From positions 1 to 64,000 of the forward strand of contig JAKSIJ010000004.1 in assembly GCA_024398875.1 (NCBI GenBank): a stretch of DNA of 64,000 nt, in the 5' to 3' direction. The stretch comes from Fibrobacter sp. GTDB lineage: Bacteria > Fibrobacterota > Fibrobacteria > Fibrobacterales > Fibrobacteraceae. The notes below the pieces were generated by a model. That model had not been told where the DNA came from, made no database searches, and worked only from the letters and a program-made list of their open reading frames with translations. Every line of letters starts with the position of its first letter. Positions within the stretch are counted from its first letter, which is position 1. The position numbers were made by a program, and so were the translations under genes. Shown here one piece after another: positions 1 to 64,000 of this stretch.

Positions 1-1307
1 AGAAGAAGGCTGCTGAAAAGAAGGCCCTTGAAGAAAAGAAAGCTGCTGAACTTGCTGCCAAGGAAGAAGCGAAGCGCTTAGCCGAAGAGAAGAAGGCTGC
101 CGAAAAGAAGGCCCTTGAAGAAAAGAAAGCTGCTGAACTTGCCGCTAAGGAAGAAGAAAAGCGCCTTGCGGAAGAACAGAAGCGTATTGACAAGGCGCTT
201 AAGGAAGGTGGCAATGTGTCTGCTCTGATTCCTGGAATCAAGGAGATGACGGTGCTCATCGGTTCTGGCATGGAACAGTTCCGCTTGGTAACGGAAGCTC
301 CGGTGGATATCAAGAATGTCATTGGTCCTGATAAGGCTTCCGCTATTACTGTTGGACTTCCCGGCCCGGCAAAGTCTCCCGTATTTAATGTGAGCGCAGG
401 CTCTCTCGTTAAGTCTGTGACGTGGGCGGCCAATGGCCTTAAGATTCAACTTCAGGCTGGTGCGACTCCGACGATGCTTGTGCAGGAGGGCGTGTTGGTC
501 CTCCAGGTTACGGAATCAGCAATCAAGAAAGATGGCTTTGTTTTCTGGTCTGCTGTTCCCACAGGTATTTTCACTCGCAATTGGGTGAAGGCAGCCTCTG
601 AAGAGAAAGTGACTTTCGATTCCTTCGTGAGCAAGTACGATGAGGATAGCAAGAAGATTGTTACTGGAGCTCAGACATTCCACCTTCGCCCGGTTCCTAA
701 GGAACTCATTGTGGTTGCCGATGAGATTGAACTTTTTGCATCCCCCAGCGATAGTTCCCAGGTGTTGAAGCGCCTTGTGTTTGGCGATCGTCTTGTCAGC
801 ATGGATTTGACGGGCCTCTATTGCAAGGTACGTATTCCTGATGGCCGCGTAGGCTACGTGAACAAACGCTCTGTGGGCTACATGGATGAACTCTCTGCGG
901 TTCAGGCGGAACGCTTAAAGCAAGTGGATAAGGAAAGAGGTGAAAACCTTACCGAAACGGCTAATGCAACAGGCAGCCAGCTGGATGGTCTTTATCAAGA
1001 TCGCGTGACCTACAGTTCCTTTGGCCGTCGTGATCCTTTTGTAGACATTAAGGGCCTTGTAGAAGAAGGCATCAATATCGACCAGGTGGAACTGGTGGGT
1101 ATCATCTTTGAATCTGATGTGCCTATGGCAATCCTGGTGGATTCCAAGAATCCGTCCATCTCTTACACCATCAAGGAAGGTGATAAGATTTTGAACGGCA
1201 AGGTATTAAAAATTACACAAACTGATGTGCTGTTCCTCATTCAGGAATTTGGGGTAAGCCGTCGCTACTCTATGGGTCTTCCCGATAAATTTGGGGGTCA
1301 AAAGTAA
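1..1307 (+). CDS. PilP-like protein with AMIN and SH3 domains, 5' end cut off by window
   Basis: The frame is open from base 3, so the start lies upstream. Visible order: a Lys/Ala/Glu-rich helical stretch made of two near-identical 29-residue repeats; an AMIN-like beta domain (about nt 216-520) of the type that holds secretins at the cell wall; an SH3-like segment (about nt 700-880, with ELFASPSDSS and GRVGYV); and a C-terminal PilP-like part starting at FGRRDPF (about nt 1018). The stop overlaps the secretin ATG by one base (TAATG), so the two are translationally coupled. Inferred role: periplasmic partner of the PilQ-like secretin in a type IV pilus or type II-like machine. The secretin itself has no AMIN domain, so this protein probably supplies it. 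The family call rests on domain order and neighbour, not on a search. Confidence 0.72.
   Translation, partial: KKAAEKKALEEKKAAELAAKEEAKRLAEEKKAAEKKALEEKKAAELAAKEEEKRLAEEQKRIDKALKEGGNVSALIPGIKEMTVLIGSGMEQFRLVTEAPVDIKNVIGPDKASAITVGLPGPAKSPVFNVSAGSLVKSVTWAANGLKIQLQAGATPTMLVQEGVLVLQVTESAIKKDGFVFWSAVPTGIFTRNWVKAASEEKVTFDSFVSKYDEDSKKIVTGAQTFHLRPVPKELIVVADEIELFASPSDSSQVLKRLVFGDRLVSMDLTGLYCKVRIPDGRVGYVNKRSVGYMDELSAVQAERLKQVDKERGENLTETANATGSQLDGLYQDRVTYSSFGRRDPFVDIKGLVEEGINIDQVELVGIIFESDVPMAILVDSKNPSISYTIKEGDKILNGKVLKITQTDVLFLIQEFGVSRRYSMGLPDKFGGQK
3..178 (+). repeat. Two tandem 87-bp coding repeats
   Basis: Each unit encodes 29 residues starting KKAAEKKALEEKKAAEL. The copies start at bases 3 and 90 and differ at only a few bases, mostly near the end of the second. 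They encode a charged helix, probably a periplasm-spanning TolA-like rod. More copies may lie upstream of the window. Confidence 0.85.
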
Positions 1308-2845
1308 TGAAAAAGCTGATCAACACTCTACTGGTTCTGCTGTTTGCAGCAGGTATCGTCTCCACAGCATGGGCTGCCCCTGCCGAAGGTTCCGTAGAAC
1401 CCAACACGAAGTTGTATAACTTCTCCTTCGTGGACACGGATTTTGAGGCCGTCTTCCGCTCCATCTCTGTAGTGGCTGGCATTGACGTGCTTCTCGCTCC
1501 GGATGTGAAGGGAAAGACGAGCATCAAGGTGACCAAGAAGACTTGGCAAGAAACCATGGACATTGTCTGCGGCCTCAACGACTTGACTTGGGTCATCGAA
1601 GACAAGTATATCACCATTCAGCGCCTCTCTACTTACCAAGCTAAGCAGAAGAAGATTGCCGATGAAGAGAAGGCTGCTGAAGAAGCCGCTCCTCTGGTTC
1701 GTAAGAACTTCCAGGTGCAGCATGCCAAGGCTGACGAACTGGTCAAGGTGCTTGAAAGCATGAAGAGTGGCCGTGGCCGCATCACCGTGGTGGAACGCAC
1801 CAACTCCATCATCGTCTACGATACTGATGCTCGCATAGCCCAGATGGAAAATGCCTTGACGGAATTGGATGTGGAAACCCTCCAGATTATGATTACGGCT
1901 AAACTCGTTGTGGTGAACAGCGAACTTGCTCGTGAACTTGGTGTGGACTGGACTGCAACGATGGGTAACACCGCTCTTACGCCGGGTGTGGCTGGTGCCG
2001 CTAACGGAAGTGCTGCTGGTGCAACTCGTACAAGCGCCGTTATTCAATCCTTCCCCAACAATGGTCGTTCTGCTGCAGTGGAAAATGCTTCTACCGCAAT
2101 TACCACAAGCGTGCTTGATAACCACATGCAGCTTGCAATCACCAACTTGATGGGCGACGCTTCTACGGAAGTGTTGGCCAGCCCTCAGGTTTCTACTTTG
2201 GATAACACTGAAGCCGAAGTCTTTATGGGTGACAAGGTTTCTATCCGTGTGATTGACGATGCTGGCGAATCTTCTACCCAGTTGGTTGAAACCGGTATTA
2301 AACTGACGGTTACGCCCCATGTGGCTGGCGACAACCGCATTTTGCTGGACCTCCATCCGGAAAACAACTCTTACGATTACGACACCAAGGGTGAAATCGT
2401 GATTAGTACTCAGGAAGCCAAGACCAAGGTGGTTGTGGCTGACGGCGAAACGGTTGTGATTGGTGGCCTCACCCGCAACGAGACTCAGGAATCTGAAAGT
2501 GGTATTCCTTTCCTCAAGGATATTCCGCTCCTCGGCAACCTCTTCAAGTATCAGAAGAAGGCTGTCATCAAGAAGGACCTCGTGATTTTTGTGACACCTC
2601 GCGTGATTCGCAACTACATGGGTAATGTGGCTATCTCTGAACCTACTGCTGAAAAGGCTGGTCAGGAAGCTAAGGCTGAAGAGAAGAAGGAAACTCCGAA
2701 GGCCGAGAAGAAGGAAGCCCCCAAGGCTGAAAAGAAGGAATCCCCGAAGGCTGAAAAGAAGGCTGAAGCCGCTAAGGCTCCTGCTGAAAAGCCGGCCCCG
2801 GCTGCCCCGGCTCCTGAAGCTGACGACGACAGCGATTGGGAATAA
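1307..2845 (+). CDS. pilQ: Type IV pilus-type secretin (PilQ family)
   Basis: 512 residues. It forms an outer-membrane ring for pilus or substrate exit. The signal peptide is MKKLINTLLVLLFAAG... ending near AWA-AP. Next come an STN-like N-domain (about 36-105, FVDTDFEAVFRSIS), a secretin_N repeat (about 130-190) and the secretin barrel (about 285-435), with the typical VVIGGLTRNE, IPFLKDIPLLGNLF and FVTPRVI segments. The last 75 residues are a low-complexity Lys/Glu/Pro/Ala tail built on an 8-residue repeat. It is shorter than usual PilQ because the N-terminal AMIN domains are missing; the upstream gene has one. A strong hairpin follows, so this closes its operon. GspD of a type II system is the alternative, but the PilP-like partner favours PilQ. 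Confidence 0.88.
   Translation: MKKLINTLLVLLFAAGIVSTAWAAPAEGSVEPNTKLYNFSFVDTDFEAVFRSISVVAGIDVLLAPDVKGKTSIKVTKKTWQETMDIVCGLNDLTWVIEDKYITIQRLSTYQAKQKKIADEEKAAEEAAPLVRKNFQVQHAKADELVKVLESMKSGRGRITVVERTNSIIVYDTDARIAQMENALTELDVETLQIMITAKLVVVNSELARELGVDWTATMGNTALTPGVAGAANGSAAGATRTSAVIQSFPNNGRSAAVENASTAITTSVLDNHMQLAITNLMGDASTEVLASPQVSTLDNTEAEVFMGDKVSIRVIDDAGESSTQLVETGIKLTVTPHVAGDNRILLDLHPENNSYDYDTKGEIVISTQEAKTKVVVADGETVVIGGLTRNETQESESGIPFLKDIPLLGNLFKYQKKAVIKKDLVIFVTPRVIRNYMGNVAISEPTAEKAGQEAKAEEKKETPKAEKKEAPKAEKKESPKAEKKAEAAKAPAEKPAPAAPAPEADDDSDWE
2681..2764 (+). repeat. 24-bp coding repeat in the secretin tail
   Basis: Three copies of an 8-residue unit EKKE(T/A/S)PKA at 2681, 2705 and 2729, then a degenerate fourth. 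This is an extended, charged C-terminal tail after the barrel. Confidence 0.8.
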
Positions 2846-2869
2846 TCCTTTAGCAAATAGCATTTGTGA

Positions 2870-2900
2870 AAACTCCTGCAGAAATGCGGGAGTTTTTTTT
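2870..2900 (+). terminator. Rho-independent terminator after the secretin gene
   Basis: Eleven-pair stem AAACTCCTGCA / TGCGGGAGTTT around a GAAA tetraloop, running into a T tract. It starts 25 bases after the stop codon. Confidence 0.93.
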
Positions 2901-3049
2901 GTATGGTTTAAATTTCTTCTCTTTTTTTGGGGCGTTGCGGGGTACCCCCGCAGAGGGGGTGACGGAAGACGACGAATCGTTAACTTGTTGATTGTCAATG
3001 CGTTAGGTTCGGCGGCTGCAGGCAGGGGGAGGCTTCCCCCTTTCTTAGT

Positions 3050-3130
3050 TCATTCGTCTCGTGGCCTTCGCTAGTTTCCTCGTCGATTTGTTCCTCGGAA
3101 TGACACGCGGGACAAGCCTCGCAATGACGT
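3050..3130. repeat. Dispersed ...TCGCAATGACG-type element, two degenerate copies
   Basis: Contains TTCCTCGGAATGACACG and CCTCGCAATGACG. The same core occurs at 52645-52674 and, reversed, inside the gene at 60320 (61423-61450). Shared sequence at three unrelated loci marks a dispersed repeat family. Confidence 0.65.
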
Positions 3131-3159
3131 CGTGAAAGCGTTGCATTTTCGATGTTCTT

Positions 3160-3192
3160 AATTGTGAATTTTTAATTGTGAATTGTGAATTG
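3160..3192. repeat. AT-rich AATTGTGAATT repeat tract
   Basis: AATTGTGAATT occurs once at 3160-3170, then twice overlapping at 3174-3191. Related tracts lie at 22602-22634 and 34642-34668, all in or at the edge of spacers. Confidence 0.6.
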
Positions 3193-3241
3193 AAAACCTC
3201 GTTTTTCTATCTTTCAAGCCGCATTTTATGAGGTATCGTCT

Positions 3242-3877
3242 ATGACTAATGAGGCAGAAAAGCCGAATATCATAACGTCGTCCCTGGACTTCATCGTCAA
3301 CTGGGGGCGTACTAATTCACTGTGGCCGTTCCCTTATGGTACGGCATGTTGCGCTATCGAATTTATGAGTACTGAAGTGGGCCGCTACGACCTTTCCCGT
3401 ATTGGTTCCGAATACGTCCGCTTCACGCCTCGCCAGTCCGATGTGCTGTTGGTTTCGGGAACCATCACCTACAAGCAGGCTCCGATTCTCAAACGCATCT
3501 ACGAGCAGATGGCTGAACCCCGCTGGGTCATCGCCATGGGCGCCTGCGCCTGCTCTGGCGGCTTCTACGATTGTTATTGCACGGTACCGGGCATCGACCA
3601 CATTATTCCTGTGGACGTGTACATGGGTGGTTGCCCCAGCCGTCCGGAGGCTTTCTTCGATGCCATGTTTGATTTGCAGAAGAAGATCAAGGACGAGTCC
3701 TTCATGAAGCAGCGTGCGGAACGCGTGAAGGAACAGCTGGAAATGATTAAGGCGAAGACTGAAGAAGCGAAGAAGGAAGCTCGCGAGCTTGCTCACGAGA
3801 AGATTGCGGACTTCAAGGACTTCGTGGTGGAAAAAGAACAACAGATGGCCAAGAAGGCTCAGTTCTGGAAGGATTAG
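3242..3877 (+). CDS. nuoB: NADH:quinone oxidoreductase subunit B
   Basis: 211 residues. It carries cluster N2, the last Fe-S centre before quinone, at the junction of the peripheral and membrane arms. Ligands are visible: the Cys36-Cys37 pair (GTACCAIEF), Cys102 (GACACSGG) and Cys131 (GGCPSRP). Residues from about 155 to the end form a Lys/Glu-rich helical tail not found in typical NuoB. This is the first gene of the operon here; no nuoA precedes it, as the upstream gap ends in the secretin gene. nuoC starts three bases after the stop. Confidence 0.96.
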   Translation: MTNEAEKPNIITSSLDFIVNWGRTNSLWPFPYGTACCAIEFMSTEVGRYDLSRIGSEYVRFTPRQSDVLLVSGTITYKQAPILKRIYEQMAEPRWVIAMGACACSGGFYDCYCTVPGIDHIIPVDVYMGGCPSRPEAFFDAMFDLQKKIKDESFMKQRAERVKEQLEMIKAKTEEAKKEARELAHEKIADFKDFVVEKEQQMAKKAQFWKD

Positions 3878-3880
3878 AAG

Positions 3881-4486
3881 ATGGATTTAGCTGAAAATAT
3901 CTTTCCCATCCTGGAAGAGCGGTTCGCTGCCAAGCGCGAACTGAAGGACAAGTGGGGACTGACGGTGGTGGTCTCCAAGACTTATCTGCACCCGGTGGTC
4001 GAGTTCCTGAAGAACGAAGCTCCGGTGAAGATGGAAATGCTGGTGGATATCGCTGGCGTGGACTTCCTGGGCTACAAGGATTACGAAGGTCCTCGTTTTG
4101 CGGTGAAGTATGTGTTCAAGAGCATCTCCCAGCCGGGCGCTCGTATGCAGCTGAAGGTGTTCGTCTCGGAAGACGACCTCACTGTGCCTACCATTAGCGA
4201 CCTCTACGGCATTGCCAACTGGCAGGAACGCGAAGTCTATGACCAGTTCGGTGTGGTGTTCAAGGGCCATCCGGACCTCCGCCGCATTCTGAACCATGTG
4301 GAGTTTGTGGGCCATCCGCTACGCAAGGATTACCCTGCCCAGAAGCGCCAGTGGCTTTCTACAAACGATTTTATGCTGCCGGAATTGGAAAAGCGCCTGG
4401 AAACCTTGGGCTACAAGGTGATTCAGCGTTCCAAGGAAGTTGGTACAAATGATAATGAATTCTTGGAAGGGAGTATCAAAGGATGA
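3881..4486 (+). CDS. nuoC: NADH:quinone oxidoreductase subunit C
   Basis: 201 residues. This 30-kDa-type subunit of the peripheral arm binds NuoD and NuoB. Family signatures include the block around REVYDQFGVVFKGHPDLRR (about 115-135) and GHPLRKDYP (about 145). nuoC and nuoD are separate genes, unlike the fused nuoCD of enterobacteria. The stop overlaps the nuoD start in an ATGA, implying coupled translation. Confidence 0.95.
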   Translation: MDLAENIFPILEERFAAKRELKDKWGLTVVVSKTYLHPVVEFLKNEAPVKMEMLVDIAGVDFLGYKDYEGPRFAVKYVFKSISQPGARMQLKVFVSEDDLTVPTISDLYGIANWQEREVYDQFGVVFKGHPDLRRILNHVEFVGHPLRKDYPAQKRQWLSTNDFMLPELEKRLETLGYKVIQRSKEVGTNDNEFLEGSIKG

Positions 4487-5676
4487 TCGTACTAGATCCG
4501 AATGGCGAAAAGCTTAATTTGATGCCCTTGAACGTAGGGCCTTCTCACCCGGCCACTCACGGATGTCTCCGCTTCTTGGCGGCTATGGATGGCGAAACCA
4601 TCGTTGCGAGCGTTGAAGAAATCGGCTACCTCCATCGTGGTTTTGAAAAGATGGTGGAACGGGGCACCTGGCAGCAGGTGGTCCCGTACACGGACCGTTT
4701 GAACTACTGCTCTGCCATTATGAACAACATTGCCTACTGCCGCGCAGTGGAGCAGATGTTCGGGGTGGAGATTCCGGAACGCACCAAGGTGCTCCGCGTG
4801 ATTGTGAACGAACTCAGCCGCATTAACGACCACTTTGTGTGCGTGGCTGCAGCCTTCCAGGACTTGGGCGGTACAACTCCTTTCATGTACGCCTTCAACC
4901 CTCGTGAAGAAATCATGTGCATTTGGGAAAAGCTTACGGGCGCCCGCCTTACCAATAGCTTCTCCCGCATTGGCGGCCTCTATCGCGATAGCTACAACGG
5001 CTTCGAAGAGGATGTGCTGAATGCCTGCAAGTCTACGGAAAAGGCCTTGAGCGATTTGCACGCTTGCCTCGACCGTAACCGCATCTTCCTGGACCGTACA
5101 GTCGGTATCGGAAAAATCAGCAAGGAAAAGGCCATCAGCTACGGCTGGACTGGCCCCTGCCTCCGCGCCACGGGCGTTGCTAGCGACCTCCGCAAGGATG
5201 AGCCCTACTACGACTACGAAACCTACGATTGGGAAGTGGTGGTTGGAACCCAGGGCGACTGCAACGACCGCTTGCAGGTTCGCTTGGCTGAAATTGAGGA
5301 ATCGGTGAAGATTGTGCGCCAGGCTCTGAAGCGCCTTGCTCCAGGCCCGGTGGATATTGTGGACCCCCGCATTCGCGTGCCCGCCCACAAGATGGCCTAC
5401 CAGGATATGGAAGGCTTGATTGGCCGATTCAAGAGTGTTTATGAAGGTATTCGTGTGCCGGAAGGCGAACACTACTGCGGTAGTGAATGCGCCAACGGTG
5501 AACTGGGATTCTCCATCTTCTCTGATGGTTCTGGACATCCCTGGCGTATCAAGGTTCGTCCGCCTTGCTTTACCCAGTTCGCCGCATTCCATGAATTGGT
5601 GGAAGGAGCTCAGCTGGCTGACTCCATGGCCGTTCTTTCTGGCCTCAACATCATTGCAGGAGAACTTGACCGATGA
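4483..5676 (+). CDS. nuoD: NADH:quinone oxidoreductase subunit D
   Basis: 397 residues. This 49-kDa-type subunit forms the quinone cavity with NuoB. Visible signatures: GPSHPATHG near the N-terminus (the quinone-site His loop), EIGYLHRGFEK (about 46-56), the Tyr/Arg-rich segment around VVPYTDRLNY, and a C-terminal ELDR end typical of the family. It overlaps nuoC by 4 bases and nuoE by 4 bases (ATGA at each end). Confidence 0.96.
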   Translation: MIVLDPNGEKLNLMPLNVGPSHPATHGCLRFLAAMDGETIVASVEEIGYLHRGFEKMVERGTWQQVVPYTDRLNYCSAIMNNIAYCRAVEQMFGVEIPERTKVLRVIVNELSRINDHFVCVAAAFQDLGGTTPFMYAFNPREEIMCIWEKLTGARLTNSFSRIGGLYRDSYNGFEEDVLNACKSTEKALSDLHACLDRNRIFLDRTVGIGKISKEKAISYGWTGPCLRATGVASDLRKDEPYYDYETYDWEVVVGTQGDCNDRLQVRLAEIEESVKIVRQALKRLAPGPVDIVDPRIRVPAHKMAYQDMEGLIGRFKSVYEGIRVPEGEHYCGSECANGELGFSIFSDGSGHPWRIKVRPPCFTQFAAFHELVEGAQLADSMAVLSGLNIIAGELDR

Positions 5677-6737
5677 GAGAACATATTCAAGGTGCAGTTC
5701 AGTTTGTTGCTAACAACCGCTTAAAGTTCGACCGTCCGGAACAGCCCATTGACGCCCTTCCGGATCCGGGCCAGACTTTTGGTTATGTGAATAAGCCCGT
5801 TCCTCAGCCAAGCACTAAGGAACTGTTGGAAAAGTTGGATACTCCTGAAATCAAGGCCCGCTGTGCAGACCTCCTGAGCCGCTATCCTGTTGGACAGGCA
5901 GCCCTGCTTGAGGTGCTGTGGCTGGTGCAGGGCGTGTTCGGCTGGGTTCCTCGCGAGGGTATCCGCTGGGCTGCCAACGTTTGCGGTTGCGCTCCTGCTC
6001 ACGCATTTGGCGTCGCTACTTTCTATACCATGTATAATCACGCTCCCAAGGGCAAGTTCCTGCTCCAGTTCTGCCGGAACATCAGCTGCACCATCAAGGG
6101 AGCCCAGAGCATTATCGCTTATGCGGAACAGTGCCTGAACATCAAGACCGGCGAAACAACTCCCGATGGCCTCTTCACCCTTTTGCAGGTGGAATGCCTG
6201 GGCAGCTGCGGTAACGGCCCCATGATGCTGGTGAATGATGATTTTGCTACGGATGCGGAAGGTGATGAACTCACCATGAAGCCGGGCACGACGCTCACCA
6301 AGGAAAGCTTTGACCGCATTCTCAAGTGGTGCTATGCTCACGAAGACAATATGCCGAAGCATGATGTGCTGGGCGGTATGGTGAAGGGTCACGGAGGCCA
6401 TCCGGGTGCTCCTGGCGCAACAGCCAAGCCTCAGGTCGCTGACTACGCTCCTCCTTCTCCAGTTCTTTGCGTGAAGGCCGAAGCTGATGAAACGGGCGCT
6501 ACCCTCACTTGGAAGGGTGCTCCGGAATTCACCAAGCTGGTGGTGGAGAAGAAGGATGGTTCTAACTGGGTGGCCGTTGGCGAACCCGGTGTGAAGGACA
6601 AGGCCTTCGTGGACGCTGCTGGCAAGGTTAACGATGAATACCGTATGATTGCAACCTCCGGCGAACGGGTGGCTAAGCCTTCCGCTGTTGCCGTCACCAC
6701 TCAAAAGCCGGCTCCTGCCGAAGAGAAGAAGGTGTAA
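5673..6737 (+). CDS. nuoE: NADH:quinone oxidoreductase subunit E with C-terminal FN3-like domain
   Basis: 354 residues, about twice the usual NuoE. Residues about 60-220 are a standard NuoE (24-kDa) module with a thioredoxin-fold [2Fe-2S] centre (N1a); the ligands are Cys134, Cys139, Cys175 and Cys179 (CRNISC and ECLGSCG). A Gly/His/Pro/Ala linker follows (about 230-260), then a domain at about 261-345 that reads as fibronectin type III: PSPVLCVKAEADETGATLTW, a LVVEKKDGSNW strand and a YRMIATSG strand. It ends in a short Pro/Ala/Glu/Lys tail. FN3 domains are normally extracellular or in sensors, so one on a cytoplasmic complex I subunit is odd. Start chosen at the ATG overlapping the nuoD stop. 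Confidence 0.92.
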   Translation: MREHIQGAVQFVANNRLKFDRPEQPIDALPDPGQTFGYVNKPVPQPSTKELLEKLDTPEIKARCADLLSRYPVGQAALLEVLWLVQGVFGWVPREGIRWAANVCGCAPAHAFGVATFYTMYNHAPKGKFLLQFCRNISCTIKGAQSIIAYAEQCLNIKTGETTPDGLFTLLQVECLGSCGNGPMMLVNDDFATDAEGDELTMKPGTTLTKESFDRILKWCYAHEDNMPKHDVLGGMVKGHGGHPGAPGATAKPQVADYAPPSPVLCVKAEADETGATLTWKGAPEFTKLVVEKKDGSNWVAVGEPGVKDKAFVDAAGKVNDEYRMIATSGERVAKPSAVAVTTQKPAPAEEKKV

Positions 6738-6739
6738 TT

Positions 6740-8047
6740 ATGGCTGAATGTGTAAAAGTTTGTACGCAAAACTTCGGTAAGGGCGCTCAAGATATTGAAG
6801 TGTACAAGAAGCTTGGCGGTTACGCCAACATTTCTGAACGCTTGTTCAATATGAGCCAGTTTGAACTCATCGACTACGTGCAGCGCAGTAACTTGCGCGG
6901 TCGTGGTGGTGCTGGTTTCCCTACCGGCATGAAGTGGAGCTTTGTTCCTCGTGGCACGGGCAAGCCTGTGTACATCGTGGTGAACGCTGATGAAGGCGAA
7001 GGTGGTACGTTCAAGGATCACTTCCTCATGATGGAAGATCCGCACCGCCTTATTGAAGGCCTCATCATTGCTGCTTGGGCTCTTGGAACTCGCGCCGCCT
7101 ACATCTACTGCCGTGGCGAATTCCTCCCTTGCATTGAAAGCCTCAACAAGGCTTTGAACCAGGCTTATGCCGCTGGCTACCTCGGCGAAAACATTTGCGG
7201 AACCAAGTTCTGCTTTGATATCTTCGTCCATCGCGGTGCTGGCGCCTACATTTGCGGTGAAGAAACCGCTCTCATCAACTCCCTCGAAGGCCAGAAGGGC
7301 CAGCCCCGCTTGAAGCCTCCTTTCCCAGCGGTGAGCGGTGCTTGGAAGTCTCCTACCTGCGTGAACAACGTGGAGACCATCATGAGCCTCCCGTGGATTT
7401 TAAGCCATGACCCCAGCGAATACGCCAAGATGGGAACGCCTCGTGCCGGTGGTACTAAGGTGTTCTGCATTTCCGGCGACGTGAAGAATCCGGGCGTGTA
7501 CGAAGCTCCTCTCGGAACGCCCATGATGACCATGATCAACGATTACGCCGGTGGCGTTGTGGGCGGTAACCTGAAGGCTGTGCTTCCGGGTGGTTCCTCT
7601 TGCGCTCCGCTCACAGCAGAAGAAGCTGCTGTTGCGACCATGGATTATGAATGCCTCGCCTCCATGAAGACCATGTTTGGTTCTGGCGCTATGATTGTCA
7701 TTAACGATACCCACAATATGGTGGACTTGCTGAATTGCCTCGGCAACTTCTACAGCCACGAATCTTGTGGTCAGTGCACTCCTTGCCGCGAAGGTACGGG
7801 CCTCTTGCATCGCATTCTGAATCAGATTGTGGCTGGCCAAGGTCACGATGGGGATGTGGAACTGATGCAGAGCTTGTGCGGTGGTTTTGGCGGCGTGACG
7901 ATTTGCCCGCTTTCCATTTCCTTGGGCGGTCCTGTGGGCAGCTACTCCGCAAAGTTCCGTGCAGACTTTGACGAATACATTGCAAAGAATCCGGATCACG
8001 CCAAGCCGCGTATCCAAGAAACTTATCGTCCTGGAATTTTCTGGTAA
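6740..8047 (+). CDS. nuoF: NADH:quinone oxidoreductase subunit F (NADH- and FMN-binding)
   Basis: 435 residues. It oxidises NADH through FMN and passes electrons to cluster N3. Visible: the FMN/NADH glycine-rich loop GRGGAGFPTG (about 54-63), NADEGEGGTFKDH (about 90), GAGAYICGEETAL (about 168) and the [4Fe-4S] ligands SCGQCTPCREG plus the Cys of TICPLS. It starts two bases after the nuoE stop. With NuoE and NuoG it forms the electron-input module. Confidence 0.96.
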   Translation: MAECVKVCTQNFGKGAQDIEVYKKLGGYANISERLFNMSQFELIDYVQRSNLRGRGGAGFPTGMKWSFVPRGTGKPVYIVVNADEGEGGTFKDHFLMMEDPHRLIEGLIIAAWALGTRAAYIYCRGEFLPCIESLNKALNQAYAAGYLGENICGTKFCFDIFVHRGAGAYICGEETALINSLEGQKGQPRLKPPFPAVSGAWKSPTCVNNVETIMSLPWILSHDPSEYAKMGTPRAGGTKVFCISGDVKNPGVYEAPLGTPMMTMINDYAGGVVGGNLKAVLPGGSSCAPLTAEEAAVATMDYECLASMKTMFGSGAMIVINDTHNMVDLLNCLGNFYSHESCGQCTPCREGTGLLHRILNQIVAGQGHDGDVELMQSLCGGFGGVTICPLSISLGGPVGSYSAKFRADFDEYIAKNPDHAKPRIQETYRPGIFW

Positions 8048-8051
8048 TAAT

Positions 8052-9650
8052 ATGAGCAACTTCTACAACATGCCGAAACTCCCGACCGAGAATAGCCCGA
8101 AGGTGGAAATCTTCGTGGACGACAAGGCCGTGATGGTTCCCGGCGATACGAATCTCCTCGAAGCCCTTAAGGCTGTCGGGATTGAAACTCCTCACGTTTG
8201 TTATCATCCGTACCTGCCGGTGAGCGGTAACTGCCGCCAGTGCCTGGTGGAGCAGGAAGGCCCCCGCGGTCGTATGCTGGTCATTGCCTGCTATACGCCG
8301 GTCACTCCGGGCATGAAAATCTTTACGCCCGCTTCTAGCGCCCGCGTGAAGAACGCCCGCAAGGCTACACAGGAATTCATGCTGGTGAACCATCCGCTGG
8401 ATTGCCCCATCTGCGACAAGGCCGGCGAATGCACCTTGCAAGAAAACTACATGGAAGCAGGCCAGAACGAATCTCGCATGCGTCCTGAATATGGCAAGAA
8501 CTACCACGGAAATCCGGACCATCAGTTCATTGACGCCAAGGGTCAGGTTCGCGGTGGTAAGCATGTGGATTTAGGTCCCCGCGTTCTCTTGGATGAAGAA
8601 CGCTGCGTGCAGTGCGACCGTTGCGTGCGCTTTATGCGTAGCATCGCCAAGTCTGAACAGCTTCAGCTGGCTGGCCGTGCCGACCACACCTACATCACAA
8701 CGTTCCCTGGGGAAAAGCTGGATCATGAATATGACCTCTGCGTCACGGATGTGTGCCCGGTAGGCGCAATGACCGCCAAGTATTTCCGCTTCCAGAAGCG
8801 CGTATGGCTCCTCAGCCACACGCCCACCATCTCTATGGATGATTCTCTGGGCGCAAACATCTGGCTCGACCATGCTGATGGCCGCATCTATCGCGTGATG
8901 CCGCGCTGCAACCCCGAAGTGAACCGCAGCTGGCTTTCGAACACGAGCCGTCTCGCATTCCAGGGTTTCAACAAGAATCGTCTTCCGGCTATGGGCTTCA
9001 ACGTTATCAAGAGCGCCATGGGCGAGGGCAAGGTTGCCGTAGTCATGGGTGGCGCCTGCACCATCGAAGATATGGCCGCAGCTCGCATGCTTAAGGATTC
9101 CATGGGCGATAAGGTGGAACTCTTCGGTGGAAGCCTCTTGAAGGTTTCTGAACCCGATGGCATTGCCAAGAGTGGTGACCCCTGCGCCAACCGCGCTGGT
9201 CTCAAGCTCATGGGCTTTGCCGATGTTTCTGAACTGCTGAAGCGCGCTGGCGAATTCAAGGTGCTCCTCACGGTGAATGCAGACCTCTTTGGTGAAGATG
9301 CTGCTGCCGCCAAGGCTCTGGAGGCAATTCCTAGCCGCATCGCTTTCTCTGCCTTCAACGACGAAACCGCCAAGAAGGCAACCCTTGCCTTCGGTATCAA
9401 ACACTGGAGTGAAGTCCAGGGCACCATGGTGAACAACCTCAACATTCTCCAGAAGTTGAATGCTTGCCCGGTTTGCCCCGATGCGGAACTTCGTGCTGCC
9501 TACGATGTGATTTCGGAACTGGCAGGGAAGAAGTTCGAAAGCGCTTCTGCGGCATTCAAGAAAGCAGGTGAATATGCAAGTGTTCTTGCGGGTCTCTCTT
9601 ACGATACCATCAAGAGCACTGGGAAACTCCTTGAAGGAGGTGAAGCATAA
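8052..9650 (+). CDS. nuoG: NADH:quinone oxidoreductase subunit G, short form
   Basis: 532 residues from the ATG at 8052, four bases after the nuoF stop; the frame is open further upstream inside nuoF, but the family N-terminus fits here. Ligands are visible for the N-terminal [2Fe-2S] (CYHPYLPVSGNCRQC), the HPLDCPICDKAGEC segment, and a later cluster region (CVQCDRCVRF ... VCPVGA). The C-terminal half is a reduced molybdopterin-oxidoreductase-like domain. E. coli NuoG is about 900 residues, so this is a trimmed version. GGAGGTG just before the end serves nuoH. Confidence 0.93.
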   Translation: MSNFYNMPKLPTENSPKVEIFVDDKAVMVPGDTNLLEALKAVGIETPHVCYHPYLPVSGNCRQCLVEQEGPRGRMLVIACYTPVTPGMKIFTPASSARVKNARKATQEFMLVNHPLDCPICDKAGECTLQENYMEAGQNESRMRPEYGKNYHGNPDHQFIDAKGQVRGGKHVDLGPRVLLDEERCVQCDRCVRFMRSIAKSEQLQLAGRADHTYITTFPGEKLDHEYDLCVTDVCPVGAMTAKYFRFQKRVWLLSHTPTISMDDSLGANIWLDHADGRIYRVMPRCNPEVNRSWLSNTSRLAFQGFNKNRLPAMGFNVIKSAMGEGKVAVVMGGACTIEDMAAARMLKDSMGDKVELFGGSLLKVSEPDGIAKSGDPCANRAGLKLMGFADVSELLKRAGEFKVLLTVNADLFGEDAAAAKALEAIPSRIAFSAFNDETAKKATLAFGIKHWSEVQGTMVNNLNILQKLNACPVCPDAELRAAYDVISELAGKKFESASAAFKKAGEYASVLAGLSYDTIKSTGKLLEGGEA

Positions 9651-11005
9651 TGGATATTATTGAATCCAAAACCTGGATAGAATGGGTCATCACGATTGCG
9701 AAGTTCGCCTTCTGCTTCGTGCCGGTCCTGTATATCCTTCTCCTCATTCCTATGGAACGCCGCGGCGCTGGCTTTATGCAAGACCGTCAGGGCCCGAACC
9801 GTTCCTATATCAAGATTCCTTACTTCGGTAAAATCCGCTTGTTTGGTTATGTGCAGAACATGTGCGATGGTACCAAGTTGTTCTTCAAGGAAATGTTCGC
9901 TCCGGCAGGGGTGAATAAGGTGCTCTACTATGTGGCTCCTGCAATTCCCTTTGCCATCGTGTTCCTCTCTCCTTGTGTGATTCCTTGGTTTGGCCCCATG
10001 GTGTTTGATTGGGGTGACAAGGCCGTTCGCATTCCGGGTTCCATCATCGATTCCGACGTGGGCGTGCTCCTCCTCATGGGATTCTCCTCCCTCTCCGCTT
10101 TCGGTGCCATTCTCGCTGGTTGGGCTTCCAAGTCCAAGTACACCTTCCTGGGTGCGCTCCGTACCAGCTCCATGACCATCAGTTACGAAGTCTGCTTGGG
10201 CCTTTCCCTCATGGGCATTCTCCTTCTCGCCGGTTCCTTCAACCTCACGGATATTGTGAGTTGGCAAGAGAATCATGTGTGGGGTATTGTGGCTCAGCCT
10301 GTGGCCTTCTTCTGCTTCCTCATTGCAAGCATCGCCGAAACGGGCCGTGCTCCCTTTGACGTGGCTGAAGGTGAACCTGAACTGGTCGCCGGTTACCATA
10401 CGGAATATGGTGCCATGCAGTTTGGTCTCTTCTACATGGGCGAATATTCCCACATTTGCATCAACAGCTTCCTCATTGCAACGCTCTTCCTGGGTGGCTA
10501 TGCGGTGCCGTTCGTGACGACTGAAACAATGCAAGCCCACATGGGTGGCTCTCTCGCCATTCTCTGTGGAATTCTCGCATTCCTCGCTCTTGCATTCCTA
10601 CACATGCTTCATCGCTACTCCAAGAAGTTGGCTGCCACACAACAGACCCACCGCTTTGAAGTGCTTCAGGAATACAAACTCTATAAGATTTGTGGCTGGG
10701 CTGCCGTAGTCGTGTTTGTTGTGCTGGGTGCCTGCGCCTGGTTCCTCTTCAATCCTGCCAATATGGCCATCAACGGCTTCGCTATCGGCAGTTTTGCTAC
10801 CGCTCTTGGAACCGCCCTTATTCACCTCTTGGTGCTTGTAGTGAAGAGCGTCATGTTCTGCTGGGTGTGGATTTGGGTCCGCTGGACGCTGCCGCGCTTC
10901 CGCTATGACCACGTGATGCACCTGGGCTGGAAGATTATCCTTAACATCGCCCTTATCAACCTCGTAGTGACTGCAGTCATTGCAAAACTCGTAGGGGGTA
11001 ACTAA
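9650..11005 (+). CDS. nuoH: NADH:quinone oxidoreductase subunit H with an extra internal membrane segment
   Basis: 451 residues against about 330 usually. Membrane subunit that forms the quinone entry channel. Recognisable parts are MERRGAGFMQDRQGPNR near the start, SIAETGRAPFDVAEGEPELVAGYHTEY (about 225-250) and, near the end, RWTLPRFRYDHVMHLGWK. Between LGGYAVPF (about 281) and that end lies roughly 110 extra residues with two or three hydrophobic helices (LAILCGILAFLALAFL; AAVVVFVVLGACAWFLF). The start overlaps the nuoG stop by one base. Confidence 0.93.
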   Translation: MDIIESKTWIEWVITIAKFAFCFVPVLYILLLIPMERRGAGFMQDRQGPNRSYIKIPYFGKIRLFGYVQNMCDGTKLFFKEMFAPAGVNKVLYYVAPAIPFAIVFLSPCVIPWFGPMVFDWGDKAVRIPGSIIDSDVGVLLLMGFSSLSAFGAILAGWASKSKYTFLGALRTSSMTISYEVCLGLSLMGILLLAGSFNLTDIVSWQENHVWGIVAQPVAFFCFLIASIAETGRAPFDVAEGEPELVAGYHTEYGAMQFGLFYMGEYSHICINSFLIATLFLGGYAVPFVTTETMQAHMGGSLAILCGILAFLALAFLHMLHRYSKKLAATQQTHRFEVLQEYKLYKICGWAAVVVFVVLGACAWFLFNPANMAINGFAIGSFATALGTALIHLLVLVVKSVMFCWVWIWVRWTLPRFRYDHVMHLGWKIILNIALINLVVTAVIAKLVGGN

Positions 11006-11574
11006 TGGCTCGTGTAATTAAACAAAGACCCATGAACTGGATTGAACGCCTCTACATCTTCGAATGCTTGAGAGGCTTGTTCACCACGCTGAAGCATGCC
11101 GCCCGCGGTCTCTTCCGCTATGAGACCCTCCCGACGATTTCTTATCCGGAAGGTCAGCCGGAGATTCGCCACACTTATCGCGCCAAGCACCGCTTGATGC
11201 TCCGCCCCGATGGCACGCCCCGCTGCGTTGCCTGCGGTATGTGCGCTGCAGCTTGCCCTGCCCACTGCATTTTCATCGAGGCCACCCAGAGTGATGACCC
11301 TCGTATTGAAAAGCGGGTGATGCGTTTTGACATTGACCATTTGACTTGCGTGTTCTGCGGCCTTTGTGCAGAAGCCTGCCCGGTGGATGCCCTCCGCATG
11401 GATACCAAGAAGATTGTGTTTGAGCACAGGACTCGTGAAGAGTTTGTGGCTCACATGAGTGATTTGATGGACTGGGATCCGAAGGATTATCCGGAAGATG
11501 CTCAGAGTCAGATGGCCCCTGGTGGAACCAAGAACAAACAGGCTCTTGAAACCTGGGGAATGGAGGTTAAATAA
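11005..11574 (+). CDS. nuoI: NADH:quinone oxidoreductase subunit I (two [4Fe-4S])
   Basis: 189 residues. Ferredoxin-like relay with clusters N6a and N6b. Two CxxCxxCxxxC motifs are clear: Cys74/77/80/84 (CVACGMCAAAC) and Cys115/118/121/125 (CVFCGLCAEAC). The N-terminal helix is amphipathic for membrane contact. One-base overlaps with nuoH and nuoJ (TAATG). Confidence 0.97.
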   Translation: MARVIKQRPMNWIERLYIFECLRGLFTTLKHAARGLFRYETLPTISYPEGQPEIRHTYRAKHRLMLRPDGTPRCVACGMCAAACPAHCIFIEATQSDDPRIEKRVMRFDIDHLTCVFCGLCAEACPVDALRMDTKKIVFEHRTREEFVAHMSDLMDWDPKDYPEDAQSQMAPGGTKNKQALETWGMEVK

Positions 11575-12116
11575 TGCTTGCTCTTATTTACTTCATTGTT
11601 TTGGCGGTGGTTGCCTTGGGTAGCGCTCTTTGCGTTCTCCTGGCCCGTCATCCGCTTTATGCAGGCCTTTCCCTGGTGACTTCCATGGTCTCCTTGGCTG
11701 GCATCTACGGCCTTATCGGCAGCCCTTTCATGGGCGTTGTTCAAATCATGGTCTACGCCGGCGCCATCATGATGCTCGTGACTTTCGTGATCATGGTGCT
11801 GAACGGTGCCCGCGATTCCAAGACCCCGATGTTTGACAAGGTTTCCTTGTTCGTCATCCCGGCGGTTCTTGTGCTTGCAGGCCTTGTGGGCTTTGCCCTG
11901 GTTCGCTCTCCCTTGGCTTTTGATGCCACAACCCTCCGCGGTTCTGTGGAACTCACTTCCAAGACTCTCTTTGACATGGCTCAGACGGGTCCCGGTTACT
12001 TCCTTCTGTTCGAAGTTCTCGGTCTCCTGCTTCTCTCTGCCATGGTTGCTGCAGTGCTTCTTGCCAAGAAGCGCCTCGGCTCTATTGAAACTGAAAATAC
12101 GGAGGTTAAGCACTAA
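11574..12116 (+). CDS. nuoJ: NADH:quinone oxidoreductase subunit J
   Basis: 180 residues, five predicted membrane helices. The family hallmark GVVQIMVYAGAIMMLVTFVIM is seen around residues 53-75, here with VYAGAIMML. It belongs to the membrane arm that couples quinone chemistry to proton movement. One-base overlaps with nuoI and nuoK. Confidence 0.95.
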   Translation: MLALIYFIVLAVVALGSALCVLLARHPLYAGLSLVTSMVSLAGIYGLIGSPFMGVVQIMVYAGAIMMLVTFVIMVLNGARDSKTPMFDKVSLFVIPAVLVLAGLVGFALVRSPLAFDATTLRGSVELTSKTLFDMAQTGPGYFLLFEVLGLLLLSAMVAAVLLAKKRLGSIETENTEVKH

Positions 12117-12430
12117 TGGAACTCCAGCCGATTTTCATTCAGATTTTGGCCCTCGCCATATTCTCCATCGGGATTATGGTGGCCATTTCCCGCAGGAACA
12201 TCTTCTTCCTTTTGATGGGAGTGGAGCTTGCACTCAATGCAGTGAACCTCTCCTTCGTGGGCTTTGCTAAGACCCTTCCGGCAGACATGTCTGTTGCGGG
12301 TCAGATTGTTCCTCTGTTTGCCATTGCTATCGCCGCCGCAGAAGCTTGCGTCGGGTTCGCTATGGTCATTATGATCTTCCGCAATCGGGAAAGCATTGAT
12401 TCCGATTCGTATTCTAGCATGAAGGGGTAG
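12116..12430 (+). CDS. nuoK: NADH:quinone oxidoreductase subunit K
   Basis: 104 residues, three membrane helices. The conserved intramembrane Glu is in MGVELALNAVN (about residue 37), with a second Glu in AAAEACVGFA (about residue 73). Standard length. It shares one base with nuoJ, and nuoL begins three bases after its stop. Confidence 0.96.
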   Translation: MELQPIFIQILALAIFSIGIMVAISRRNIFFLLMGVELALNAVNLSFVGFAKTLPADMSVAGQIVPLFAIAIAAAEACVGFAMVIMIFRNRESIDSDSYSSMKG

Positions 12431-12433
12431 AAA

Positions 12434-14383
12434 ATGACACATCTTCCTTTATGGCTTATTCCTTTATTCCCTCTAATTGGCACAATCCTCCTCGGGACTG
12501 TGGCGGTCATCTCTTCTCCAAGTAAGAAGGGCGCTCCGGAAGGAATCGTGGGGGCACTTGCCGTGCTCTTCCCGGCATTCTCTTTTGCGGTGGTTGCCAT
12601 TCTCGCTTGCTCTATGCCGGAGGCGGGGCTCCGCGAAACCCTCTGCAACTGGATTGATATTCCGCTGTTCCGCGCAGATATCGGATTCCTGTTCGATGGT
12701 CTCTCTCGCATTATGCTCCTGTTCGTCACGGGCATTGGCACGCTGATTGCGCTTTATTCCATCGGTTACATGCACGGCGACCGCGGCTTCGCCCGCTTCT
12801 TCGCCTACATCAACCTCTTCCTCTTCAGCATGATTGTCCTCGTGCTCTCCGACAGTCTTCTTCTCACGTTCCTGGGTTGGGAAGGTGTGGGCCTCTGCTC
12901 CTACCTCCTCATCGGCTTCTGGAACAGCGACTTGAACAACTGCAAGGCTGCAAACAAGGCTTTCATTGTGAACAGGGTTGGCGATATTGGATTCATCTTG
13001 GGCATGCTTTGCCTCGTAACCTTGGGCGGCTCCAGCCTCCTGAATTACGATTCCCTGGCTGCCTTCATCCAGATGATTATTTCGGGCAACCACCTGGTGG
13101 ATGTGATTATCCCGCTTTCTCTGGCGGGTGTCCTCTTCTTCATCGGTTGTACCGGTAAGTCCGCTCAGATTCCGCTCCTCACATGGCTTCCGGATGCTAT
13201 GGCAGGCCCGACGCCGGTCTCCGCCCTCATCCATGCGGCAACCATGGTGACTAGCGGTGTGTATCTGTTGGCTCGCTTGGGAAGCATGTTCGCGGTTCTC
13301 CCGCAGGTTTTGACCATCATTGTGGTGGTGGGAATGCTGACCGCTTTCTGGGCTGCCGTTTCTGGCCTCTTCCAGAACGACATCAAGAAGGTACTTGCCT
13401 ATTCTACCATCAGCCAGTTGGGCTACATGTTCATGGCTGCTGGCGTTTGCGCCTTTGATGCTTCCATCTTCCACGTGTTCACTCACGCCTTCTTCAAGGC
13501 CGCCCTCTTCTTGGGTGCTGGCGCTGTGATCCACGCGCTTGCAGGTGAGCAGGATATGCGCAAGATGGGCGGCATGCTCCGCAAAACTCCGGTAACGGCT
13601 TGCGTCATGATTTTCGCTTTCTTCGCCATTATTGGTTTCCCCGGCTTTGCTGGTTTCTGGTCCAAGGACTTGATTCTGGAACGCCTCTACACCAGTGGCC
13701 CCATGGGTCCCTTCTTCTACTTCATCGGTCTTGCTACCGCTGTGATTACGGCTATCTACATGGGTCGCCTCATCATCATGACCTTCTTCGGCAAGTATCG
13801 TGGTTCTAAGGAAAGTGAGGAACACATTCACGAGGCTCCTGCCGCAATGCTTATCCCGATGGTGGTTCTTACCTTCGGTTCTGTGTTTGCCGGTTATCTC
13901 TGGGCCGATATGATTGGTCTTACCTTCTTCAGAGATTCCCTTGCCTCTGTGGTGGGTACCGCTCAGGCTATTTATGCGGGCTCTCATGTGGCTGCTCATG
14001 TTTCTCCGGTGCTCTTTGCCGCTCTCGGGACCATTGCCGCTTTGCTCGGCATGTTCATCGCTTGGAAGGTTTGGGGCAACGCTCGCATTCCAGAAGCCAA
14101 GGGCAGCAGCGCTCCCGAGGGTTTCAAGGCCGATTGGACCTTCTTCTGGGATAAGATTCATGCCTTCTTCATTATGATTGTGAACGTGCTCGCTTGGATT
14201 TGCGATGTGGTGGTGGACAAGATTCTCCAGGCCGCTCAGTGGACTCTTGGGGCGATTGCCACAATCCTTGGCGATGGCGCCACCGTGTTCCAGGTACGTA
14301 AGGCTCGGTTGCAGGCGGCTCTTAGTGTGGCAGGCCTCGCTGTACTTGTTCTTGTTGTTCTTCTGACTGGAGGGTTGGTCTAA
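12434..14383 (+). CDS. nuoL: NADH:quinone oxidoreductase subunit L (antiporter-like)
   Basis: 649 residues. The distal proton-pumping subunit, with around 16 membrane helices plus the lateral helix at the C-terminus. Signatures: FLGWEGVGLCSYLLIGFW (about 148-165, with the key Glu), the Lys of GKSAQIPLLTWLPDAMAGPTPVSALIHAATMV (about 238-270) and FTHAFFKAALFLGAGAVIHA (about 350). Standard length. The final codon region overlaps nuoM by one base. Confidence 0.96.
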   Translation: MTHLPLWLIPLFPLIGTILLGTVAVISSPSKKGAPEGIVGALAVLFPAFSFAVVAILACSMPEAGLRETLCNWIDIPLFRADIGFLFDGLSRIMLLFVTGIGTLIALYSIGYMHGDRGFARFFAYINLFLFSMIVLVLSDSLLLTFLGWEGVGLCSYLLIGFWNSDLNNCKAANKAFIVNRVGDIGFILGMLCLVTLGGSSLLNYDSLAAFIQMIISGNHLVDVIIPLSLAGVLFFIGCTGKSAQIPLLTWLPDAMAGPTPVSALIHAATMVTSGVYLLARLGSMFAVLPQVLTIIVVVGMLTAFWAAVSGLFQNDIKKVLAYSTISQLGYMFMAAGVCAFDASIFHVFTHAFFKAALFLGAGAVIHALAGEQDMRKMGGMLRKTPVTACVMIFAFFAIIGFPGFAGFWSKDLILERLYTSGPMGPFFYFIGLATAVITAIYMGRLIIMTFFGKYRGSKESEEHIHEAPAAMLIPMVVLTFGSVFAGYLWADMIGLTFFRDSLASVVGTAQAIYAGSHVAAHVSPVLFAALGTIAALLGMFIAWKVWGNARIPEAKGSSAPEGFKADWTFFWDKIHAFFIMIVNVLAWICDVVVDKILQAAQWTLGAIATILGDGATVFQVRKARLQAALSVAGLAVLVLVVLLTGGLV

Positions 14384-16143
14384 TGCTATTACATCTCCTC
14401 GTCTTCGCTCCCTTTGTTGCCGCCATGCTTATGGTGGTGAATTCCAAGGAAGATTTCAAATCCTCTTCCCGTATGGCGCTCCTCTTCGGCATTGCTTTTG
14501 TGGCTATGTCCGTAGTGCTCATTGCTCTCGGTAATCAGGCCACGACTCCCATGGAGTGGTTCCGCATTCCGGGTTGCAAGGGTCCTGTGTTCTACTACTT
14601 GTATGCACATGGTCTGGGCGCCTGGATGGTGTTCCTTTCTTGCGGCCTTTCTCTGGTGGCCTTGATTTCTGCCCGTGCCTCCATGGGGAAGGAATACCGC
14701 AACTTTGCCATCGGCATCTTCGCTTTGATGGGCGCTATGAACGGCACCTTCCTTGCGGCTGATGCCGTGCTCTTCTTCTTCTTCTTCGAAGCCATGGTGA
14801 TTCCGGCGGCAATTCTCATTGCGGCATTCGGTGGCGAAAAGCGGAAAGAAGCGGCGATGACTTTCGCTATCTATACCTTGGTGGGTTCTGCTCCTATGGC
14901 GGTGGCCCTTTGGTATTTACTCACGATGGCTGACAATTCCCTCCTCCTCTCTCTTGCCCTTGTGCTCCAGAGCTTGCCGGAAGGAACGCAGATGATGGTG
15001 TTGGTGAGTTTCCTCTTAGCCTTCTTGGTGAAGACTCCTATCTTCCCCTTCCACGGCTGGCAGGCAATCACCTATTCTGAAGCTCCGGCTCCGCTCTCTG
15101 CCATTTTGACAGGTGCCATGAGTAAAGCTGGTGTCTTTGGTTTTATCGCTTGGATTCTCCCCATATTCCCGCTGACCATGGGCGTTGTTCGCACTATGAT
15201 GTGGCTTGGTCTTGCAACGGCTGTATATGGCGCTTTGATGGCTCTTCGTGCTAATGACGGCAAAAAACTTTTGGCCTTCAGCTCCATGAGCCATTTGGGT
15301 ATTGCGGTGGCTGGCGTGTTCAGCCTCTCGGAAGCCATGCTCCCGGCTGTGCTGGTGCTTTTGGTGGCACACGGAATTTCCGCTGGCGTGCAGTACTTCC
15401 TCATGGGTGTGGGTGAACGGATGACGGGCACTCGCAACATCAACGAAATGGGTGGCCTTGCACATCAGAATCCGGTGTTCAGCTTCCTCTTCGGTGCTGC
15501 AGGCGTCATGGCTCTCGCAGTTCCTGGTACCGCAGGCTTCATCGGAGAATTTACCGTACTTCTCTCCCTGTGGGATATGGGCCCGTTCCAGGCTCTCATC
15601 ATGGGCTTCACCATGATTCTCTCTGCAGGCTATGTGCTCCGCTTCATCCAGAAGGTTATCTTCGGGAAGAAGGCTCGCGAGTATGAAGAAGGCGCTCGCA
15701 CTACGGCTCTTGAAGGCTCTGCCTTCGGCGTCATGCTGGTGCTTCTCTTGGTTTTCGGTTTCCACCCGGCTTGCATCACCAATAGCCTCCAACTGTTTGA
15801 TGAAGCTGCTGTGGAAAGCATGGCTGCCACTACTGATGGCGCTAATGGCCAGACGGCTAGCGATGCTGAAGCTGCTACTGCGGGTGAGGATTCTGCCGAA
15901 GCCGCTGTTGAGGCTGCTCCCATGACTGCAGAAGAAATCGCTCAGCTGGATTCCACTTTGGCGGCTGCGGGCTTTAGCGAAGCAGACCGCAAGGATATTA
16001 TCAACCAGATGATTGCGGAAGAAGGTGCCGCTGCGGAAACACCTGCTGCTGAAACTGCGCCCGAGGCTGCTGCCGCACCCGCGACGGAGGCGGCTCCCGC
16101 AACTGTAGAAACCTCTAAGACGGAGGGCTCTAACAATGACTAA
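14383..16143 (+). CDS. nuoM: NADH:quinone oxidoreductase subunit M with acidic Ala/Glu tail
   Basis: 586 residues. The antiporter-like core (about 1-470) shows the Glu of FFFFFFEAMVIPAAILI (about 135) and the Lys segment VKTPIFPFHGWQAITYSEAP (about 210-230). After LFDEAAVES the last 110 or so residues are Ala/Glu-rich and non-membrane, with a short helical part MTAEEIAQLDSTLAAAGFSE and then Glu-Thr-Pro-Ala repeats. Such a tail is not typical of NuoM and would lie at the membrane surface. It overlaps nuoN by 8 bases. Confidence 0.94.
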   Translation: MLLHLLVFAPFVAAMLMVVNSKEDFKSSSRMALLFGIAFVAMSVVLIALGNQATTPMEWFRIPGCKGPVFYYLYAHGLGAWMVFLSCGLSLVALISARASMGKEYRNFAIGIFALMGAMNGTFLAADAVLFFFFFEAMVIPAAILIAAFGGEKRKEAAMTFAIYTLVGSAPMAVALWYLLTMADNSLLLSLALVLQSLPEGTQMMVLVSFLLAFLVKTPIFPFHGWQAITYSEAPAPLSAILTGAMSKAGVFGFIAWILPIFPLTMGVVRTMMWLGLATAVYGALMALRANDGKKLLAFSSMSHLGIAVAGVFSLSEAMLPAVLVLLVAHGISAGVQYFLMGVGERMTGTRNINEMGGLAHQNPVFSFLFGAAGVMALAVPGTAGFIGEFTVLLSLWDMGPFQALIMGFTMILSAGYVLRFIQKVIFGKKAREYEEGARTTALEGSAFGVMLVLLLVFGFHPACITNSLQLFDEAAVESMAATTDGANGQTASDAEAATAGEDSAEAAVEAAPMTAEEIAQLDSTLAAAGFSEADRKDIINQMIAEEGAAAETPAAETAPEAAAAPATEAAPATVETSKTEGSNND

Positions 16144-17608
16144 TTACATCGATTTCATGCCGGTTATTTTGGTGGCTCTCGGAGCCCTCTTCACCCTCGC
16201 TGCAGAGCCCTTCCTCCGCGACGAAAACAAGCACAAGGTCCTTCCCTGGATTGCGTCCGTTTTTGTGGCGCTTGGCATTGGAGCCTTTGCTTTCGTTGGT
16301 ACCGACACCACGTTCAACCTTTACGCGATGGATCCTATTCGCCGCGTTCTTGGCGTGACCATTTTCCTCTGCACTCTTCTGGGAGTTGCTGGCTTGCAGT
16401 GGACCCTCGGAACAGGGAAGTATAAGGGTGGTGAATCCTACAGCTTGATGCTTCTGGCATGCTGTGGTGCAACGCTCATGACCCAGGCCATTGATTTCGT
16501 GGCTCTCTTCATCGCAATGGAACTCACCAGCTTCCCCGTGTATGCTTTGGTGGGTATTCACCGCAAGGATCTTTTTGCTGGTGAAGCAGTGTTCAAGTAC
16601 TTCGTTTCTGGCGCCATCTTCAGCACCATTTTCCTCTATGGTGTGGCTCTGGTTTATGGCGCTACAGGCTCCACGCACTTCTGTGCCGCCATCTTGGATG
16701 GCCGCGGTCCTATCTTCGCGATGGGTATGCTTCTCATCATCTTGGGCCTTCTCTTCAAGGCTGGCGCCGCTCCCGTTCACTTCTGGGTGGCAGATGTCTA
16801 TACAGGGGCTCCAGTGGCAGTGACCGGCTTTATGGCCGCTGTCGTGAAGGTTGGCGCTTTGGCTGCTCTTGGTTCTGTATGGCTTGGCATTTTGGTGGCT
16901 CGCAACGGTTCCGCTCCTGCCTGGAACTTGGCCGAAAAGATTACGGTGGGTACGCAGTCTAAATCACTCTTCTATGTGGTTGTGATTGTCGCCATTCTTT
17001 CCATGGTCATTGGCGCTTTGAGCGGTCTTGCCCAAAAGTCTGTCCGTCGCATTCTGGCATTCTCTGCTGTGATGAACGCAGGCTTCATGGTGATTGGCCT
17101 CTTGCTTCCGAACTATCTGGAATCAGGTTCCGTGCAACTTGGCGCCATGTACTACTTCCTGGTGACGTATGCCATCGGCAGTGCAGGGGCTTTGGCTGGA
17201 GTCGCTTATTTGGCGGGTCGTGATGATCGCAAGGAAACTCTGGATGATCTTCAGGGTGCCGGTCGCAAGCGTCCCTTTGTCGCTCTCGGGGTGGCGGTTT
17301 GTTTGGCAAGCCTTGCTGGCCTTCCGCCTGCCGCTGGATTCCTCGCCAAGTTCTCCCTCTTTGCAGGTGCGTTCTCTGCAGGCTTGGGTTGGCTCGCTGC
17401 TGTTGGCTTTGGCCTTTCCCTTATCGCCGCAGTTTACTACCTCCGCATTGCTTACGTGCTGTTTGCGCCTCGCAAGTGCGAATGCAATTGTGGTTGCTGC
17501 TGTGAAAATAGAGCGAAGTTTAGCTATCTCTTGAAGTTTGCGGTTGCTGTGGCAGCCCTTGCTCTCATCGCGGTAGGTGTGTTTCCCGGCTTTGCTCTGA
17601 TTGGATAA
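16136..17608 (+). CDS. nuoN: NADH:quinone oxidoreductase subunit N with Cys-rich loop
   Basis: 490 residues, third antiporter-like subunit, about 14 helices. The key Glu in [16 protein letters not shown] (about 125), Lys in [23 protein letters not shown] (about 205-225) and [21 protein letters not shown] (about 298) are visible. Near the C-terminus, between the last two hydrophobic stretches, is [14 protein letters not shown] (nt 17477-17518), six Cys within nine residues; the family normally has no such motif. It could bind metal or form disulfides. Last of the nuo genes; ispF follows four bases later. Confidence 0.94.
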
Positions 17609-17612
17609 GTTG

Positions 17613-18098
17613 ATGGATAAGATTTATCGTACTGGCATTGGTTTTGATGTCCACAAGCTGGTGGAAGGCCGCAAGTGCATCATTGGTGGCGTAGATATTC
17701 CTTATGAAAAGGGACTTCTGGGCCACAGCGATGCGGATGTGCTCCTTCACGCCATTAGCGATGCTCTTTTGGGTGCCGCTGGCCTTGGGGATATCGGAAC
17801 CTACTTCCCAGATACGGACCCTGCCTTCAAGGGCGCCGACAGTCTGGAGCTTCTCCGCAAGGTTGGGGAAGAGGTGAAGAAGGCTGGGTACGAAATCATC
17901 AACATCGATAGCATCGTCATGTGCGAGCGCCCCAAGGTGAATCCGCACAAGGATGCTATGAAGGCAAACATCGCTCGGGTTCTCGGCCTCGATGTAAGGC
18001 AGGTGGGAATCAAGGGCACCACAACGGAAAAGCTGGGCTTTACCGGACGTGGGGAAGGTATCGCTAGTCAGGCAGTGGCCTGCGTGCGGTCCCTCTAG
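17613..18098 (+). CDS. ispF: 2-C-methyl-D-erythritol 2,4-cyclodiphosphate synthase
   Basis: 161 residues. Converts CDP-methylerythritol 2-phosphate to the cyclic diphosphate in the non-mevalonate isoprenoid pathway. The metal ligands Asp and His of GIGFDVHKL (about 8-10) and the later His of [18 protein letters not shown] are present, as is [15 protein letters not shown] near the end. Length is normal. Start set at the ATG at 17613, which gives [12 protein letters not shown]; a TTG at 17601 would overlap nuoN. Probably cotranscribed with nuo. Isoprenoids feed the quinone side chain and undecaprenyl carrier, so the pairing is reasonable but not functionally required. Confidence 0.95.
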
Positions 18099-18117
18099 AA
18101 TTTGCTCACAGACATTA

Positions 18118-18150
18118 AAAAAAGACCCGGTTTTCACCGGGTCTTCTTTT
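18118..18150. terminator. Bidirectional terminator between ispF and tRNA-Leu
   Basis: Nine-pair perfect stem AAGACCCGG / CCGGGTCTT (18122-18145) with loop TTTTCA. The plus strand ends in CTTTTC, and the minus strand has a T run from the AAAAAAA before the stem. It can stop the nuo-ispF transcript and the opposing tRNA transcript. Confidence 0.88.
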
Positions 18151-18151
18151 C

Positions 18152-18235
18152 TGCGGTCGGACAGACTTGAACTGTCATGAGATCGCTCCCACTAGCACCT
18201 CAAGCTAGCGTGTCTACCAATTCCACCACGACCGC
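18152..18235 (-). tRNA. tRNA-Leu (anticodon GAG)
   Basis: 84 nt on the minus strand with a 7-bp acceptor stem GCGGTCG/CGACCGC, the long variable arm of a type II tRNA, T arm with GTTCAAGTC, and anticodon stem CTAGC/GCTAG around loop TTGAGGT, giving anticodon GAG (reads CUC and CUU). CCA is not encoded. The bidirectional hairpin follows its 3' end. Confidence 0.93.
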
Positions 18236-18256
18236 ATGGTCCTTGTTGGAATGGCT

Positions 18257-18287
18257 CAAAGATAGATTAAAGGGGGGTGGTTGTAAA
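18257..18287 (-). promoter_or_regulatory. Promoter of tRNA-Leu
   Basis: On the minus strand TTTACA (18287-18282), 17 bases, then TATCTT (18264-18259), which continues as TATCTTTG. The predicted start is about 15 bases before the tRNA. TATCTTTG also matches the TAnnTTTG element of Bacteroidota promoters. Confidence 0.55.
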
Positions 18288-18338
18288 GGGGTTTTTACCA
18301 AAAATTTTGGGAAATTTTGGCTAAAATCTGGGTGTCGC

Positions 18339-18377
18339 GGCGCTAAAATCAGGGTCTCGGGGCTTCCGTTTAGCGCC
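18339..18377 (-). terminator. Hairpin at the amidase 3' end, no clear T tract
   Basis: GGCGCTAAA (18339-18347) pairs with TTTAGCGCC (18369-18377) across a 21-nt loop that spans the amidase stop codon. The words AGGGTCTCG at 18351 and 18380 form a short direct repeat. It may be an end-of-operon structure; no U run supports classical termination. Confidence 0.35.
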
Positions 18378-19638
18378 CCAGGGTCTCGCGGTAGCTGTGG
18401 ACCGCTTCCTTATAGCGTGCAACAGCCTTTGAAACTCGCTCGGCCAAATCCTGCTGGCCTTTGGCGGTCATCATGTATTCCTCGTCTTCGGGGTTGCTGA
18501 TGAACCCGAGCTCGATGAGTACTGCAGGCATCATGGCGCCCACCAGTACCATAAATCCGGCACCACCGACGCCTCCACTCAACTTACGGATATGGCCGCC
18601 GTTGAAGCTGTTCAAAAGTTGCTCGGTAATCATGTAGCTGTTCTGCTTGTATTTTTCCAGGCGGGCTTCCAGCTTGAACCATTCGATAGGAGTGAGCTCC
18701 TCTTTGGCGTTCTTTTCGCCATAGAGGGCGGCCACCTTGTTTTCTCGGCGGGCGATGGCGCGGTCTTCTTCGCTTTCTGGCGCACGAAGCACGTAGAAGT
18801 GGTAGCCCTGAACCTGCTTTTTGCGTTCCGGAGTTGCGTCAATTGCATTGCAGTGGAGGCTCAGGAACAAGTCTCCGTCCCACTTGTTGGCGAGGTTTGC
18901 CCGCTGGCCCAGCTCGATAAAGACGTCCTTGTCGCGAGTGAGCTTCACGTTGAAGCCTTCCTTCTCCAATTCCTTCTTCAACAGCTTTGCGACGGCGAGA
19001 ACGATGTCCTTTTCCTGCGCCTTCTTTCCGAGAGCGCCGGAGTCTTTGCCTCCATGGCCCGGATCGATGACGATGGTCTTTACTTCGCGGGTGCCTGCGG
19101 TTTCATTCTTCGGTGCAGCAACGGGGGAGACTACGGGTGCGGTGGAACTTGCCGGAGCGGAAACCGCCGAAGAACTGGACGAGACTGCGGCGATTGAACT
19201 GGACGAAACTGGAGCGGAAGTCTTGGGTGCGGTCGCTGCGGAACTCGTTGGAGTGGCGACAGCCGCGGGCTTCGCAAAAATCTTCTGCACATCCGCATCT
19301 GCAATCCAGATGATGCCATCCTTCATCATGGGAGCCTGGCTCAGTTCGAAGGACTGCTTTCCCCAAGTGGCAAATGCAATTCCTTCTGCAAAACGGATGG
19401 TGTCTTTTACCGTAGTGAGCATTACGGACTTCTGGACCGGGTACCAATGGAAGACGGCATTGTGGGCCTTCGCCACATCTTCGATGTTCACCAGGTTGGC
19501 TGCGAAAGAAAATGATCCGCAAACCAATAAAATCAAGGCGACAATCAGCGATGTGCTTTTGCAACGCGGGCCAGTTCTAGTTTGGCGTCCCGTTGAATTA
19601 TGTCCTGTCGTTTGTCTCGTTGGTCTTTTCCTCGGCAA
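18370..19638 (-). CDS. N-acetylmuramoyl-L-alanine amidase (Amidase_3), exported
   Basis: Up to 422 residues. Cuts the lactyl-amide bond of peptidoglycan. The order is: hydrophobic export segment (LIVALILLVCGSFSFA), a small N-terminal domain (about 47-110), a Ser/Ala/Val linker of roughly 50 residues with SSSS runs, then the catalytic domain. Zinc ligands: His of IDPGHGGKDSG, Glu of KAQEKDIV and His of SLHCNA; the catalytic Glu is in LIELGFISN. The start is uncertain: the longest frame begins with TTG at 19638, 94 bases inside smpB, while CTG at 19548 would give a 4-base overlap with the smpB stop but a signal peptide without a basic start. There is no ATG in frame before the signal peptide. 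Downstream of smpB in the same operon. Confidence 0.88.
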   Translation of the reverse strand: MPRKRPTRQTTGHNSTGRQTRTGPRCKSTSLIVALILLVCGSFSFAANLVNIEDVAKAHNAVFHWYPVQKSVMLTTVKDTIRFAEGIAFATWGKQSFELSQAPMMKDGIIWIADADVQKIFAKPAAVATPTSSAATAPKTSAPVSSSSIAAVSSSSSAVSAPASSTAPVVSPVAAPKNETAGTREVKTIVIDPGHGGKDSGALGKKAQEKDIVLAVAKLLKKELEKEGFNVKLTRDKDVFIELGQRANLANKWDGDLFLSLHCNAIDATPERKKQVQGYHFYVLRAPESEEDRAIARRENKVAALYGEKNAKEELTPIEWFKLEARLEKYKQNSYMITEQLLNSFNGGHIRKLSGGVGGAGFMVLVGAMMPAVLIELGFISNPEDEEYMMTAKGQQDLAERVSKAVARYKEAVHSYRETLGR

Positions 19639-20015
19639 ATGCCAATTTCAAGTTTTGCGCGTCTGTTCTTAAAATACAATTTCAAGGGGATGATGGTGCA
19701 ACCTTTCAATTCCTTGGCCTTTCGCATCTTCTGGATTTCATGGGCGTGAGCCAGGAGCTTGCGCTTGCGGGCGGGGAAGTGGTTGAATCGGTTGGCAAAG
19801 AGGTACTCGTCGATGTGAGCCCCCACCATCCAAAGTTCATCCTTGTTTTCGTCAATGTCAATCCAGGCTTCGCTAATGGTGCACTTGCCATCTCGAATGG
19901 ATTTCACTTCGGAGCCAATAAGCATGATGCCCACTTCGAAAGTTTCGTCTACGAAGTACAGGTGGTTTGCTTTCCGGTTTACGATGACCGGTGTGGCATT
20001 CTGCTTCTTATCCAT
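19545..20015 (-). CDS. smpB: SsrA-binding protein SmpB
   Basis: 156 residues. Binds tmRNA and brings it to stalled ribosomes for trans-translation. Recognisable: VNRKANHLYFVDETFEVGI (beta-barrel start), GSEVKSIRDGKCTISEAWI, FPARKRKLLAH, and the basic C-terminal tail GKDQRDKRQDI. Start chosen at the ATG at 20015 (MDKKQNA), giving normal family length; the longer frame reaches back into obg. The first 8 bases overlap the obg 3' end. No tmRNA gene is in the window. Confidence 0.95.
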   Translation of the reverse strand: MDKKQNATPVIVNRKANHLYFVDETFEVGIMLIGSEVKSIRDGKCTISEAWIDIDENKDELWMVGAHIDEYLFANRFNHFPARKRKLLAHAHEIQKMRKAKELKGCTIIPLKLYFKNRRAKLEIGICRGKDQRDKRQDIIQRDAKLELARVAKAHR

Positions 20016-21012
20016 TCTTCTTTGTCCAGCCCGATTTCTTCTTCTGAACGTGAGGGACGGCGTCGTCCAGGGCTTGCTGCAGGTCGTGGCAACCTTCGCC
20101 TGTGACGGCAGAAGTAATGATGACTTTCTGGCGATGCTTCTTGAATTCCTTGATGGCGGCGTCAATGCCCAAATCGCACTTGTTGAGAGCGATGAGGTAG
20201 GGCTTTTCTGCAAGCTTTGGATGGAACGCCTTCAGTTCGTCCTTCAAAATGGTGAACTGCTCGTAGGCGTTTTCGGCAAAGCCATCGATGACAAAGAGGA
20301 GCGTATGGGTGCGCTCGATGTGCTTCAAGAATTGGTGACCAAGTCCCTTGCCTTCGCTGGCGCCTTCCAGAAGGCCTGGAATATCGGCCACCACAAAGCT
20401 GTGGCCGTTCATCTGCACAATGCCAAGCACGGGCTCCAGAGTGGTGAAGGGATAGTCGCCCACCTTCGGGCGACCGCTGGAAATCTTGTTCACGAGGCTT
20501 GATTTGCCTGCGTTGGGGAAGCCAACCAGTCCCACATCGGCCATGAGTTTCAGTTCCAGAAACAGTTCGCGGACTTCACCCTTTTCACCAGGAGTGCATT
20601 TGCGGGGTGCCTGAAGGGATGGGGTTGCGAAATGTTGGTTCCCCATGCCTCCCTTGCCGCCTTTTGCTGCAATCCATCGCTGGCCTGGTTCTGTAAGGTC
20701 TGCGAGAATGCGGCCTTCGGCATCTTTCACGATAGTACCGCGGGGGACGCTCACGATGAGGTCGTCTGCAGAGAGTCCTGTGCAGCGCTTGGCACCACCG
20801 GGTTTGCCGCTTTCTGCCTTATAGAGATGGGTGTTGCCCATATCCAGCAGAGTAGAATACTGCTCGTTCACTTGGAGAATCACGTGACCGCCACGGCCTC
20901 CGTCGCCACCATCGGGGCCTCCCAGGGGGACAAACTTTTCACGATGGAAACTGCAGATGCCGTCTCCACCTTTTCCTGAGCGTACTTCTATGGTTTTCTC
21001 ATCAAGGAACAT
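20008..21012 (-). CDS. obg: GTPase Obg (ribosome biogenesis)
   Basis: 334 residues. The N-terminal glycine-rich Obg fold (about 1-158; GGPDGGDGGRGGHV, KGGKGGMGN) is followed by the GTPase domain: G1 GFPNAGKSS (about 166-174), G2 YPFTT, G3 DIPGLLEGA, G4 NKCDL and G5 TSAVTGEG. The extra C-terminal OCT domain of some Obg proteins is absent. It works in large ribosomal subunit maturation and stress control. Overlaps smpB; argC lies about 30 bases upstream on the same strand. Confidence 0.96.
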   Translation of the reverse strand: MFLDEKTIEVRSGKGGDGICSFHREKFVPLGGPDGGDGGRGGHVILQVNEQYSTLLDMGNTHLYKAESGKPGGAKRCTGLSADDLIVSVPRGTIVKDAEGRILADLTEPGQRWIAAKGGKGGMGNQHFATPSLQAPRKCTPGEKGEVRELFLELKLMADVGLVGFPNAGKSSLVNKISSGRPKVGDYPFTTLEPVLGIVQMNGHSFVVADIPGLLEGASEGKGLGHQFLKHIERTHTLLFVIDGFAENAYEQFTILKDELKAFHPKLAEKPYLIALNKCDLGIDAAIKEFKKHRQKVIITSAVTGEGCHDLQQALDDAVPHVQKKKSGWTKKNG

Positions 21013-21041
21013 AACTTCAAATCTCTTGTCTGTAAGTTCTC

Positions 21042-22007
21042 TTACAGGCTGATGCTCTCATCCAAACCGAGGGCGATGTTCATGTTTTGCACTGCAGCAC
21101 CGCTGGCACCCTTGCCCAGGTTATCAATGATGGTGGTAACCTGCATAACGCGGTCATTGCCAAACACATGGATGTGGGCTTCGTTGGTGTCGTTACAGAC
21201 AGTGGGGTCCAAACGTCCGTTGAAAAGCACAGGGGTGGCTTCGTAAGGCATCACCTTCACAAAGTGGCTACCTTCATAATGCGCCGCAATGGCATCGCGT
21301 AGGGCTTCCGGGCCCATGGGCTTGGAAAGCTCGTTTGCAAAGATGGCGACAGTTACCGCCATGCCTTTGTAGAAAGGTCCAAGGACGGGGTTGAAGAAGG
21401 GCGCATTGTCAAGGCCGCAGACCTTCTTCATTTCGGGAAGGTGCTTGTGGCTGAGTGCGAGTGCGTAGGGTGCTGGCGCCATGATGGCCTTGGATTCAAG
21501 GGATGCGTGCCCCATGTTCTCGGCGGCTTCATATTCGGCAATGAGTTTTTTACCGCCACCGCTGTAGCCCGTGATGCTATAGCAGGCCAGGTTTGCAGAC
21601 TTCGGGAGAATCCCCGCGCTTACCAGCGGGTACACGCCCAGAATAAAACCGCTGGCGTGGCAGCCCGGGTTTGCAATACGCTTGCTTTTGGCAATAGCTG
21701 CGCGGTGATTCGCACTCAATTCCGGCAGACCATACGTCCAATCGGGATTGGTACGGTGGGCGGTGCTGGCGTCGATGATGCACGTATCAGGATTAGTGCA
21801 GAGGGCAGCGCTTTCAATAGCCGCAGCATCCGGGAGGCAGAGGAAAGTCACGTCAGAAGCGTTGATCAGCTTCTGGCGCTCGTTCACATCCTTTCGCAGT
21901 TCCGGGTCAATGGTCAGAATTTCCAAATCACTACGTTTGGAAAGACGCTCCCGAATCTGGAGCCCCGTAGTACCTGCTTCACCATCTACAAAAATCTTGA
22001 ATGCCAT
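21042..22007 (-). CDS. argC: N-acetyl-gamma-glutamyl-phosphate reductase, type 2
   Basis: 321 residues from the ATG at 22007 (MAFKIFVDGEAGTTG). Reduces N-acetylglutamyl phosphate to the semialdehyde in arginine synthesis. The nucleotide-binding loop GEAGTTGLQI, the catalytic Cys of IANPGCHASGF (about 115) and the His-containing C-terminal region are present. The short N-terminal form and loop sequence point to type 2. The start lies one base from the stop of the SEC-C gene upstream, so cotranscription is likely. No other arg gene is in the window. Confidence 0.93.
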   Translation of the reverse strand: MAFKIFVDGEAGTTGLQIRERLSKRSDLEILTIDPELRKDVNERQKLINASDVTFLCLPDAAAIESAALCTNPDTCIIDASTAHRTNPDWTYGLPELSANHRAAIAKSKRIANPGCHASGFILGVYPLVSAGILPKSANLACYSITGYSGGGKKLIAEYEAAENMGHASLESKAIMAPAPYALALSHKHLPEMKKVCGLDNAPFFNPVLGPFYKGMAVTVAIFANELSKPMGPEALRDAIAAHYEGSHFVKVMPYEATPVLFNGRLDPTVCNDTNEAHIHVFGNDRVMQVTTIIDNLGKGASGAAVQNMNIALGLDESISL

Positions 22008-22008
22008 T

Positions 22009-22506
22009 TTACTTGTTCGCTCCGCAGCACTTCTTGTACTTCTTGCCAGAACCACATGGGCAAGGATCGTTACGGCCTACATCCGGGCCTTCCTTGCGGA
22101 CGGTTTCCTGCTTCACAGCACGGCCATCATAGAAGAACCATGCACCGCCAACTTTGTGAAATTCACCAAGTTCATGGTGGTTACGGGTGATGTTTCCCTG
22201 CTTGAAGCGGGCGTTGAATTCCACCCAGCCGATATTCTTTTCTTCCTCGGTCTTGGTCTGCTTGATTTCAATTCCAAGCCATTCGGATTCACGGCTCCAG
22301 GCGTCTACGCTGGGCTCGTCAAAGTCTGTGCGCTGGGTAGCTTCCAGGGAATCCTTGAGCCACTTGATTTCGTGCTTGGCGTATGCCGTGTAGCGGGAGC
22401 GCATAAGGGCTTCCGGTGTGGGGGCGAGAGTCGTTCCCTTGATGATGGGTTCGCAGCACTCGCAGTATTCCTTTCCAGATCCGCAGGGGCATAAATCTTT
22501 AGACAT
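22009..22506 (-). CDS. YchJ-like protein with two SEC-C zinc motifs
   Basis: 165 residues. SEC-C motifs at both ends: [13 protein letters not shown] (about 6-18) and [13 protein letters not shown] (about 148-160), each a likely zinc site. Between them is the YchJ/UPF0225 NTF2-like domain, with [12 protein letters not shown] and W-rich strands. The biochemical role of YchJ is not settled; SEC-C motifs often mediate binding to protein or ribosome partners. argC follows directly. Spacing and strand suggest they share a transcript. Confidence 0.88.
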
Positions 22507-22601
22507 AGTAAATCCTTTTCTCGTTGTTTTGTTTATCTAAAAGTAGTAAACTCCATGTATTGCGAAGCTCTCAACAAGCGATAGACTCGCGAAGCCCGAG
22601 C

Positions 22602-22634
22602 AAATTATGAATTTTGAATTTCTAATTCTAAATT
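22602..22634. repeat. AT-rich AATTNTGAATT-type tract in spacer
   Basis: AATTATGAATTTTGAATTTCTAA and following bases sit between the methyltransferase stop and the SEC-C gene. Related to tracts at 3160-3192 and 34642-34668. Nothing else is evident in this 130-base gap. Confidence 0.5.
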
Positions 22635-22636
22635 GA

Positions 22637-23257
22637 TTACAGGACTTTTTTCAGGAGCCAGAATTCTTCCTTGCCGGCGCGGTTCGGAAGGCTGTTTACT
22701 GCAGGAATGCGTTCCACCACATCGAACACGCCGCCCAGGCGAGCCATCAGTTCGCCTTCGCTTGTGGCATGGGGAGGTCCTTGAAGGGTTTTGCCGTTCA
22801 TCAGGGGGTACATGAGGGAAATCAGAAGGCCGTCGTCCTTCAGCATCTTGTAGCAGACTTCGAAGAATTCGTCGCGGCGGCCCGGATGGATAGCACTGAA
22901 GGTGCAGTAGTCGTACACGATGTCAAACTGTTGGCCGCCCCGTTTGGAATCCTTGGGGGAGAGGTTGAACAAATCCAAATCCAGAGAGCGGAGGTTCTTG
23001 TGCTTGCGGCTCAAGTGGTCCAGTTCATCCACGGCGGTAGGAGCAAAATCTACAGCCAGCACGTCGTGCCCACGCTTGGCCCAGGCTTCGGCATCATAGC
23101 CAAATCCGGCACCGGGAATCAACACAGATCCCGTCTTGGGGCATGAAGGATGATTGAAAAATTCAAGCAGGGCAGGAGTTGCCTTCTTGATGTTCCAGTA
23201 ATCCTTTCCATCGGCGTAAAGGTTGTCCCAGAATTCCGGGAGATTTTGCGTCAACAT
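22637..23257 (-). CDS. SAM-dependent methyltransferase, thiopurine methyltransferase-like
   Basis: 206 residues. Class I Rossmann methyltransferase: motif I VLIPGAGFGYDAE (about 46-58), the acidic residue after strand 2 in VLAVDFAP, and motif IV region FDIVYDYCTFSAI. The N-terminus LPEFWDNLYADGKDYWN and the DYCTF-AI segment resemble the TPMT family that methylates thiols, tellurite or selenium compounds in bacteria; the true substrate cannot be read from sequence. It overlaps rlmN by 7 bases, so both are probably on one mRNA. Confidence 0.82.
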   Translation of the reverse strand: MLTQNLPEFWDNLYADGKDYWNIKKATPALLEFFNHPSCPKTGSVLIPGAGFGYDAEAWAKRGHDVLAVDFAPTAVDELDHLSRKHKNLRSLDLDLFNLSPKDSKRGGQQFDIVYDYCTFSAIHPGRRDEFFEVCYKMLKDDGLLISLMYPLMNGKTLQGPPHATSEGELMARLGGVFDVVERIPAVNSLPNRAGKEEFWLLKKVL

Positions 23258-24324
23258 GTTTTACCTTCCTTTTTGTACGCTAACTGCCCGCAGGCGGCCA
23301 GAATGTCCCGGCCACGGGGGTTGCGAATCGTGATTTGAATTTCGGCAGCACGGACGGCTGCCAAAAAGTCTTCCACCTGCTCCGGCGTGGGAGCATGGAG
23401 TGTGGGGTCGTCCCCATCGTTTAGCACAATGGCGTTCACCTTTACCCGGCGAGGAGCGCAAATGCGTATGAGTTCCTTGGCGGCCTTTGGGGTGCAAGTG
23501 ATGTCTTGAATGAGGACGAACTCGAAAGTCACATAGTTATCGGTGCGGCGGATGTATTCGTCAACCGCTTCCAAGAGTTTCTCGATAGGCCAGGTCTTGT
23601 TCACCGGCATTACGGAAGAGCGATATTCGTTATTGGTGCTGTTGAGACTTACGGCCAGGCAGCAGGGAGTGTTCCGGTCCACCAGTTCCTTGATTTTGGG
23701 AACCACGCCGCTGGTGCTCACGGTCATGCGCTTTGCGCCCATGTTGAACAACTTCTGGTTGTGGAGGGTGCAGCACACGCGATGCACGTTTTCCAGATTG
23801 TTCAGCGGTTCGCCCATGCCCATGAAGATGATGTTCGTGACCTGGGCGATGTTACCCTCTTCATCGAGAATGCCGGCTTCTTTCAAGTGCCAGTTCACAT
23901 TGATGATTTCTTCCAGAATTTCACCGGCTTCCAGATTGCGGGTGAATCCCATCTTTGCGGTGCGGCAGAAGGCGCAGTTCATGGCACAGCCTACCTGCGT
24001 AGAAACGCAGACAGAAAAACGCCCGTTTGCAGGAATCATCACCGTCTCGATGTGGTGACCGTCCCAGGTTTCAAAAAGCCATTTGATGGTGCCGTCAACG
24101 CTTATGGATTTCTGGTCTTCCTTGAGGGCGCGAAGACTGAATTGCGCCGCCAATTTTTCGCGAAGTGCGGGGGAGATGTTCACCATCTCGTCGTAAGTTT
24201 TCACTTGCTGACAAAAAAGCCACTTCTGGATTTGATCAGCGCGGAAGGCCTTTTCATTAACGTCTCGGAGCCAAGCCTTCAGCTCGTCGGTGGTCAATGT
24301 CTTTATGTTACGCGGCCAATCCAT
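23251..24324 (-). CDS. rlmN: Dual-specificity rRNA/tRNA adenine-C2 methyltransferase RlmN
   Basis: 357 residues from the ATG at 24324 (MDWPRNIKTLT). Radical-SAM enzyme that methylates A2503 of 23S rRNA and A37 of some tRNAs. The [4Fe-4S] ligands are Cys113, Cys117 and Cys120 (CAMNCAFC). The two catalytic Cys equivalents are Cys106 (SVCVST) and the Cys in ILAACGQLA near the end. The MGMGEPLNN and SLNSTNNEYR blocks are present. The ORF could extend to 24516, but that region holds the PBP terminator and a promoter element, so the short form is preferred. A TATCTTTGC element sits 7-15 bases before this ATG, so the mRNA may be nearly leaderless. Confidence 0.95.
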   Translation of the reverse strand: MDWPRNIKTLTTDELKAWLRDVNEKAFRADQIQKWLFCQQVKTYDEMVNISPALREKLAAQFSLRALKEDQKSISVDGTIKWLFETWDGHHIETVMIPANGRFSVCVSTQVGCAMNCAFCRTAKMGFTRNLEAGEILEEIINVNWHLKEAGILDEEGNIAQVTNIIFMGMGEPLNNLENVHRVCCTLHNQKLFNMGAKRMTVSTSGVVPKIKELVDRNTPCCLAVSLNSTNNEYRSSVMPVNKTWPIEKLLEAVDEYIRRTDNYVTFEFVLIQDITCTPKAAKELIRICAPRRVKVNAIVLNDGDDPTLHAPTPEQVEDFLAAVRAAEIQITIRNPRGRDILAACGQLAYKKEGKTC

Positions 24325-24330
24325 AGTGGT

Positions 24331-24339
24331 GCAAAGATA
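24331..24339 (-). promoter_or_regulatory. rlmN: TAnnTTTGC promoter element of rlmN
   Basis: TATCTTTGC on the minus strand, placed between the PBP terminator hairpin and the rlmN ATG at 24324. In Bacteroidota this box is centred near -7, which would put the transcript start at or within a few bases of the ATG. No good -33 TTG is seen at the usual distance. Confidence 0.5.
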
Positions 24340-24340
24340 G

Positions 24341-24369
24341 CAAAAATGCCCCTTTTTGTTAAGGGCATA
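24341..24369 (-). terminator. Terminator of the class A PBP gene
   Basis: Minus strand: ATGCCCTT, loop AACAAA, then AAGGGGCAT with one bulge, followed by TTTTTG. It starts about 25 bases after the PBP stop. Confidence 0.75.
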
Positions 24370-24392
24370 TATTTGCACCAAAATCGTTGGAA

Positions 24393-26699
24393 TTAGAACA
24401 TTTTCCGCGTGGTTTTTGCACCAGCGGAGCTCTTGTTTTCGTTCATTCCCTTGTTGCTGAACAAGGTGGCGTCTTCTGCAGACTTTGTCTTCACTTCGAA
24501 GTGGTTGCCATCGCAAACTTCCGTAGGTGCATAGCCTGCAGAGTACAAGCAGTAAGTCTTTTCTGCGCAGAATTCACCGGCTACTTTTCCTGTATGGTTG
24601 CATACGCCACGGCTGGAAACTCCGCCGGGAACAGGGAAGGAAAGTCTTGGTAAATCCTTATGCAGTTCCTTCATTACCGCCATCCACAACGGGAGTGCGT
24701 CTTCGGTGCCGGTGTGGCCTGCGCCCATGGTGGCGGGGCTATCGGAACCTACCCAGACACCCATGGTGTATTGCTTCGTGAAGCCAATGTACCAGCAGTC
24801 GGTGTAGTCGTTAGTAGTTCCTGTTTTACCGCCACTGGGGTGAGTAAAACCGCTTGCCCAAACACGAGCGGCCGTACCGCGGACGTTCACGTCCTTCAGC
24901 ATGTCCACCATGATGTAGGCGGAAGCCGGACGCAACACTTCGTGTTCCACCTTCATGTTCTTCTCGATAACTTCGCCGTTCTTGTCTACGACAGACTCAA
25001 TCATGTAGGGCTCAATGCGCTGGCCTCCATTGGGGAACACGGTGTAGGCAGAAGTCATTTCCATCAGCGTTGCACCAACGGAACCAAGAGCAAGACTCGG
25101 CACAGGGAGAAGCGGAGCGCGGACAATACCGAATTTGCGGGCGTAGTTCACCACATTGTTGAGCCCGTACTTCATACCCGTCAAAATGGCAGGCAGGTTC
25201 TTGGAGCGGTACAGTGCGCGGCGGAGCGTCATCATGCCTTCAAAGTCGTTCTCGAAGTTGCCGGGGCGCCAGACTTTATTGGGGTTCTTGTCGTCCGGGT
25301 CGGGAATGGTCACAGGCTGGTCGTTCACGGAGTCGCAGGGACTTGCGCCGTTGTCCATGGCCGTAGAATAGACGATGGGTTTGAAAGAAGAACCAGGCTG
25401 CCGTAGGGATTGAACAGCTCTATTCCATTTGGATTTGTTAAAGTCGCTTCCGCCCACCATGGCGCGGATGGCGCCTGTCTCATTTTCAATGAGAATGGCT
25501 GCAATTTCGGGCTGATGATAAAGGATGCTATCCTGGAAGCGTCTCTTCTTCAGGTTGGAACTGGTATCGCTGGCCAGGTAGTCTTTTTTGAAGAGGGTGT
25601 AGACGCTATCGAAGTGGGCCACGATGCTGTCTTCGGGCATGTCGTATTTCTTGCTGAGGAACAGTCTGCGTGTGGCGCGGTACTTCACGCGTCTGCGGAC
25701 CTTCTCCACCTGGACTCTGGCGCAACTGTCAGCGTAGGCTTGGATTTCCGGATCGATGGTGCTGAAAATGGAAACGCCATCTGCATAGAGGGAATTTTCG
25801 CCATACTTCTTTTCCATGTACTTGCGGATTTCTTCGTAGAAGTAAAGACCTGCGTCGTTATCTTCTTCCTTTTCGACAAGCTTGATTGGGGTGTTCACGT
25901 ATTCGTGATATTGTTCTTTGGTGATGTAGCCCGCATCATACATGGCGAAAAGTACTGTATTGCGTCGTTCCAGGGAGGCTTCGGGGTGACGGTCCGGGCG
26001 GTAGGCCTCTGGGCGCTGGAGCATGCCTGCGAGAACGGCGTATTCGGGAATGGTAAGGCTATCGAGGGAGCGACCGAAGTAGAACTTGCCTGCGGCCTGG
26101 AAACCGTAGTTGCCGCCGGCCAGGTACACCTCGTTCATGTAGAACTCCAAAATTTCTTCCTTGGTGTAGGTCTGCTCGATGCGGATGGCCGTCATGGCTT
26201 CCTTAATCTTACGGGAAATGGAGCGCTCAGGTGTAAGGAACAAAAGTTTGGTCAACTGCTGGGTGAGGGTGGAGGCTCCGCGGAGTTTTTTACCGCTGGA
26301 AACGCTCTCCAAGATGGCGGAAGGAATGGCCCAGACGTTCATGCCCCAGTGGCTGAAAAAGGCCCTGTCTTCGGTGGCCATCACGGCATGGATGGCGTTG
26401 ATGGGCAGGGAATCGTAAGGGGTCCACTCACGGCGTTCAACGTAGTATTCGTGGGCGATTTTCCCGTTCATGTCATAAATGTTCGTCACCAGTTTCGGGT
26501 TGATTTGCTCCAACTGGGCGAGGGACGGAAGTTCGGGGAGAAAATGGTTGTAGGTGACAATGATGGCCGTAATTCCAAGTATTACGGGAATACCGAAAAT
26601 GACGGTCCACTTGACTACTTTTTTATCACTGAATAGCGCTTTTAGTTGGGTTAGGCACCAACGGAGCACTTTCAAAGCGATGATTTTGAATTTTTCCAT
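24393..26699 (-). CDS. mrcA: Class A penicillin-binding protein (PBP1A type)
   Basis: 768 residues. Bifunctional peptidoglycan synthase. One membrane anchor (about 31-50), then the GT51 glycosyltransferase domain with ATEDRAFFSHWG (catalytic Glu110) and RGASTLTQQL. A linker with basic stretches follows, then the transpeptidase domain with SxxK as SSFK (about 440), SKN, and KTGTT (about 620). The C-terminal extension has four Cys within about 35 residues (GVCNHTG, EFCAEKTYCLY, TEVCDG) and a Lys/Ser-rich tail. Cys in this part of an exported enzyme suggests disulfides. Monocistronic by its own promoter and terminator. Confidence 0.94.
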   Translation of the reverse strand: MEKFKIIALKVLRWCLTQLKALFSDKKVVKWTVIFGIPVILGITAIIVTYNHFLPELPSLAQLEQINPKLVTNIYDMNGKIAHEYYVERREWTPYDSLPINAIHAVMATEDRAFFSHWGMNVWAIPSAILESVSSGKKLRGASTLTQQLTKLLFLTPERSISRKIKEAMTAIRIEQTYTKEEILEFYMNEVYLAGGNYGFQAAGKFYFGRSLDSLTIPEYAVLAGMLQRPEAYRPDRHPEASLERRNTVLFAMYDAGYITKEQYHEYVNTPIKLVEKEEDNDAGLYFYEEIRKYMEKKYGENSLYADGVSIFSTIDPEIQAYADSCARVQVEKVRRRVKYRATRRLFLSKKYDMPEDSIVAHFDSVYTLFKKDYLASDTSSNLKKRRFQDSILYHQPEIAAILIENETGAIRAMVGGSDFNKSKWNRAVQSLRQPGSSFKPIVYSTAMDNGASPCDSVNDQPVTIPDPDDKNPNKVWRPGNFENDFEGMMTLRRALYRSKNLPAILTGMKYGLNNVVNYARKFGIVRAPLLPVPSLALGSVGATLMEMTSAYTVFPNGGQRIEPYMIESVVDKNGEVIEKNMKVEHEVLRPASAYIMVDMLKDVNVRGTAARVWASGFTHPSGGKTGTTNDYTDCWYIGFTKQYTMGVWVGSDSPATMGAGHTGTEDALPLWMAVMKELHKDLPRLSFPVPGGVSSRGVCNHTGKVAGEFCAEKTYCLYSAGYAPTEVCDGNHFEVKTKSAEDATLFSNKGMNENKSSAGAKTTRKMF

Positions 26700-26727
26700 T
26701 TTAAATACGCAAAAGACGTTGAACAGG

Positions 26728-26736
26728 GCAAATTTA
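26728..26736 (-). promoter_or_regulatory. mrcA: TAnnTTTGC promoter element of the PBP gene
   Basis: TAAATTTGC on the minus strand 29-37 bases upstream of the PBP start codon. It matches the -7 box TAnnTTTG seen at other starts here. The region between is AT-rich and gene-free. Confidence 0.5.
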
Positions 26737-26768
26737 GAAAAATAAATGAAATTTTAAATACCGTCCCC

Positions 26769-26798
26769 TTGACAATAGACCCCCAAATGCTATATTTG
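26769..26798 (+). promoter_or_regulatory. Strong promoter of tRNA-Arg
   Basis: TTGACA at 26769-26774, 16 bases, TATATT at 26791-26796. It also reads as TTG-N19-TATATTTG, the Bacteroidota -33/-7 arrangement. The expected start is a few bases before the tRNA at 26811. Confidence 0.78.
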
Positions 26799-26810
26799 GG
26801 CACGAATCTA

Positions 26811-26884
<74 letters not shown>

Positions 26885-26885
26885 G

Positions 26886-26921
26886 AAAAAAGTCAGCGTC
26901 ATTTATGACGCTGACTTTTTT
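26886..26921 (+). terminator. Terminator of tRNA-Arg
   Basis: Sixteen-pair perfect stem AAAAAAGTCAGCGTCA / TGACGCTGACTTTTTT around TTTA, starting two bases after the tRNA. Symmetric, so it can work in both directions. Confidence 0.93.
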
Positions 26922-27045
26922 CTTTGGAAGTCGCGAACCTGGAGCCGCAACAGTGAGTGGCAAAATTTCGATGAATTTGCCTGAGAATGCCACGAACGGT
27001 CTCGTGATTGCTCCAGGTTCGAGAAGGTCCGGCACCCGCAGAAAG
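26922..27045 (+). repeat. Scrambled partial copies of the tRNA-Arg 3' end
   Basis: CGAACCTGGAGCC (26934-26946) is the reverse complement of tRNA positions 26856-26868. GCTCCAGGTTCGAG with GGCACCCGCAGAAA (27010-27044) is a direct, slightly altered copy of the tRNA 3' half. Between them, GTGGCA (26957-26962) and TGCCAC (26988-26993) form a nested inverted repeat. This 88-base structured stretch resembles recombination debris or an attachment-site remnant beside a tRNA. No integrase is nearby. Confidence 0.7.
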
Positions 27046-27125
27046 TTTTTCTCGCTCTTTTGAGAACGAAAAAAGAACGGAAATTATAAAATTCGGTTCA
27101 AAAACATACGGAATGTTTACATTTT

Positions 27126-27141
27126 GCAAACAACTGTTTGC
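27126..27141. promoter_or_regulatory. Operator-like palindrome before the XRE gene
   Basis: GCAAACA-AC-TGTTTGC, a perfect 7-bp inverted repeat with a 2-base spacer. It lies 31-52 bases upstream of the likely regulator starts. It is the size of a Cro/XRE dimer site, so autoregulation is a reasonable inference. Confidence 0.5.
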
Positions 27142-27156
27142 ACAGCAAAGACTTGA

Positions 27157-27468
27157 ATGTTTTTAAATGTGGCGCCCATGACAAGAGAACACGAAACATT
27201 TTGTAAAGCCTTCCGTAAATTTGTGACCCTGGCTCGTCAGGAACAATTCATTACACAACAGCAATTGTCTTTAGAGTCAGGCCTTACGCGGCAATTTATT
27301 TCCATGATGGAGCGGGGCAAACGCGTTCCTTCTTTTGAAAATTTCTTTTTTTTGGCTTCGGCATTGGGGGTTCCCTGTGGGGAACTTTGCGAACGCTTTG
27401 ATCAAATCTACCGGAAGGAACGGAAGATTGCGAATCAGGAGCTGGCGGAACGAATTCGCAAAAAATGA
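27157..27468 (+). CDS. XRE-family helix-turn-helix regulator
   Basis: 103 residues from the ATG at 27157, or 96 from the ATG at 27178 (MTREHETF); neither has a clear ribosome site. The HTH_3 domain spans about residues 20-78: LARQEQFITQQQLSLESGLTRQFISMMERGKRVPSFENFF, with the recognition helix at TRQFISMMERG. A short Lys/Arg/Glu helix follows. It is a single-domain protein, so likely a local repressor. Neighbours are a tRNA and groES. A perfect palindrome lies upstream and a second near-palindrome just after the stop. No toxin partner is visible. Confidence 0.85.
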   Translation: MFLNVAPMTREHETFCKAFRKFVTLARQEQFITQQQLSLESGLTRQFISMMERGKRVPSFENFFFLASALGVPCGELCERFDQIYRKERKIANQELAERIRKK

Positions 27469-27470
27469 AA

Positions 27471-27499
27471 CAACGACGTTTCAAAATGAAACGCTGTTG
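27471..27499. promoter_or_regulatory. Near-perfect inverted repeat after the XRE gene
   Basis: CAACGACGTTTCA and TGAAACGCTGTTG, 13-base arms with two mismatches around AAA. It begins two bases after the XRE stop and has no T tract. It lies about 130 bases upstream of the sigma-54-like promoter, the usual distance for an enhancer site; it could equally be an operator or a weak terminator. Confidence 0.4.
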
Positions 27500-27617
27500 C
27501 GGTGGTAGGTGAACTGATCCTCGTGTCTTACTCGCCAATTCTAGACATTTTTTACCATTTAGGCTTATTTTCATAAATCTTTTGCAATTTCCTTGCCAAA
27601 AATAGAGTATTCTTCAT

Positions 27618-27641
27618 TGGCACGGAAATTGCTATTTTTGC
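27618..27641 (+). promoter_or_regulatory. Sigma-54-like promoter of groES-groEL, overlapped by a TAnnTTTG box
   Basis: TGGCAC-GGAAA-TTGCTA: GG at 27619-27620 and GC at 27631-27632 with exactly ten bases between, the -24/-12 sigma-54 pattern. TATTTTTGC at 27633-27641 also matches the TAnnTTTG box. The transcript would start near 27644, leaving a leader of about 75 bases. No CIRCE repeat (TTAGCACTC/GAGTGCTAA) is seen. Confidence 0.5.
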
Positions 27642-27718
27642 GGCGGAAACAAAAAGTCCATTCCGGACCATTATTTAAACAAAAGGGCCCTATGGGTCCG
27701 CAAAATGAGGAAAAAAAG

Positions 27719-28000
27719 ATGATCAAGCCTTTAGCAGATCGAATCGTTGTAAAGCCGGCTGAAGCCGAACAGAAGACCTCTTCCGGTCTCTTTATTCCGG
27801 ATAACGCCAAGGAAAAGCCCATGCAGGGTAAGGTCGTGGCCGTGGGCCCCGGCCGCAAGACCGAATCTGGCGAAACGGTTGCCATGGAAGTCAAGGTGGG
27901 TGACGTGGTTCTGTACGGCAAGTACAGCGGCACCGAAGTGACTGTGGATGGCGAATCCTACCTCATCATCAAGGAATCCGACATCTTCGCCACACTGTAA
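27719..28000 (+). CDS. groES: Co-chaperonin GroES
   Basis: 93 residues from the ATG at 27719 ([13 protein letters not shown]). Seven copies cap the GroEL chamber. The mobile loop (about 17-34, [14 protein letters not shown]), the roof segment and the terminal [12 protein letters not shown] are standard. A GAGG ribosome site lies about 8 bases before the ATG; the frame is open further upstream, but that stretch holds the promoter. groEL follows 46 bases later. Confidence 0.97.
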
Positions 28001-28007
28001 TGTGTAG

Positions 28008-29681
<1,674 letters not shown>

Positions 29682-29721
29682 TCGGTTGAATCCAACCGAC
29701 ATCGTTGCTTGGCAACTTTTG

Positions 29722-29756
29722 AAAAACACCTCGCTTTTAAGCGGGGTGTTTTTTGT
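29722..29756 (+). terminator. Terminator of groES-groEL
   Basis: Stem AAAAACACC.CGCTT / AAGCG.GGTGTTTTT with a short loop and one internal mismatch, running into TTTTTTG. It begins 41 bases after the groEL stop. Confidence 0.88.
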
Positions 29757-29788
29757 GTGATTAATAATCTATTGTTATGGTAGATGTT

Positions 29789-30697
29789 TTAGCGGAAATG
29801 CTGATTCCAGCGCCTTTTAAAGCGAGGCTCGTCTAGCACTTTTGCCCAGATGAATCCGCGGCGAATGTCTCCGATGTTGCGAGAGAGGCGGAAGTGCGGC
29901 TTGTTCACCGCGTTTACATCCGATTCTCCGGAAATGCCTTCGCTTGCAATGCCGTTGTTGGAAATTCCCGCGTTTTCACGGGCTTCGCGGGCACGTGCTT
30001 CGAGCTTGTTAAGCTTGCGCTGACGCTCTAATTCTGCGTTGGTTTCAATTAGGTCATTGGGTGTTTCTGCTTTGCGCTTCCATTTGCTTTGGAGTTCGGC
30101 CTTTTTGCGGGCAAGCTCTTCTTGCATGGCTTTTTTGGCTTCAAGCTGTTCGCGTTTGAACAAGTTCGCTAGCTCCACCTTGTCATGGACGAGCACGTCG
30201 CAGAAGCCGTCGCCCATGTCGCGACCGACAATTTTGTGCTTTTGCAGTTCTCCTAGAACTTTCAATGCCGTGGCTTTGGAAAAACCGAAAGCATCACACA
30301 AGTAACTGACGCTGACTTCTTCCCACTGGATAACGGATTCCGCAATTTCTTTGAAGCTGAAATGTCCGGAATTTGCTGGTTTGACCACGGGTCGCTCGTC
30401 ATCTTCATCGTCGTCCTCTACAGGTGGCGTAGGTGGCACATAAGTACCTTGGGAGGCTTGCCGTTGCGCTTCCTGAAATTGCCGAATCAAATCTTGCAGG
30501 TTGCGGGGTGCGCTATGCGATCCTGCGTCCGGAGATTGCTCCGTTTCGTCCAACCCATCCCCTTCATCATTTTCAGAAGACATCCGCCTTGTGGGCGGTA
30601 AGTGGTTCCGCTCAGAAGACGACTTCTTCTTTGTGGCCATGCTCTTGATGACCGCATTGACGACGAAAATGCCTATGAGGATTAGGAGGGATTCCAT
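29789..30697 (-). CDS. Membrane-anchored protein with FtsK-gamma-like winged helix
   Basis: 302 residues, not firmly recognised. The N-terminus MESLLILIGIFVVNAVIKSM is a single membrane anchor. A disordered, charged linker follows (about 20-105, with a DDEDDE run). Residues about 108-165 look like a winged helix similar to the gamma domain of FtsK: FKEIAESVIQWEEVSVSYLCDAFGFSKATALKVLGEL. After that comes a long Lys/Glu/Arg coiled coil (about 170-245), then a basic end. It starts 3 bases after the floA stop, so it is in the floA-nfeD cluster. It may tie DNA or another partner to a flotillin-type membrane domain; this is inference only. Confidence 0.7.
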   Translation of the reverse strand: MESLLILIGIFVVNAVIKSMATKKKSSSERNHLPPTRRMSSENDEGDGLDETEQSPDAGSHSAPRNLQDLIRQFQEAQRQASQGTYVPPTPPVEDDDEDDERPVVKPANSGHFSFKEIAESVIQWEEVSVSYLCDAFGFSKATALKVLGELQKHKIVGRDMGDGFCDVLVHDKVELANLFKREQLEAKKAMQEELARKKAELQSKWKRKAETPNDLIETNAELERQRKLNKLEARAREARENAGISNNGIASEGISGESDVNAVNKPHFRLSRNIGDIRRGFIWAKVLDEPRFKRRWNQHFR

Positions 30698-30700
30698 GGA

Positions 30701-31672
30701 TTACTTGGCTTCAGGAGCATTTCCGATTTCTTTTCTCATTTGGGTGTCGGCTTCAATGTTCTTGAGGTTATAGTAATCCATCACACCAAGTTTTCCATCG
30801 CGGAGGGCGCTTGCCATAGCCATCGGAATCTGGGCTTCCGCTTCCACGAGCTTTGCTTTCATTTCCATAACTTTCGCCTTCATTTCTTGTTCGGCGGCGT
30901 ATGCCATGGCGCGGCGTTCTTCTGCCTTTGCCTGTGCAATCTTCTTGTCGGCTTCGGCACGGTCGGTTTCGAGGATGGCGCCGATGTTCTGGCCCACGTC
31001 CACGTCGGCGATGTCGATGGAGAGAATTTCAAATGCTGTACCGGCATCAAGGCCAGAGGCGAGCACCTTCTTGGAAATCATATTCGGATTTTCGAGTACA
31101 TCTTTGTGGCTCTTTGCAGAACCGATGGAACTCACGATGCCTTCGCCAACGCGGGCCACAACAGTGTCTTCGCCGGCACCACCCACCAACTTCTGGATGC
31201 TGGCGCGCACGGTGATGCGGGTAATGGCATGAAGCTGAATACCATCGAGAGCCACAGCGGACACCTTCGGGGTTTCGATGACCTTCGGGTTCACGGACAT
31301 TTGTACGGCTTCCAGAACGTTACGTCCGGCGAGGTCGATGGCGGCGGCTTCCTTGAAGTCGAGCTTGATGTTTGCCTTGTTGGCGGCAATCAACGCCTGA
31401 ATCACACGGAGTACGTTACCGCGGCTGAGGTAGTGTGCTTCAAGGAGGTTCGTGTCGACCGGGAGACCAGCCTTGCAACTCAAGATGCGCGCTTCCACAA
31501 TCACCTGAGGCGGCACCTTACGCAAACGCATACCGATGAGCTGGAAAATGCTCACGTTCGCCCTGGAGAACAAAGCCTGGAGCCAAAGGCTGAAGAACTT
31601 GGCGATGAATGCCAAGAGGACAAGCACGACAATTGCCGCGATGATAATGCCAATAGTGAGAAGAGTATTCAT
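30701..31672 (-). CDS. floA: Flotillin-like protein FloA
   Basis: 323 residues. Scaffold of membrane microdomains. The N-terminal membrane helix ([23 protein letters not shown]) is followed by the SPFH-like core with [20 protein letters not shown] and [22 protein letters not shown], then a coiled coil rich in Glu/Ala/Lys ([18 protein letters not shown]). Length and sequence fit the UPF0365/YqfA family. FloA genes are classically linked to nfeD, as here with one gene between. The 4-base overlap with the next gene upstream implies a joint transcript. Confidence 0.95.
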
Positions 31673-32982
31673 TTGTTTTCTCCGTTTTTTAAAGTCGCGG
31701 CTCCGAGTGCAGTTCCAATAAGGAGCAGAGGCACGATGGGCAGGGCGTATCTAGATACACCGAGGGAACCTGTTATTGCCAATATATAAAGAATTCCTGT
31801 GGAGAGAATGATTTTCACATATCTCGTTTGTGATTTTTTGAGAATGTAAACTCCAAAGAGGAATAATTTTACAATGTTGAATATAAAAACGATGAGTAAT
31901 ATGACCCAGATTGGTAGGGGGGTAGATCTGATGATGTTAAGTATGGCGCCTGTTTTGGAGTCATTCGTACTGAACATAAATCCGTTTTTATTTTCCAAAC
32001 CCAAGTAAGTAATCCAGTCGAATCTGCCTGGGTCCAGAAAGAATGATCCGCATCCCTTTACAAATTGAAATGCTGCAATGAAGGGGTGGTTGAGGAATAT
32101 TTTTCGAGTTTCCCGTGACCTGAAATTTTGACGTTCAGAAAAATCTGTAATCTTTACGGCTTCAGTTTCGAGAGAATCAATGACGAAGTCCCCGCGTTCG
32201 TGCCCATCAGCCTGATAAAGAATCATTTTCCCGTTATAGTTTAAAAGATTGGTTGCCTGAATGCTGCTAACTTCAAAGGCTCCCGTGCGTGTATAGTTCC
32301 AGGATGCGAGGGCAATCACGACTAAAAAGGGAATGAAGGGCAGAGGGAGACAGACGAGTTTCCGTTTGCGAATAAGGTATATAGTGCCCGCGATCAAGAA
32401 AATAAAGGTGAAAGGGTAGAGGATGGGCTTGATGAGAAAACCGATGCTCAAAGCGAGTGCAGAGAAAACGAGCCACTTGATTTTGTTTGTTTTAATAAAG
32501 AGGATTACAGAAAGGAAAAGGTTTACGAGAAAGAACTGGAAAGGAATTTCTGACATTAAGGTGGTTGCGTAAATGACCTGGGCAGGAGTGAACAGAAAAC
32601 CCAACAGTAGAATGTTTTGAGTTAGTGGAGAAAAGTTGAATTTTTTGAGAAAAAGGATGCATAGCCAGATGGTAGTTAGGGACAAAAGCACTTGAAAGCC
32701 CATAACGGCGACTTTTGATTGCCCAAGGGCTAGAATTATGGCGGGATAACCAGGAGTCCGTGTAGCAACGAATTCTTCTTGATAGGGCTCACCAGGAATG
32801 TTGTACTGGAATCCATTGCCTTCGTATGCGTTTTTTGCACAGAGAAAATACCCTTCGGAATCAGCCGTCTCCGCTGGTCCAATAATGGTCCGGTAAGTGA
32901 ATGCTCCTAAGTGCAGTAACAAAATAATCCCCAAGAGAATAGGGGTTATTTTGGAATTATCTAGGATTCTTAGAAATTTCAT
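31669..32982 (-). CDS. GT-C fold membrane glycosyltransferase (GT39/GT83-like)
   Basis: 437 residues with about ten membrane helices. The first periplasmic loop has an acidic motif in [21 protein letters not shown] and an [12 protein letters not shown] segment, the layout of PMT/ArnT-like transferases that use polyprenyl-linked sugars. A C-terminal run of hydrophobic helices ends in [14 protein letters not shown], also usual for the group. The acceptor is unknown. Codons are more AT-rich (many ATT, AAA, TTT) than in the neighbours, a sign of later acquisition. It overlaps floA and nfeD by 4 bases each, so it has been knitted into a floA-nfeD operon. Confidence 0.8.
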
Positions 32983-34559
32983 TCCTTCGCAATCCAGATT
33001 CTGCCATCCGCAATTCTAATGACTTTAACGGTAGTGCCGGCTTCGATGATTTCTCCTTGAGTCTGCACGTCAAAGAGTTTCGAGGAACCATCCGCCATAG
33101 TAAAACTTGCCTGGCCAACAGGACGCAGGAACGTTTTTGCTATGCCTGTGTCTCCGATCTTGATTTCTTGAATATTTTCTGTGGGGGAAACAGCCGTTTC
33201 CATATCCGTTTTGAGCATGGGAGTCCAGCCCTCGGGCAGGAGCGGCACCAGGTATTTGCTGGCGGCTACAGGAATAATGAGGGCAATGGCCGCACACGTC
33301 AAAATGAACAACAGGCCAAACAGCCAGGGAGTGGCGTCAAATGTGGTCTCCACGGCCTCTGGCACATACTCCGGTATGTTCGTCGGGTCGTAACTGAGGG
33401 CGAGGGCCGCTATCATGCAGATGATGCCGCCAATGCCAAAGAGGAACGTTCCCGGCATCACGAAGATTTCCACCAGGAAGAGGACGACGCCGGCTACAAG
33501 CAGTATGGCCGGGAAGTAGCCGTCCAGCTGGGGCGCAAACTGCCCGAGGAACACCACCGCGACGAGGATGATGCCAATGATCCCGAACATGCCAAAACCT
33601 GGGGTCTTGAATTCGATGTAGAGAGCTCCGAAACCGAGGATGAGGAGAATGCCAGAAATGGCGGCAATGGCACTGGCGATGTCTTCTCCAATTGTGGTTT
33701 CCACCTCGCTTTTCTTTTCAATGGCAAGAGTGGTTTCAAATTCCTCGCGGTCCTTGAACGTTCCTTTCGAAAAGCCGAGATCGAAAGCTTCCTGGTCCGT
33801 CATGGTCAAGAGTTCGCCCTCTTTCACGAGGATTTTGGGCGCTCCCCAGAAGGCCTTGTCCGCTTCGCTCATGACGGAATATTTTTCACTTTCGATAACA
33901 AGAGTTGTATCCCGCTCTGTTTTCTTGCTGGCATCCAGTTTGGCATGAAGTTCTAGAATTTCAAGTTCTGGCGTGACCATGGAACTTGCCAGAAGTTCCG
34001 GGTAGCCGTTCCGTTGGGCTAGGTTGCGGAACTTGGCGCGAAGGGGTGACTGAATTTTTTCGCCTACGATTTGGGGCGTACCGTCACCGCCTTGTACGAT
34101 GGGAGCGCAGTCGCCAATGGTGGTGGCTTCCAGCATGTAGAGTTTTTTGCAGGCGAGAGCGATTAGGCTTCCTGCACTGATGGCCTTTTTCTTCACGAGG
34201 GCGATTGTCGTTGCTCCTTTCACAGCCATGATGGTATCGACAATATCAAATGCGGCATCCAAGCGACCGCCGAAGGTATTGATTTCAAAAATGATATAGT
34301 CCGGATGCTTTTCCTGGGCTTCACCGATGGCCCGGGCGCAGAATTCGTACATGCTGGGTTCCACATCGCCTTCCAACTTGATCCACACGGCGTGATGCTT
34401 TGTGTCGGCGGTGATGGCGGGGCCCGAGGTGGCCGTGCTGTTAGTTTTTGAGACAGCGGCAACGCTGTCCGTTTTTGCAGTAGCAGTTACGGCATCATCG
34501 GCAAAGGTGAATGCGGCGGTTATCGCCAAAATAGAGATTAATTTTGCAAGAATTTTCAT
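32979..34559 (-). CDS. nfeD: NfeD-family membrane serine protease
   Basis: 526 residues from the ATG at 34559 (MKILAKLISILAITAAFTFA, a signal peptide preceded by TTAGGAAT). An upstream ATG at 34589 would add ten residues. The order is: signal peptide, Thr/Ser/Ala linker, ClpP-like protease domain (EINTFGGRLDAAFDIVDTI; catalytic Ser in KKAISAGSLIAL), then four to six membrane helices (about 295-430), and a C-terminal soluble OB-fold NfeD domain (IGDTGIAKTFLRPVGQASF to the end). Long NfeD proteins partner flotillins and, in archaea, cut stomatin. floA in the same operon supports this pairing. Confidence 0.93.
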   Translation of the reverse strand: MKILAKLISILAITAAFTFADDAVTATAKTDSVAAVSKTNSTATSGPAITADTKHHAVWIKLEGDVEPSMYEFCARAIGEAQEKHPDYIIFEINTFGGRLDAAFDIVDTIMAVKGATTIALVKKKAISAGSLIALACKKLYMLEATTIGDCAPIVQGGDGTPQIVGEKIQSPLRAKFRNLAQRNGYPELLASSMVTPELEILELHAKLDASKKTERDTTLVIESEKYSVMSEADKAFWGAPKILVKEGELLTMTDQEAFDLGFSKGTFKDREEFETTLAIEKKSEVETTIGEDIASAIAAISGILLILGFGALYIEFKTPGFGMFGIIGIILVAVVFLGQFAPQLDGYFPAILLVAGVVLFLVEIFVMPGTFLFGIGGIICMIAALALSYDPTNIPEYVPEAVETTFDATPWLFGLLFILTCAAIALIIPVAASKYLVPLLPEGWTPMLKTDMETAVSPTENIQEIKIGDTGIAKTFLRPVGQASFTMADGSSKLFDVQTQGEIIEAGTTVKVIRIADGRIWIAKE

Positions 34560-34639
34560 ATTCCTAATGTATAAAAGTTTTTTTGTCATTTGATGCCAAA
34601 AAAGAAATTTTCGGCCCTGCCGCAGTCTTTTCCTGAGGC

Positions 34640-35107
34640 CTAATTATGCATTTTAAATTTTGAATTGTTTGCCCTCGATTGTGCCAGTTTTTCTGCGCAG
34701 GGCTTGCTTTGCCGCAAAATCTTCGTCAAGGCGCTAGGAGTGATCCCGAAAGCCGCTGCCGCCGCCTTCACATCGCCGTTTTTCGTGGCCATAATGTCAA
34801 AAACATGGGCCACAAATAGCGGAAATTGGGGATTGCTGGTTTGAATGTGCCCGTTACTTCCAGGGAAGGCCATTTCTACGGCTGGCGGAGTTTCCCGCAC
34901 TTTCAGGGCCAGGGCCATCTGCATCCGATGCAGCGCATGGACCTTGTTTTCCTTGGCGCTTCTCCCTTCACAGGATTTGATTTCTAAATTGTAGGCATTA
35001 AGACGGAGCCAAACTCCGGTGTTGGTCTTGTTCCGGTGCTGGCCTCCGGGCCCACTACCTTGGAAACCTTTGGCGGTACATGCCCCCAAAAGTTGGTCAA
35101 GGGTCAT
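34640..35107 (-). CDS. GGQ release-factor-like protein with C-terminal Fis-like helix-turn-helix
   Basis: 155 residues from the ATG at 35107 (MTLDQLL); an in-frame ATG at 35131 would add eight. It has an RF-1-type domain with the peptidyl-tRNA hydrolysis motif GSGPGGQHRNKT (about 20-31), so it can in principle release stalled peptides, as ArfB and RF-H do, but there is no codon-recognition domain. In ArfB the C-terminus is a basic mRNA-channel tail. Here residues about 112-140 read as a Fis-type helix-turn-helix, GDVKAAAAAFGITPSALTKIL. The last eight residues (NSKFKMHN) are encoded by an AT-rich dispersed repeat. The reading frame continues upstream antisense to the lipoprotein gene, which I regard as chance. 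Confidence 0.75.
   Translation of the reverse strand: MTLDQLLGACTAKGFQGSGPGGQHRNKTNTGVWLRLNAYNLEIKSCEGRSAKENKVHALHRMQMALALKVRETPPAVEMAFPGSNGHIQTSNPQFPLFVAHVFDIMATKNGDVKAAAAAFGITPSALTKILRQSKPCAEKLAQSRANNSKFKMHN
34642..34668. repeat. AT-rich repeat that forms the tail of the GGQ gene
   Basis: AATTATGCATTTTAAATTTTGAATTG, related to tracts at 3160-3192 and 22602-22634. It supplies the last sense codons and the stop of the GGQ gene. Confidence 0.5.
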
Positions 35108-35125
35108 ATTTAGAAAGGTGTCGCG

Positions 35126-35866
35126 ATGCATATTGTGAAAAATAACATTCTTGCCTTGCTGTTGGCGATGTCTGCCGCATTTTTTGCGGCTTGTGCAGGC
35201 ACTGCTGAAAATAACGGCGATGCTGTTACTGAACAGAAGGCTTACGAACAGCAGCAGAATGCCGGCGAAAAAGATGCCAAGTATCAGGAGCGTTTGCAGG
35301 ATAAGCAGGCCATGCTGGAATCCATGTTTGCAAATTTCCTGGATGCAGTGCGGAACAATGCCTCGGCAGAAGTCCTCTATGAATTCTTGACGGATACCTC
35401 GGAATACTGGCTGGATACTTTGGAGAATCACGCCCGCAGCTACGATGCGGATGCTCTGGATACTTGCCAGTTTTATGAGGCTTATGCCATCATTCTCTAC
35501 CGCCTTTACGAGCGCGAACACTTGTGGGAAACCGACGACGACCGCATGTTGTTCCTCTTCCTTTCCAAGAGCGGCATGTTGGAACGCTTTACCCAGTTGA
35601 ATCTGGGCCCGCTGGAATACAAAAACGACCGCGGAAGCGTGGGCCTTGCTAGCAGCCCCAAGGTGCCGATTATGTTGTTTGAATGGGATGATACGGCTTG
35701 GAAGTTGAATCTGCCGGAAACATTGCCGCTCATCACCAAGGGCATAGAATCCATTGCGGTGAAGAAGAAGTGGACCAATCGGAAGTTGGCGCTCTACTGG
35801 ATTGAAAAAGAATACCACATGACCTATTCCCGTTTGGACGAATCCCTGCTGGATCCGATTTTCTAA
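35126..35866 (+). CDS. Predicted lipoprotein, unknown function
   Basis: 246 residues, not recognised. The lipobox AFFAAC (Cys about 23) follows a short basic N-terminus and hydrophobic core, so lipidation is expected. The mature part begins with a Gln/Glu/Lys coiled stretch (about 35-70), then a compact region rich in Tyr, Trp and Asp (LYEFLTDTSEYWLDTL; AIILYRLYEREHLWETDDDR). One base separates its stop from the next ATG. The start codon lies 18 bases upstream of the divergent GGQ gene start, so both genes must share a very small promoter space or be read from inside each other. Confidence 0.8.
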   Translation: MHIVKNNILALLLAMSAAFFAACAGTAENNGDAVTEQKAYEQQQNAGEKDAKYQERLQDKQAMLESMFANFLDAVRNNASAEVLYEFLTDTSEYWLDTLENHARSYDADALDTCQFYEAYAIILYRLYEREHLWETDDDRMLFLFLSKSGMLERFTQLNLGPLEYKNDRGSVGLASSPKVPIMLFEWDDTAWKLNLPETLPLITKGIESIAVKKKWTNRKLALYWIEKEYHMTYSRLDESLLDPIF

Positions 35867-35867
35867 G

Positions 35868-36800
35868 ATGCGTTCCCTATTCCAAACAGTTTACGTTCTC
35901 GTTATTGTAGCTTGTGCTATGGCGTTTGCTGCCCCGGCGCAGTCATCGTCCAAAGTCTCGGCGCAATCTTTGCCCAAGGCTTCGACGCCGTCTTCTCAAA
36001 AAAAGTTAGTCTCGGCTAACATTTATGGTGCCGTGGATTCCAAGACGCCATTTAGCAGTGACCGCCTCTTTGCTGTTCTTGATTCTGTTGGCGGTGCAGG
36101 AACCTGGATGGAGTGGGATGTGAATGGTGTTAAAGACCCGAGCGTGATGGCTGCCATCGAGCCTCTTCTAGAGGCAAAACGTAATCCAGAAATGGTGTGG
36201 GTTCTTTCGGAGAGAGAGAAACCTCTCGTCTCGATTCTTGTTCCCAAGGGAGCAGGCGAGGTGCTGCTGTTTTACGAGCTGCAAACTCTAGATGCTACGC
36301 CAGAGCCATTAAAGATGAATATGGTTCTCACTCCGGATGTGGTGTTCCGCGACTATCGCCAGGTTTCTCCGTCGGAATTCGTCCATCTGGATAAGCCCAC
36401 TTTGAAAGTGATGGTGACAGACAAGCAAATCCGTTTCACTTATGAGAATCCCGATAAGACTCCTCTCCGGTTCGATTCGGATTTCTCCAAGAAATCATTT
36501 GTAGAGAAGCGGAGTGAAGTCCGTGATTACATGGATTACTTGAAATACGATTATTCTCTCATGTTGCGCGCATTCATCCAGTCCACCCGGGCCCTTTTCA
36601 ACTGGCAACCCTGGCATTGGTATATGACTTCCTGGAATGAAAAGTTTGTCATTACAGCGGCTGAGGTGGAGGCGATTCTCACTAAAGGTGTGAAGCCTGA
36701 ATATTTTACGGTATTCAAGGCGAAAACCGTAGGCGGGGAAGTGGTAGAGTTTAGAACCACGGGGAATGGCTTTTTTGAATGCCTCATTACCAGCCCCTAA
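35868..36800 (+). CDS. Exported protein of unknown function
   Basis: 310 residues, not recognised. Signal peptide MRSLFQTVYVLVIVACAMAFA-AP, then a Ser/Lys/Ala linker (about 25-48) and a soluble domain with many beta-strand-like stretches (AVDSKTPFSSDRLFAVLDSV; VLTPDVVFRDYRQVSPSEFV). No known catalytic motif. It starts one base after the lipoprotein stop and ends 32 bases before the PorU-like gene, so the three may serve one envelope function. Confidence 0.78.
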   Translation: MRSLFQTVYVLVIVACAMAFAAPAQSSSKVSAQSLPKASTPSSQKKLVSANIYGAVDSKTPFSSDRLFAVLDSVGGAGTWMEWDVNGVKDPSVMAAIEPLLEAKRNPEMVWVLSEREKPLVSILVPKGAGEVLLFYELQTLDATPEPLKMNMVLTPDVVFRDYRQVSPSEFVHLDKPTLKVMVTDKQIRFTYENPDKTPLRFDSDFSKKSFVEKRSEVRDYMDYLKYDYSLMLRAFIQSTRALFNWQPWHWYMTSWNEKFVITAAEVEAILTKGVKPEYFTVFKAKTVGGEVVEFRTTGNGFFECLITSP

Positions 36801-36820
36801 TTTCCGATGCTCCTATTTTG

Positions 36821-36828
36821 TATCTTTG
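36821..36828 (+). promoter_or_regulatory. TAnnTTTG promoter element before the PorU-like gene
   Basis: TATCTTTG ends five bases before the GTG start at 36833. If used like the Bacteroidota -7 box, the mRNA begins at or almost at the start codon. No -33 TTG is seen at the usual spacing. Confidence 0.4.
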
Positions 36829-36832
36829 AATA

Positions 36833-39800
36833 GTGCAGTTGACCCATAAAATCTGGATATTTGTTTTTGTTTGCAGTGTAGCGGCTTTCGCTTTCTCGGC
36901 TACGGGCGCGAGTGCTCTTCGTCGTAGTGCGGGAGCGGAGATTCCGGATGTGAACTTCCTGGCGGAATTTTTGGTGGGCGATAAAGATGTGGCAACTACT
37001 GAGGAAGATGGTCTTTATGCGGTGGATTTCAATTCCATCCGCACGGCGATGCTTCCTTTCCAGCGGCAGGGAGAATTGGATGGTATTCCGGTAGAGAAAC
37101 TTTGCGTCTATGGCGCGAGCCCGGATACGCTTTCGGATGTTGCCCCAGGAACGATTGGCCGTATTCCGGCTCAGATTTTTGAAATCCCTATAGAGGTGCG
37201 GGACCATTCCAAGGGCTCTTCTACTCCCAACGGAATTTTTGATGATGGTGATACCATTCTCTTTGTGGGTTATGGAACATCCTTCTGGAAGCGCATCAGT
37301 CAAGAAGTTCCTGGTTTTGTAGATGGCAAGATGGACTACTACCATTCCACTTCGCCCTATTCCTTCTATCAGCACTTCCAGTTTGGCTATAAAAATTCCG
37401 GTGCGGGAACCCGCCTATCGCAAAAAGTTAAATCTCCGGCCGGCTCTGGTAAGCCTGTGGAGTGGATGCGTTATGTTCGGGCTGAAAAGGATTTGATTCT
37501 TCGGGATTCCTATTTTGAGAAGACTGCAGATTGGGAAAGCGGAACAGGGAAGGAATGGTTCTGGATATGGCATTCCCGTTTGGAAACGACTGCATTGACG
37601 GGAGCTACTTTGAATATGCCTCAAACGGTTTCTTTGCCTGGGCGTATTGATGGTGGTCGGGAATATGTGGGCGTGACATTTTTTCCCTATCGTTCCGTTC
37701 ATACCTCATCTGCCGAGAAGGAAAATGACCAAAGAGTGGTTTTGGATTTGTCTTCGCAAACATATGAAGAACGAATGGAAGGGGTGCAATTTGATTTAAC
37801 TGTTAACGGGAAAAAATGGGAAAAATCTAGGGCGAAACTTATTCCAGGCAATACGTTCTTTTTTGAAAAAGCAGGTTTGAAAAGCGAAAAAAATGATTAC
37901 AGTTTAACGCTTCTTCCAAACGACTTTCAGTATGACCGTTTTGATGGTTATACAGTCGCATATCAGTGGAATCCCGTCGTGGAGTCTGCGGAGTGGTTGT
38001 TGCCGGGAAAGGTTTCTGGTGTGATTCAAGTCCCTGTGCCAGCAGGAACGTCCGTGATGAAGTTTGTGAACTTAAAACCTGTGGGCATTTTGAATACGCA
38101 GAACGGTGCTGCCAAGGATAGTGTTTCTGCAGAGGATGATGTCCGTTATCTTGCCTATAAATCAAGTTCATCGAAAATGGTGGCGAAGGTGGAGTCTCAC
38201 CCGGTTCAGCCGAGCGGCGTGCTTTCCAACCTTTCCAAAATCAATTCAAAAACAAAATATCTGATTATCGCTCCCGATGAATTTTTAGATGCCGCAGTCT
38301 CTTTAGGACAATTCCGTTCTGATGGTTCTGCGGTTATGAAAATTCCGACTACAGTTGTTTCTGTGAACGATATCTATCGCAATTATACAGGAGGCTCACT
38401 TTCTCCATCCGCAATCCGCAATTATATCGCGTACGTCCATTCTGTTTGTCCCGATTTGAAGTGGGTGCTACTCGCGGGTTCTGGCCATTACGATTATCGT
38501 GGCGTGAATTCTAAATTAGGAAAAATCAATATTCCTCCATATGAAAGAGAATCTTCAGTGACGGAAGACTTTTATGCGGCTCTGGATTCGGGAGAATTTG
38601 TTCGCTATGGGAATTACGACTTGGATGTGGCTGTGGGGCGCCTTCCTGTTTCTACGCCTGTGGAATTCGCCAATTATATCGAAAAGGCAAAGCAGTATGA
38701 AAAATTGGGAAGTTTTGATCATTCGGAATGGCGGTCAACATTGTTGTTGGCTGCAGATGATGCGCGCAACGGCATTGTGATTGATCGCTCAATGCATACG
38801 ACTTATCAAGAGGGAATTGCTGGTGTAATAGACAGTCTTTCGGATAGTCAGGGGGCACGCTGGCGTGCTCGAAAAATTTACTTGATTGATTATGACTGGG
38901 ATGCAGCTGGTCAGAAAAAGGATGCAGTGGAAGATTTCTTGAATATTTTGAATCAGGGAGCGTTGCTCACCACTTATTTTGGGCACGGTTCCATGACGGA
39001 TTGGGCTTCGGAAGGACTTTTGAAAGCGAGCTATATTTCCAAACTGAACAACAAAGGCCGTTATACGATTTTGGGCTCTTTCTCCTGTACGGTGGCACGA
39101 TTTGATAAGGGCGACGCCCGTTCACTTTCTGAAGATTTTGTGCTAGCATCTAATTCTGGTTCTATTGCTTCTGTAGGGGCCATGCGGGATACCTACGCTA
39201 CATTTAATTTGGGCTTTGGCAAGGCTTTTGTTTTAAATCTCTTAAAAACGCCTGGAATTACTATTGGCGAAGCTTTTGTTGCGGCAAAAAAACAAAGTAA
39301 GCCGGGCTATTCTGAGCAACGTTATAATGATGAACATTATGTGCTTATTGGAGAACCCGTAATTCAAATGCCGGCTCCATCTTTGAAGGTTTCTATGGAT
39401 GAAAAGTTGGATACTATCAAGGCTTTGGACAAGATGCGCATTGCTGGAACTGTTCGTGGAATTTCAAAGGGCTATGTCAACTTGTCGTTGCGTGAAGGTC
39501 GCTATAGCAAGCGTTTATATTTGGGCCTGGATGATATTGAGGATGACTCCATTGATGTAGCTTTTGAAGGCCCGCTGATTTATTCCGAGGAAGTCCCTGT
39601 GGTAGGCGGCCGTTTTGAAACGGAATTAATCACTCCGCGAAAGATCGCCTTTGGCGATACGGCTGCGGAACTTACCGCATGGGCCTATTCTGCGGATAAT
39701 CCTGCGGTGGGCCGCTATTTGCAGAAGCATATTGCAATTGCGGGTGTTTCCGCTTATGCGGATTCCATTCACGACAACACGCCGCCGGCGGTGCAAATCC

Positions 39801-40447
39801 AGACATGCTACGGCGGCGGTGTTCCTACGGGATTCTCTGACGGGCAAGTTGTGAAGCTCCAGTCTCCGGCATGCCTCCAGATTGTGGTGGAGGATTCTAC
39901 TGCCATCGATTATCGCGAGGAAGCGGATGAGGGAATCTCTTTTGAGGTTGTGGGCGTGGAAAATCCCTTCCATCCCTGGCCCTACATCGAACAGAATTCT
40001 AAACGGGCTGTAGCACGCATGACATTTGCCGCGGCATCTTATCCGGAAGGAAAATACCTCTTCAAGGTTCGCGCCCACGATGTGTTGGGGAACGAAACTG
40101 TGAAATCCGTGAATGTGGAAATCACGGGCGAGATGAAGGCGGGTCTTGCCGATGTGTTCAACATTCCCAATCCCATGGGAAAGAAGGGGACAACCTTCTA
40201 TTTCAAGAATCTGGCAGTGGATCGAGCTTCCAGCGTGGACATTTTTATCTATAATCAAAATGGTCGTCTGGTGAAGGTCATCAAAAATGCTGTTTCTGGT
40301 GTAACCCACTGGGATGGCCGGGATAATTTCGGAAGGCTTTTGGCCAACGGGCTTTATCATTACGTGGTCCGCAGTCGCGTGGCCGCTACAGAAGATTTCA
40401 AGAAAAAAACTTGGACTAAAAAACAGAAGTTGCTGATTTCGAGGTAG
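36833..40447 (+). CDS. porU: PorU-like C25 (gingipain-family) peptidase with FlgD-like C-terminal domain
   Basis: 1204 residues. Signal peptide IWIFVFVCSVAAFAFSATGASA, then beta-rich N-terminal domains. The C25 peptidase fold (about 480-840) has KYLIIAPDEFLDAA, KWVLLAGSGHYDYR, the catalytic His in YFGHGSMTDW (about 717) and catalytic Cys in LGSFSCTVARFD (about 752). The C-terminal 90 residues form a FlgD-like Ig domain with NIPNPM and a YNQNGRLVKV ... HWDGRDNFGRLLANGLYHY pattern. PorU is the sortase of the type IX secretion system; a secreted gingipain-like protease is the alternative. Start: GTG at 36833, or TTG at 36839; there is no ATG before the signal peptide. The next gene begins two bases after the stop. 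Confidence 0.86.
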   Translation: MQLTHKIWIFVFVCSVAAFAFSATGASALRRSAGAEIPDVNFLAEFLVGDKDVATTEEDGLYAVDFNSIRTAMLPFQRQGELDGIPVEKLCVYGASPDTLSDVAPGTIGRIPAQIFEIPIEVRDHSKGSSTPNGIFDDGDTILFVGYGTSFWKRISQEVPGFVDGKMDYYHSTSPYSFYQHFQFGYKNSGAGTRLSQKVKSPAGSGKPVEWMRYVRAEKDLILRDSYFEKTADWESGTGKEWFWIWHSRLETTALTGATLNMPQTVSLPGRIDGGREYVGVTFFPYRSVHTSSAEKENDQRVVLDLSSQTYEERMEGVQFDLTVNGKKWEKSRAKLIPGNTFFFEKAGLKSEKNDYSLTLLPNDFQYDRFDGYTVAYQWNPVVESAEWLLPGKVSGVIQVPVPAGTSVMKFVNLKPVGILNTQNGAAKDSVSAEDDVRYLAYKSSSSKMVAKVESHPVQPSGVLSNLSKINSKTKYLIIAPDEFLDAAVSLGQFRSDGSAVMKIPTTVVSVNDIYRNYTGGSLSPSAIRNYIAYVHSVCPDLKWVLLAGSGHYDYRGVNSKLGKINIPPYERESSVTEDFYAALDSGEFVRYGNYDLDVAVGRLPVSTPVEFANYIEKAKQYEKLGSFDHSEWRSTLLLAADDARNGIVIDRSMHTTYQEGIAGVIDSLSDSQGARWRARKIYLIDYDWDAAGQKKDAVEDFLNILNQGALLTTYFGHGSMTDWASEGLLKASYISKLNNKGRYTILGSFSCTVARFDKGDARSLSEDFVLASNSGSIASVGAMRDTYATFNLGFGKAFVLNLLKTPGITIGEAFVAAKKQSKPGYSEQRYNDEHYVLIGEPVIQMPAPSLKVSMDEKLDTIKALDKMRIAGTVRGISKGYVNLSLREGRYSKRLYLGLDDIEDDSIDVAFEGPLIYSEEVPVVGGRFETELITPRKIAFGDTAAELTAWAYSADNPAVGRYLQKHIAIAGVSAYADSIHDNTPPAVQIQTCYGGGVPTGFSDGQVVKLQSPACLQIVVEDSTAIDYREEADEGISFEVVGVENPFHPWPYIEQNSKRAVARMTFAAASYPEGKYLFKVRAHDVLGNETVKSVNVEITGEMKAGLADVFNIPNPMGKKGTTFYFKNLAVDRASSVDIFIYNQNGRLVKVIKNAVSGVTHWDGRDNFGRLLANGLYHYVVRSRVAATEDFKKKTWTKKQKLLISR

Positions 40448-40449
40448 TT

Positions 40450-41328
40450 ATGGATTTGAGAGAAAAACCGGGAAAGATTCAGAAGATGATGGAGTTCTTG
40501 CTCCGTCTCCGGTTAATTTTTGTTTTGATTCTGGTGGTGCTTTCCGTCATATTTGCGGCAACCCGTTGGCAGGCCATGAGCACTCTCCCTTTAGCCGCAT
40601 CGGAATCAATGGGAATGTGGCTTGCGGAATTGCAGGGCTTTAGCGGTTTTTGGGCCTCGGCGCAGTATTTGAGTGTCGCTGCCATCGCCATGATTGTATT
40701 ACACTTTGTATTTACGGGTGCGAAAGGGGGAATCGCTGGTCTTATTGGTTTTGTAGGCATGATTGGCGCTGTTTTTGCATTGGCGGGCTCCGATGGAATG
40801 CAGTTCATCTTTTTGGGAGCCTTCGCAGTTGTTGCCTTGATTCTTTTGCTAGCGGCAAAGTGGAGTGCTGCTTGCGTGTTGTTCCCGTTTGCTCTTTCTT
40901 GGGTGTTTTTGACAGGGGTTTTGAATTGGACTTTCGCGACCTTTGGAATTAACGCAAGCCAAACGGCTGTTCTTTGGACGGCCTTTAGCGTAATTGGTTT
41001 TTCTTCCTCTTTGGCTTTTGCGTTTTCTTGTGGCGGGCTGCTTGGTTCTGGGAATCCTCAGGCCGGTTCCATTGTCCGCGCTGCAAAGAAAGCGATTCTC
41101 CCTGTGACCATTTCTTCTCTTCTCGCCCTTGTGGCAATCCTTGTAGATTCTGGCATGGTGGATGGAATGGGTATTGGTAAGACCGCTGCCTTGTGGGCTG
41201 AATTCAACGTGTGGTTCTTTGCCTTCCTCATTCCCATAAGCTCATTCGCCCCTTGGGAACGGCTCCGCTCCAAGAGCCGTAGGGTAGAAATGAAGAAGGG
41301 TTCTTCCAAGAAAAATTCCAGCAAATAG
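40450..41328 (+). CDS. Polytopic membrane protein, possibly MMPL/RND-related
   Basis: 292 residues with about eight hydrophobic helices. Not recognised with confidence. The N-terminal LLRLRLIFVLILVVLSVIFAATRW resembles the first helix of RND/MMPL exporters, and AAKKAILPVTISSLLALVAILVDS resembles a later helix pair of that family, but the large periplasmic domains are missing. The C-terminus is basic (KKGSSKKNSSK). It starts two bases after the PorU-like gene, and the RluA gene follows at 7 bases. Confidence 0.65.
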   Translation: MDLREKPGKIQKMMEFLLRLRLIFVLILVVLSVIFAATRWQAMSTLPLAASESMGMWLAELQGFSGFWASAQYLSVAAIAMIVLHFVFTGAKGGIAGLIGFVGMIGAVFALAGSDGMQFIFLGAFAVVALILLLAAKWSAACVLFPFALSWVFLTGVLNWTFATFGINASQTAVLWTAFSVIGFSSSLAFAFSCGGLLGSGNPQAGSIVRAAKKAILPVTISSLLALVAILVDSGMVDGMGIGKTAALWAEFNVWFFAFLIPISSFAPWERLRSKSRRVEMKKGSSKKNSSK

Positions 41329-41335
41329 TGCGTCT

Positions 41336-42376
41336 ATGCTTCGAGACATGTTCTTTGAAAGCGAAATCCGCCCGGAACAAAACGGGCATTTGCTGCTGGA
41401 CAGTCTAGCGGAGCGCTTTACTTATCATACCCGAGAAGAGTGGATTGATCGTCTGAAAACGGGGAAGGTCACCTTGAATGGCGAGGTGGCGAATCCAGAA
41501 AGTGTGGCACACAAGGGCGATAAGGTGGTTTATCACATCGAGAATTACGAAGAGCCCGATGTACCGACGGATTTTGAAACTGTTTTTGAGGACGATGAAT
41601 TCCTGCTGGTGTCAAAGCCTGCGGGAATCCCGGTGCACCATACGGGGCGAATCTTCTACAATACTTTTACCGCAGTTGTTCGGCGTGCAACGGATTGCGA
41701 GACGGCGACTCCAATGCATCGCTTGGACCGCGACACCGGCGGCTTGATGCTTTTTGCCAAAGACAGCGATACGGCGGCCAGGTTCCAGAAAAATCTGGAC
41801 CGGATTCTGCTCCGGAAGTTTTATCTGGCAGTGGTGCCGGGCGAATTCCCTGCAGAAGAAATCCGCTGCGACATGCCATTGCGTGAGAATCCGGCAAGCC
41901 CATTGCGGGTAAAGATGTTCCATTTTGAAGATGGAAAACCTTGCAGTACTGTTTTCAGAAGGCTTGCTGTTTTTGATGCGACAGACTCGTCCGCGATGCT
42001 ATTTTCTGCGAACCTACCGCCTGCGAATCTACCGCCCGCGAAGTTGTCGTCAGTGAAACTTTCTCTTGTGGAATGCGAACTCCTCACTGGCCGAAAGCAT
42101 CAGATTCGTGCCCACCTTGCAGAGCTAGGCTTCCCGATTGTGGGCGACCGCCTTTACAGCCATGAGGGAAAATACTACGAGAAAATGGCCCGCGGTGGAG
42201 GCCTTACAGAAGAGGATTTCGCCGTACTGGGCAGTCACTTCCAAATGCTTTTTGCCTACAAAGTAGAACTTCTTCTTCCTTATTGGAATGAGCCTAGAAC
42301 GTTTACCAGTTCCTTCTTCCCGAAGGATATGGCCGATTTGCTTGAGGCTTACCACTGGAGCGTTCCCACGCCATAG
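41336..42376 (+). CDS. RluA-family pseudouridine synthase
   Basis: 346 residues. An S4-like RNA-binding start (about 28-75, REEWIDRLKTGKVTLNGEV), then the synthase domain with HRLDRDTGG (catalytic Asp at about 125) and the later LLTGRKHQIRAHLAELGFPIVGD. It modifies uridine in rRNA or tRNA; which site is unclear. A 16-residue repeat-like insert, ANLPPANLPPAKLSSVKL (about 224-241), sits just before the final core strand. The last 28 bases overlap the 3' end of the convergent Wzi-like gene. Confidence 0.91.
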   Translation: MLRDMFFESEIRPEQNGHLLLDSLAERFTYHTREEWIDRLKTGKVTLNGEVANPESVAHKGDKVVYHIENYEEPDVPTDFETVFEDDEFLLVSKPAGIPVHHTGRIFYNTFTAVVRRATDCETATPMHRLDRDTGGLMLFAKDSDTAARFQKNLDRILLRKFYLAVVPGEFPAEEIRCDMPLRENPASPLRVKMFHFEDGKPCSTVFRRLAVFDATDSSAMLFSANLPPANLPPAKLSSVKLSLVECELLTGRKHQIRAHLAELGFPIVGDRLYSHEGKYYEKMARGGGLTEEDFAVLGSHFQMLFAYKVELLLPYWNEPRTFTSSFFPKDMADLLEAYHWSVPTP

Positions 42377-43764
42377 GCGCGGTAGCCTTCGTAATCCCCG
42401 AAGAAGCGGGTGTAGCCTGCCCGCACAGAAACCCAGTTCCAGGGCTCGAGGCTGAGAATTCCTCCCAGCTCTTGATACTTCAAAGTGGATTTGTCATTCA
42501 GGAACTTCTTGTCTATGGCGTCATCGGGCCCGTGAATGTCGGTAAGGTTTCCACCGAAGGCAGTATCTTTAGCAACAGCTCCCGCGACAAGTGTTCCGCG
42601 GACAAAACCGATTTCTGCAGAAAGCTCGGAATGAATTTCCTGGGCGTTGGGCCCTAAATCGCTACCCAGACTTTGAGCGTAGCTGGCGTATGTGTATCCG
42701 CCACCCTTGTGATGAGTGTAAACCCAGGGCTCAATGCGGGTGTATTCTCCATACCAATCAACTGTCGCTGGCCCTAGCCGTAGGCCATCGCGGGCAACGC
42801 CAACAGTTGCCGCCCACTTGTTTCCCCACCATCCATCATCAAACATGCTGGTAGGTGACTTCATGTCATCCCACAAAAGTTCACCGTAAAATTCCCAGCC
42901 AGGAATGGTCTTCACGCTCAAATCAAAAGCGAGGGAAATGTTGTCCTGATCGCCTTGCAGGTGCTCCTGGAAAACATAGGGGACAAAGGGAATCACATAA
43001 GCCCACTCAAAATCCCGGTCTGTACTATCGGCATCCAGGTTGGGATTAGTACCTGCATTTTCAGTAGTGCTTCCGTAGAGGGATGTCTCAGAAAGTCCGA
43101 GGGTGATATTCTTGGGAAGATTCAAATCCAGACGATGGGCGTGCAGGTATTTTCCGAAGTTTTTCTTCTCAAAAAGTTTTGCGGCATATTGAGTATAGAC
43201 AATAGGGCCAATCTCAAACTGGTAACCAAAATAGGGTGTGGGTGCCGGGTCCGGAATCCGGCTGCTGCTATCTTGCCATGGGCGGTAGTTGCTTTGTTCT
43301 CCGCGGAGAATCACGTGATTGTGGCGTGCCGGGCCCCAGGTAAGGTAGTCAAAGCCTGCCATGAGCGTGAGGGGGGCTAGGCTATAGCTGGCGCTTGCGG
43401 CGAATAAATCCCAGGTGCGGCGGTTTTCGCTCTGCTTGTTGTAGGGAATGCCCTCGCTCGGGTTGTAAAAATTCCCTGCAATGTCCCGGTTGGTGTAGTC
43501 GGTGCTGACTTTTACTCGGGCGGCGTACTGAAACGCTTGCGTAAATTGCCCATCCAAAAACAGGCGAACTGACATGGAGTTGTCGTAGTGGGTGGGGGCG
43601 TTAGTCAGGTTGGTAATCGCCACGGAATCTACAAGTTGGGCATGGATGTTCAGCTCGTAGTTTTTGGCGGAATCCTGGAATGAAATATGTTTTTCTTCAA
43701 ATGCGAAAGCTGCCTGAGCTAAGAGGCACAGAAAAAGTAGCGCTTTGCATTTGTTTTTCAGCAT
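42349..43764 (-). CDS. Wzi-like capsule-assembly outer-membrane barrel (copy 1)
   Basis: 471 residues. Signal peptide MLKNKCKALLFLCLLAQAAFA, then a beta-barrel of alternating hydrophobic strands ending in a C-terminal aromatic (GVGTLQW). Segments such as MAGFDYLTWGPARHNHVIL, VPYVFQEHLQGDQDNISLAFD and WEFYGELLWDDMKSP match the layout of Wzi-type proteins, which hold capsule at the cell surface. It shares this layout with the protein at 56811 (FLDDMESP; YEFF) and both lie at the edge of a polysaccharide block. The stop lies inside the 3' end of the RluA gene. Confidence 0.8.
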   Translation of the reverse strand: MLKNKCKALLFLCLLAQAAFAFEEKHISFQDSAKNYELNIHAQLVDSVAITNLTNAPTHYDNSMSVRLFLDGQFTQAFQYAARVKVSTDYTNRDIAGNFYNPSEGIPYNKQSENRRTWDLFAASASYSLAPLTLMAGFDYLTWGPARHNHVILRGEQSNYRPWQDSSSRIPDPAPTPYFGYQFEIGPIVYTQYAAKLFEKKNFGKYLHAHRLDLNLPKNITLGLSETSLYGSTTENAGTNPNLDADSTDRDFEWAYVIPFVPYVFQEHLQGDQDNISLAFDLSVKTIPGWEFYGELLWDDMKSPTSMFDDGWWGNKWAATVGVARDGLRLGPATVDWYGEYTRIEPWVYTHHKGGGYTYASYAQSLGSDLGPNAQEIHSELSAEIGFVRGTLVAGAVAKDTAFGGNLTDIHGPDDAIDKKFLNDKSTLKYQELGGILSLEPWNWVSVRAGYTRFFGDYEGYRAYGVGTLQW

Positions 43765-43795
43765 GGTTCCTTAAAAATAAATTATTTTTCTCTCC

Positions 43796-44209
43796 ATGAA
43801 CGCTATGGAACCCAAAATCATCGACATTCCCATTGCTCACGACCAACGCGGCAATTTGAGCGTTGTGGAAGGGGGAGAATCCATTCCTTTTGATATTAAA
43901 AGGGTGTACTACCTATACGATGTTCCCGGTGGAGCTTCCCGTGGTGGTCACGCTCACCGCAAACTGCAACAGCTGATTATTGCTGCCAGTGGTAGCTTTG
44001 ATGTGGTTCTGGATGATGGAATTAAGCGGCAGAAGTTTACTTTGAACCGCTCGTATTACGGTCTTTACGTCCCTGTAATGCATTGGCGTGAAATCGAGAA
44101 TTTCTCTTCTGGCGCTGTATGCCTGGTTCTTGCATCGGAACATTACGATGCAAGCGATTACATCTACGAATACGAAGATTTTAAACGCGAAATCGCCTCA
44201 AAAGTGTAG
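43796..44209 (+). CDS. fdtA: dTDP-4-keto-6-deoxyglucose 3,4-ketoisomerase (FdtA/QdtA type)
   Basis: 137 residues. Single cupin domain. The motif GGASRGGHAHRKLQQ (about 44-58) with paired His is the hallmark of the sugar 3,4-ketoisomerases that feed Fucp3NAc or Quip3NAc synthesis; FdtA and QdtA cannot be told apart here. MNAMEP gives a second possible start at 43805. With the DegT aminotransferase at 45336 it would turn the ketosugar into a 3-amino sugar. rmlA and rmlB, which make its substrate, are not in the window. Confidence 0.87.
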   Translation: MNAMEPKIIDIPIAHDQRGNLSVVEGGESIPFDIKRVYYLYDVPGGASRGGHAHRKLQQLIIAASGSFDVVLDDGIKRQKFTLNRSYYGLYVPVMHWREIENFSSGAVCLVLASEHYDASDYIYEYEDFKREIASKV

Positions 44210-44283
44210 ATAGAATTGGCGCTGCTTTGCTGACGCAGTTCAATCGCTGCAGTTTAGGCTGATGCAGTTTAGGTGGCGACAAA

Positions 44284-45252
44284 TCAGAAATCGCCTTTTG
44301 TGTAAGAGGGATTGATTACCGCTTTACTTCCAAAGGATTCCTTGAAGCGGAAAAGGTTCTCGTTTAGGAACTTTCCGCCATTTTCTGTAGAAATCCCCCA
44401 GGAGAATTTCTCATATCCGTTCTTTGCGGCTTCACGCATGGCTTCCACAAAGAGTACGGTCGTGGCATTCATTTGCTTGAAACTTTCGTCGGGTGCGAGA
44501 TACTGGAAGTGAACCGCCTTTGCATTATTGAAGGCAAACATCATCAGGCCGGAAAGATACTGCTCGCCCTGCCAGATGCCGCGGAAAATGATTTCTCCCG
44601 GAAGCCGTTTTTGCAGGTCTTCAAGTTCCGCCAGAGTATGGACGGGCCGTGTGTTGTATTTGGCTTTTGAAATTTCCAGAAACTTGTAGAAGGTCTCCAT
44701 CTCGTCGCTTTTGATTTCGCGATAAGTCAGATTGTTCTTTTCTGCCAGCCTGAAGTTGTGGCGGCATTCCCGCTTGCAGCATTCCAGCGGATCCAATTCT
44801 CTATCTAGAAGTGTGTAGGCGCTGAGTTCCGAATGGCGCTCATAGCCTTCGTGTTCCAGTGCGTATTCCAGTAGGTCGGTTGGCTCTTTGCAGAAGGTTT
44901 TGGCGGTGGGCTTGAACTTGATGCACTTGTATTTTTGCGTCAAGAATTCATCCATGGTCTTGACGATTTCCAGCATTTTGCTTCCAGAATAGAAGCCGTT
45001 GGAAACGACGGGTCCTCCAAAAGTGGAACCTTGGTGAGAAATCCACGCACCATCAGGCGTTTCGTTGCCTGGGAAAACAGCCACGATGATGCCGCTTTTT
45101 TCCATGACGAAGGAGGCATCTTTAAAACGCTCCGCTGGATGGTAGTTCAAAAAACGCCTTGTCTGGAGAAATGAGCCGTTGACGGACTCTTCCATGACGA
45201 AGCGGTCCCAACGACTTTCCATTTCTTTTGTATAGGGCAGAATTTCAAACAT
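44284..45252 (-). CDS. FemAB/GNAT-like acyl- or aminoacyltransferase
   Basis: 322 residues. Two-lobed GNAT-like layout as in FemAB proteins: N-terminal lobe with ISHQGSTFGGPVVSNGFYSG (about 70-90), then CRHNFRLAEKNNLTYREIKSD and the C-terminal lobe with GIWQGEQYLSGLMMFAFNN, AVHFQYLAPDE and FSWGISTENGGKFLNENLFRFKESFG. It probably adds an acyl or amino acid group to a surface sugar such as the 3-amino sugar made by its neighbours. Transcribed against fdtA and the aminotransferase. TATTTTTG lies about 23 bases before the start. Confidence 0.78.
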   Translation of the reverse strand: MFEILPYTKEMESRWDRFVMEESVNGSFLQTRRFLNYHPAERFKDASFVMEKSGIIVAVFPGNETPDGAWISHQGSTFGGPVVSNGFYSGSKMLEIVKTMDEFLTQKYKCIKFKPTAKTFCKEPTDLLEYALEHEGYERHSELSAYTLLDRELDPLECCKRECRHNFRLAEKNNLTYREIKSDEMETFYKFLEISKAKYNTRPVHTLAELEDLQKRLPGEIIFRGIWQGEQYLSGLMMFAFNNAKAVHFQYLAPDESFKQMNATTVLFVEAMREAAKNGYEKFSWGISTENGGKFLNENLFRFKESFGSKAVINPSYTKGDF

Positions 45253-45274
45253 GCCCTTAAATTAGCATTTTATC

Positions 45275-45282
45275 CAAAAATA
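45275..45282 (-). promoter_or_regulatory. TAnnTTTG promoter element of the FemAB-like gene
   Basis: TATTTTTG on the minus strand, 23-30 bases upstream of the ATG at 45252, in the 83-base divergent gap shared with the aminotransferase. No clear -33 element. Confidence 0.4.
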
Positions 45283-45335
45283 GGGTAGGAAAGGGTAATT
45301 TTGGGCTATTGATTTTTCTATTTTCAGTGTAGAAC

Positions 45336-46508
45336 ATGAATTTTGTGCCTTTTTATTCCTTGGATTATGTTTCCGATTCACTTGGATCGGAACTTTCTTC
45401 GGCTTTTGATGCGGTGCAGAAATCTGGATGGTTTATCCGCGGAAAGTTCTGCCAGCAGTTTGAAACGGCGTTTGCTGGCTATTGTGGCGTGAAGCATGGA
45501 GTTGGTGTAGGGAATGGCTTGGACGCCCTTACGTTGATGCTTCGTGCCGAGATTGAATTGGGTCGCCTGAAGAAGGGCGATGAAGTGTTGGTGCCTGCAA
45601 ATACCTTTATCGCCACCATTCTCGGAATCACCTCGGCCGGGCTTGTACCCGTCCTTGTGGAACCCGATGAGACGACTTTCAATCTGGACCCGAGTCGCTT
45701 GGCTGCAGCTTCTACTGCGAAGACCAAGGCCATCATGGTTGTGCATCTGTATGGGCGCTTGGCGGCTATGAATCAGATTTGTGCCTTTGCCAAGGAACGG
45801 AATCTTCTGGTTTTTGAAGATGCGGCCCAGGCTCACGGCGCAGAACTTTCTACGATTGGCACGATTTTCGCAGAATCCGGCAAGGCGCAAATGCGTGCTG
45901 GAGCCTTTGGCGATGCGGCGGCCTTCAGTTTTTATCCTACAAAGAATTTAGGAGCTCTCGGTGACGCTGGAATGGTGGTCACGGATGATGATGAATTGGC
46001 CAAAGTGGTGCGCGCATTGGGCAATTACGGCTCCGCGGAAAAGTACGTGAACTGCTATCAGGGCGTCAATTCCCGCTTAGATGAGCTGCAGGCGGCGCTG
46101 CTCCTGAAAAAATTGCCTCAGTTGGATTGCTGGAATCAGCGCCGCCGCGAGATTGCGGCTCGCTATATCGCAGAAATTAAGAATCCGGCGGTTATTTTGC
46201 CAAAAACTGCGACCTCAGACCATGTCTTCCACATTTTTGCGGTTCGGGCGGAAAGTGCCGCGGCTCGCGTGCAGTTGCAGCAGTTCTTGCAGGCACGAGG
46301 CATTGAATCCATGGTGCATTATCCCATCCCACCGCATTTACAAGAGGCCTACTGCAATGGACCTTGGGCGAAAAACGTCTATCTCCCGATTACGGAAGCT
46401 CTGGCAAAGCAGGAATTGAGCCTCCCCATGGGTCCGCACCTTACAGATGCTCAGGTGGCGCAAGTCATTGAGGCGGTGAACGCCTTCAATCCTAATGCAG
46501 GATTCTAG
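45336..46508 (+). CDS. fdtB: DegT/DnrJ/EryC1 aminotransferase, FdtB/QdtB type
   Basis: 390 residues. PLP enzyme that aminates the 3-keto-6-deoxyhexose. The PLP Lys is Lys203 (FYPTKNLGALGD); EDAAQAHGA (about 161-169) and NGLDAL are standard. About twelve extra residues (STIGTIFAESGKAQMR) lie between AHGAE and the GDAAAFSF strand compared with the usual sequence. With fdtA upstream it points to a 3-amino-3,6-dideoxyhexose. The flippase start follows within two bases. Confidence 0.88.
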   Translation: MNFVPFYSLDYVSDSLGSELSSAFDAVQKSGWFIRGKFCQQFETAFAGYCGVKHGVGVGNGLDALTLMLRAEIELGRLKKGDEVLVPANTFIATILGITSAGLVPVLVEPDETTFNLDPSRLAAASTAKTKAIMVVHLYGRLAAMNQICAFAKERNLLVFEDAAQAHGAELSTIGTIFAESGKAQMRAGAFGDAAAFSFYPTKNLGALGDAGMVVTDDDELAKVVRALGNYGSAEKYVNCYQGVNSRLDELQAALLLKKLPQLDCWNQRRREIAARYIAEIKNPAVILPKTATSDHVFHIFAVRAESAAARVQLQQFLQARGIESMVHYPIPPHLQEAYCNGPWAKNVYLPITEALAKQELSLPMGPHLTDAQVAQVIEAVNAFNPNAGF

Positions 46509-46509
46509 C

Positions 46510-47778
46510 ATGGAGGAGCGTTCTAAATTCTGGAAGCTTTTTGGCGGTTCAAGCCTCGTCACCATCGTGGCGGCACTGAAGGCTTTTACCATCAATAAAC
46601 TTCTGGCTGTATTCCTCCCGCCGGCGGCATTTGCCTGCGTGGGGCAGTTTATGAATCTCATGACCATGGGGCAGGCTACGTCATCTTTGGCTCTCCAGAA
46701 TGGTTGGGTTAGCCTTACCGCGCAAAACAAGAATGATGAAAAATCCTTGTTGGGGATTTGGCGTGGGGGCGTTCGTCTCACCACTTTTGCAACAGTATTC
46801 ACTTGCATCGTAGCCCTCCTTTTTTGCTTTGTTGCGCCTTTAGAAACGATATTGCCGGGTATTCCGAAGCGCCTTGCTCAAGCAGCGATTCTCTTTGCGC
46901 TTCCGGGAATTGTGGCTTCCAACTGGGTTTCCATTTGCACGTCTGTAATGAATGGCCTTGGAGATTATCGTCGTTGGGCGGCTATCGGGATTGGCTCCTC
47001 CATCATTCAATGCGTGTGGGTGGCGTGGTTCCTCTACACGGGAATGCTCAGTGTGCTTTCTATTGTGGCGACGCAATCCATTGTAGCGGCAATTTTTGCC
47101 CATCAGATTTCTGCAAAGGCGGGCTTTAAGCTGCGCCGAGTTTGGTCCTCGCTTTTGGATGACCGCAAACCTTGGGGCTCCTACGCGCTGATGGGAATTA
47201 TTCCCATGATTTTAACGCCAATCGTTCTCACCTTCATCCGGTCTATGGTGGGTACAAAGTTGGGTTGGGATGCTGCAGGCATTTGGCAGGGCATCTGGAA
47301 AATTTCCGATTTCTTTGCCACGGGATTTTCTGCGGTTCTTGGCGTTATCATTCTCCCGAAAGTTAGCCGCTCCATGTCGCACGAGAATTTCTCCCAGATG
47401 TTCAATCCGCTGCTCCTCCGGATTTTTGGAATTACCTTTGTGGCGGTTCTTGCCATCTATTTCCTCCGCGGTTGGATTGTCCCACTGTTCCTTTCCAGCG
47501 CTTACATCGGTGCTGTGGACTATATGCCAATACAACTCATTGGCGATTTTTTCCGCGCGGGTGGCTGGGCCTTCGGACTTGTGCTCATTGCCCGCCGTGA
47601 GACTATGATTTTTCTTGCCATGGAAATCGGGTCTAATATTTTCCTCGCGACGGCGGCTTACTTTGGCATTCGCTTCTTTGAATTCTCGGGCCCCATGATG
47701 GCCTACGCCGCCGAGAACTTCCTCTATTTCGTAATCATGTTCGTCATTGTCCGGAGGCTCAAATGGAGTACTCCATAA
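46510..47778 (+). CDS. wzx: Wzx-type lipid-linked oligosaccharide flippase
   Basis: 422 residues with about twelve membrane helices. It resembles WzxE-like O-antigen flippases: the N-terminal SSLVTIVAALKAFTINKLLAVFL and the GPMMAYAAENFLYFVIMFVIV end. It moves undecaprenyl-linked sugar units across the inner membrane. Start set at the ATG at 46510, two bases after the aminotransferase stop, because AGGA sits 7 bases before it; an earlier ATG at 46495 lacks such a site. Overlaps the next gene by 16 bases. Confidence 0.87.
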   Translation: MEERSKFWKLFGGSSLVTIVAALKAFTINKLLAVFLPPAAFACVGQFMNLMTMGQATSSLALQNGWVSLTAQNKNDEKSLLGIWRGGVRLTTFATVFTCIVALLFCFVAPLETILPGIPKRLAQAAILFALPGIVASNWVSICTSVMNGLGDYRRWAAIGIGSSIIQCVWVAWFLYTGMLSVLSIVATQSIVAAIFAHQISAKAGFKLRRVWSSLLDDRKPWGSYALMGIIPMILTPIVLTFIRSMVGTKLGWDAAGIWQGIWKISDFFATGFSAVLGVIILPKVSRSMSHENFSQMFNPLLLRIFGITFVAVLAIYFLRGWIVPLFLSSAYIGAVDYMPIQLIGDFFRAGGWAFGLVLIARRETMIFLAMEIGSNIFLATAAYFGIRFFEFSGPMMAYAAENFLYFVIMFVIVRRLKWSTP

Positions 47779-48734
47779 CGAATCTGGCAGTGGATAATGT
47801 TGGCGAAAACGTCTATGTGAAGGCGTTTGCCGAGGGCGTGGAGATGGAACAGCGGGAAAATCCGCTCCTGGTTTCGGTGCTGTTCGCGAGCTACAATCAC
47901 GAGAAGTATGTGGAGGCATCCATCCGCTCCATCATGGCGCAGGAAGGCGTAAAGTTTGAACTCATCGTCATCGATGACGGCAGTACGGATTCGTCTCCGC
48001 AGATTCTGGAAAAACTCCAGAAGGAATTTGACTTCCAATACATCCATCGCCCGAACAAAGGGCTTGTGGCTACGATGAATGAACTCTTGGCAATGGCCAG
48101 AGGCAAGTATTTCTGCTCTTTTGCCAGCGATGACATTATGCCTCCAAAGCGGTTGTTGTTGCAGAGTACATTTTTAGCATTACATCCATTAGCCGCGGCC
48201 TGTTTTGGTCAAGTGGTTCCTATGGATGAAAATGGAAATGTTAGAACCGAAAAAGATGCCCGCTATTTGAGAAGTGTTCCCCAGGTTTCCTTCGAGGAAT
48301 CTTTTTTGGGCAAAAAAGCGCTTCATGGTTGTTCGGAAATGTTTGTTCGGGAAAAAATTCTAAGCGTAGGTGGTTACGACGAACGCTACTATTTTGAGGA
48401 CTATCCGCTGTTTTTGAAAGTTCTTCATTGCTACGGTCCTCAGCCGGTTTCTGCAGACATAGTCTGCTGTTATTATCGGGAACACGATGTAAATATGCAC
48501 AGGAATACGACAAAGATCTATGAGGAAATTCTCCGTGTGCTTTCGGATAATTATTCCAATCATGCTTTATATAGGAAGGCTGTAAATTGCTGGAAAGCCA
48601 ACTGGTTCTCTACATTGACAATGCAAGATAAAAAGGAGGCTTTGCGCCGGTTACCTCAGTTGGCGTCTTTATCTTTCCCTTTTTTGAAGCGCTTGCCCAA
48701 AATATTTATTCCCAAAAGATTTTTGCCATATTAG
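47763..48734 (+). CDS. Family 2 glycosyltransferase
   Basis: 323 residues. GT-A fold. The nucleotide-sugar site is seen in LLVSVLFASYNHEKYVEASI and IDDGSTDSSPQIL (about 37-80) and the metal motif in CSFASDDIMPPKRL (about 118-131). It builds a surface polysaccharide or O-unit. Start set at the ATG at 47763, with GGAGG 6 bases before it, which puts about 30 extra residues ahead of the usual start of the domain. Convergent with the next gene, overlapping by 4 bases. Confidence 0.85.
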   Translation: MEYSITNLAVDNVGENVYVKAFAEGVEMEQRENPLLVSVLFASYNHEKYVEASIRSIMAQEGVKFELIVIDDGSTDSSPQILEKLQKEFDFQYIHRPNKGLVATMNELLAMARGKYFCSFASDDIMPPKRLLLQSTFLALHPLAAACFGQVVPMDENGNVRTEKDARYLRSVPQVSFEESFLGKKALHGCSEMFVREKILSVGGYDERYYFEDYPLFLKVLHCYGPQPVSADIVCCYYREHDVNMHRNTTKIYEEILRVLSDNYSNHALYRKAVNCWKANWFSTLTMQDKKEALRRLPQLASLSFPFLKRLPKIFIPKRFLPY

Positions 48735-49753
48735 TTGCTTTCGACTTCAAAGGGGACGGCTCCTAGACTTGCTGCATATTTTGGGAAGTTGGAAAGGTAT
48801 GTGTTATATTTTTTATTGTGGTATAAGTATGCTTTTTGTGCCTTTGATATCAGCATGAATTCTACAAAAGCCTTTAGATAGTCTTGCTCGGTTTTAGACT
48901 TGCAAAAATCAATATGAACGCTCTTGCCAGAAACTGAGACGACCTTATCGTGCTTTGTGGCTTCTTCTAGTAGAGCTGGACTATCTGCTGTGACAAGTAC
49001 ATAATTCCATTGAGGATGTCTGCTGGCGATGTTGTCCAGGGTTTTCATGGCTGATGCTACCAGTTCTTGTTTCTTGTATTCGCAATCCAATTGGTCAAAA
49101 TTTCCTTCGTAAAAGTCCCCCAAAAGATTCTGCATTCTGAAAGAAACGGCTCCATAGGTTTTGGGTTCCAGTTTCGCGTAAAGGGCGAGCGCATCCTGTA
49201 GCATGTCGGAAGGCGTAAAAAGTTCGTTGAAAAGATTTGGAAATTGGGCACCAACAGAATCAACGCAACTATAGACATGAAACTGGCTGTGGCAGGAATC
49301 TAATTGTCGTTCAAGAGCCTTTTCGTTATCAAAATCTTCACGATATAGAAGTACGGGTTTGGAATTGTTCCAGTCTAGTTCAGATTCCTGAATCTTCCAT
49401 TGGATTTGATTAGGTTTGAGAATGGCGTCCAATTCAAAAGGAGATGTGTGGAATATTTTAAAATTTAGCCCGTGTTTTTTTGCGAAAGACCACGTACTGG
49501 CTATGCCTCGTAGGCGATCTGTGAGACCTCCATGCATCCACTTTCCATCGGCCATGAATACGAGGGTCTGCGTGTTGGTGGCGGTAGTTTTGTTATTATT
49601 TTTCGTATTCTCATATTTGTGGAAATAATATTTTTCAAGGTGGCGAACCTTGATGCCTCTACGGATGAGAATATCGTACGTTTTGTCCTCTCCCAGGGTA
49701 TGCCTGGAAATTGATATCATTATTTCCTTGAAGGCTTTGGCTAATTTCATCAT
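48731..49753 (-). CDS. Glycosyltransferase-like protein, fucosyltransferase-related
   Basis: 340 residues, tentatively recognised. The segment DGKWMHGGLTDRLRGIASTWSFAKKHGLNFKIFHTSPFELD (about 69-108) resembles the GxxNRLRG-type donor motif of alpha-1,2/1,6-fucosyltransferases (GT11/GT23). A C-terminal HYLVTADSPALLEEAT-like stretch fits a GT-B half. No secretion signal. Codons are AT-rich and differ from the nuo and groEL genes. It starts at a TAATG joint with the upstream glycosyltransferase, so the two share a transcript. Confidence 0.6.
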   Translation of the reverse strand: MMKLAKAFKEIMISISRHTLGEDKTYDILIRRGIKVRHLEKYYFHKYENTKNNNKTTATNTQTLVFMADGKWMHGGLTDRLRGIASTWSFAKKHGLNFKIFHTSPFELDAILKPNQIQWKIQESELDWNNSKPVLLYREDFDNEKALERQLDSCHSQFHVYSCVDSVGAQFPNLFNELFTPSDMLQDALALYAKLEPKTYGAVSFRMQNLLGDFYEGNFDQLDCEYKKQELVASAMKTLDNIASRHPQWNYVLVTADSPALLEEATKHDKVVSVSGKSVHIDFCKSKTEQDYLKAFVEFMLISKAQKAYLYHNKKYNTYLSNFPKYAASLGAVPFEVESN

Positions 49754-50736
49754 TAACCTCTACGAAGAAATTTTAGAAATAGATTCTGGGGTAGGAAAGA
49801 GAGAACGTCTGCTATTTTATTACGTAAACGGGTATTGCAGTTTAAAAGATTGGAAATCCTCAAATCACGGATATGTTGCCAAGCCTGCTGACGGACTTTA
49901 TAGAATTCTTCAGTATTAGGGGTACGTTTGAGTATGCTGAAACTGGCGCTAATGACGGTATTCTGTGCTGCTTTGATTAGTTTTTTATTCGAAGAAGTAG
50001 AACCATTTTTTAAAAATAGGAAGTTGTCTTCTGCAATCTGGAGAAGCTCTGCTTCGTGAATTGTGTAATTTGAGCGCAGAATGCTGTTGTCCCGAATTCG
50101 ATATAAATACAGAGGTGCATCTGTGGATACGACCTTCCTGGCCTTGAGTAGAATGCTAGGAATCGTAGCTAAATCTTCAAAAATTTTTCCAGAGGGGAAT
50201 TGCGTCTCTTTCCAGAGGTCTTTGGCATAAAGTTTGTTCCATGCAGAATGGTCTGGAACCCTGTCTTGATAAAGGGCTTGGGTCAATGCGCCTTCGGAAT
50301 TCCAGCATTTTATTTTGCCTTTTGGAGATATGGCGGAAAGTGTGATACGACCAGATATTTTTTTTGTTCCGCAGCAGACTACATCAACCGACTCTTCTTT
50401 TGTGCTGGTGGCGACATCGGTTAGTGCTAGCAGAGTTTTAAGAAAATCAGGAGCTATCATATCATCGCTGTCTACAAAGGATATCCAGGGAGAATCTACT
50501 CCTTGAAGTCCTTTGTTGCGTGCTGCCGAAGGCCCCTGGTTGTCCTGGTAGATGGTTTTGAATCGTTTGTCGGAGTTGACGAACTTTTGGATGATTGCTT
50601 CACTATTGTCGGTGGAACCATCGTTGATTATGATGGCTTCAAAGTCAGTAAAAGTCTGATTCTGCACACTTTGGAGGCATTCCTCCAGATATGCCTCGGT
50701 ATTGTAGACAGGAATGATAAAGCTGACTTGTGGCAT
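49753..50736 (-). CDS. Family 2 glycosyltransferase
   Basis: 327 residues from the ATG at 50736 (MPQVSFIIPVYNTEAY); a longer frame reaches back to 50808, inside the next gene. The GT-A pattern is clear: IINDGSTDNSEAI (about 35-47), SAARNKGL and WISFVDSDDMI (about 84-94), with the Asp-Ser-Asp-Asp metal motif. The C-terminal 120 residues form helical, less conserved sequence. It adds a sugar in envelope polysaccharide synthesis; linkage unknown. Shares its reading strand and AT-rich composition with the next gene. Confidence 0.85.
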   Translation of the reverse strand: MPQVSFIIPVYNTEAYLEECLQSVQNQTFTDFEAIIINDGSTDNSEAIIQKFVNSDKRFKTIYQDNQGPSAARNKGLQGVDSPWISFVDSDDMIAPDFLKTLLALTDVATSTKEESVDVVCCGTKKISGRITLSAISPKGKIKCWNSEGALTQALYQDRVPDHSAWNKLYAKDLWKETQFPSGKIFEDLATIPSILLKARKVVSTDAPLYLYRIRDNSILRSNYTIHEAELLQIAEDNFLFLKNGSTSSNKKLIKAAQNTVISASFSILKRTPNTEEFYKVRQQAWQHIRDLRISNLLNCNTRLRNKIADVLSFLPQNLFLKFLRRG

Positions 50737-50749
50737 GGATTTGCTATGC

Positions 50750-51268
50750 TTAATGGACGGACTGGTTTTTGAGATTGTTGAAAATATCCATCCAACCGTT
50801 TTGCACAAAGGCTCCGGCCATAACTAGGTCGTTTTCCGCTTTTTCGTAGGCCTTTAGGATTTCGTTGTAAGCCTTGGTGTCGCGAATCACCTTCACGTCT
50901 TTGGTGAGTTTCCGTTCCAGGAAGTCTTGCTTCCATTGGGCGGCGTCCGCGAGGCATTTGCAGGCGGTGTCCAGCGCTTTCAGGTAGGCGGGGAGGGCGT
51001 TGAAGTAGTCCTTCTCGAAACCCTTGGCCTTAGGCTTTGCCTCAGCCACCAGATTTTCTTGGGCGATGATGTTTCTCCGGATTTCTCCCATGAGGCGGAC
51101 GATGCGGTTGAAGTCCACCTGTGGCCAGATGAGGCAAAACGGCCACATTTTTTTCCAATGGAACTTGAACATAGACTCGTGAGCAGTGTTCTTTGCGCGC
51201 ACCAACTCCCGCAGGTTATCGAAGATAATCTGAGAGGGTGCCTTATTTTCGGTAGAATTTTCCGCCAT
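50750..51268 (-). CDS. Unknown cytoplasmic helical protein
   Basis: 172 residues from the ATG at 51268 (a GTG at 51274 adds two). Not recognised. Almost all-helical, rich in Lys, Ala, Glu and Trp (WKKMWPFCLIWPQVDFNRIVRLMGEI; AYLKALDTACKCLADAAQWKQDFLERKL). No signal peptide or membrane segment. It starts upstream of two glycosyltransferase genes on the same strand with 13 bases between. It may belong to the polysaccharide block, but nothing shows it. Confidence 0.6.
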   Translation of the reverse strand: MAENSTENKAPSQIIFDNLRELVRAKNTAHESMFKFHWKKMWPFCLIWPQVDFNRIVRLMGEIRRNIIAQENLVAEAKPKAKGFEKDYFNALPAYLKALDTACKCLADAAQWKQDFLERKLTKDVKVIRDTKAYNEILKAYEKAENDLVMAGAFVQNGWMDIFNNLKNQSVH

Positions 51269-51442
51269 GGTCACAATATAGATAAAATCATATTGAGCCG
51301 ACAGGCGAAGCAGTCATGGCTCGTAGAGCGATGATGTGGGGAAAAATCCCGTTCGTTGTCGCTTTTTTACATACTTTAGGTTTGCATTTCGGCGAATTTT
51401 GAATTAAATTCTATAAAAACCGTTCAATTTTGAAGGAATTTT

Positions 51443-52000
51443 ATGAATAAAACGAAATTCAAGATTTTGGCTATCGTGGATGCTGTCATCATCGTAGCCC
51501 TCTTTATCGTGATGTTCTCACTGAAGGGTCAGTACAACGAACAGGCCCAGACCTCTGTGAAGGAGCAGGTGGGCGCTTACCAGGAGAAGGCCAACGGCGT
51601 TCTTCAGGAGCAGTGGCTCTCCATGGACCAGTACGGCATGGCTTGGAAGCTTTTGTTCACGACCCTCACCGGCGACAAGACGGAAGCCACCTTCGATGCT
51701 ACCGCTAAGGCCATCTTTGAAAACAAGGATGCTCGTTTGAAGCAGCTTTCTTACATGTACACGGCTGCGGGCATCAATCCGGAAGCCCAGAACAAGATTA
51801 ACGAGGCCGCCGGCATGGCCGACAAACTCGTCATCAAGGATGAGAAGGGCGTGAAGGAAGTGGCTTGCGGTAAGAACTGCGTCATCACATTCACCTTTGC
51901 CAAGGGTAAGCTTGTGAGCCAGGACTACAAGGCCTTGGTGGAATACAACATGACCGAAAACTTTAAACTGGAAGCTCCGGCAGCTTTCCACTTCGAATAA
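51443..52000 (+). CDS. Small membrane-anchored periplasmic protein A
   Basis: 185 residues, not recognised. One N-terminal membrane helix (ILAIVDAVIIVALFIVMFSL) with no cleavage site, so a periplasmic domain on an anchor. Coiled start (YNEQAQTSVKEQVGAYQEKANGV), then a helical domain with a GINPEAQNKINEAAGMADKL stretch and one Cys pair (VACGKNCV), possibly a disulfide. A GAAGGAATTTT site precedes the start. The next gene follows 11 bases later and has the same layout. Confidence 0.7.
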   Translation: MNKTKFKILAIVDAVIIVALFIVMFSLKGQYNEQAQTSVKEQVGAYQEKANGVLQEQWLSMDQYGMAWKLLFTTLTGDKTEATFDATAKAIFENKDARLKQLSYMYTAAGINPEAQNKINEAAGMADKLVIKDEKGVKEVACGKNCVITFTFAKGKLVSQDYKALVEYNMTENFKLEAPAAFHFE

Positions 52001-52011
52001 GGGGCACTGAA

Positions 52012-52500
52012 ATGAATATCAAGACTATTGCTATTGCTCTTACGGTTCTCGTGTTCGGCGTGCTGATTCTCGTGCTTACGCAGAAGGGCAACTATGTTTC
52101 CCAGGCTACGGAACACTACGAGAAGACAACTGCCAATTCCTTCAAGGGAACATCCAAGATTGTGGAATATGTGGGCAGCTCCATCGACATGAACAAGATG
52201 CTCTGGGCTCTCAGCTGCGAAGCTATCCAGACGGTGAAATCCTCTCAGGACATGGCCAAGCTGGAAGGCAAGTATTTCCCTTCCACCAAGGGCTCCAACA
52301 GTATTTCTAAGATGACCCGCCGCTTTGAAGCGACCAGCGCCTACTTCATCGTTTCCAGCTTTGACAAGGTGGAAGTGGACCCGAAGACCCAGCTGAAGAC
52401 ACTCTCTGGCCTCAAGTCCATCGACGTGAATGCCCTCCTGGGTGAAGTGGCCATGGCTGCTCCTGTTGAGGAAGAGGACGAAGGTTCCGAAGAAGAATAA
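52012..52500 (+). CDS. Small membrane-anchored periplasmic protein B
   Basis: 162 residues, not recognised. An N-terminal helix (IALTVLVFGVLILVLTQ) followed by a helical domain and an acidic tail (EEEDEGSEEE). KGNYVSQATEHYEKTTANSFKG is similar in layout to KGQYNEQAQTSVKEQVGAY of the upstream gene, which suggests paralogues. Both lie between polysaccharide and purL genes. A terminator with a TTCG loop follows. Confidence 0.68.
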   Translation: MNIKTIAIALTVLVFGVLILVLTQKGNYVSQATEHYEKTTANSFKGTSKIVEYVGSSIDMNKMLWALSCEAIQTVKSSQDMAKLEGKYFPSTKGSNSISKMTRRFEATSAYFIVSSFDKVEVDPKTQLKTLSGLKSIDVNALLGEVAMAAPVEEEDEGSEEE

Positions 52501-52594
52501 TACGTCGCATTGGCATTTTTGCAACTGCGCAGGTCATGTTTTTTGCAGCTGCGCGAGTTGTTAAATGCAACTCTTTGTACATCAATGAGTTATG

Positions 52595-52624
52595 AAAAAG
52601 CCGCCTTCGGGTGGCTTTTTTTGT
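52595..52624 (+). terminator. Terminator after the two small membrane proteins
   Basis: AAAAGCCGCC-TTCG-GGTGGCTTTT, a ten-pair stem (one G-T pair) with a stable TTCG tetraloop followed by a T run. About 95 bases past the stop. Confidence 0.9.
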
Positions 52625-52644
52625 GCCGTTTTCTATGGTTTGCC

Positions 52645-52674
52645 GCGTCGTGCTTCGCACTCCTCGCAATGACG
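52645..52674. repeat. Dispersed ...TCGCAATGACG element
   Basis: CGTCGTGCTTCGCACTCCTCGCAATGACG, the reverse of the element inside the gene at 60320 and akin to copies at 3050-3130. Lies in the purL leader region. Confidence 0.65.
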
Positions 52675-52682
52675 TTTCGGTG

Positions 52683-52710
52683 TTGTCGAAGCCTTTAGCT
52701 TTTCTAGATT
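52683..52710 (+). promoter_or_regulatory. purL: Possible purL promoter
   Basis: TTGTCG at 52683-52688, 16 bases, TAGATT at 52705-52710, about 66 bases before the start codon. Both boxes are partial matches. I see no purine riboswitch in the leader. Confidence 0.28.
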
Positions 52711-52776
52711 TAGCGCCGTAATTTTTAACAGTGCCTGGCTTGCGATGTCCGCGGGTCAGTGCGATCAGAGGTGACA

Positions 52777-55700
52777 ATGCTTATTCTTCGTGGTACTCCG
52801 GCTCTCTCGGATTTCCGTATTCAAAAATTGATGGCTGACTTCAAAAAGGAAGGCCTGAATGTTGCATGCGCTTATGCAGAATTCCTCCATGTGGTGGATC
52901 TCGCGGCGGAACTTTCTGGCGAAGAACTGGCGACCTTGGAGAAGGTGCTTCACTACGGACCCATGCGCGAAGTGAAGGCTCTGGAAGGCGAACTTTTTGT
53001 GGTGTGCCCGCGTCCGGGAACTATCAGCCCGTGGAGCAGTAAGGCTACGGATATCGCCCACATTTGCGGTCTCCCTGCCATTAAGCGCATTGAGCGCGCC
53101 ATTGCCTACTACGTGAAGTTTGAAGGTGCCGTGCCTGCCAATGCCCGCGATGTAATCAAGGCGAAGATTCATGACCGCATGACTCAGGCGGTGTTTGCCG
53201 ATACCGCTTCTCTGGAAGTTCTTTTTAGCAAGGAAGAACCGCGCCCGCTGAACATCATTCCGGTGCTTACGGAAGGCCGTGAGGCTCTGGTGAAGGCTGA
53301 CAAGGCTATGGGCCTCGCTCTCTCGCCCGATGAAATCGACTACCTGGTGAAGAACTTCACGGAACTCAAGCGCAATCCGACAGACGTGGAACTCTACATG
53401 TTCGCTCAGGCCAACTCTGAGCACTGCCGTCACAAGGTGTTCGGTGCGGAATGGACCATCGATGGCGTGAAGCAGGACAAGTCCTTGTTCCAGATGATTA
53501 AGAACACCTACCAGCTCCACAACACCAACATCTTCAGCGCCTATAAGGATAACGCTGCTGTGATGAAGGGTGCTACCGCTGGCCGTTACTATGCCGACCC
53601 GCGCAATAACAAGTACGACTTCCACAACGAAGAAGTGGACATCTTGATGAAGGTGGAAACCCACAACCATCCGACGGCAATTTCTCCGTTCCCGGGTGCT
53701 GCAACCGGTAGTGGCGGTGAAATCCGCGACGAAGGTGCGACGGGTAAGGGCAGTAAGCCGAAGGCCGGTCTCTGCGGCTTCAGTGTTTCTAACCTCAAGC
53801 TTCCGGGCGCCGTGCAGCCTTGGGAAAAGGACTTCGGAAGCCCGTCCCGCATCGCGACTCCGCTCGATATCATGATTGACGGCCCTCTTGGTGGCGCCGC
53901 CTTCAACAACGAATATGGGCGCCCAAACATCCTCGGCTACTTCCGCACCTTCGAGCAGGAAGTCTCCAGCGAAAAGGGTACCGAAGTCCGCGGCTACCAC
54001 AAGCCCATTATGCTGGCAGGTGGCCTCGGCAACATCAAGCACGACCACATCGAGAAGGGCCACATCGATCCGGGTGACCATCTGGTGGTTCTGGGTGGCC
54101 CTGCCATGCTCATTGGTCTTGGCGGTGGTGCTGCTAGCTCCGTGCAGAATGGTGCCGGTAATGAATCTCTGGACTTTGCCTCCGTGCAGCGCGAAAACCC
54201 CGAAATGGAACGTCGCTGTCAGGAAGTGATTGACCGCTGCTGGGCTATGGACGACGAGAACCCCATCACCTTCATTCACGACGTGGGCGCAGGTGGACTT
54301 TCCAATGCCTTCCCGGAACTGGTGAACGATGGCGGTCTCGGCGGTAAGTTCGAACTCCGCAACGTGCCCAACGATGAACCGGGCATGAGTCCGTTTGAAA
54401 TCTGGAGTAATGAATCCCAGGAACGCTACGTGATTGCAGTTGCAGGCAACAAGCTGGATGTGTTCGACGCCATTTGTAAGCGCGAACGCTGCCCGTATGC
54501 AGTGGTGGGCGAGGCCATTCCTGAAAAGCACTTGACTTTGACGGATAAGCATTTCAACTCTACGCCAATCGACATGCCGCTGGAAGTTCTTCTCGGCAAG
54601 CCGCCCCGCATGATTCGTAACGAAAAGAGCCAGAAGCGCCCGCTGAATTCCGCTGTGGTTCCGGCAGATGCTTCCATCAAGGATATCGCGCACCGCGTGA
54701 TGGCGAACCCCACGGTGGCCGACAAGACGTTCCTCATCTCCATCGGTGACCGCAGCGTGACCGGCATGATTTGCCGCGACCAGATGGTTGGCCCGTGGCA
54801 GGTGCCTGTGGCCGACTGCGCCGTGACCAGTGCCACGCTTGACACCTACGAAGGTGAAGTCATGAGTATGGGTGAACGCGCTCCTATTGCGTTGATTAGT
54901 CCCGCTGCTGCAGCCCGCATGACGGTTGCCGAAGCCCTCACGAACATGGCCGCGGCTTATGTGCCGGATATGGGCCGTGTGAATTTGTCTGCAAACTGGA
55001 TGGCAACGCCAAACTACGAAGGTGATGGCGCCGACCTCTATGAAGCTGTAAAGTCCATCGGTATGGAACTCTGCCCGGAACTGGGAATCACGATTCCTGT
55101 GGGTAAGGATTCCATGAGCATGAGCACCGTTTGGAGTGATTCCAAGGGCAATCACCGCGTGACGGCCCCGATTTCCCTGGTGATTAGCGGTTTTGCTCCT
55201 TGCGCCGATGTGCGTAAGACATTGACTCCGCAACTCCTGCAGAAGAAGGACACGAGCCTCATGTTGGTGGATTTGGCCCGCGGTAAGAACCGCATGGGTG
55301 CTTCCATCGCGGCTCAGGTCTACAACAACCTGGGCGACAAGGCTCCGGATGTGGATAGCGCAAAGGAACTCCGCGCCTTCTTCGAAACCATCCAGAAACT
55401 CAATGCCGCGGGCAAAATTATGGCTTACCACGACAAGAGCGATGGCGGTCTCTATGCTGCTGTGGCAGAGATGTGCTTTGCTGGCCACGTGGGCGCAACT
55501 CTCGATGTAACCGCCCTCAAGGGAAACCTCATCGACGCTCTCTTCAACGAAGAACTGGGTGCAGTGCTCCAGGTTGCAAACGCAGACGTCGCCGCCGTTC
55601 GCGATGCCTTCGCCGCCGCAGGTCTCGGCGATACCGTCGCTGTCATCGGTACGCTTAACGACACCTATAATTTTGTGATTGGCGATTACACCGAGGGTCT

Positions 55701-56652
55701 CTCCGACATTCGCGCCATCTGGAGTGACACGACACGTCGCATCGCTGCAATTCGCGACAATCCGGCCTGCGCCGAAAGCGAATACAACCTGAAGTTGAAT
55801 CAGGCCGACAAGGGCATTTGCCCGAAGGTTACCTTCGATGTTGCCGCTGGCGCCAAGGTCGTCAAGGATTACACAAGCCGCCCGAAGATGGCAATCCTCC
55901 GCGAGCAGGGCATCAATGGCGAGCTGGAAATGGCTGCCGCCTTCCAGAAGGCTGGCTTCGAAAGCATCGACGTCCACATGACCGACATCCTCTCCGGTCG
56001 CGTGAGCCTCAAGGACTTCAATGGTCTTGTGGCCTGCGGTGGCTTCAGCTACGGCGACGTCTTGGGCGCCGGCGAAGGCTGGGCCAAGAGCATCCTCTTC
56101 AACCCGAAGGCTCGTGCCGAATTTGAGGCCTACTTCAACCGCAAGGATACCTTCACGCTCGGCGTTTGCAACGGCTGCCAGATGGTTTCGAACCTGAAGG
56201 ATTTGATTCCGGGTGCCAAGCACTGGCCGCGCTTTGTGCAGAATGCCTCCGAACGCTTCGAAGCCCGCTTCGCAAGCCTCAAGGTGGAAGAAACCCCGGC
56301 AGTGCTCCTCAAGGGTATGGCAGGCTCCGTGCTCCCCATCGCTGTGGCTCACGGTGAAGGCCGCGCCGAATTCGCAAGCCGTGAAGCCGCCGAGGCATGC
56401 CTCAAGACTGGCCTCGTGACTCTCCGCTATGTGGACGGCAACCACGATTACACGGAATGCTACCCGCTGAACCCCAACGGTTCTCCGTTCGGCATTACGG
56501 GCCTCTGCTCTGAAGATGGCCGCGCCATGATCATGATGCCGCACCCCGAACGCGTCTACCGCACTTGCCAGAACTCCTGGCACCCGGCTGATTGGGGTGA
56601 AGACGGCCCGTGGATGCAGCTGTTCCGCAACGGCCGTATCTTTGTTGGCTAG
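52777..56652 (+). CDS. purL: Phosphoribosylformylglycinamidine synthase, single-chain
   Basis: 1291 residues. Makes FGAM from FGAR, ATP and glutamine in purine synthesis. The large, fused form: an N-terminal PurS-like domain, two FGAM synthase halves ([89 protein letters not shown]), and a C-terminal class I glutamine amidotransferase (LGVCNGCQM with the catalytic Cys, and [12 protein letters not shown] with the His). Start at the ATG at 52777 after AGAGGTGACA; the frame begins earlier, but the family N-terminus is [14 protein letters not shown] hairpin follows. Confidence 0.97.
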
Positions 56653-56687
56653 GGTCGAATGCGGCCTGACCGCCGAAAATTACTCAA

Positions 56688-56718
56688 AATAGACCGGTTT
56701 TCGCCGGTCTATTCCTTT
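56688..56718 (+). terminator. purL: Terminator of purL
   Basis: Ten-pair perfect stem AATAGACCGG / CCGGTCTATT around TTTTCG. The T tract after it is weak (CCTTTAT). About 35 bases after the stop. Confidence 0.7.
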
Positions 56719-56810
56719 ATGTAACTCGTTGAGCATAAAAGTGATATGTATATGGGACTATGCGCGCGGATAGTGCCTGCGACCCCCGTATTTTGTGCTA
56801 AATTTATGTT

Positions 56811-58388
56811 GTGGTCTTATCTTGTAATCATATTATAAGAACGACGGCGGTTTTTGCACTTTTGGCTAGTGCAGCCGTTTTCGCTGATGGCCCTGTGGTG
56901 GGTTCCGAGCACAACCGCAACTTGCGGGGCTTGGATTATGCCCCCATGCTTTTGGATTACCACCGCCAGACGGTGGGGGAGAATCGCCAGTTTTTCACCT
57001 ACCCGGTTCGGAATCCTGATTTCAGAGCCAACTTCGCCAAGAGCGAGGGCGGGGCCATGGCCTACTTCGCCGATACTCTGGGCGGTGCCCGCGGTGCAGT
57101 TGGCCACACCATAGGCATTGCAGTTTCCCCTGTGGGTGGCATAGACTATCGTGGTTCCTCCGCCATGAACGATACCATCTGGCCGGCTTTTGATGGAGGT
57201 CTTTACCTCCGCGGTTACGCCGACTCCCTGGATTTTGACTTGGAAGCCCGGATGTACGCCGAGAAGCACACCGCCGGCGCCAAAAAAGACGACCGCCGCA
57301 AACCCCAAAGCTACGACCATGAAGTTTTCGATGTGCAGAATGAGGAAACCGGTGGCGAGGATTACATCAGTTACTCCCGTTACCGCGCCCATTTGGGTTT
57401 GAACTATGCCTTCGCACGGCTGCAACTGGCCCGCGACGTGCTTCATTTTGGCCCGGGCTACTACAACAACCTCACGCTGAACCAGTTCGCCCTCCCGTAC
57501 AACATGCTCACTCTGGACCTGGTCTTTGGCCCGTTCCGCGTGTTCAGCGCCTATGCCGATTTGCGGGTGAACTCCTGGAGCTACAGCAAGGACAACCTGA
57601 ACGACCGCAATCTTTACGCCCACCGCTACGAACTGGCTCTGGGGAACCTCACTTTGGGCATGAGCGAAATCCAGATTCTCTACAACGAGAACAAACCGTG
57701 GCTCTTCACGCCGGTGGTGCCGCTCTTCATCGAGAAGGGCAACTACACGGAGCGTGTGAACAACGGCGGCCTCGCTCTGGATTTGAACTACCGCATTCTC
57801 GGCTTTGCCCGTGTCTATGGCGAATTCTTCCTGGACGACATGGAATCGCCTTACGCCGTGTACGAGAACAAGATGAGCAACAACCGCTGGGCGGCAATGG
57901 CCGGCATGCAGATGGCTCACGACTTCTACCTGAAGGCCCATAAACTGGAGGCCGGCACCATCGCGGAAATCGCCCGTGTGGAGCCTTACACCTATACCCA
58001 TTATGATACCGCCATGGCTCAGATGGCGCATTTGGGGCTTCCCTTGGGTAACCCCAACGGACCAAATTCTTTAGCGGTGGACTGGACCGTGTACGCCCAG
58101 TTCGGGGTCGGCGCAACTCAAGGCGCAGTCCGTGCTAGCGGTGATGTACAACGGGGTGGCGTGATATTCGCTTCCCTTCACAACAAATGGCTGTGGAAGG
58201 GTGTGGATTACGGCAGCAATCTGGATGACCCCTACAAGACGGTGGAAAAGCGGTTCATCCATGATGCACCTTTGACATGGACCATAGCGCCTGCGCTGAG
58301 CTATCAGGGTCAGTACGTGGCCTACATGGGCGAACTCACATTGGGTGATGAAAAGTCGGTCTACTTCCGGGCGAGTTTCAAGTGGTAA
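56811..58388 (+). CDS. Wzi-like capsule-assembly outer-membrane barrel (copy 2)
   Basis: 525 residues, starting with GTG at 56811. Signal peptide up to about SAAVFA-DG. A beta-barrel with many aromatic girdles, ending in FRASFKW. The shared layout with the protein at 42349 includes LARDVLHFGPGYYNNLTL (against LTWGPARHNHVIL), VYGEFFLDDMESP and EPYTYTHYDTA. In the Wzi model the barrel plus periplasmic plug binds capsule. It heads the operon-like run with the bacillosamine-type genes, 15 bases before the dehydratase. There is no clear ribosome site for the GTG. Confidence 0.82.
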   Translation: MVLSCNHIIRTTAVFALLASAAVFADGPVVGSEHNRNLRGLDYAPMLLDYHRQTVGENRQFFTYPVRNPDFRANFAKSEGGAMAYFADTLGGARGAVGHTIGIAVSPVGGIDYRGSSAMNDTIWPAFDGGLYLRGYADSLDFDLEARMYAEKHTAGAKKDDRRKPQSYDHEVFDVQNEETGGEDYISYSRYRAHLGLNYAFARLQLARDVLHFGPGYYNNLTLNQFALPYNMLTLDLVFGPFRVFSAYADLRVNSWSYSKDNLNDRNLYAHRYELALGNLTLGMSEIQILYNENKPWLFTPVVPLFIEKGNYTERVNNGGLALDLNYRILGFARVYGEFFLDDMESPYAVYENKMSNNRWAAMAGMQMAHDFYLKAHKLEAGTIAEIARVEPYTYTHYDTAMAQMAHLGLPLGNPNGPNSLAVDWTVYAQFGVGATQGAVRASGDVQRGGVIFASLHNKWLWKGVDYGSNLDDPYKTVEKRFIHDAPLTWTIAPALSYQGQYVAYMGELTLGDEKSVYFRASFKW

Positions 58389-58403
58389 ATTGGAGTTTGT
58401 GCT

Positions 58404-60323
58404 ATGCTGAGTAAAATTTCAAGTTTCCGTTTCCGCAAAAGGGTGCTGGCCGTTGCCGACGCGTTTATCGTCGTCATTGCAGGCCTCATCATCAACTTCA
58501 TTTTCTACTACTTTGACATCTACCTCCTGGTGCCGGAGGAAATGCTGGCCTTCTATGCCCTCAGCGCCTTCTGCTGCTTTACCGGCATGATGCTCTTTGG
58601 CTGCTACAACAAGCTGTGGCGCTACTTCAACTGGAAGGATTACATCGATTGCGCGAAGGGCATTATCATGGGTATGGCGGTGACAGGTCTTGTTATGGGC
58701 CAGTTGCGGGGCTACATTGCGCTCCGCTACCTCACGTTCCACACCCTTCTTGCTATTGTTGGCGTGTGCGGTTTCCGCTTTATCTTCAAAAGTTCTTTCC
58801 TCACCTTGGTGGCTGTGGGTCGTAACGAGGTTGATAAAAAGCGGACCATGATTATTGGCGCCGGGCGTTGCTGCCGCGTGCTTCTGTGGGAGATTTTCAA
58901 TGAGGGCGCCTCCGAAGATGAAGTAGATGCCCCCAGTCCTATTCGTGAATTTACGCCGGTCTGCATCATTGACGACGACCGCACCAAATTGGGACTTCGC
59001 ATCAAGGGCGTGGAGGTGATGGGTACCACTAGCGATATCGTCAAGCTGGCAAAACTCCACAAAATAGAGCAGATTCTGTTCGCCATTCCCAGTGCCCCTT
59101 CAAAAGACCGCCAGGCAATTTTGTTGGAATGTTCCAAAACAAACCTGCCCGTTAAAATCATTCCCTTCTTTGGCCAGCAGTTGGAAGAGGGCCATATTCT
59201 GGGGCAGATCCGCGACATCAAGGTGGAAGACTTGCTGGGTCGCGAGCCCGTGAAATTCGATAACGCCGACGTGCGCGACTTTATTGCAGACAAAGTCGTC
59301 ATGGTCACCGGTGGCGGTGGCAGCATCGGTTCGGAACTTGTCCGCCAGATTGCGAAGTACGGACCAAAACAGGTCATCATCGTGGATATCTACGAGAACA
59401 ACGCCTACGACATTCAGCAGGAACTAGTGATGGAGTACGGCAACGCCCTCAATTTGGTGACCCTCATCGCAAGCGTCCGCGACTACTTCCGCATGAGCCA
59501 GATTTTCAAGAAGTACAAGCCCGACGTGGTGTTCCACGCCGCCGCCCACAAGCATGTGCCCCTGATGGAGAAATCCCCCATGGAGGCCATCAAGAACAAC
59601 GTGATTGGCACCTTCAACATCGGCACCCTCTCGCTCTTTAACAACGTGAAGAAGTTTGTGATGATTAGCACCGACAAGGCTGTGAACCCCACCAATGTGA
59701 TGGGTGCGAGCAAGCGCTGCTGCGAAATGATTATCCAGTTCCTCAGCCAGCAGAAGGATAGCAAGACAGAGTTTGTGACCACCCGGTTTGGCAATGTGCT
59801 GGGCAGTAACGGCAGCGTGATTCCGCTCTTCAAAAAACAGATTGAGCAGGGGAAGCCCGTCACCGTGACACATCCGGATATCATCCGCTACTTCATGACC
59901 ATTCCCGAGGCCGTGAGCCTGGTGATGGAGGCTGCCAGTATCGCCCACGGTGGTGAAATCTTCGTGCTGGATATGGGCCAGCCTGTGAAAATCGTGTCTC
60001 TCGCCGAGAACCTCATCCGCATGTACGGCAAGGTGCCCTACAAGGATGTGGAAATCAAGTTCACGGGCCTCCGCCCCGGCGAAAAGATTAAGGAAGAACT
60101 GCTGATGAACGAGGAGGGTCTGCAGAAGACCCGGAACAAGCTCATCTTTATCGGGAAGCAGATTGAAATCGATACGGACAAGTTCATCAATGAGCTTTGG
60201 ACCCTGAAGAACGCTGCCGCCGAGAATGAGGAAGGTGCCGCCATCCGCGCCTTGCACCATATTGTGCCCACGTTCACCACTCCGGAAGAATACAACCGCT
60301 CTCAAAAAATGAGGGCAATATGA
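58404..60323 (+). CDS. pglF: Membrane-bound UDP-GlcNAc 4,6-dehydratase (WbpM/PglF type)
   Basis: 639 residues. About four N-terminal membrane helices (15-130), a CoA-binding-like Rossmann domain (about 145-250) and the SDR domain: GGGGSIGSELVRQI (about 305), HAAAHKHVPLME, and the catalytic region STDKAVNPTNVMGASKR, where Lys/Met replaces the usual Tyr-Lys order as in WbpM and PglF. It forms UDP-4-keto-6-deoxy sugar, the first step to UDP-bacillosamine or related sugars. It overlaps the aminotransferase start by 4 bases (ATGA). Confidence 0.93.
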   Translation: MLSKISSFRFRKRVLAVADAFIVVIAGLIINFIFYYFDIYLLVPEEMLAFYALSAFCCFTGMMLFGCYNKLWRYFNWKDYIDCAKGIIMGMAVTGLVMGQLRGYIALRYLTFHTLLAIVGVCGFRFIFKSSFLTLVAVGRNEVDKKRTMIIGAGRCCRVLLWEIFNEGASEDEVDAPSPIREFTPVCIIDDDRTKLGLRIKGVEVMGTTSDIVKLAKLHKIEQILFAIPSAPSKDRQAILLECSKTNLPVKIIPFFGQQLEEGHILGQIRDIKVEDLLGREPVKFDNADVRDFIADKVVMVTGGGGSIGSELVRQIAKYGPKQVIIVDIYENNAYDIQQELVMEYGNALNLVTLIASVRDYFRMSQIFKKYKPDVVFHAAAHKHVPLMEKSPMEAIKNNVIGTFNIGTLSLFNNVKKFVMISTDKAVNPTNVMGASKRCCEMIIQFLSQQKDSKTEFVTTRFGNVLGSNGSVIPLFKKQIEQGKPVTVTHPDIIRYFMTIPEAVSLVMEAASIAHGGEIFVLDMGQPVKIVSLAENLIRMYGKVPYKDVEIKFTGLRPGEKIKEELLMNEEGLQKTRNKLIFIGKQIEIDTDKFINELWTLKNAAAENEEGAAIRALHHIVPTFTTPEEYNRSQKMRAI

Positions 60324-61567
60324 TTCGCAGGTTTGAAAACAAAGTTTGGCTCAGTAGCCCCACCATGCACGGCGAGGAAATCAAGTATGTGCAGGAGGCC
60401 TACACAACCAACTGGATGAGTACCGTTGGCGCCAACATCAACGAAGTGGAACGCCTTGCCGCCGCGAAGGTTGGCTGCAAGTACGCCGTTGCCCTCAGTT
60501 GCGGAACAGCCGCCCTCCACCTGTGCACGCGATTGGCCGGTGAGCGCCTTTACGGCCGTGCAAAGCCAGGGCAGGGGAGTCTCATGGGCCACAAGGTTTT
60601 TTGTAGCGACATGACGTTTGCCGCGACACTGAATTCCGTCGCCTACGAAAATGGCGAGGCAGTCTTCATTGATATGGAACGGGATACCTGGAATATGGAC
60701 CCGGCCAGCTTGGAACTCGCCTTCCAGCAGTTTCCCGATGTTAAATTGGTCGTAATGGCCCACCTTTACGGAACCCCTGGCAAGTGCGATGAAATCCGCA
60801 AAATTTGCAACGCTCATGGAGCCTTGCTTGTAGAAGATGCCGCCGAAAGCTTTGGCGCTACCTACAAGGGCGTGCAGACGGGAATGTTTGGCGATTATGC
60901 CGCCATCAGCTTTAACGGGAACAAGATTATCACAGGTTCTAGTGGAGGAATGTTCCTCACCAACAGCAAGGAAGATGCGGACAAGGTTCGCAAGTGGAGC
61001 ACCCAGAGCCGCGAGCCATTCCCCTGGTATGAACATGAGGAAATCGGCTACAACTACCGCATGAGTAACGTGATTGCTGGCGTTGTCCGTGGCCAGTTCC
61101 CGCATTTGGAAGAACACATCGCGCAGAAACGCGCTATCTACGAACGCTACAAGGAAGGCTTCAAGGGTCTCCCCGTGAGCATGAACCCCTTTGATGCGGC
61201 AAACAGCGTGCCGAATTTCTGGCTCAGTTGCATGCTTATCGACCGCGAAGCAATCGCCGCCAACGGAGCCTGCGAACCGGGCAAAACGACCCCCGAAAAA
61301 ATCCTCGCACGCATCGCCGAGATGAACGCCGAAGGCCGCCCCATCTGGAAGCCTATGCACATGCAGCCCATGTACAAGAACCATCCCTTCGTCTCCGCGC
61401 CTATTGCGAGCTTTTCTCAAAACGTCATTGCGAGCGAAGCGAAGCAATCTATTGCCGATGTCGGTGCCGACATCTTCGCGCGAGGCCTCTGCCTCCCCAG
61501 TGACAACAAAATGACCCCTGAACAGCAGGACGCCATCATTGAAATCATCAAGGAGTGCTTCCCCTAA
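60320..61567 (+). CDS. pglE: PglE/WbpE-type sugar aminotransferase carrying a translated repeat
   Basis: 415 residues. Adds NH2 at C4 of the keto sugar from the preceding gene. PLP Lys202 sits in FNGNKIITGSSGG; VEDAAESFGA (about 171-180) is conserved. Typical relatives run from KPMHMQP through a short loop to SEDIFERGLCLPS. Here the loop is longer by roughly 20 residues, and NVIASEAKQSI in it is the translation of the dispersed CGTCATTGCGAGCG element. The reading frame is preserved and the C-terminal part GLCLPSDNKMT is normal, so the enzyme is probably active. In PglE-type enzymes this loop is at the surface. Confidence 0.92.
   Translation: MIRRFENKVWLSSPTMHGEEIKYVQEAYTTNWMSTVGANINEVERLAAAKVGCKYAVALSCGTAALHLCTRLAGERLYGRAKPGQGSLMGHKVFCSDMTFAATLNSVAYENGEAVFIDMERDTWNMDPASLELAFQQFPDVKLVVMAHLYGTPGKCDEIRKICNAHGALLVEDAAESFGATYKGVQTGMFGDYAAISFNGNKIITGSSGGMFLTNSKEDADKVRKWSTQSREPFPWYEHEEIGYNYRMSNVIAGVVRGQFPHLEEHIAQKRAIYERYKEGFKGLPVSMNPFDAANSVPNFWLSCMLIDREAIAANGACEPGKTTPEKILARIAEMNAEGRPIWKPMHMQPMYKNHPFVSAPIASFSQNVIASEAKQSIADVGADIFARGLCLPSDNKMTPEQQDAIIEIIKECFP
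61423..61450 (+). repeat. Dispersed repeat inserted in frame in the aminotransferase gene
   Basis: CGTCATTGCGAGCGAAGCGAAGCAATCT. Its reverse complement core (CTCGCAATGACG) recurs at 52645-52674 and near 3050-3130. ATTGCGAGC also occurs just before it, at 61402-61410. A perfect inverted repeat GATGTCGG-TG-CCGACATC (61457-61474) follows, so the inserted block may be larger than the core. Confidence 0.8.
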
Positions 61568-61585
61568 TTTGCGATATATTGAAAA

Positions 61586-61634
61586 TATAAATTAGTAATT
61601 TATACTTGTGTTAATTGTCAATTTATATTATATT
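61586..61634 (+). promoter_or_regulatory. AT palindrome and weak promoter before the AAA/DUF4143 gene
   Basis: TATAAATTA-G-TAATTTATA (61586-61604) is a perfect 9-1-9 palindrome. Just beyond, TTGTGT (61606-61611), 17 bases, then TATATT (61629-61634) could form a promoter. The whole 90-base spacer is far more AT-rich than its neighbours. Confidence 0.35.
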
Positions 61635-61657
61635 GTAGAAAGAAAACGAAAATTGCT

Positions 61658-62881
61658 ATGATATCCAAGGTCGACATAGAAAAAAACGTTGATGTCCAGA
61701 CGGCAAAGATTCGGGGAACCTCGAGTTTTCCTAGGGCTCTTTTGCCGGAAGTCAAGGCGGTTGATGGCTATGCGACAATTGTTACGGGAATCCGTCGTTC
61801 TGGCAAGAGCACCCTTGTGGGCCAGCTTCTGCGAAAATGCAAGAATCATCTCTACCTCAATTTCGATACACCCTCGCTGTATGGGTTCAGAATGGAGGAC
61901 TTTGCACTGTTGGATGCCGTTATCAAGGAACGCAAGGCTAGGAATTTGTTCTTTGATGAAATCCAGGTTGTTAAAGGCTGGGAAGTTTATGTCCGGGGAA
62001 AACTGGACGAGGGCTACAAGGTGGTGATTACCGGGAGCAATGCCTCCCTGCTTAGCCGTGAACTGGGAACACACTTGACGGGTCGCCACATCAGCAAGAC
62101 CTTGTACCCCTTTTCTTACGCCGAATTCTGCGGATTGAAAAGGAAAGTTTTAGGCGAAAGGTCTTTTCATGAATACTTGCAGTTGGGCGGTTTTCCGCAA
62201 TACCTCAAATTCATGGATGAGGAAATTTTGCAGAACCTGGTGAACGACATCGTTTATCGCGATATCATGGTTCGTTACGGCCTGAAAGAAGACTTGCCCC
62301 TAAAAAAACTGCTGCTATACCTGATTGGTAACATCGGCAATCCGGTAAGTGCCACGTCGCTGAAGAATGTAATTGGTGTAAAGGCTCCGCAGACTATACT
62401 GGACTACTTCTCGTATTTGGAAAATTCATATGTCGTCCAGTTCGTTCCGAAGTTCTCTTATTCATTCAAGGTCCAGCAGGTGAATCCCAAGAAGGTATAT
62501 TGCGTGGATATGGGGCTGCATTCCGCCATGTCACCGTCGTTCTCGAAGGATCTGGGACGCAAACTCGAAAACACCGTATTCCTGGAACTGGTCCGCAACA
62601 AGTTTGATGTGTTCTACCTAAACGAAAACGGGCACGAATGTGATTTTATCGCCTGCCAAAATAACGAGCCGAAAGTCGCCATTCAGGTGTGTTATGATTT
62701 TACGGTGGAAAACAGGGAACGTGAGGTTGCGGGTTTGGCGGAGGCTCTGAAATTCTTCAAGATGGAAAGCGGACTTTTGCTGACCCTCAATCAGACCGAT
62801 GAAATCAACGTGGAAGGTAAACGGGTGCATGTAATGCCCGTATGGAAATGGATGGAATCTCATGTACGCTCGCGTGTTTAA
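61658..62881 (+). CDS. AAA ATPase with DUF4143
   Basis: 407 residues. Walker A GIRRSGKST (about 43-51), Walker B LFFDEIQ (about 94-100), and a sensor-like VVITGSNASLLSRELGTHLTGR (about 120-140). The C-terminal half is the DUF4143 nuclease-like fold, with GHECDFIACQNNEPKVAIQVCYD resembling a restriction-endonuclease-type D-xK core. These orphan ATPases are common accessory genes of unknown role. It sits between the aminotransferase and the PglC gene and overlaps the latter by 20 bases, interrupting an otherwise tight sugar operon. An AT-rich spacer with its own promoter-like boxes precedes it, which supports later insertion. Confidence 0.88.
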   Translation: MISKVDIEKNVDVQTAKIRGTSSFPRALLPEVKAVDGYATIVTGIRRSGKSTLVGQLLRKCKNHLYLNFDTPSLYGFRMEDFALLDAVIKERKARNLFFDEIQVVKGWEVYVRGKLDEGYKVVITGSNASLLSRELGTHLTGRHISKTLYPFSYAEFCGLKRKVLGERSFHEYLQLGGFPQYLKFMDEEILQNLVNDIVYRDIMVRYGLKEDLPLKKLLLYLIGNIGNPVSATSLKNVIGVKAPQTILDYFSYLENSYVVQFVPKFSYSFKVQQVNPKKVYCVDMGLHSAMSPSFSKDLGRKLENTVFLELVRNKFDVFYLNENGHECDFIACQNNEPKVAIQVCYDFTVENREREVAGLAEALKFFKMESGLLLTLNQTDEINVEGKRVHVMPVWKWMESHVRSRV

Positions 62882-63542
62882 GAGAATCATCGACTTCTTC
62901 TGTGCGCTCCTGGCCATCGTCTGCCTGAGCCCGGTTCTCGTCGTGCTTACGATTCTGGGAGCCATCAAGATGAAGGGGAATCCCTTCTTCACGCAGCTGC
63001 GTCCCGGGAAGAACGAGAAGATCTTCAAGCTCATCAAGTTCCGCACCATGACCAATGCCCGCGACGCCCAAGGGAACCTGCTCCCAGATGACGTTCGCCT
63101 CACCAAGTACGGCAAGTTCCTCCGCAGCACGAGCCTTGACGAACTCCCCGAACTCTTCAACATATTGAAGGGCGATATGGCCGTCATCGGCCCGAGACCG
63201 CAACTCGTGCGCGACATGGTGTTCATGACACCGGAACAGCGCTGCCGCCACACCGTGCGCCAGGGCCTCAGTGGCCTAGCCCAAGTGAATGGCCGCAATG
63301 CCGTCACCTGGGAAACGAAGATTGCGTACGACCTCCAGTACATCGAACACATCACCTTTTGGGGTGACGTGAAAATAATTCTCACCACGTTTGCGAAAGT
63401 GTTCAAGCGCAGCGACATTACTGAAGAAAACTGCGACACCGCCACCGATTTGGGCGACTATCTGCTTGCAACAGGCAAAATCAGCCAGACCGAATACGAT
63501 TTGGGCCAGAAACAGGCTAAAAAGCTGATGGAGGTCGTGTGA
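62862..63542 (+). CDS. pglC: PglC-type phosphoglycosyltransferase
   Basis: 226 residues. A monotopic transferase that moves a phospho-sugar from UDP onto undecaprenyl phosphate, starting the oligosaccharide. Seen: the N-terminal membrane element (IIDFFCALLAIVCLSPVLVVL), KLIKFRTMTNARD (about 57-69), the Asp-Glu dyad in TSLDELPELFNIL (about 90-102), MAVIGPRPQLV and GLSGLAQVNGRN. A C-terminal soluble tail (about 190-226) is extra. It overlaps the ATPase by 20 bases and the next gene by one base (TGATG). Confidence 0.93.
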   Translation: MYARVFKRIIDFFCALLAIVCLSPVLVVLTILGAIKMKGNPFFTQLRPGKNEKIFKLIKFRTMTNARDAQGNLLPDDVRLTKYGKFLRSTSLDELPELFNILKGDMAVIGPRPQLVRDMVFMTPEQRCRHTVRQGLSGLAQVNGRNAVTWETKIAYDLQYIEHITFWGDVKIILTTFAKVFKRSDITEENCDTATDLGDYLLATGKISQTEYDLGQKQAKKLMEVV

Positions 63543-64000
63543 TGTTGTACGAGATTGCGCATACAATCAAGGAACGTTGCGGATTCTTGTGGGACGCAAT
63601 TGAGTGGGGCAATGCCCTCGCTTTCTCCGTGATGTATCGCAAGGGCCTCAAACGCATTCCAGAAATCCTTGAAAAGTATTCTACGGACTATACGCATCGC
63701 TTGGCAACGAAGGATGATATCCCCGATATGGTGAAGTTCTTTGCGGAACAGCCCGAAAACGCCTTCAAATTTTTCAAACCTCACGGATTTGATGAGAAAT
63801 CCCTAAAGAAGATTGTTTGCAACAAATCTTTTATCACCTTCCTCGTGTTGAGCGGTGAATCCATTGTAGGCTACTTCTTCCTCCGCAGTTTTGTGAACGG
63901 GAAGAGTTTTAAAGGGTACATGGTCGATTATCGTTGGCGAAAAAAAGGTATTGCCAAGTTGGAAGGCATCGTGATGAACGAGGTCGTTCAAACCCTCGGA
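63542..64000 (+). CDS. GNAT N-acetyltransferase, 3' end beyond window
   Basis: 153 residues seen and the frame stays open. Reading: the start MLYEIAHTIKERCGF, then a GNAT core with IVGYFFLRSFVNGKSFKGYMVDYRWRKKGIAKLEG, where the RKKGIA loop fits acetyl-CoA phosphate binding. In the bacillosamine route an acetyltransferase must act on the 4-amino sugar; the usual PglD is a left-handed beta-helix enzyme, so this GNAT protein would be an unrelated replacement. That is inference from position. It starts with an ATG overlapping the pglC stop. Confidence 0.75.
   Translation, partial: MLYEIAHTIKERCGFLWDAIEWGNALAFSVMYRKGLKRIPEILEKYSTDYTHRLATKDDIPDMVKFFAEQPENAFKFFKPHGFDEKSLKKIVCNKSFITFLVLSGESIVGYFFLRSFVNGKSFKGYMVDYRWRKKGIAKLEGIVMNEVVQTLG

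Follow-up and report, generated by a model that had tools for sequence, protein, structure and literature searches.

A putative hybrid promoter of Fibrobacter sp. combines a TTGACA −35 element with a Bacteroidota-type TAnnTTTG box

The DNA analysed here (the window) comprises positions 1 to 64,000 of contig JAKSIJ010000004.1 of Fibrobacter sp., which belongs to a draft assembly (GCA_024398875.1) of 2.78 Mb in 90 contigs. ARAGORN places a tRNA-Arg gene (anticodon acg) at 26811..26884 on the plus strand. Upstream of this gene, a TTGACA hexamer (26769..26774, plus strand) is located 16 bp before the box TATATTTGG (26791..26799, plus strand; 25.0 bits with the matrix described below). When the box is placed at −12 to −5, as reported for TAnnTTTG in Flavobacterium psychrophilum (PMC9723704), the transcription start is predicted at about 26803. 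A preliminary description of the sequence had pointed to a TTG 19 bases upstream of the tRNA-Arg box, and it is indeed found at 26769-26771, with TATATTTG starting at 26791. The complete element, CTTGACA-ATAGACCCCCAAATG-CTATATTTGG, is one of the two best tRNA promoter matches of the genome (joint top score). Downstream of tRNA-Arg and its hairpin, in the region 26932-27043, part of the tRNA 3′ end is repeated (GCTCCAGGTTCGAG...GGCACCCGCAGAAA, about 27013-27043) and an inverted piece (GAACCTGGAGCCGC) is present, and both are possibly remnants of an integration event.

Boxes of the TAnnTTTG type had been described before seven genes of the window, and all seven are present at the reported positions and strands. 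The full two-part motif is seen at four of them (tRNA-Arg, tRNA-Leu, rlmN, PBP). For tRNA-Leu, alignment of the tRNA promoters identified TTTACA (18282..18287, minus strand) and a 17-bp spacer in front of the box TATCTTTG (18257..18264, minus strand; 19.7 bits). The tRNA-Arg and tRNA-Leu sites were part of the training set of the matrix. The rlmN box (24332..24339, minus strand; 17.1 bits) is likewise preceded by a 17-bp spacer and a −35-like TTAACA (24357..24362, minus strand). This box lies inside the longest rlmN open reading frame (23251-24516, minus strand; 421 aa, TTG start) and 7 nt before an ATG at 24324 that would yield 357 aa. Thus, the longest frame is over-extended at its 5′ end, and an almost leaderless rlmN mRNA is predicted. 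The box of the PBP gene, TAAATTTG (26729..26736, minus strand; 13.0 bits), follows a weak −35 element (TTTAAA) and is divergent from the tRNA-Arg promoter. The remaining three boxes lack a matching −35 element and remain candidates: TATTTTTG upstream of groES (27633..27640, plus strand; 4.6 bits; ATG at 27719), the same sequence upstream of the FemAB-like gene (45275..45282, minus strand; 7.2 bits; poor −35), and, as a weak candidate, the box of the PorU-like gene, 4 nt upstream of its GTG (36821..36828, plus strand; 1.4 bits), which is identical to those of tRNA-Leu and rlmN.

Counted over the whole window, bare TAnnTTTG is not in excess (30 matches vs. 28.4 ± 5.2 in shuffled sequences), and more than half of these matches lie inside called genes, where they presumably occur by chance. 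The case for the box was therefore built on its position and on the rest of the genome. When the sequences upstream of all 45 tRNA genes were submitted to a de novo two-block EM search, which included random and neutral seeds among its starting points, the motif cTTGACA-N17-cTATATTTGG was recovered with a mixing weight of 0.88. TA..TTTG is present in 24 of the 45 upstream sequences (2.2 in shuffles, maximum 7). In the aligned tRNA promoters, conservation of the −35 element amounts to 85% for T−35, 82% for T−34, 73% for G−33, 80% for A−32, 65% for C−31, and 73% for A−30. The corresponding values for the downstream element are 89% (T−12), 94% (A−11), 92% (T−7), 87% (T−6), 85% (G−5), and 68% (G−4). 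At 15 of 30 tRNA-gene sites, a TTG is phased 22-23 nt upstream of the box, and ACA continues 9 of 16 TTG-phased sites.

Principal-sigma promoters of Bacteroidota (Bacteroides fragilis sigma-ABfr; Flavobacterium) carry TTTG at −33 and TAnnTTTG at −7 (PMC9723704, PMC7366714). Compared with this layout, the Fibrobacter element has the same box and a TTG in the same register, 22-23 nt before the TA. However, its tRNA genes carry a full TTGACA in place of the loose TTTG or TTG at −33. The suggestion in the preliminary description of a Bacteroidota-like promoter can thus be retained for the downstream half, which agrees with the −7 box in form and position, and has to be given up for the upstream half. 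Since tRNA genes have the complete TTGACA there, with the usual spacing of 17 bp, we call the promoter a hybrid, in which an E. coli-type front would be joined to the back half TATATTTG known from Bacteroidota.

An ordinary sigma-70 promoter (TTGACA/TATAAT), in which TTTG is AT-rich noise or the G+C-rich discriminator of a stable-RNA gene, would share several of these properties. The −35 element and the spacing (16-18 bp) of the tRNA promoters are canonical, T−12, A−11, and T−7 agree with the E. coli consensus TTGACA-17-TATAAT, and a few tRNA genes (L015, L028) carry TATAATTGG. In addition, TTGACA-N16..18-TATAAT exceeds its control in the genus (median 4 vs. 0 per genome). However, TATAAT is not preferred at −12 to −7 and T−6 and G−5 are strongly conserved, and tRNA promoters of the TATAAT type still have the TGG extension. 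Upstream of protein genes, little sense bias is seen for TATAAT (21 sense vs. 13 antisense and 18 mirrored), in contrast to TATATTTG (21 vs. 5 and 1); at the sequence level, TATAAT therefore does not take the place of the box. Finally, across 67 genomes of the genus Fibrobacter, TTGACA-N16..18-TAnnTTTG (median 19 per genome vs. 1 mirrored) is about five times as common as the TATAAT form, which has an equal number of fixed bases. Taken together, these data make an ordinary sigma-70 promoter unlikely.

For density statistics, about 840 kb of the genome (about 30%, window included) were sampled, and genes were called with a simple codon-usage caller. Here, we found that the motif is far from equally frequent inside and outside genes: TATATTTG is 17.8-fold and TAnnTTTG 4.3-fold denser in noncoding than in coding DNA, compared with 1.6-fold for the mirrored word GTTTnnAT. 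The complete TTGACA-N16..18-TAnnTTTG occurs six times outside called genes and never inside. Next to these counts, matches of at least 12 bits to the two-block matrix trained on the tRNA upstreams of the genome were scored against column-permuted matrices. With the tRNA loci masked, sense upstream DNA contains 38 such matches vs. 3.2 for permuted matrices (twelvefold), and coding DNA is not enriched (17 vs. 20.8). In 303 protein-gene upstreams, analysed without the tRNA data, TATATTTG is the 8-mer most over-represented relative to its own mirror (21 to 1). Among the 16 dinucleotides that may follow TA[ACT][ACT]TT, TG in sense orientation (69) exceeds both controls (35 antisense, 18 mirrored) by the widest margin, and TG is a real part of the signal.

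These data also bear on the idea that the box is no promoter element at all and reflects AT-rich composition, a feature of the tRNA 5′ leader, or a translation signal. The unremarkable count of the bare 8-mer over the window, the AT-richness of upstream DNA, and the boxes located just before ATGs would fit with it. However, neither mirrored words nor permuted matrices show the excess, at tRNA genes the box is in phase with the upstream TTG, and it precedes both tRNA and protein genes, the latter at many distances beyond the cluster of 4-8 nt described below. We consider this idea highly improbable, and the sequence data argue that TAnnTTTG is a genuine promoter element and forms the −10 half of the Fibrobacter promoter. 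In the literature searched, outside subscription journals, we found no start-site study of Fibrobacter.

Upstream of protein genes, the −35 consensus is weakly followed. A TTG at the right offset was found at 11 of 57 box sites, and ACA is not preferred behind it. For start codons, we surveyed ATGs that open frames of at least 80 codons and recorded their distance from the box in a sample of the same genome (L038-L077 and the window). At 28 of 161 sites, the start codon follows the box by 4-8 nt, compared with about 7 expected from neighbouring distances and none for the mirrored word. The cases are distributed as 7, 5, 8, 4, and 4 over distances of 4, 5, 6, 7, and 8 nt, and about 1.4 per position are seen further on. 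In the Bacteroidota loci examined, such an arrangement was present at 0 of 180 sites. The box matches the Bacteroidota-type element in sequence at tRNA and protein-gene upstreams alike, and its position relative to the start was derived solely from this ATG cluster. With the box at −12 to −5, an ATG 4-8 nt behind it would place the AUG at +1 to +5, and the cluster therefore predicts leaderless or near-leaderless mRNAs. On a per-genome basis, the median number of TATMTTTG-N4..6-ATG is 52 vs. 7 mirrored in the genus, 11 vs. 0 in families f2-f4, and 19.5 vs. 11 in the other classes of the phylum. The mirrored pattern controls for composition and not for enrichment of the box, so that the distance profile is the stronger evidence. 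For a second Fibrobacter genome (G023), 200 kb were sampled, which is too little for this purpose, and the signal was not reproduced (1 of 27 sites). Shine-Dalgarno-like sequences are present as well (109 of the 303 upstreams vs. 31 in a control stretch), and the organism thus appears to use leadered and leaderless starts alike.

The genome encodes four SigA-like sigma factors lacking region 1.1, plus more divergent sigmas. One of the four, SigA (locus L031, contig C1), is a 285-aa frame and the best-conserved sigma, with 90% identity in the genus, 53-63% in most other families of the phylum, and 47-63% to the best match outside the family, compared with about 40% for the paralogues. Judged by this conservation, L031 is the principal sigma factor. 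The sigA gene (L069:17972, minus strand) has TTGACG-17-CATATTTGG upstream of its ATG, which suggests that it is transcribed from the same promoter type. The three additional SigA-like genes without region 1.1 are L032, L033, and L034. In L033 and L034, WWIRQ is replaced by WWVKA and WWIKA, respectively; the −10 contact glutamine is lost by these changes, which suggest a different −10 specificity.

One of these paralogues, or another alternative sigma, might read the box instead of the principal sigma, and with four SigA-like genes in the genome the three paralogues could serve some sites. The weak −35 elements of mRNA promoters and the three of seven window sites lacking a −35 count against the reading, preferred below, of the full element as the principal (SigA) promoter. 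However, the genes preceded by the motif, most tRNA genes and sigA itself, are housekeeping genes. Moreover, the −10 contact glutamine is missing from L033 and L034, and in comparison with SigA the paralogues have long branches and much lower conservation. A paralogue as reader of the box is therefore improbable, slightly more so than an ordinary sigma-70 promoter. We infer that SigA reads the box; the parts of SigA proposed below as readers of TTTG are tentative candidates.

The preliminary description suggested that the main sigma factor reads a Bacteroidota-like promoter, and in sequence this factor resembles that of Bacteroidota in part. SigA shares with its Bacteroidota counterparts the short form without region 1.1 and the FISYAVWWIRQ segment, and its identities to the SigA proteins of Bacteroidota, Chlorobi, and Ignavibacteria range from 40 to 48%. 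However, region 1.2 reads LYFRD in Fibrobacterota vs. KYLQE in Bacteroidota, and region 2.4 reads RQ(S)IQKALFEQ vs. RQSILQALAEQ. Moreover, neither the organism nor its SigA belongs to Bacteroidota: Fibrobacter is placed in the phylum Fibrobacterota, and SigA of Fibrobacterota forms a clade of its own (support 100/99) with no settled placement relative to Bacteroidota SigA in the tree. The assembly contains no 16S gene, but among 80 genomes assigned to its genus, four carry exactly the 121 bp delimited by the qPCR primers published for F. succinogenes, and both primers are named together with this species in 51 papers. Relatives of its GroEL were matched at 72% at most and are scattered over the FCB groups. 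E. coli sigma-70 differs by possessing region 1.1 and by the segment KFSTYATWWIRQAIT, which is replaced by KFISYAVWWIRQSIQ in Fibrobacter. Region 2.3-2.4 contains KFISYAVWWIRQ in almost all compared SigA proteins and KFSTYATWWIRQ in E. coli-type sigmas. In regions 1.2, 2.1, 2.3-2.4, and 4.2, no residue cleanly separates users of TTTG from non-users. Chlorobiaceae have the Bacteroidota sigma residues, yet TA..TTTG precedes 1 of 20 of their tRNA genes. Since families without TTTG in their tRNA promoters have nearly the same residues in regions 1.2 and 2.4, these residues alone fail to explain TTTG.

Taken together, our preferred reading, to which we assign a probability of roughly 85%, is that the box makes up the downstream part of the promoter used by the principal sigma, SigA, of Fibrobacter. 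As a whole, this promoter comprises TTGACA, a spacer of 17 ± 1 bp, and TATATTTGG at −12 to −4. The E. coli sigma factor contacts, through its region 1.2, the second non-template base downstream of the hexamer, for which G is preferred. In Fibrobacter, SigA region 4.2 would bind TTGACA and region 2 would open TAnnTT, the equivalent of the −10 TATAAT. In the register of the Flavobacterium box, TAnnTT coincides with the usual −10 hexamer, which puts the next T and G at −6 and −5. In the single-stranded discriminator, SigA regions 2 and 1.2 would hold these two bases, and G−5 matches the region 1.2 contact of E. coli. The predicted start of transcription is about 5 nt downstream of the G of the box, and genes whose start codon follows the box by 4-8 nt would yield mRNAs with no leader or hardly any. 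In its simplest reading, TAnnTTTG may thus be regarded as a −10 hexamer with a fixed discriminator, which Fibrobacter pairs with a full −35, although the contact of sigma with T−6/G−5 is modelled on the E. coli case.

Outside the genus, the tRNA upstreams of families f2 and f3, which belong to the same class, yield TTGac-N16-CTAccTTTg. The other classes of Fibrobacterota yield TTGa and TATnTT, with no clear excess of TTTG; TTGACA-N16..18-TAnnTTTG has a median of 4 vs. 2 mirrored there (42 genomes), and several of these genomes (families f9, f11, f12, f13) contain 10-27 copies of TTGACA-N16..18-TATAAT vs. 0-5 in the control. In these classes, region 4.2 of SigA mostly reads RERVRL (L431, L433-L436), compared with RERVRQ in Fibrobacter, Bacteroidota, and E. 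coli-type sigmas, and in E. coli the variable position makes contact with the −35 element. RERVRL goes along with the shorter TTGa and no TTTG box, which is a correlation only. For Flavobacterium, the tRNA upstreams yield TATATTTGC; the box of Fibrobacter continues with G−4, whereas that of Flavobacterium (TATATTTGCA) continues with C. The tRNA promoters of one Ignavibacteriales genome (TTGAA-17-TAanTTTg) resemble those of Fibrobacter in combining TTGA with a TTTG-type box, but have AA instead of AC after TTG and a weaker G−5. One Chlorobiaceae genome gave TATATTt without the G, and no clear motif was seen in the tRNA upstreams of one Rhodothermales genome.

Most Bacteroidota genomes contain few copies of TTGACA-N16..18-TAnnTTTG, but a minority approaches the Fibrobacter numbers, and therefore the combination is not exclusive to Fibrobacter. 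Counts of 12-24 vs. 0-3 in controls were obtained for G186, G191, G201, G203, and G258, so that a full −35 may be in use in some Bacteroidota as well. Genome G230 carries a repeated family, TTGACAAG...CTTACCTTTG.

The comparison within the phylum can be read as a switch of the principal promoter type in Fibrobacterota. The class of Fibrobacter would use TTGAC...TAnnTTTG together with many leaderless or near-leaderless mRNAs, and the other classes TTGa...TATnTT/TATAAT, mostly with RERVRL for RERVRQ among the sampled sigmas. We advance this scenario tentatively and consider it somewhat less probable than its opposite.

The TAnnTTTG promoter is usually regarded as a peculiarity of Bacteroidota and as the reason why E. 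coli promoters fail there. If the switch of promoter type took place, Fibrobacter would represent an intermediate in which the Bacteroidota −7 box is compatible with a full −35, and the two peculiarities of Bacteroidota would be separable and have arisen or been lost independently. A Bacteroidota box joined to an intact TTGACA would also be a natural intermediate for tracing the sigma residues that read T−6/G−5. The predicted leaderless mRNAs bear on translation initiation in the Fibrobacter group. In practical terms, the consensus may help to predict start sites and to build expression tools for Fibrobacter, which is important as a cellulose degrader in the rumen.

Follow-up and report, generated by a model that had tools for sequence, protein, structure and literature searches.

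A PorU-like sortase locus of Fibrobacter and its candidate membrane partner

The 64,000-nucleotide stretch of Fibrobacter DNA that we analysed (the window) carries, at positions 35126 to 41328, a tight run of four genes that we consider, on balance, to be probably the operon of the PorU-like sortase of a Fibrobacter type IX-type secretion system (T9SS). In this reading the polytopic membrane protein encoded last in the run, P4, is a partner in the same step as the sortase, and the lipoprotein P1 and exported protein P2 encoded ahead of the sortase are later additions. Across most of the family, P4 is the sole companion to remain with PorU, and P1 and P2 are accordingly demoted. On present evidence we see here a lineage-specific form of an already known type of sortase locus whose membrane partner is unusual, and not a system of a new kind. 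Fibrobacter is a main cellulose degrader in herbivore guts, and the locus now allows the anchoring of its cellulases to be tested through a few genes.

All four genes lie on the forward strand. P1 (35126..35866) is a predicted lipoprotein of 246 residues with no over-cut-off match in Pfam or NCBIfam, and P2 (35868..36800) is an exported protein of 310 residues, assigned to no known family and without a convincing Pfam match, that has a conserved C-terminal motif around FNWQxWHW; both labels come from N-termini read by eye. The sortase gene (36833..40447, 1204 residues, GTG start) encodes a short form lacking the N-terminal prodomain, and P4 (40450..41328) is a protein of 292 residues. The gaps of 1, 32 and 2 bases between these co-directional genes are exactly those given in the original prediction, and the run of lipoprotein, exported protein, PorU-like sortase and polytopic protein that it described is real. 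Values of dN/dS against the nearest relative, L002, are low (P1 0.04, P2 0.11, PorU 0.06, P4 0.12), so that all four genes are constrained coding sequences under purifying selection, and the same gene order recurs in the Fibrobacter MAG loci L003 and L005 and in the sampled genus, which argues that the run is not a product of chance. Both P1 and P2 are present in L002, in which the codon preceding the GTG start of PorU is ATG, as against ATA in the window. Among named records the closest are four Fibrobacter MAGs, of which three come from horse faeces and the other from a sheep omasum. Promoter- and terminator-like sites at the locus were no more frequent than in shuffled sequences. The structural model of P2 was poor (mean pLDDT 59, pTM 0.45) and was set aside; a fold search with it gave nothing usable.

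The proposal that the C25 protein is the type IX sortase stands as a likeness. Against the T9SS sortase model NF033707 the window protein scored 359.9 bits (E 2.4e-107) and did not reach the cut-off of 420, and it is for this reason that we name it PorU-like rather than file it as PorU. Its Peptidase C25 domain (PF01364) scored 238 bits against a cut-off of 23 (E 2.6e-70). The protein matched the solved PorU of Porphyromonas gingivalis, 6za2 (E 1.6e-22), in an alignment covering roughly the C-terminal half of the window protein, and a 16-row profile of its relatives matched the same structure at E 7.3e-91 over profile positions 618-1334. His718 (codon 38984..38986, forward strand) and Cys752 (codon 39086..39088, forward strand) align to residues of the same kind in 6za2, where the His is the catalytic partner of the Cys, and both positions are invariant in the 8-row and 16-row alignments. 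If the 1156-residue chain of 6za2 begins at residue 3, the Cys aligned to Cys752 is C690, and C690A is the porU catalytic mutant (PMC5562754). The C25 protein of the window is therefore PorU-like, with its His/Cys pair intact. It shares with P. gingivalis PorU a CTD-like C-terminal Ig-like domain as well (approximate boundary 40130..40444, forward strand), to which the C-terminal part of 6za2 aligns and in which the FlgD_ig, CHU_C and Por_Secre_tail matches are weak and all under cut-off. Besides the shortfall against NF033707, it differs from the P. gingivalis protein in having P1, P2 and P4 as its neighbours. Another genome, G149, has a second PorU-like match (G149:C136:15959-18223), which lies downstream of P4 at a distance of about 1.9 kb.

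Most other Fibrobacterota PorU frames are about 1300-1450 residues long, against the 1204 of the window protein. Six comparison PorUs carry, after the signal peptide, roughly 160 residues that are absent from both the window protein and L002. Compared with known structures, a profile of this N-terminal region from 16 sequences (A7) matched the Lys-gingipain prodomain 5mun (E 1.1e-5; next structure E 0.92), and PF08126 (Propeptide_C25) matched three of 16 long-form members (best E 6.7e-4). In long-form Fibrobacterota PorU the N-terminal domain thus resembles the gingipain prodomain. It is kept in all six long-frame comparison genomes and is absent from the window PorU and 11 relatives, namely L002 and all ten short-frame genomes checked. 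Profile A7 gave no match to 6za2 at E up to 1, so that neither 6za2 nor the window PorU shows the prodomain. In a PorU tree that left out seven rows in which the search pattern was not found, the 12 short forms fit one prodomain loss; the short-form junctions of the window pair differ from those of the other ten (L178-L187). The prodomain has been lost in a subset of Fibrobacter, in one event or in two, between which the low support (54/85) does not separate.

The genome holds further T9SS genes, and the absence of such genes, which the original prediction gave as grounds for abandoning it, is not what we found. The sprA and porV genes and the T9SS C-terminal domains, whose co-occurrence with the locus was to be checked, are all represented over cut-off: the SprA/Sov translocon at G000:C4:31632-37274 (1150.5 bits, cut-off 200), the PorV family by seven matches (the best, in a 766-residue frame, at 116.1 bits over a cut-off of 90) and Por_Secre_tail (TIGR04183) by 29 matches, 26 of them over cut-off. 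Across 150 Fibrobacterota genomes, SprA was over cut-off in 144 and the PorV family in 146, while NF033707 matched in 149 and was over cut-off in 33. Among 14 control genomes the tail model exceeded its cut-off in one and SprA, the PorV family and NF033707 each in none, with sub-threshold matches to the PorV family in one genome and to NF033707 in two. As to the motor (PorL/PorM, or GldL/GldM), the best GldM match in the window's own genome was 11.4 bits (E 0.13; another at E 0.29) against a cut-off of 180. None of the 150 Fibrobacterota genomes had a GldL match over cut-off, and there were seven weak matches in frames of 406-790 residues. Neither model had a positive control genome, so the absence of the motor is not proven, and divergence could hide both proteins. 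With no canonical motor found, this secretion system may not be the same as that of Bacteroidota, and the apparent lack of a known motor prompts one to ask how the Fibrobacter system is powered.

Earlier reports are consistent with a T9SS in this lineage. The tails of Fibrobacter succinogenes cellulases have been proposed as T9SS signals (PMC6851124), the species is among those studied for T9SS (PMC11285876), and BLAST evidence for T9SS in Fibrobacter has been called suggestive (PMC5837995). The phylum is named among possible or actual T9SS holders, with the Fibrobacter T9SS genes left unspecified in the available parts of those sources (PMC8754138, PMC11205867, PMC5837995, PMC12421860). Neither PorU nor a sortase is mentioned in the main text of PMC6851124, and PMC4704652 makes no mention of gliding, gldJ, gldL, sprA, a secretion system or porU. 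We found no paper on a Fibrobacter PorU in the literature searched.

Scans of the 150 genomes detected P2 in 91, P1 in 100 and P4 in 86. We counted linkage from listed coordinates in 94 Fibrobacteraceae genomes wherever both genes of a pair were present, taking genus g1 as Fibrobacter and family f1 as Fibrobacteraceae. PorU and P4 are adjacent in 82 of 85 genomes, comprising 66/66 in Fibrobacter, 16/16 in eight other genera and 0/3 in g7, in which P4 lies on a different contig from PorU in the three genomes with both and is undetected in seven of ten. Adjacency of P2 and PorU is seen in 72 of 88 genomes and in four of ten genera (Fibrobacter, g2, g3 and g6; 0/16 in the six others), and that of P1 and P2 in 68 of 87, or 69 of 88 with two added rows (Fibrobacter 67/67, g3 2/3, elsewhere 0/18), which amounts to two of ten genera. 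Most of the unlinked cases are genes on separate contigs, which alone are little proof of separation; in the one-contig genome G032, P1 is found at 2.40 Mb, P2 at 2.87 Mb and PorU at 3.04 Mb, with distances of 0.17 to 0.64 Mb between them. The flanks of these genes also change. In four genera (L075, L078, L088, L089) P2 lies downstream of genes apparently for a dihydroorotate dehydrogenase, an exported protein and a PDZ-thioredoxin protein (family assignments were tested in L089 alone), and in two of the four PorU-P4 is joined after P2. P2 is also found before aldehyde dehydrogenase or VanZ-like genes, a VanZ-like gene standing 3' of the P2 homologues in g7, g8 and g9 (L088, L089, L093; VanZ named by eye), and P1 elsewhere lies beside a GGQ protein, also named by eye, and a NUDIX gene.

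Unlinked homologues in relatives, the other finding that was to count against the original prediction, therefore exist for P1 and P2, as G032 and the changing flanks attest, but P4 alone remains linked to PorU in the greater part of the family. The idea that the flanking proteins are secretion accessories consequently divides: it is a fair candidate role for P4, a possible one for P2 and a weak one for P1. P4 is the real partner candidate of PorU. P1 and P2 seem to have joined the run later than P4; in the simplest order of assembly, PorU-P4 would have gained P2 and after that P1. The sampled genomes outside Fibrobacteraceae still have SprA and PorU but yielded no P4, so PorU needs no P4 in general.

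The same observations bear on another explanation, that the run is a transcription unit of convenience in which PorU acts with PorV-type partners and P4, P1 and P2 share only its promoter. Such a unit would account for the other neighbourhoods of P1 and P2 (GGQ/NUDIX; dihydroorotate dehydrogenase/PDZ-thioredoxin; aldehyde dehydrogenase/VanZ-like) and for PorU occurring without detected P4 in the sampled genomes outside the family, but it sits poorly with a PorU-P4 adjacency that is kept in nine genera as the outer genes change. We take this explanation seriously without thinking it likely.

The description of P4 as polytopic is borne out by its hydropathy, which reveals 7-8 hydrophobic segments and no large loop. 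Its further description as MMPL-like finds some support at the level of the fold and none from family models, there being no MMPL match in Pfam or NCBIfam. Among 13 P4 proteins searched against Pfam at E up to 1, none matched MMPL, ACR_tran or SecD_SecF; eight other families were matched weakly, by one member each (best E 0.002). The AlphaFold2 model of P4, made from 5 rows, has a mean pLDDT of 68 and a pTM of 0.71. Foldseek matched this model to RND chains, SecDF included, with probability up to 0.98 and E 0.17 or worse, among unrelated low-probability chains. In VIA-align, P4 aligned to RND chains with Z 11.0-12.3 over 200-217 residues (about 55-277 of P4), bearing in mind that for helical bundles a Z under about 13 can reflect a common arrangement; RND chains fill the best 50 entries listed, and 195 chains have Z >= 8 against 206 with Z >= 5. 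The aligned range of AcrB, from about 377 to about 1033, takes in both RND halves, not one.

Profile comparison points weakly in the same direction. Aligned by hhalign to an MMPL profile of 30 uncleaned frames, some of them possibly wrong, P4 gave about 145 colinear columns with three of four master rows (score 21.4-23.2, E 0.06-0.11, probability under 1%) and 37 columns with the fourth, and of 150 shuffles four reached a score of 21.4 and five spanned 140 columns. The colinear stretch comprises the last five helices of P4, which presumably correspond to TM2-TM6 of the MMPL topology. With a SecDF profile, hhalign gave nothing above controls. An acid in TM4 is a feature of RND proteins; in the P4 helix that would be equivalent to RND TM4, with the equivalence taken from the hhalign comparison with MMPL, D or E is present in 11/11 examined sequences from other genera and 0/23 from Fibrobacter, the window protein having S. 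With the intramembrane acid lost, Fibrobacter P4 is probably no longer proton-driven. P4 may thus resemble the membrane domains of AcrB, MmpL3 and SecDF in its fold, alongside its weak colinear alignment with MMPL proteins and the acid of other genera, and is unlike them in its small size, its missing Pfam match, the loss of the acid in Fibrobacter and the lack of a periplasmic porter domain, in place of which only a short loop lies between TM1 and TM2. The model and alignments suggest, weakly to moderately, that P4 is an RND-like bundle without a periplasmic domain whose acid has been lost in Fibrobacter.

Two genomes have RND genes close to PorU. In G090 a full-length AcrB-like RND frame directly follows PorU (L154 6101-8728 and 8721-12773, stop-to-stop), its first Met one base past the PorU stop, and in G108 PorU is followed at a distance of about 1.5 kb by an MMPL frame. 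An RND profile found nothing in 16 other PorU regions outside the family. Descent of P4 from such a gene is a lead only, since it concerns two genomes with different RND types and none of the 16 other regions. A likeness of a G090 ORF (MVLRKRPAHLA) to the N-terminus of P4 was discarded, being in the wrong reading frame.

In P. gingivalis, surface PorU is a transpeptidase that removes the CTD and attaches the cargo to A-LPS, which PorZ delivers (PMC8545088). By our preferred reading, in which P4 partners the sortase, the Fibrobacter PorU would likewise reach the cell surface, free cargo such as cellulases of its C-terminal signal and tie that cargo to a surface anchor. A protein in the inner membrane cannot touch a surface enzyme, so P4 would act in this step from its place in that membrane, its most likely role being to help make or hand over the lipid-linked anchor used by PorU. 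We infer this function, and nothing ties P4 directly to an anchor lipid. P2, in the periplasm, may assist, and the lipoprotein P1 may only be co-regulated.

A more elaborate version of this scheme seems to us unlikely. It would have the Fibrobacterota T9SS consist of SprA, the PorV family and a PorU that bears the prodomain, with no canonical proton motor of GldL and GldM. The Fibrobacteraceae sortase would have acquired a dedicated, stripped-RND partner in the inner membrane, which in most genera is proton-linked and in Fibrobacter has become a scaffold or lipid handler without a motor. SecDF is an RND-type export aid, and P4 might in a similar manner aid the passage of PorU or of T9SS cargo through the inner membrane. 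That the RND-type proteins matched by Foldseek to the P4 model include SecDF would fit such a role, but an ordinary SecDF is already encoded in the genome (G000:C18), P4 lacks a periplasmic domain, its Fibrobacter members have no acid and hhalign found no likeness to SecDF above controls, all of which make it very unlikely. The idea that P4 contributes to a substitute energy source for a T9SS lacking GldL and GldM deserves hardly any credence, for although GldL was over cut-off in none of the 150 genomes and GldM was not over it in the window's own, and the acid is in all 11 P4 sequences examined outside Fibrobacter, the acid is missing from all 23 examined within it, P4 is undetected in the sampled genomes outside the family where SprA and PorU occur, and the motor models had no positive control.

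Upstream of the run, P1 meets a divergent GGQ release-factor-like gene (34640..35131, reverse strand, 163 residues), named by eye from its translation. The ATG codons of the two genes share the palindrome ATGCAT, at 35126-35131 in the window, 7864-7869 in L003 and 4705-4710 in L005, so that the upstream signals of each must fall within the other's gene; the GGQ gene adjoins P1 in L076 and L092 too. Downstream, a gene for an RluA-family pseudouridine synthase (41336-42376) starts 7 bases after P4. An RluA-like ORF also stands 3' of P4 in L002 and not in L003 or L005, where a YicC-like gene, identified by eye, follows P4 on the opposite strand in its place. A gene for a Wzi-family capsule assembly protein (42349-43764, reverse strand; PF14052) also lies near the putative operon.
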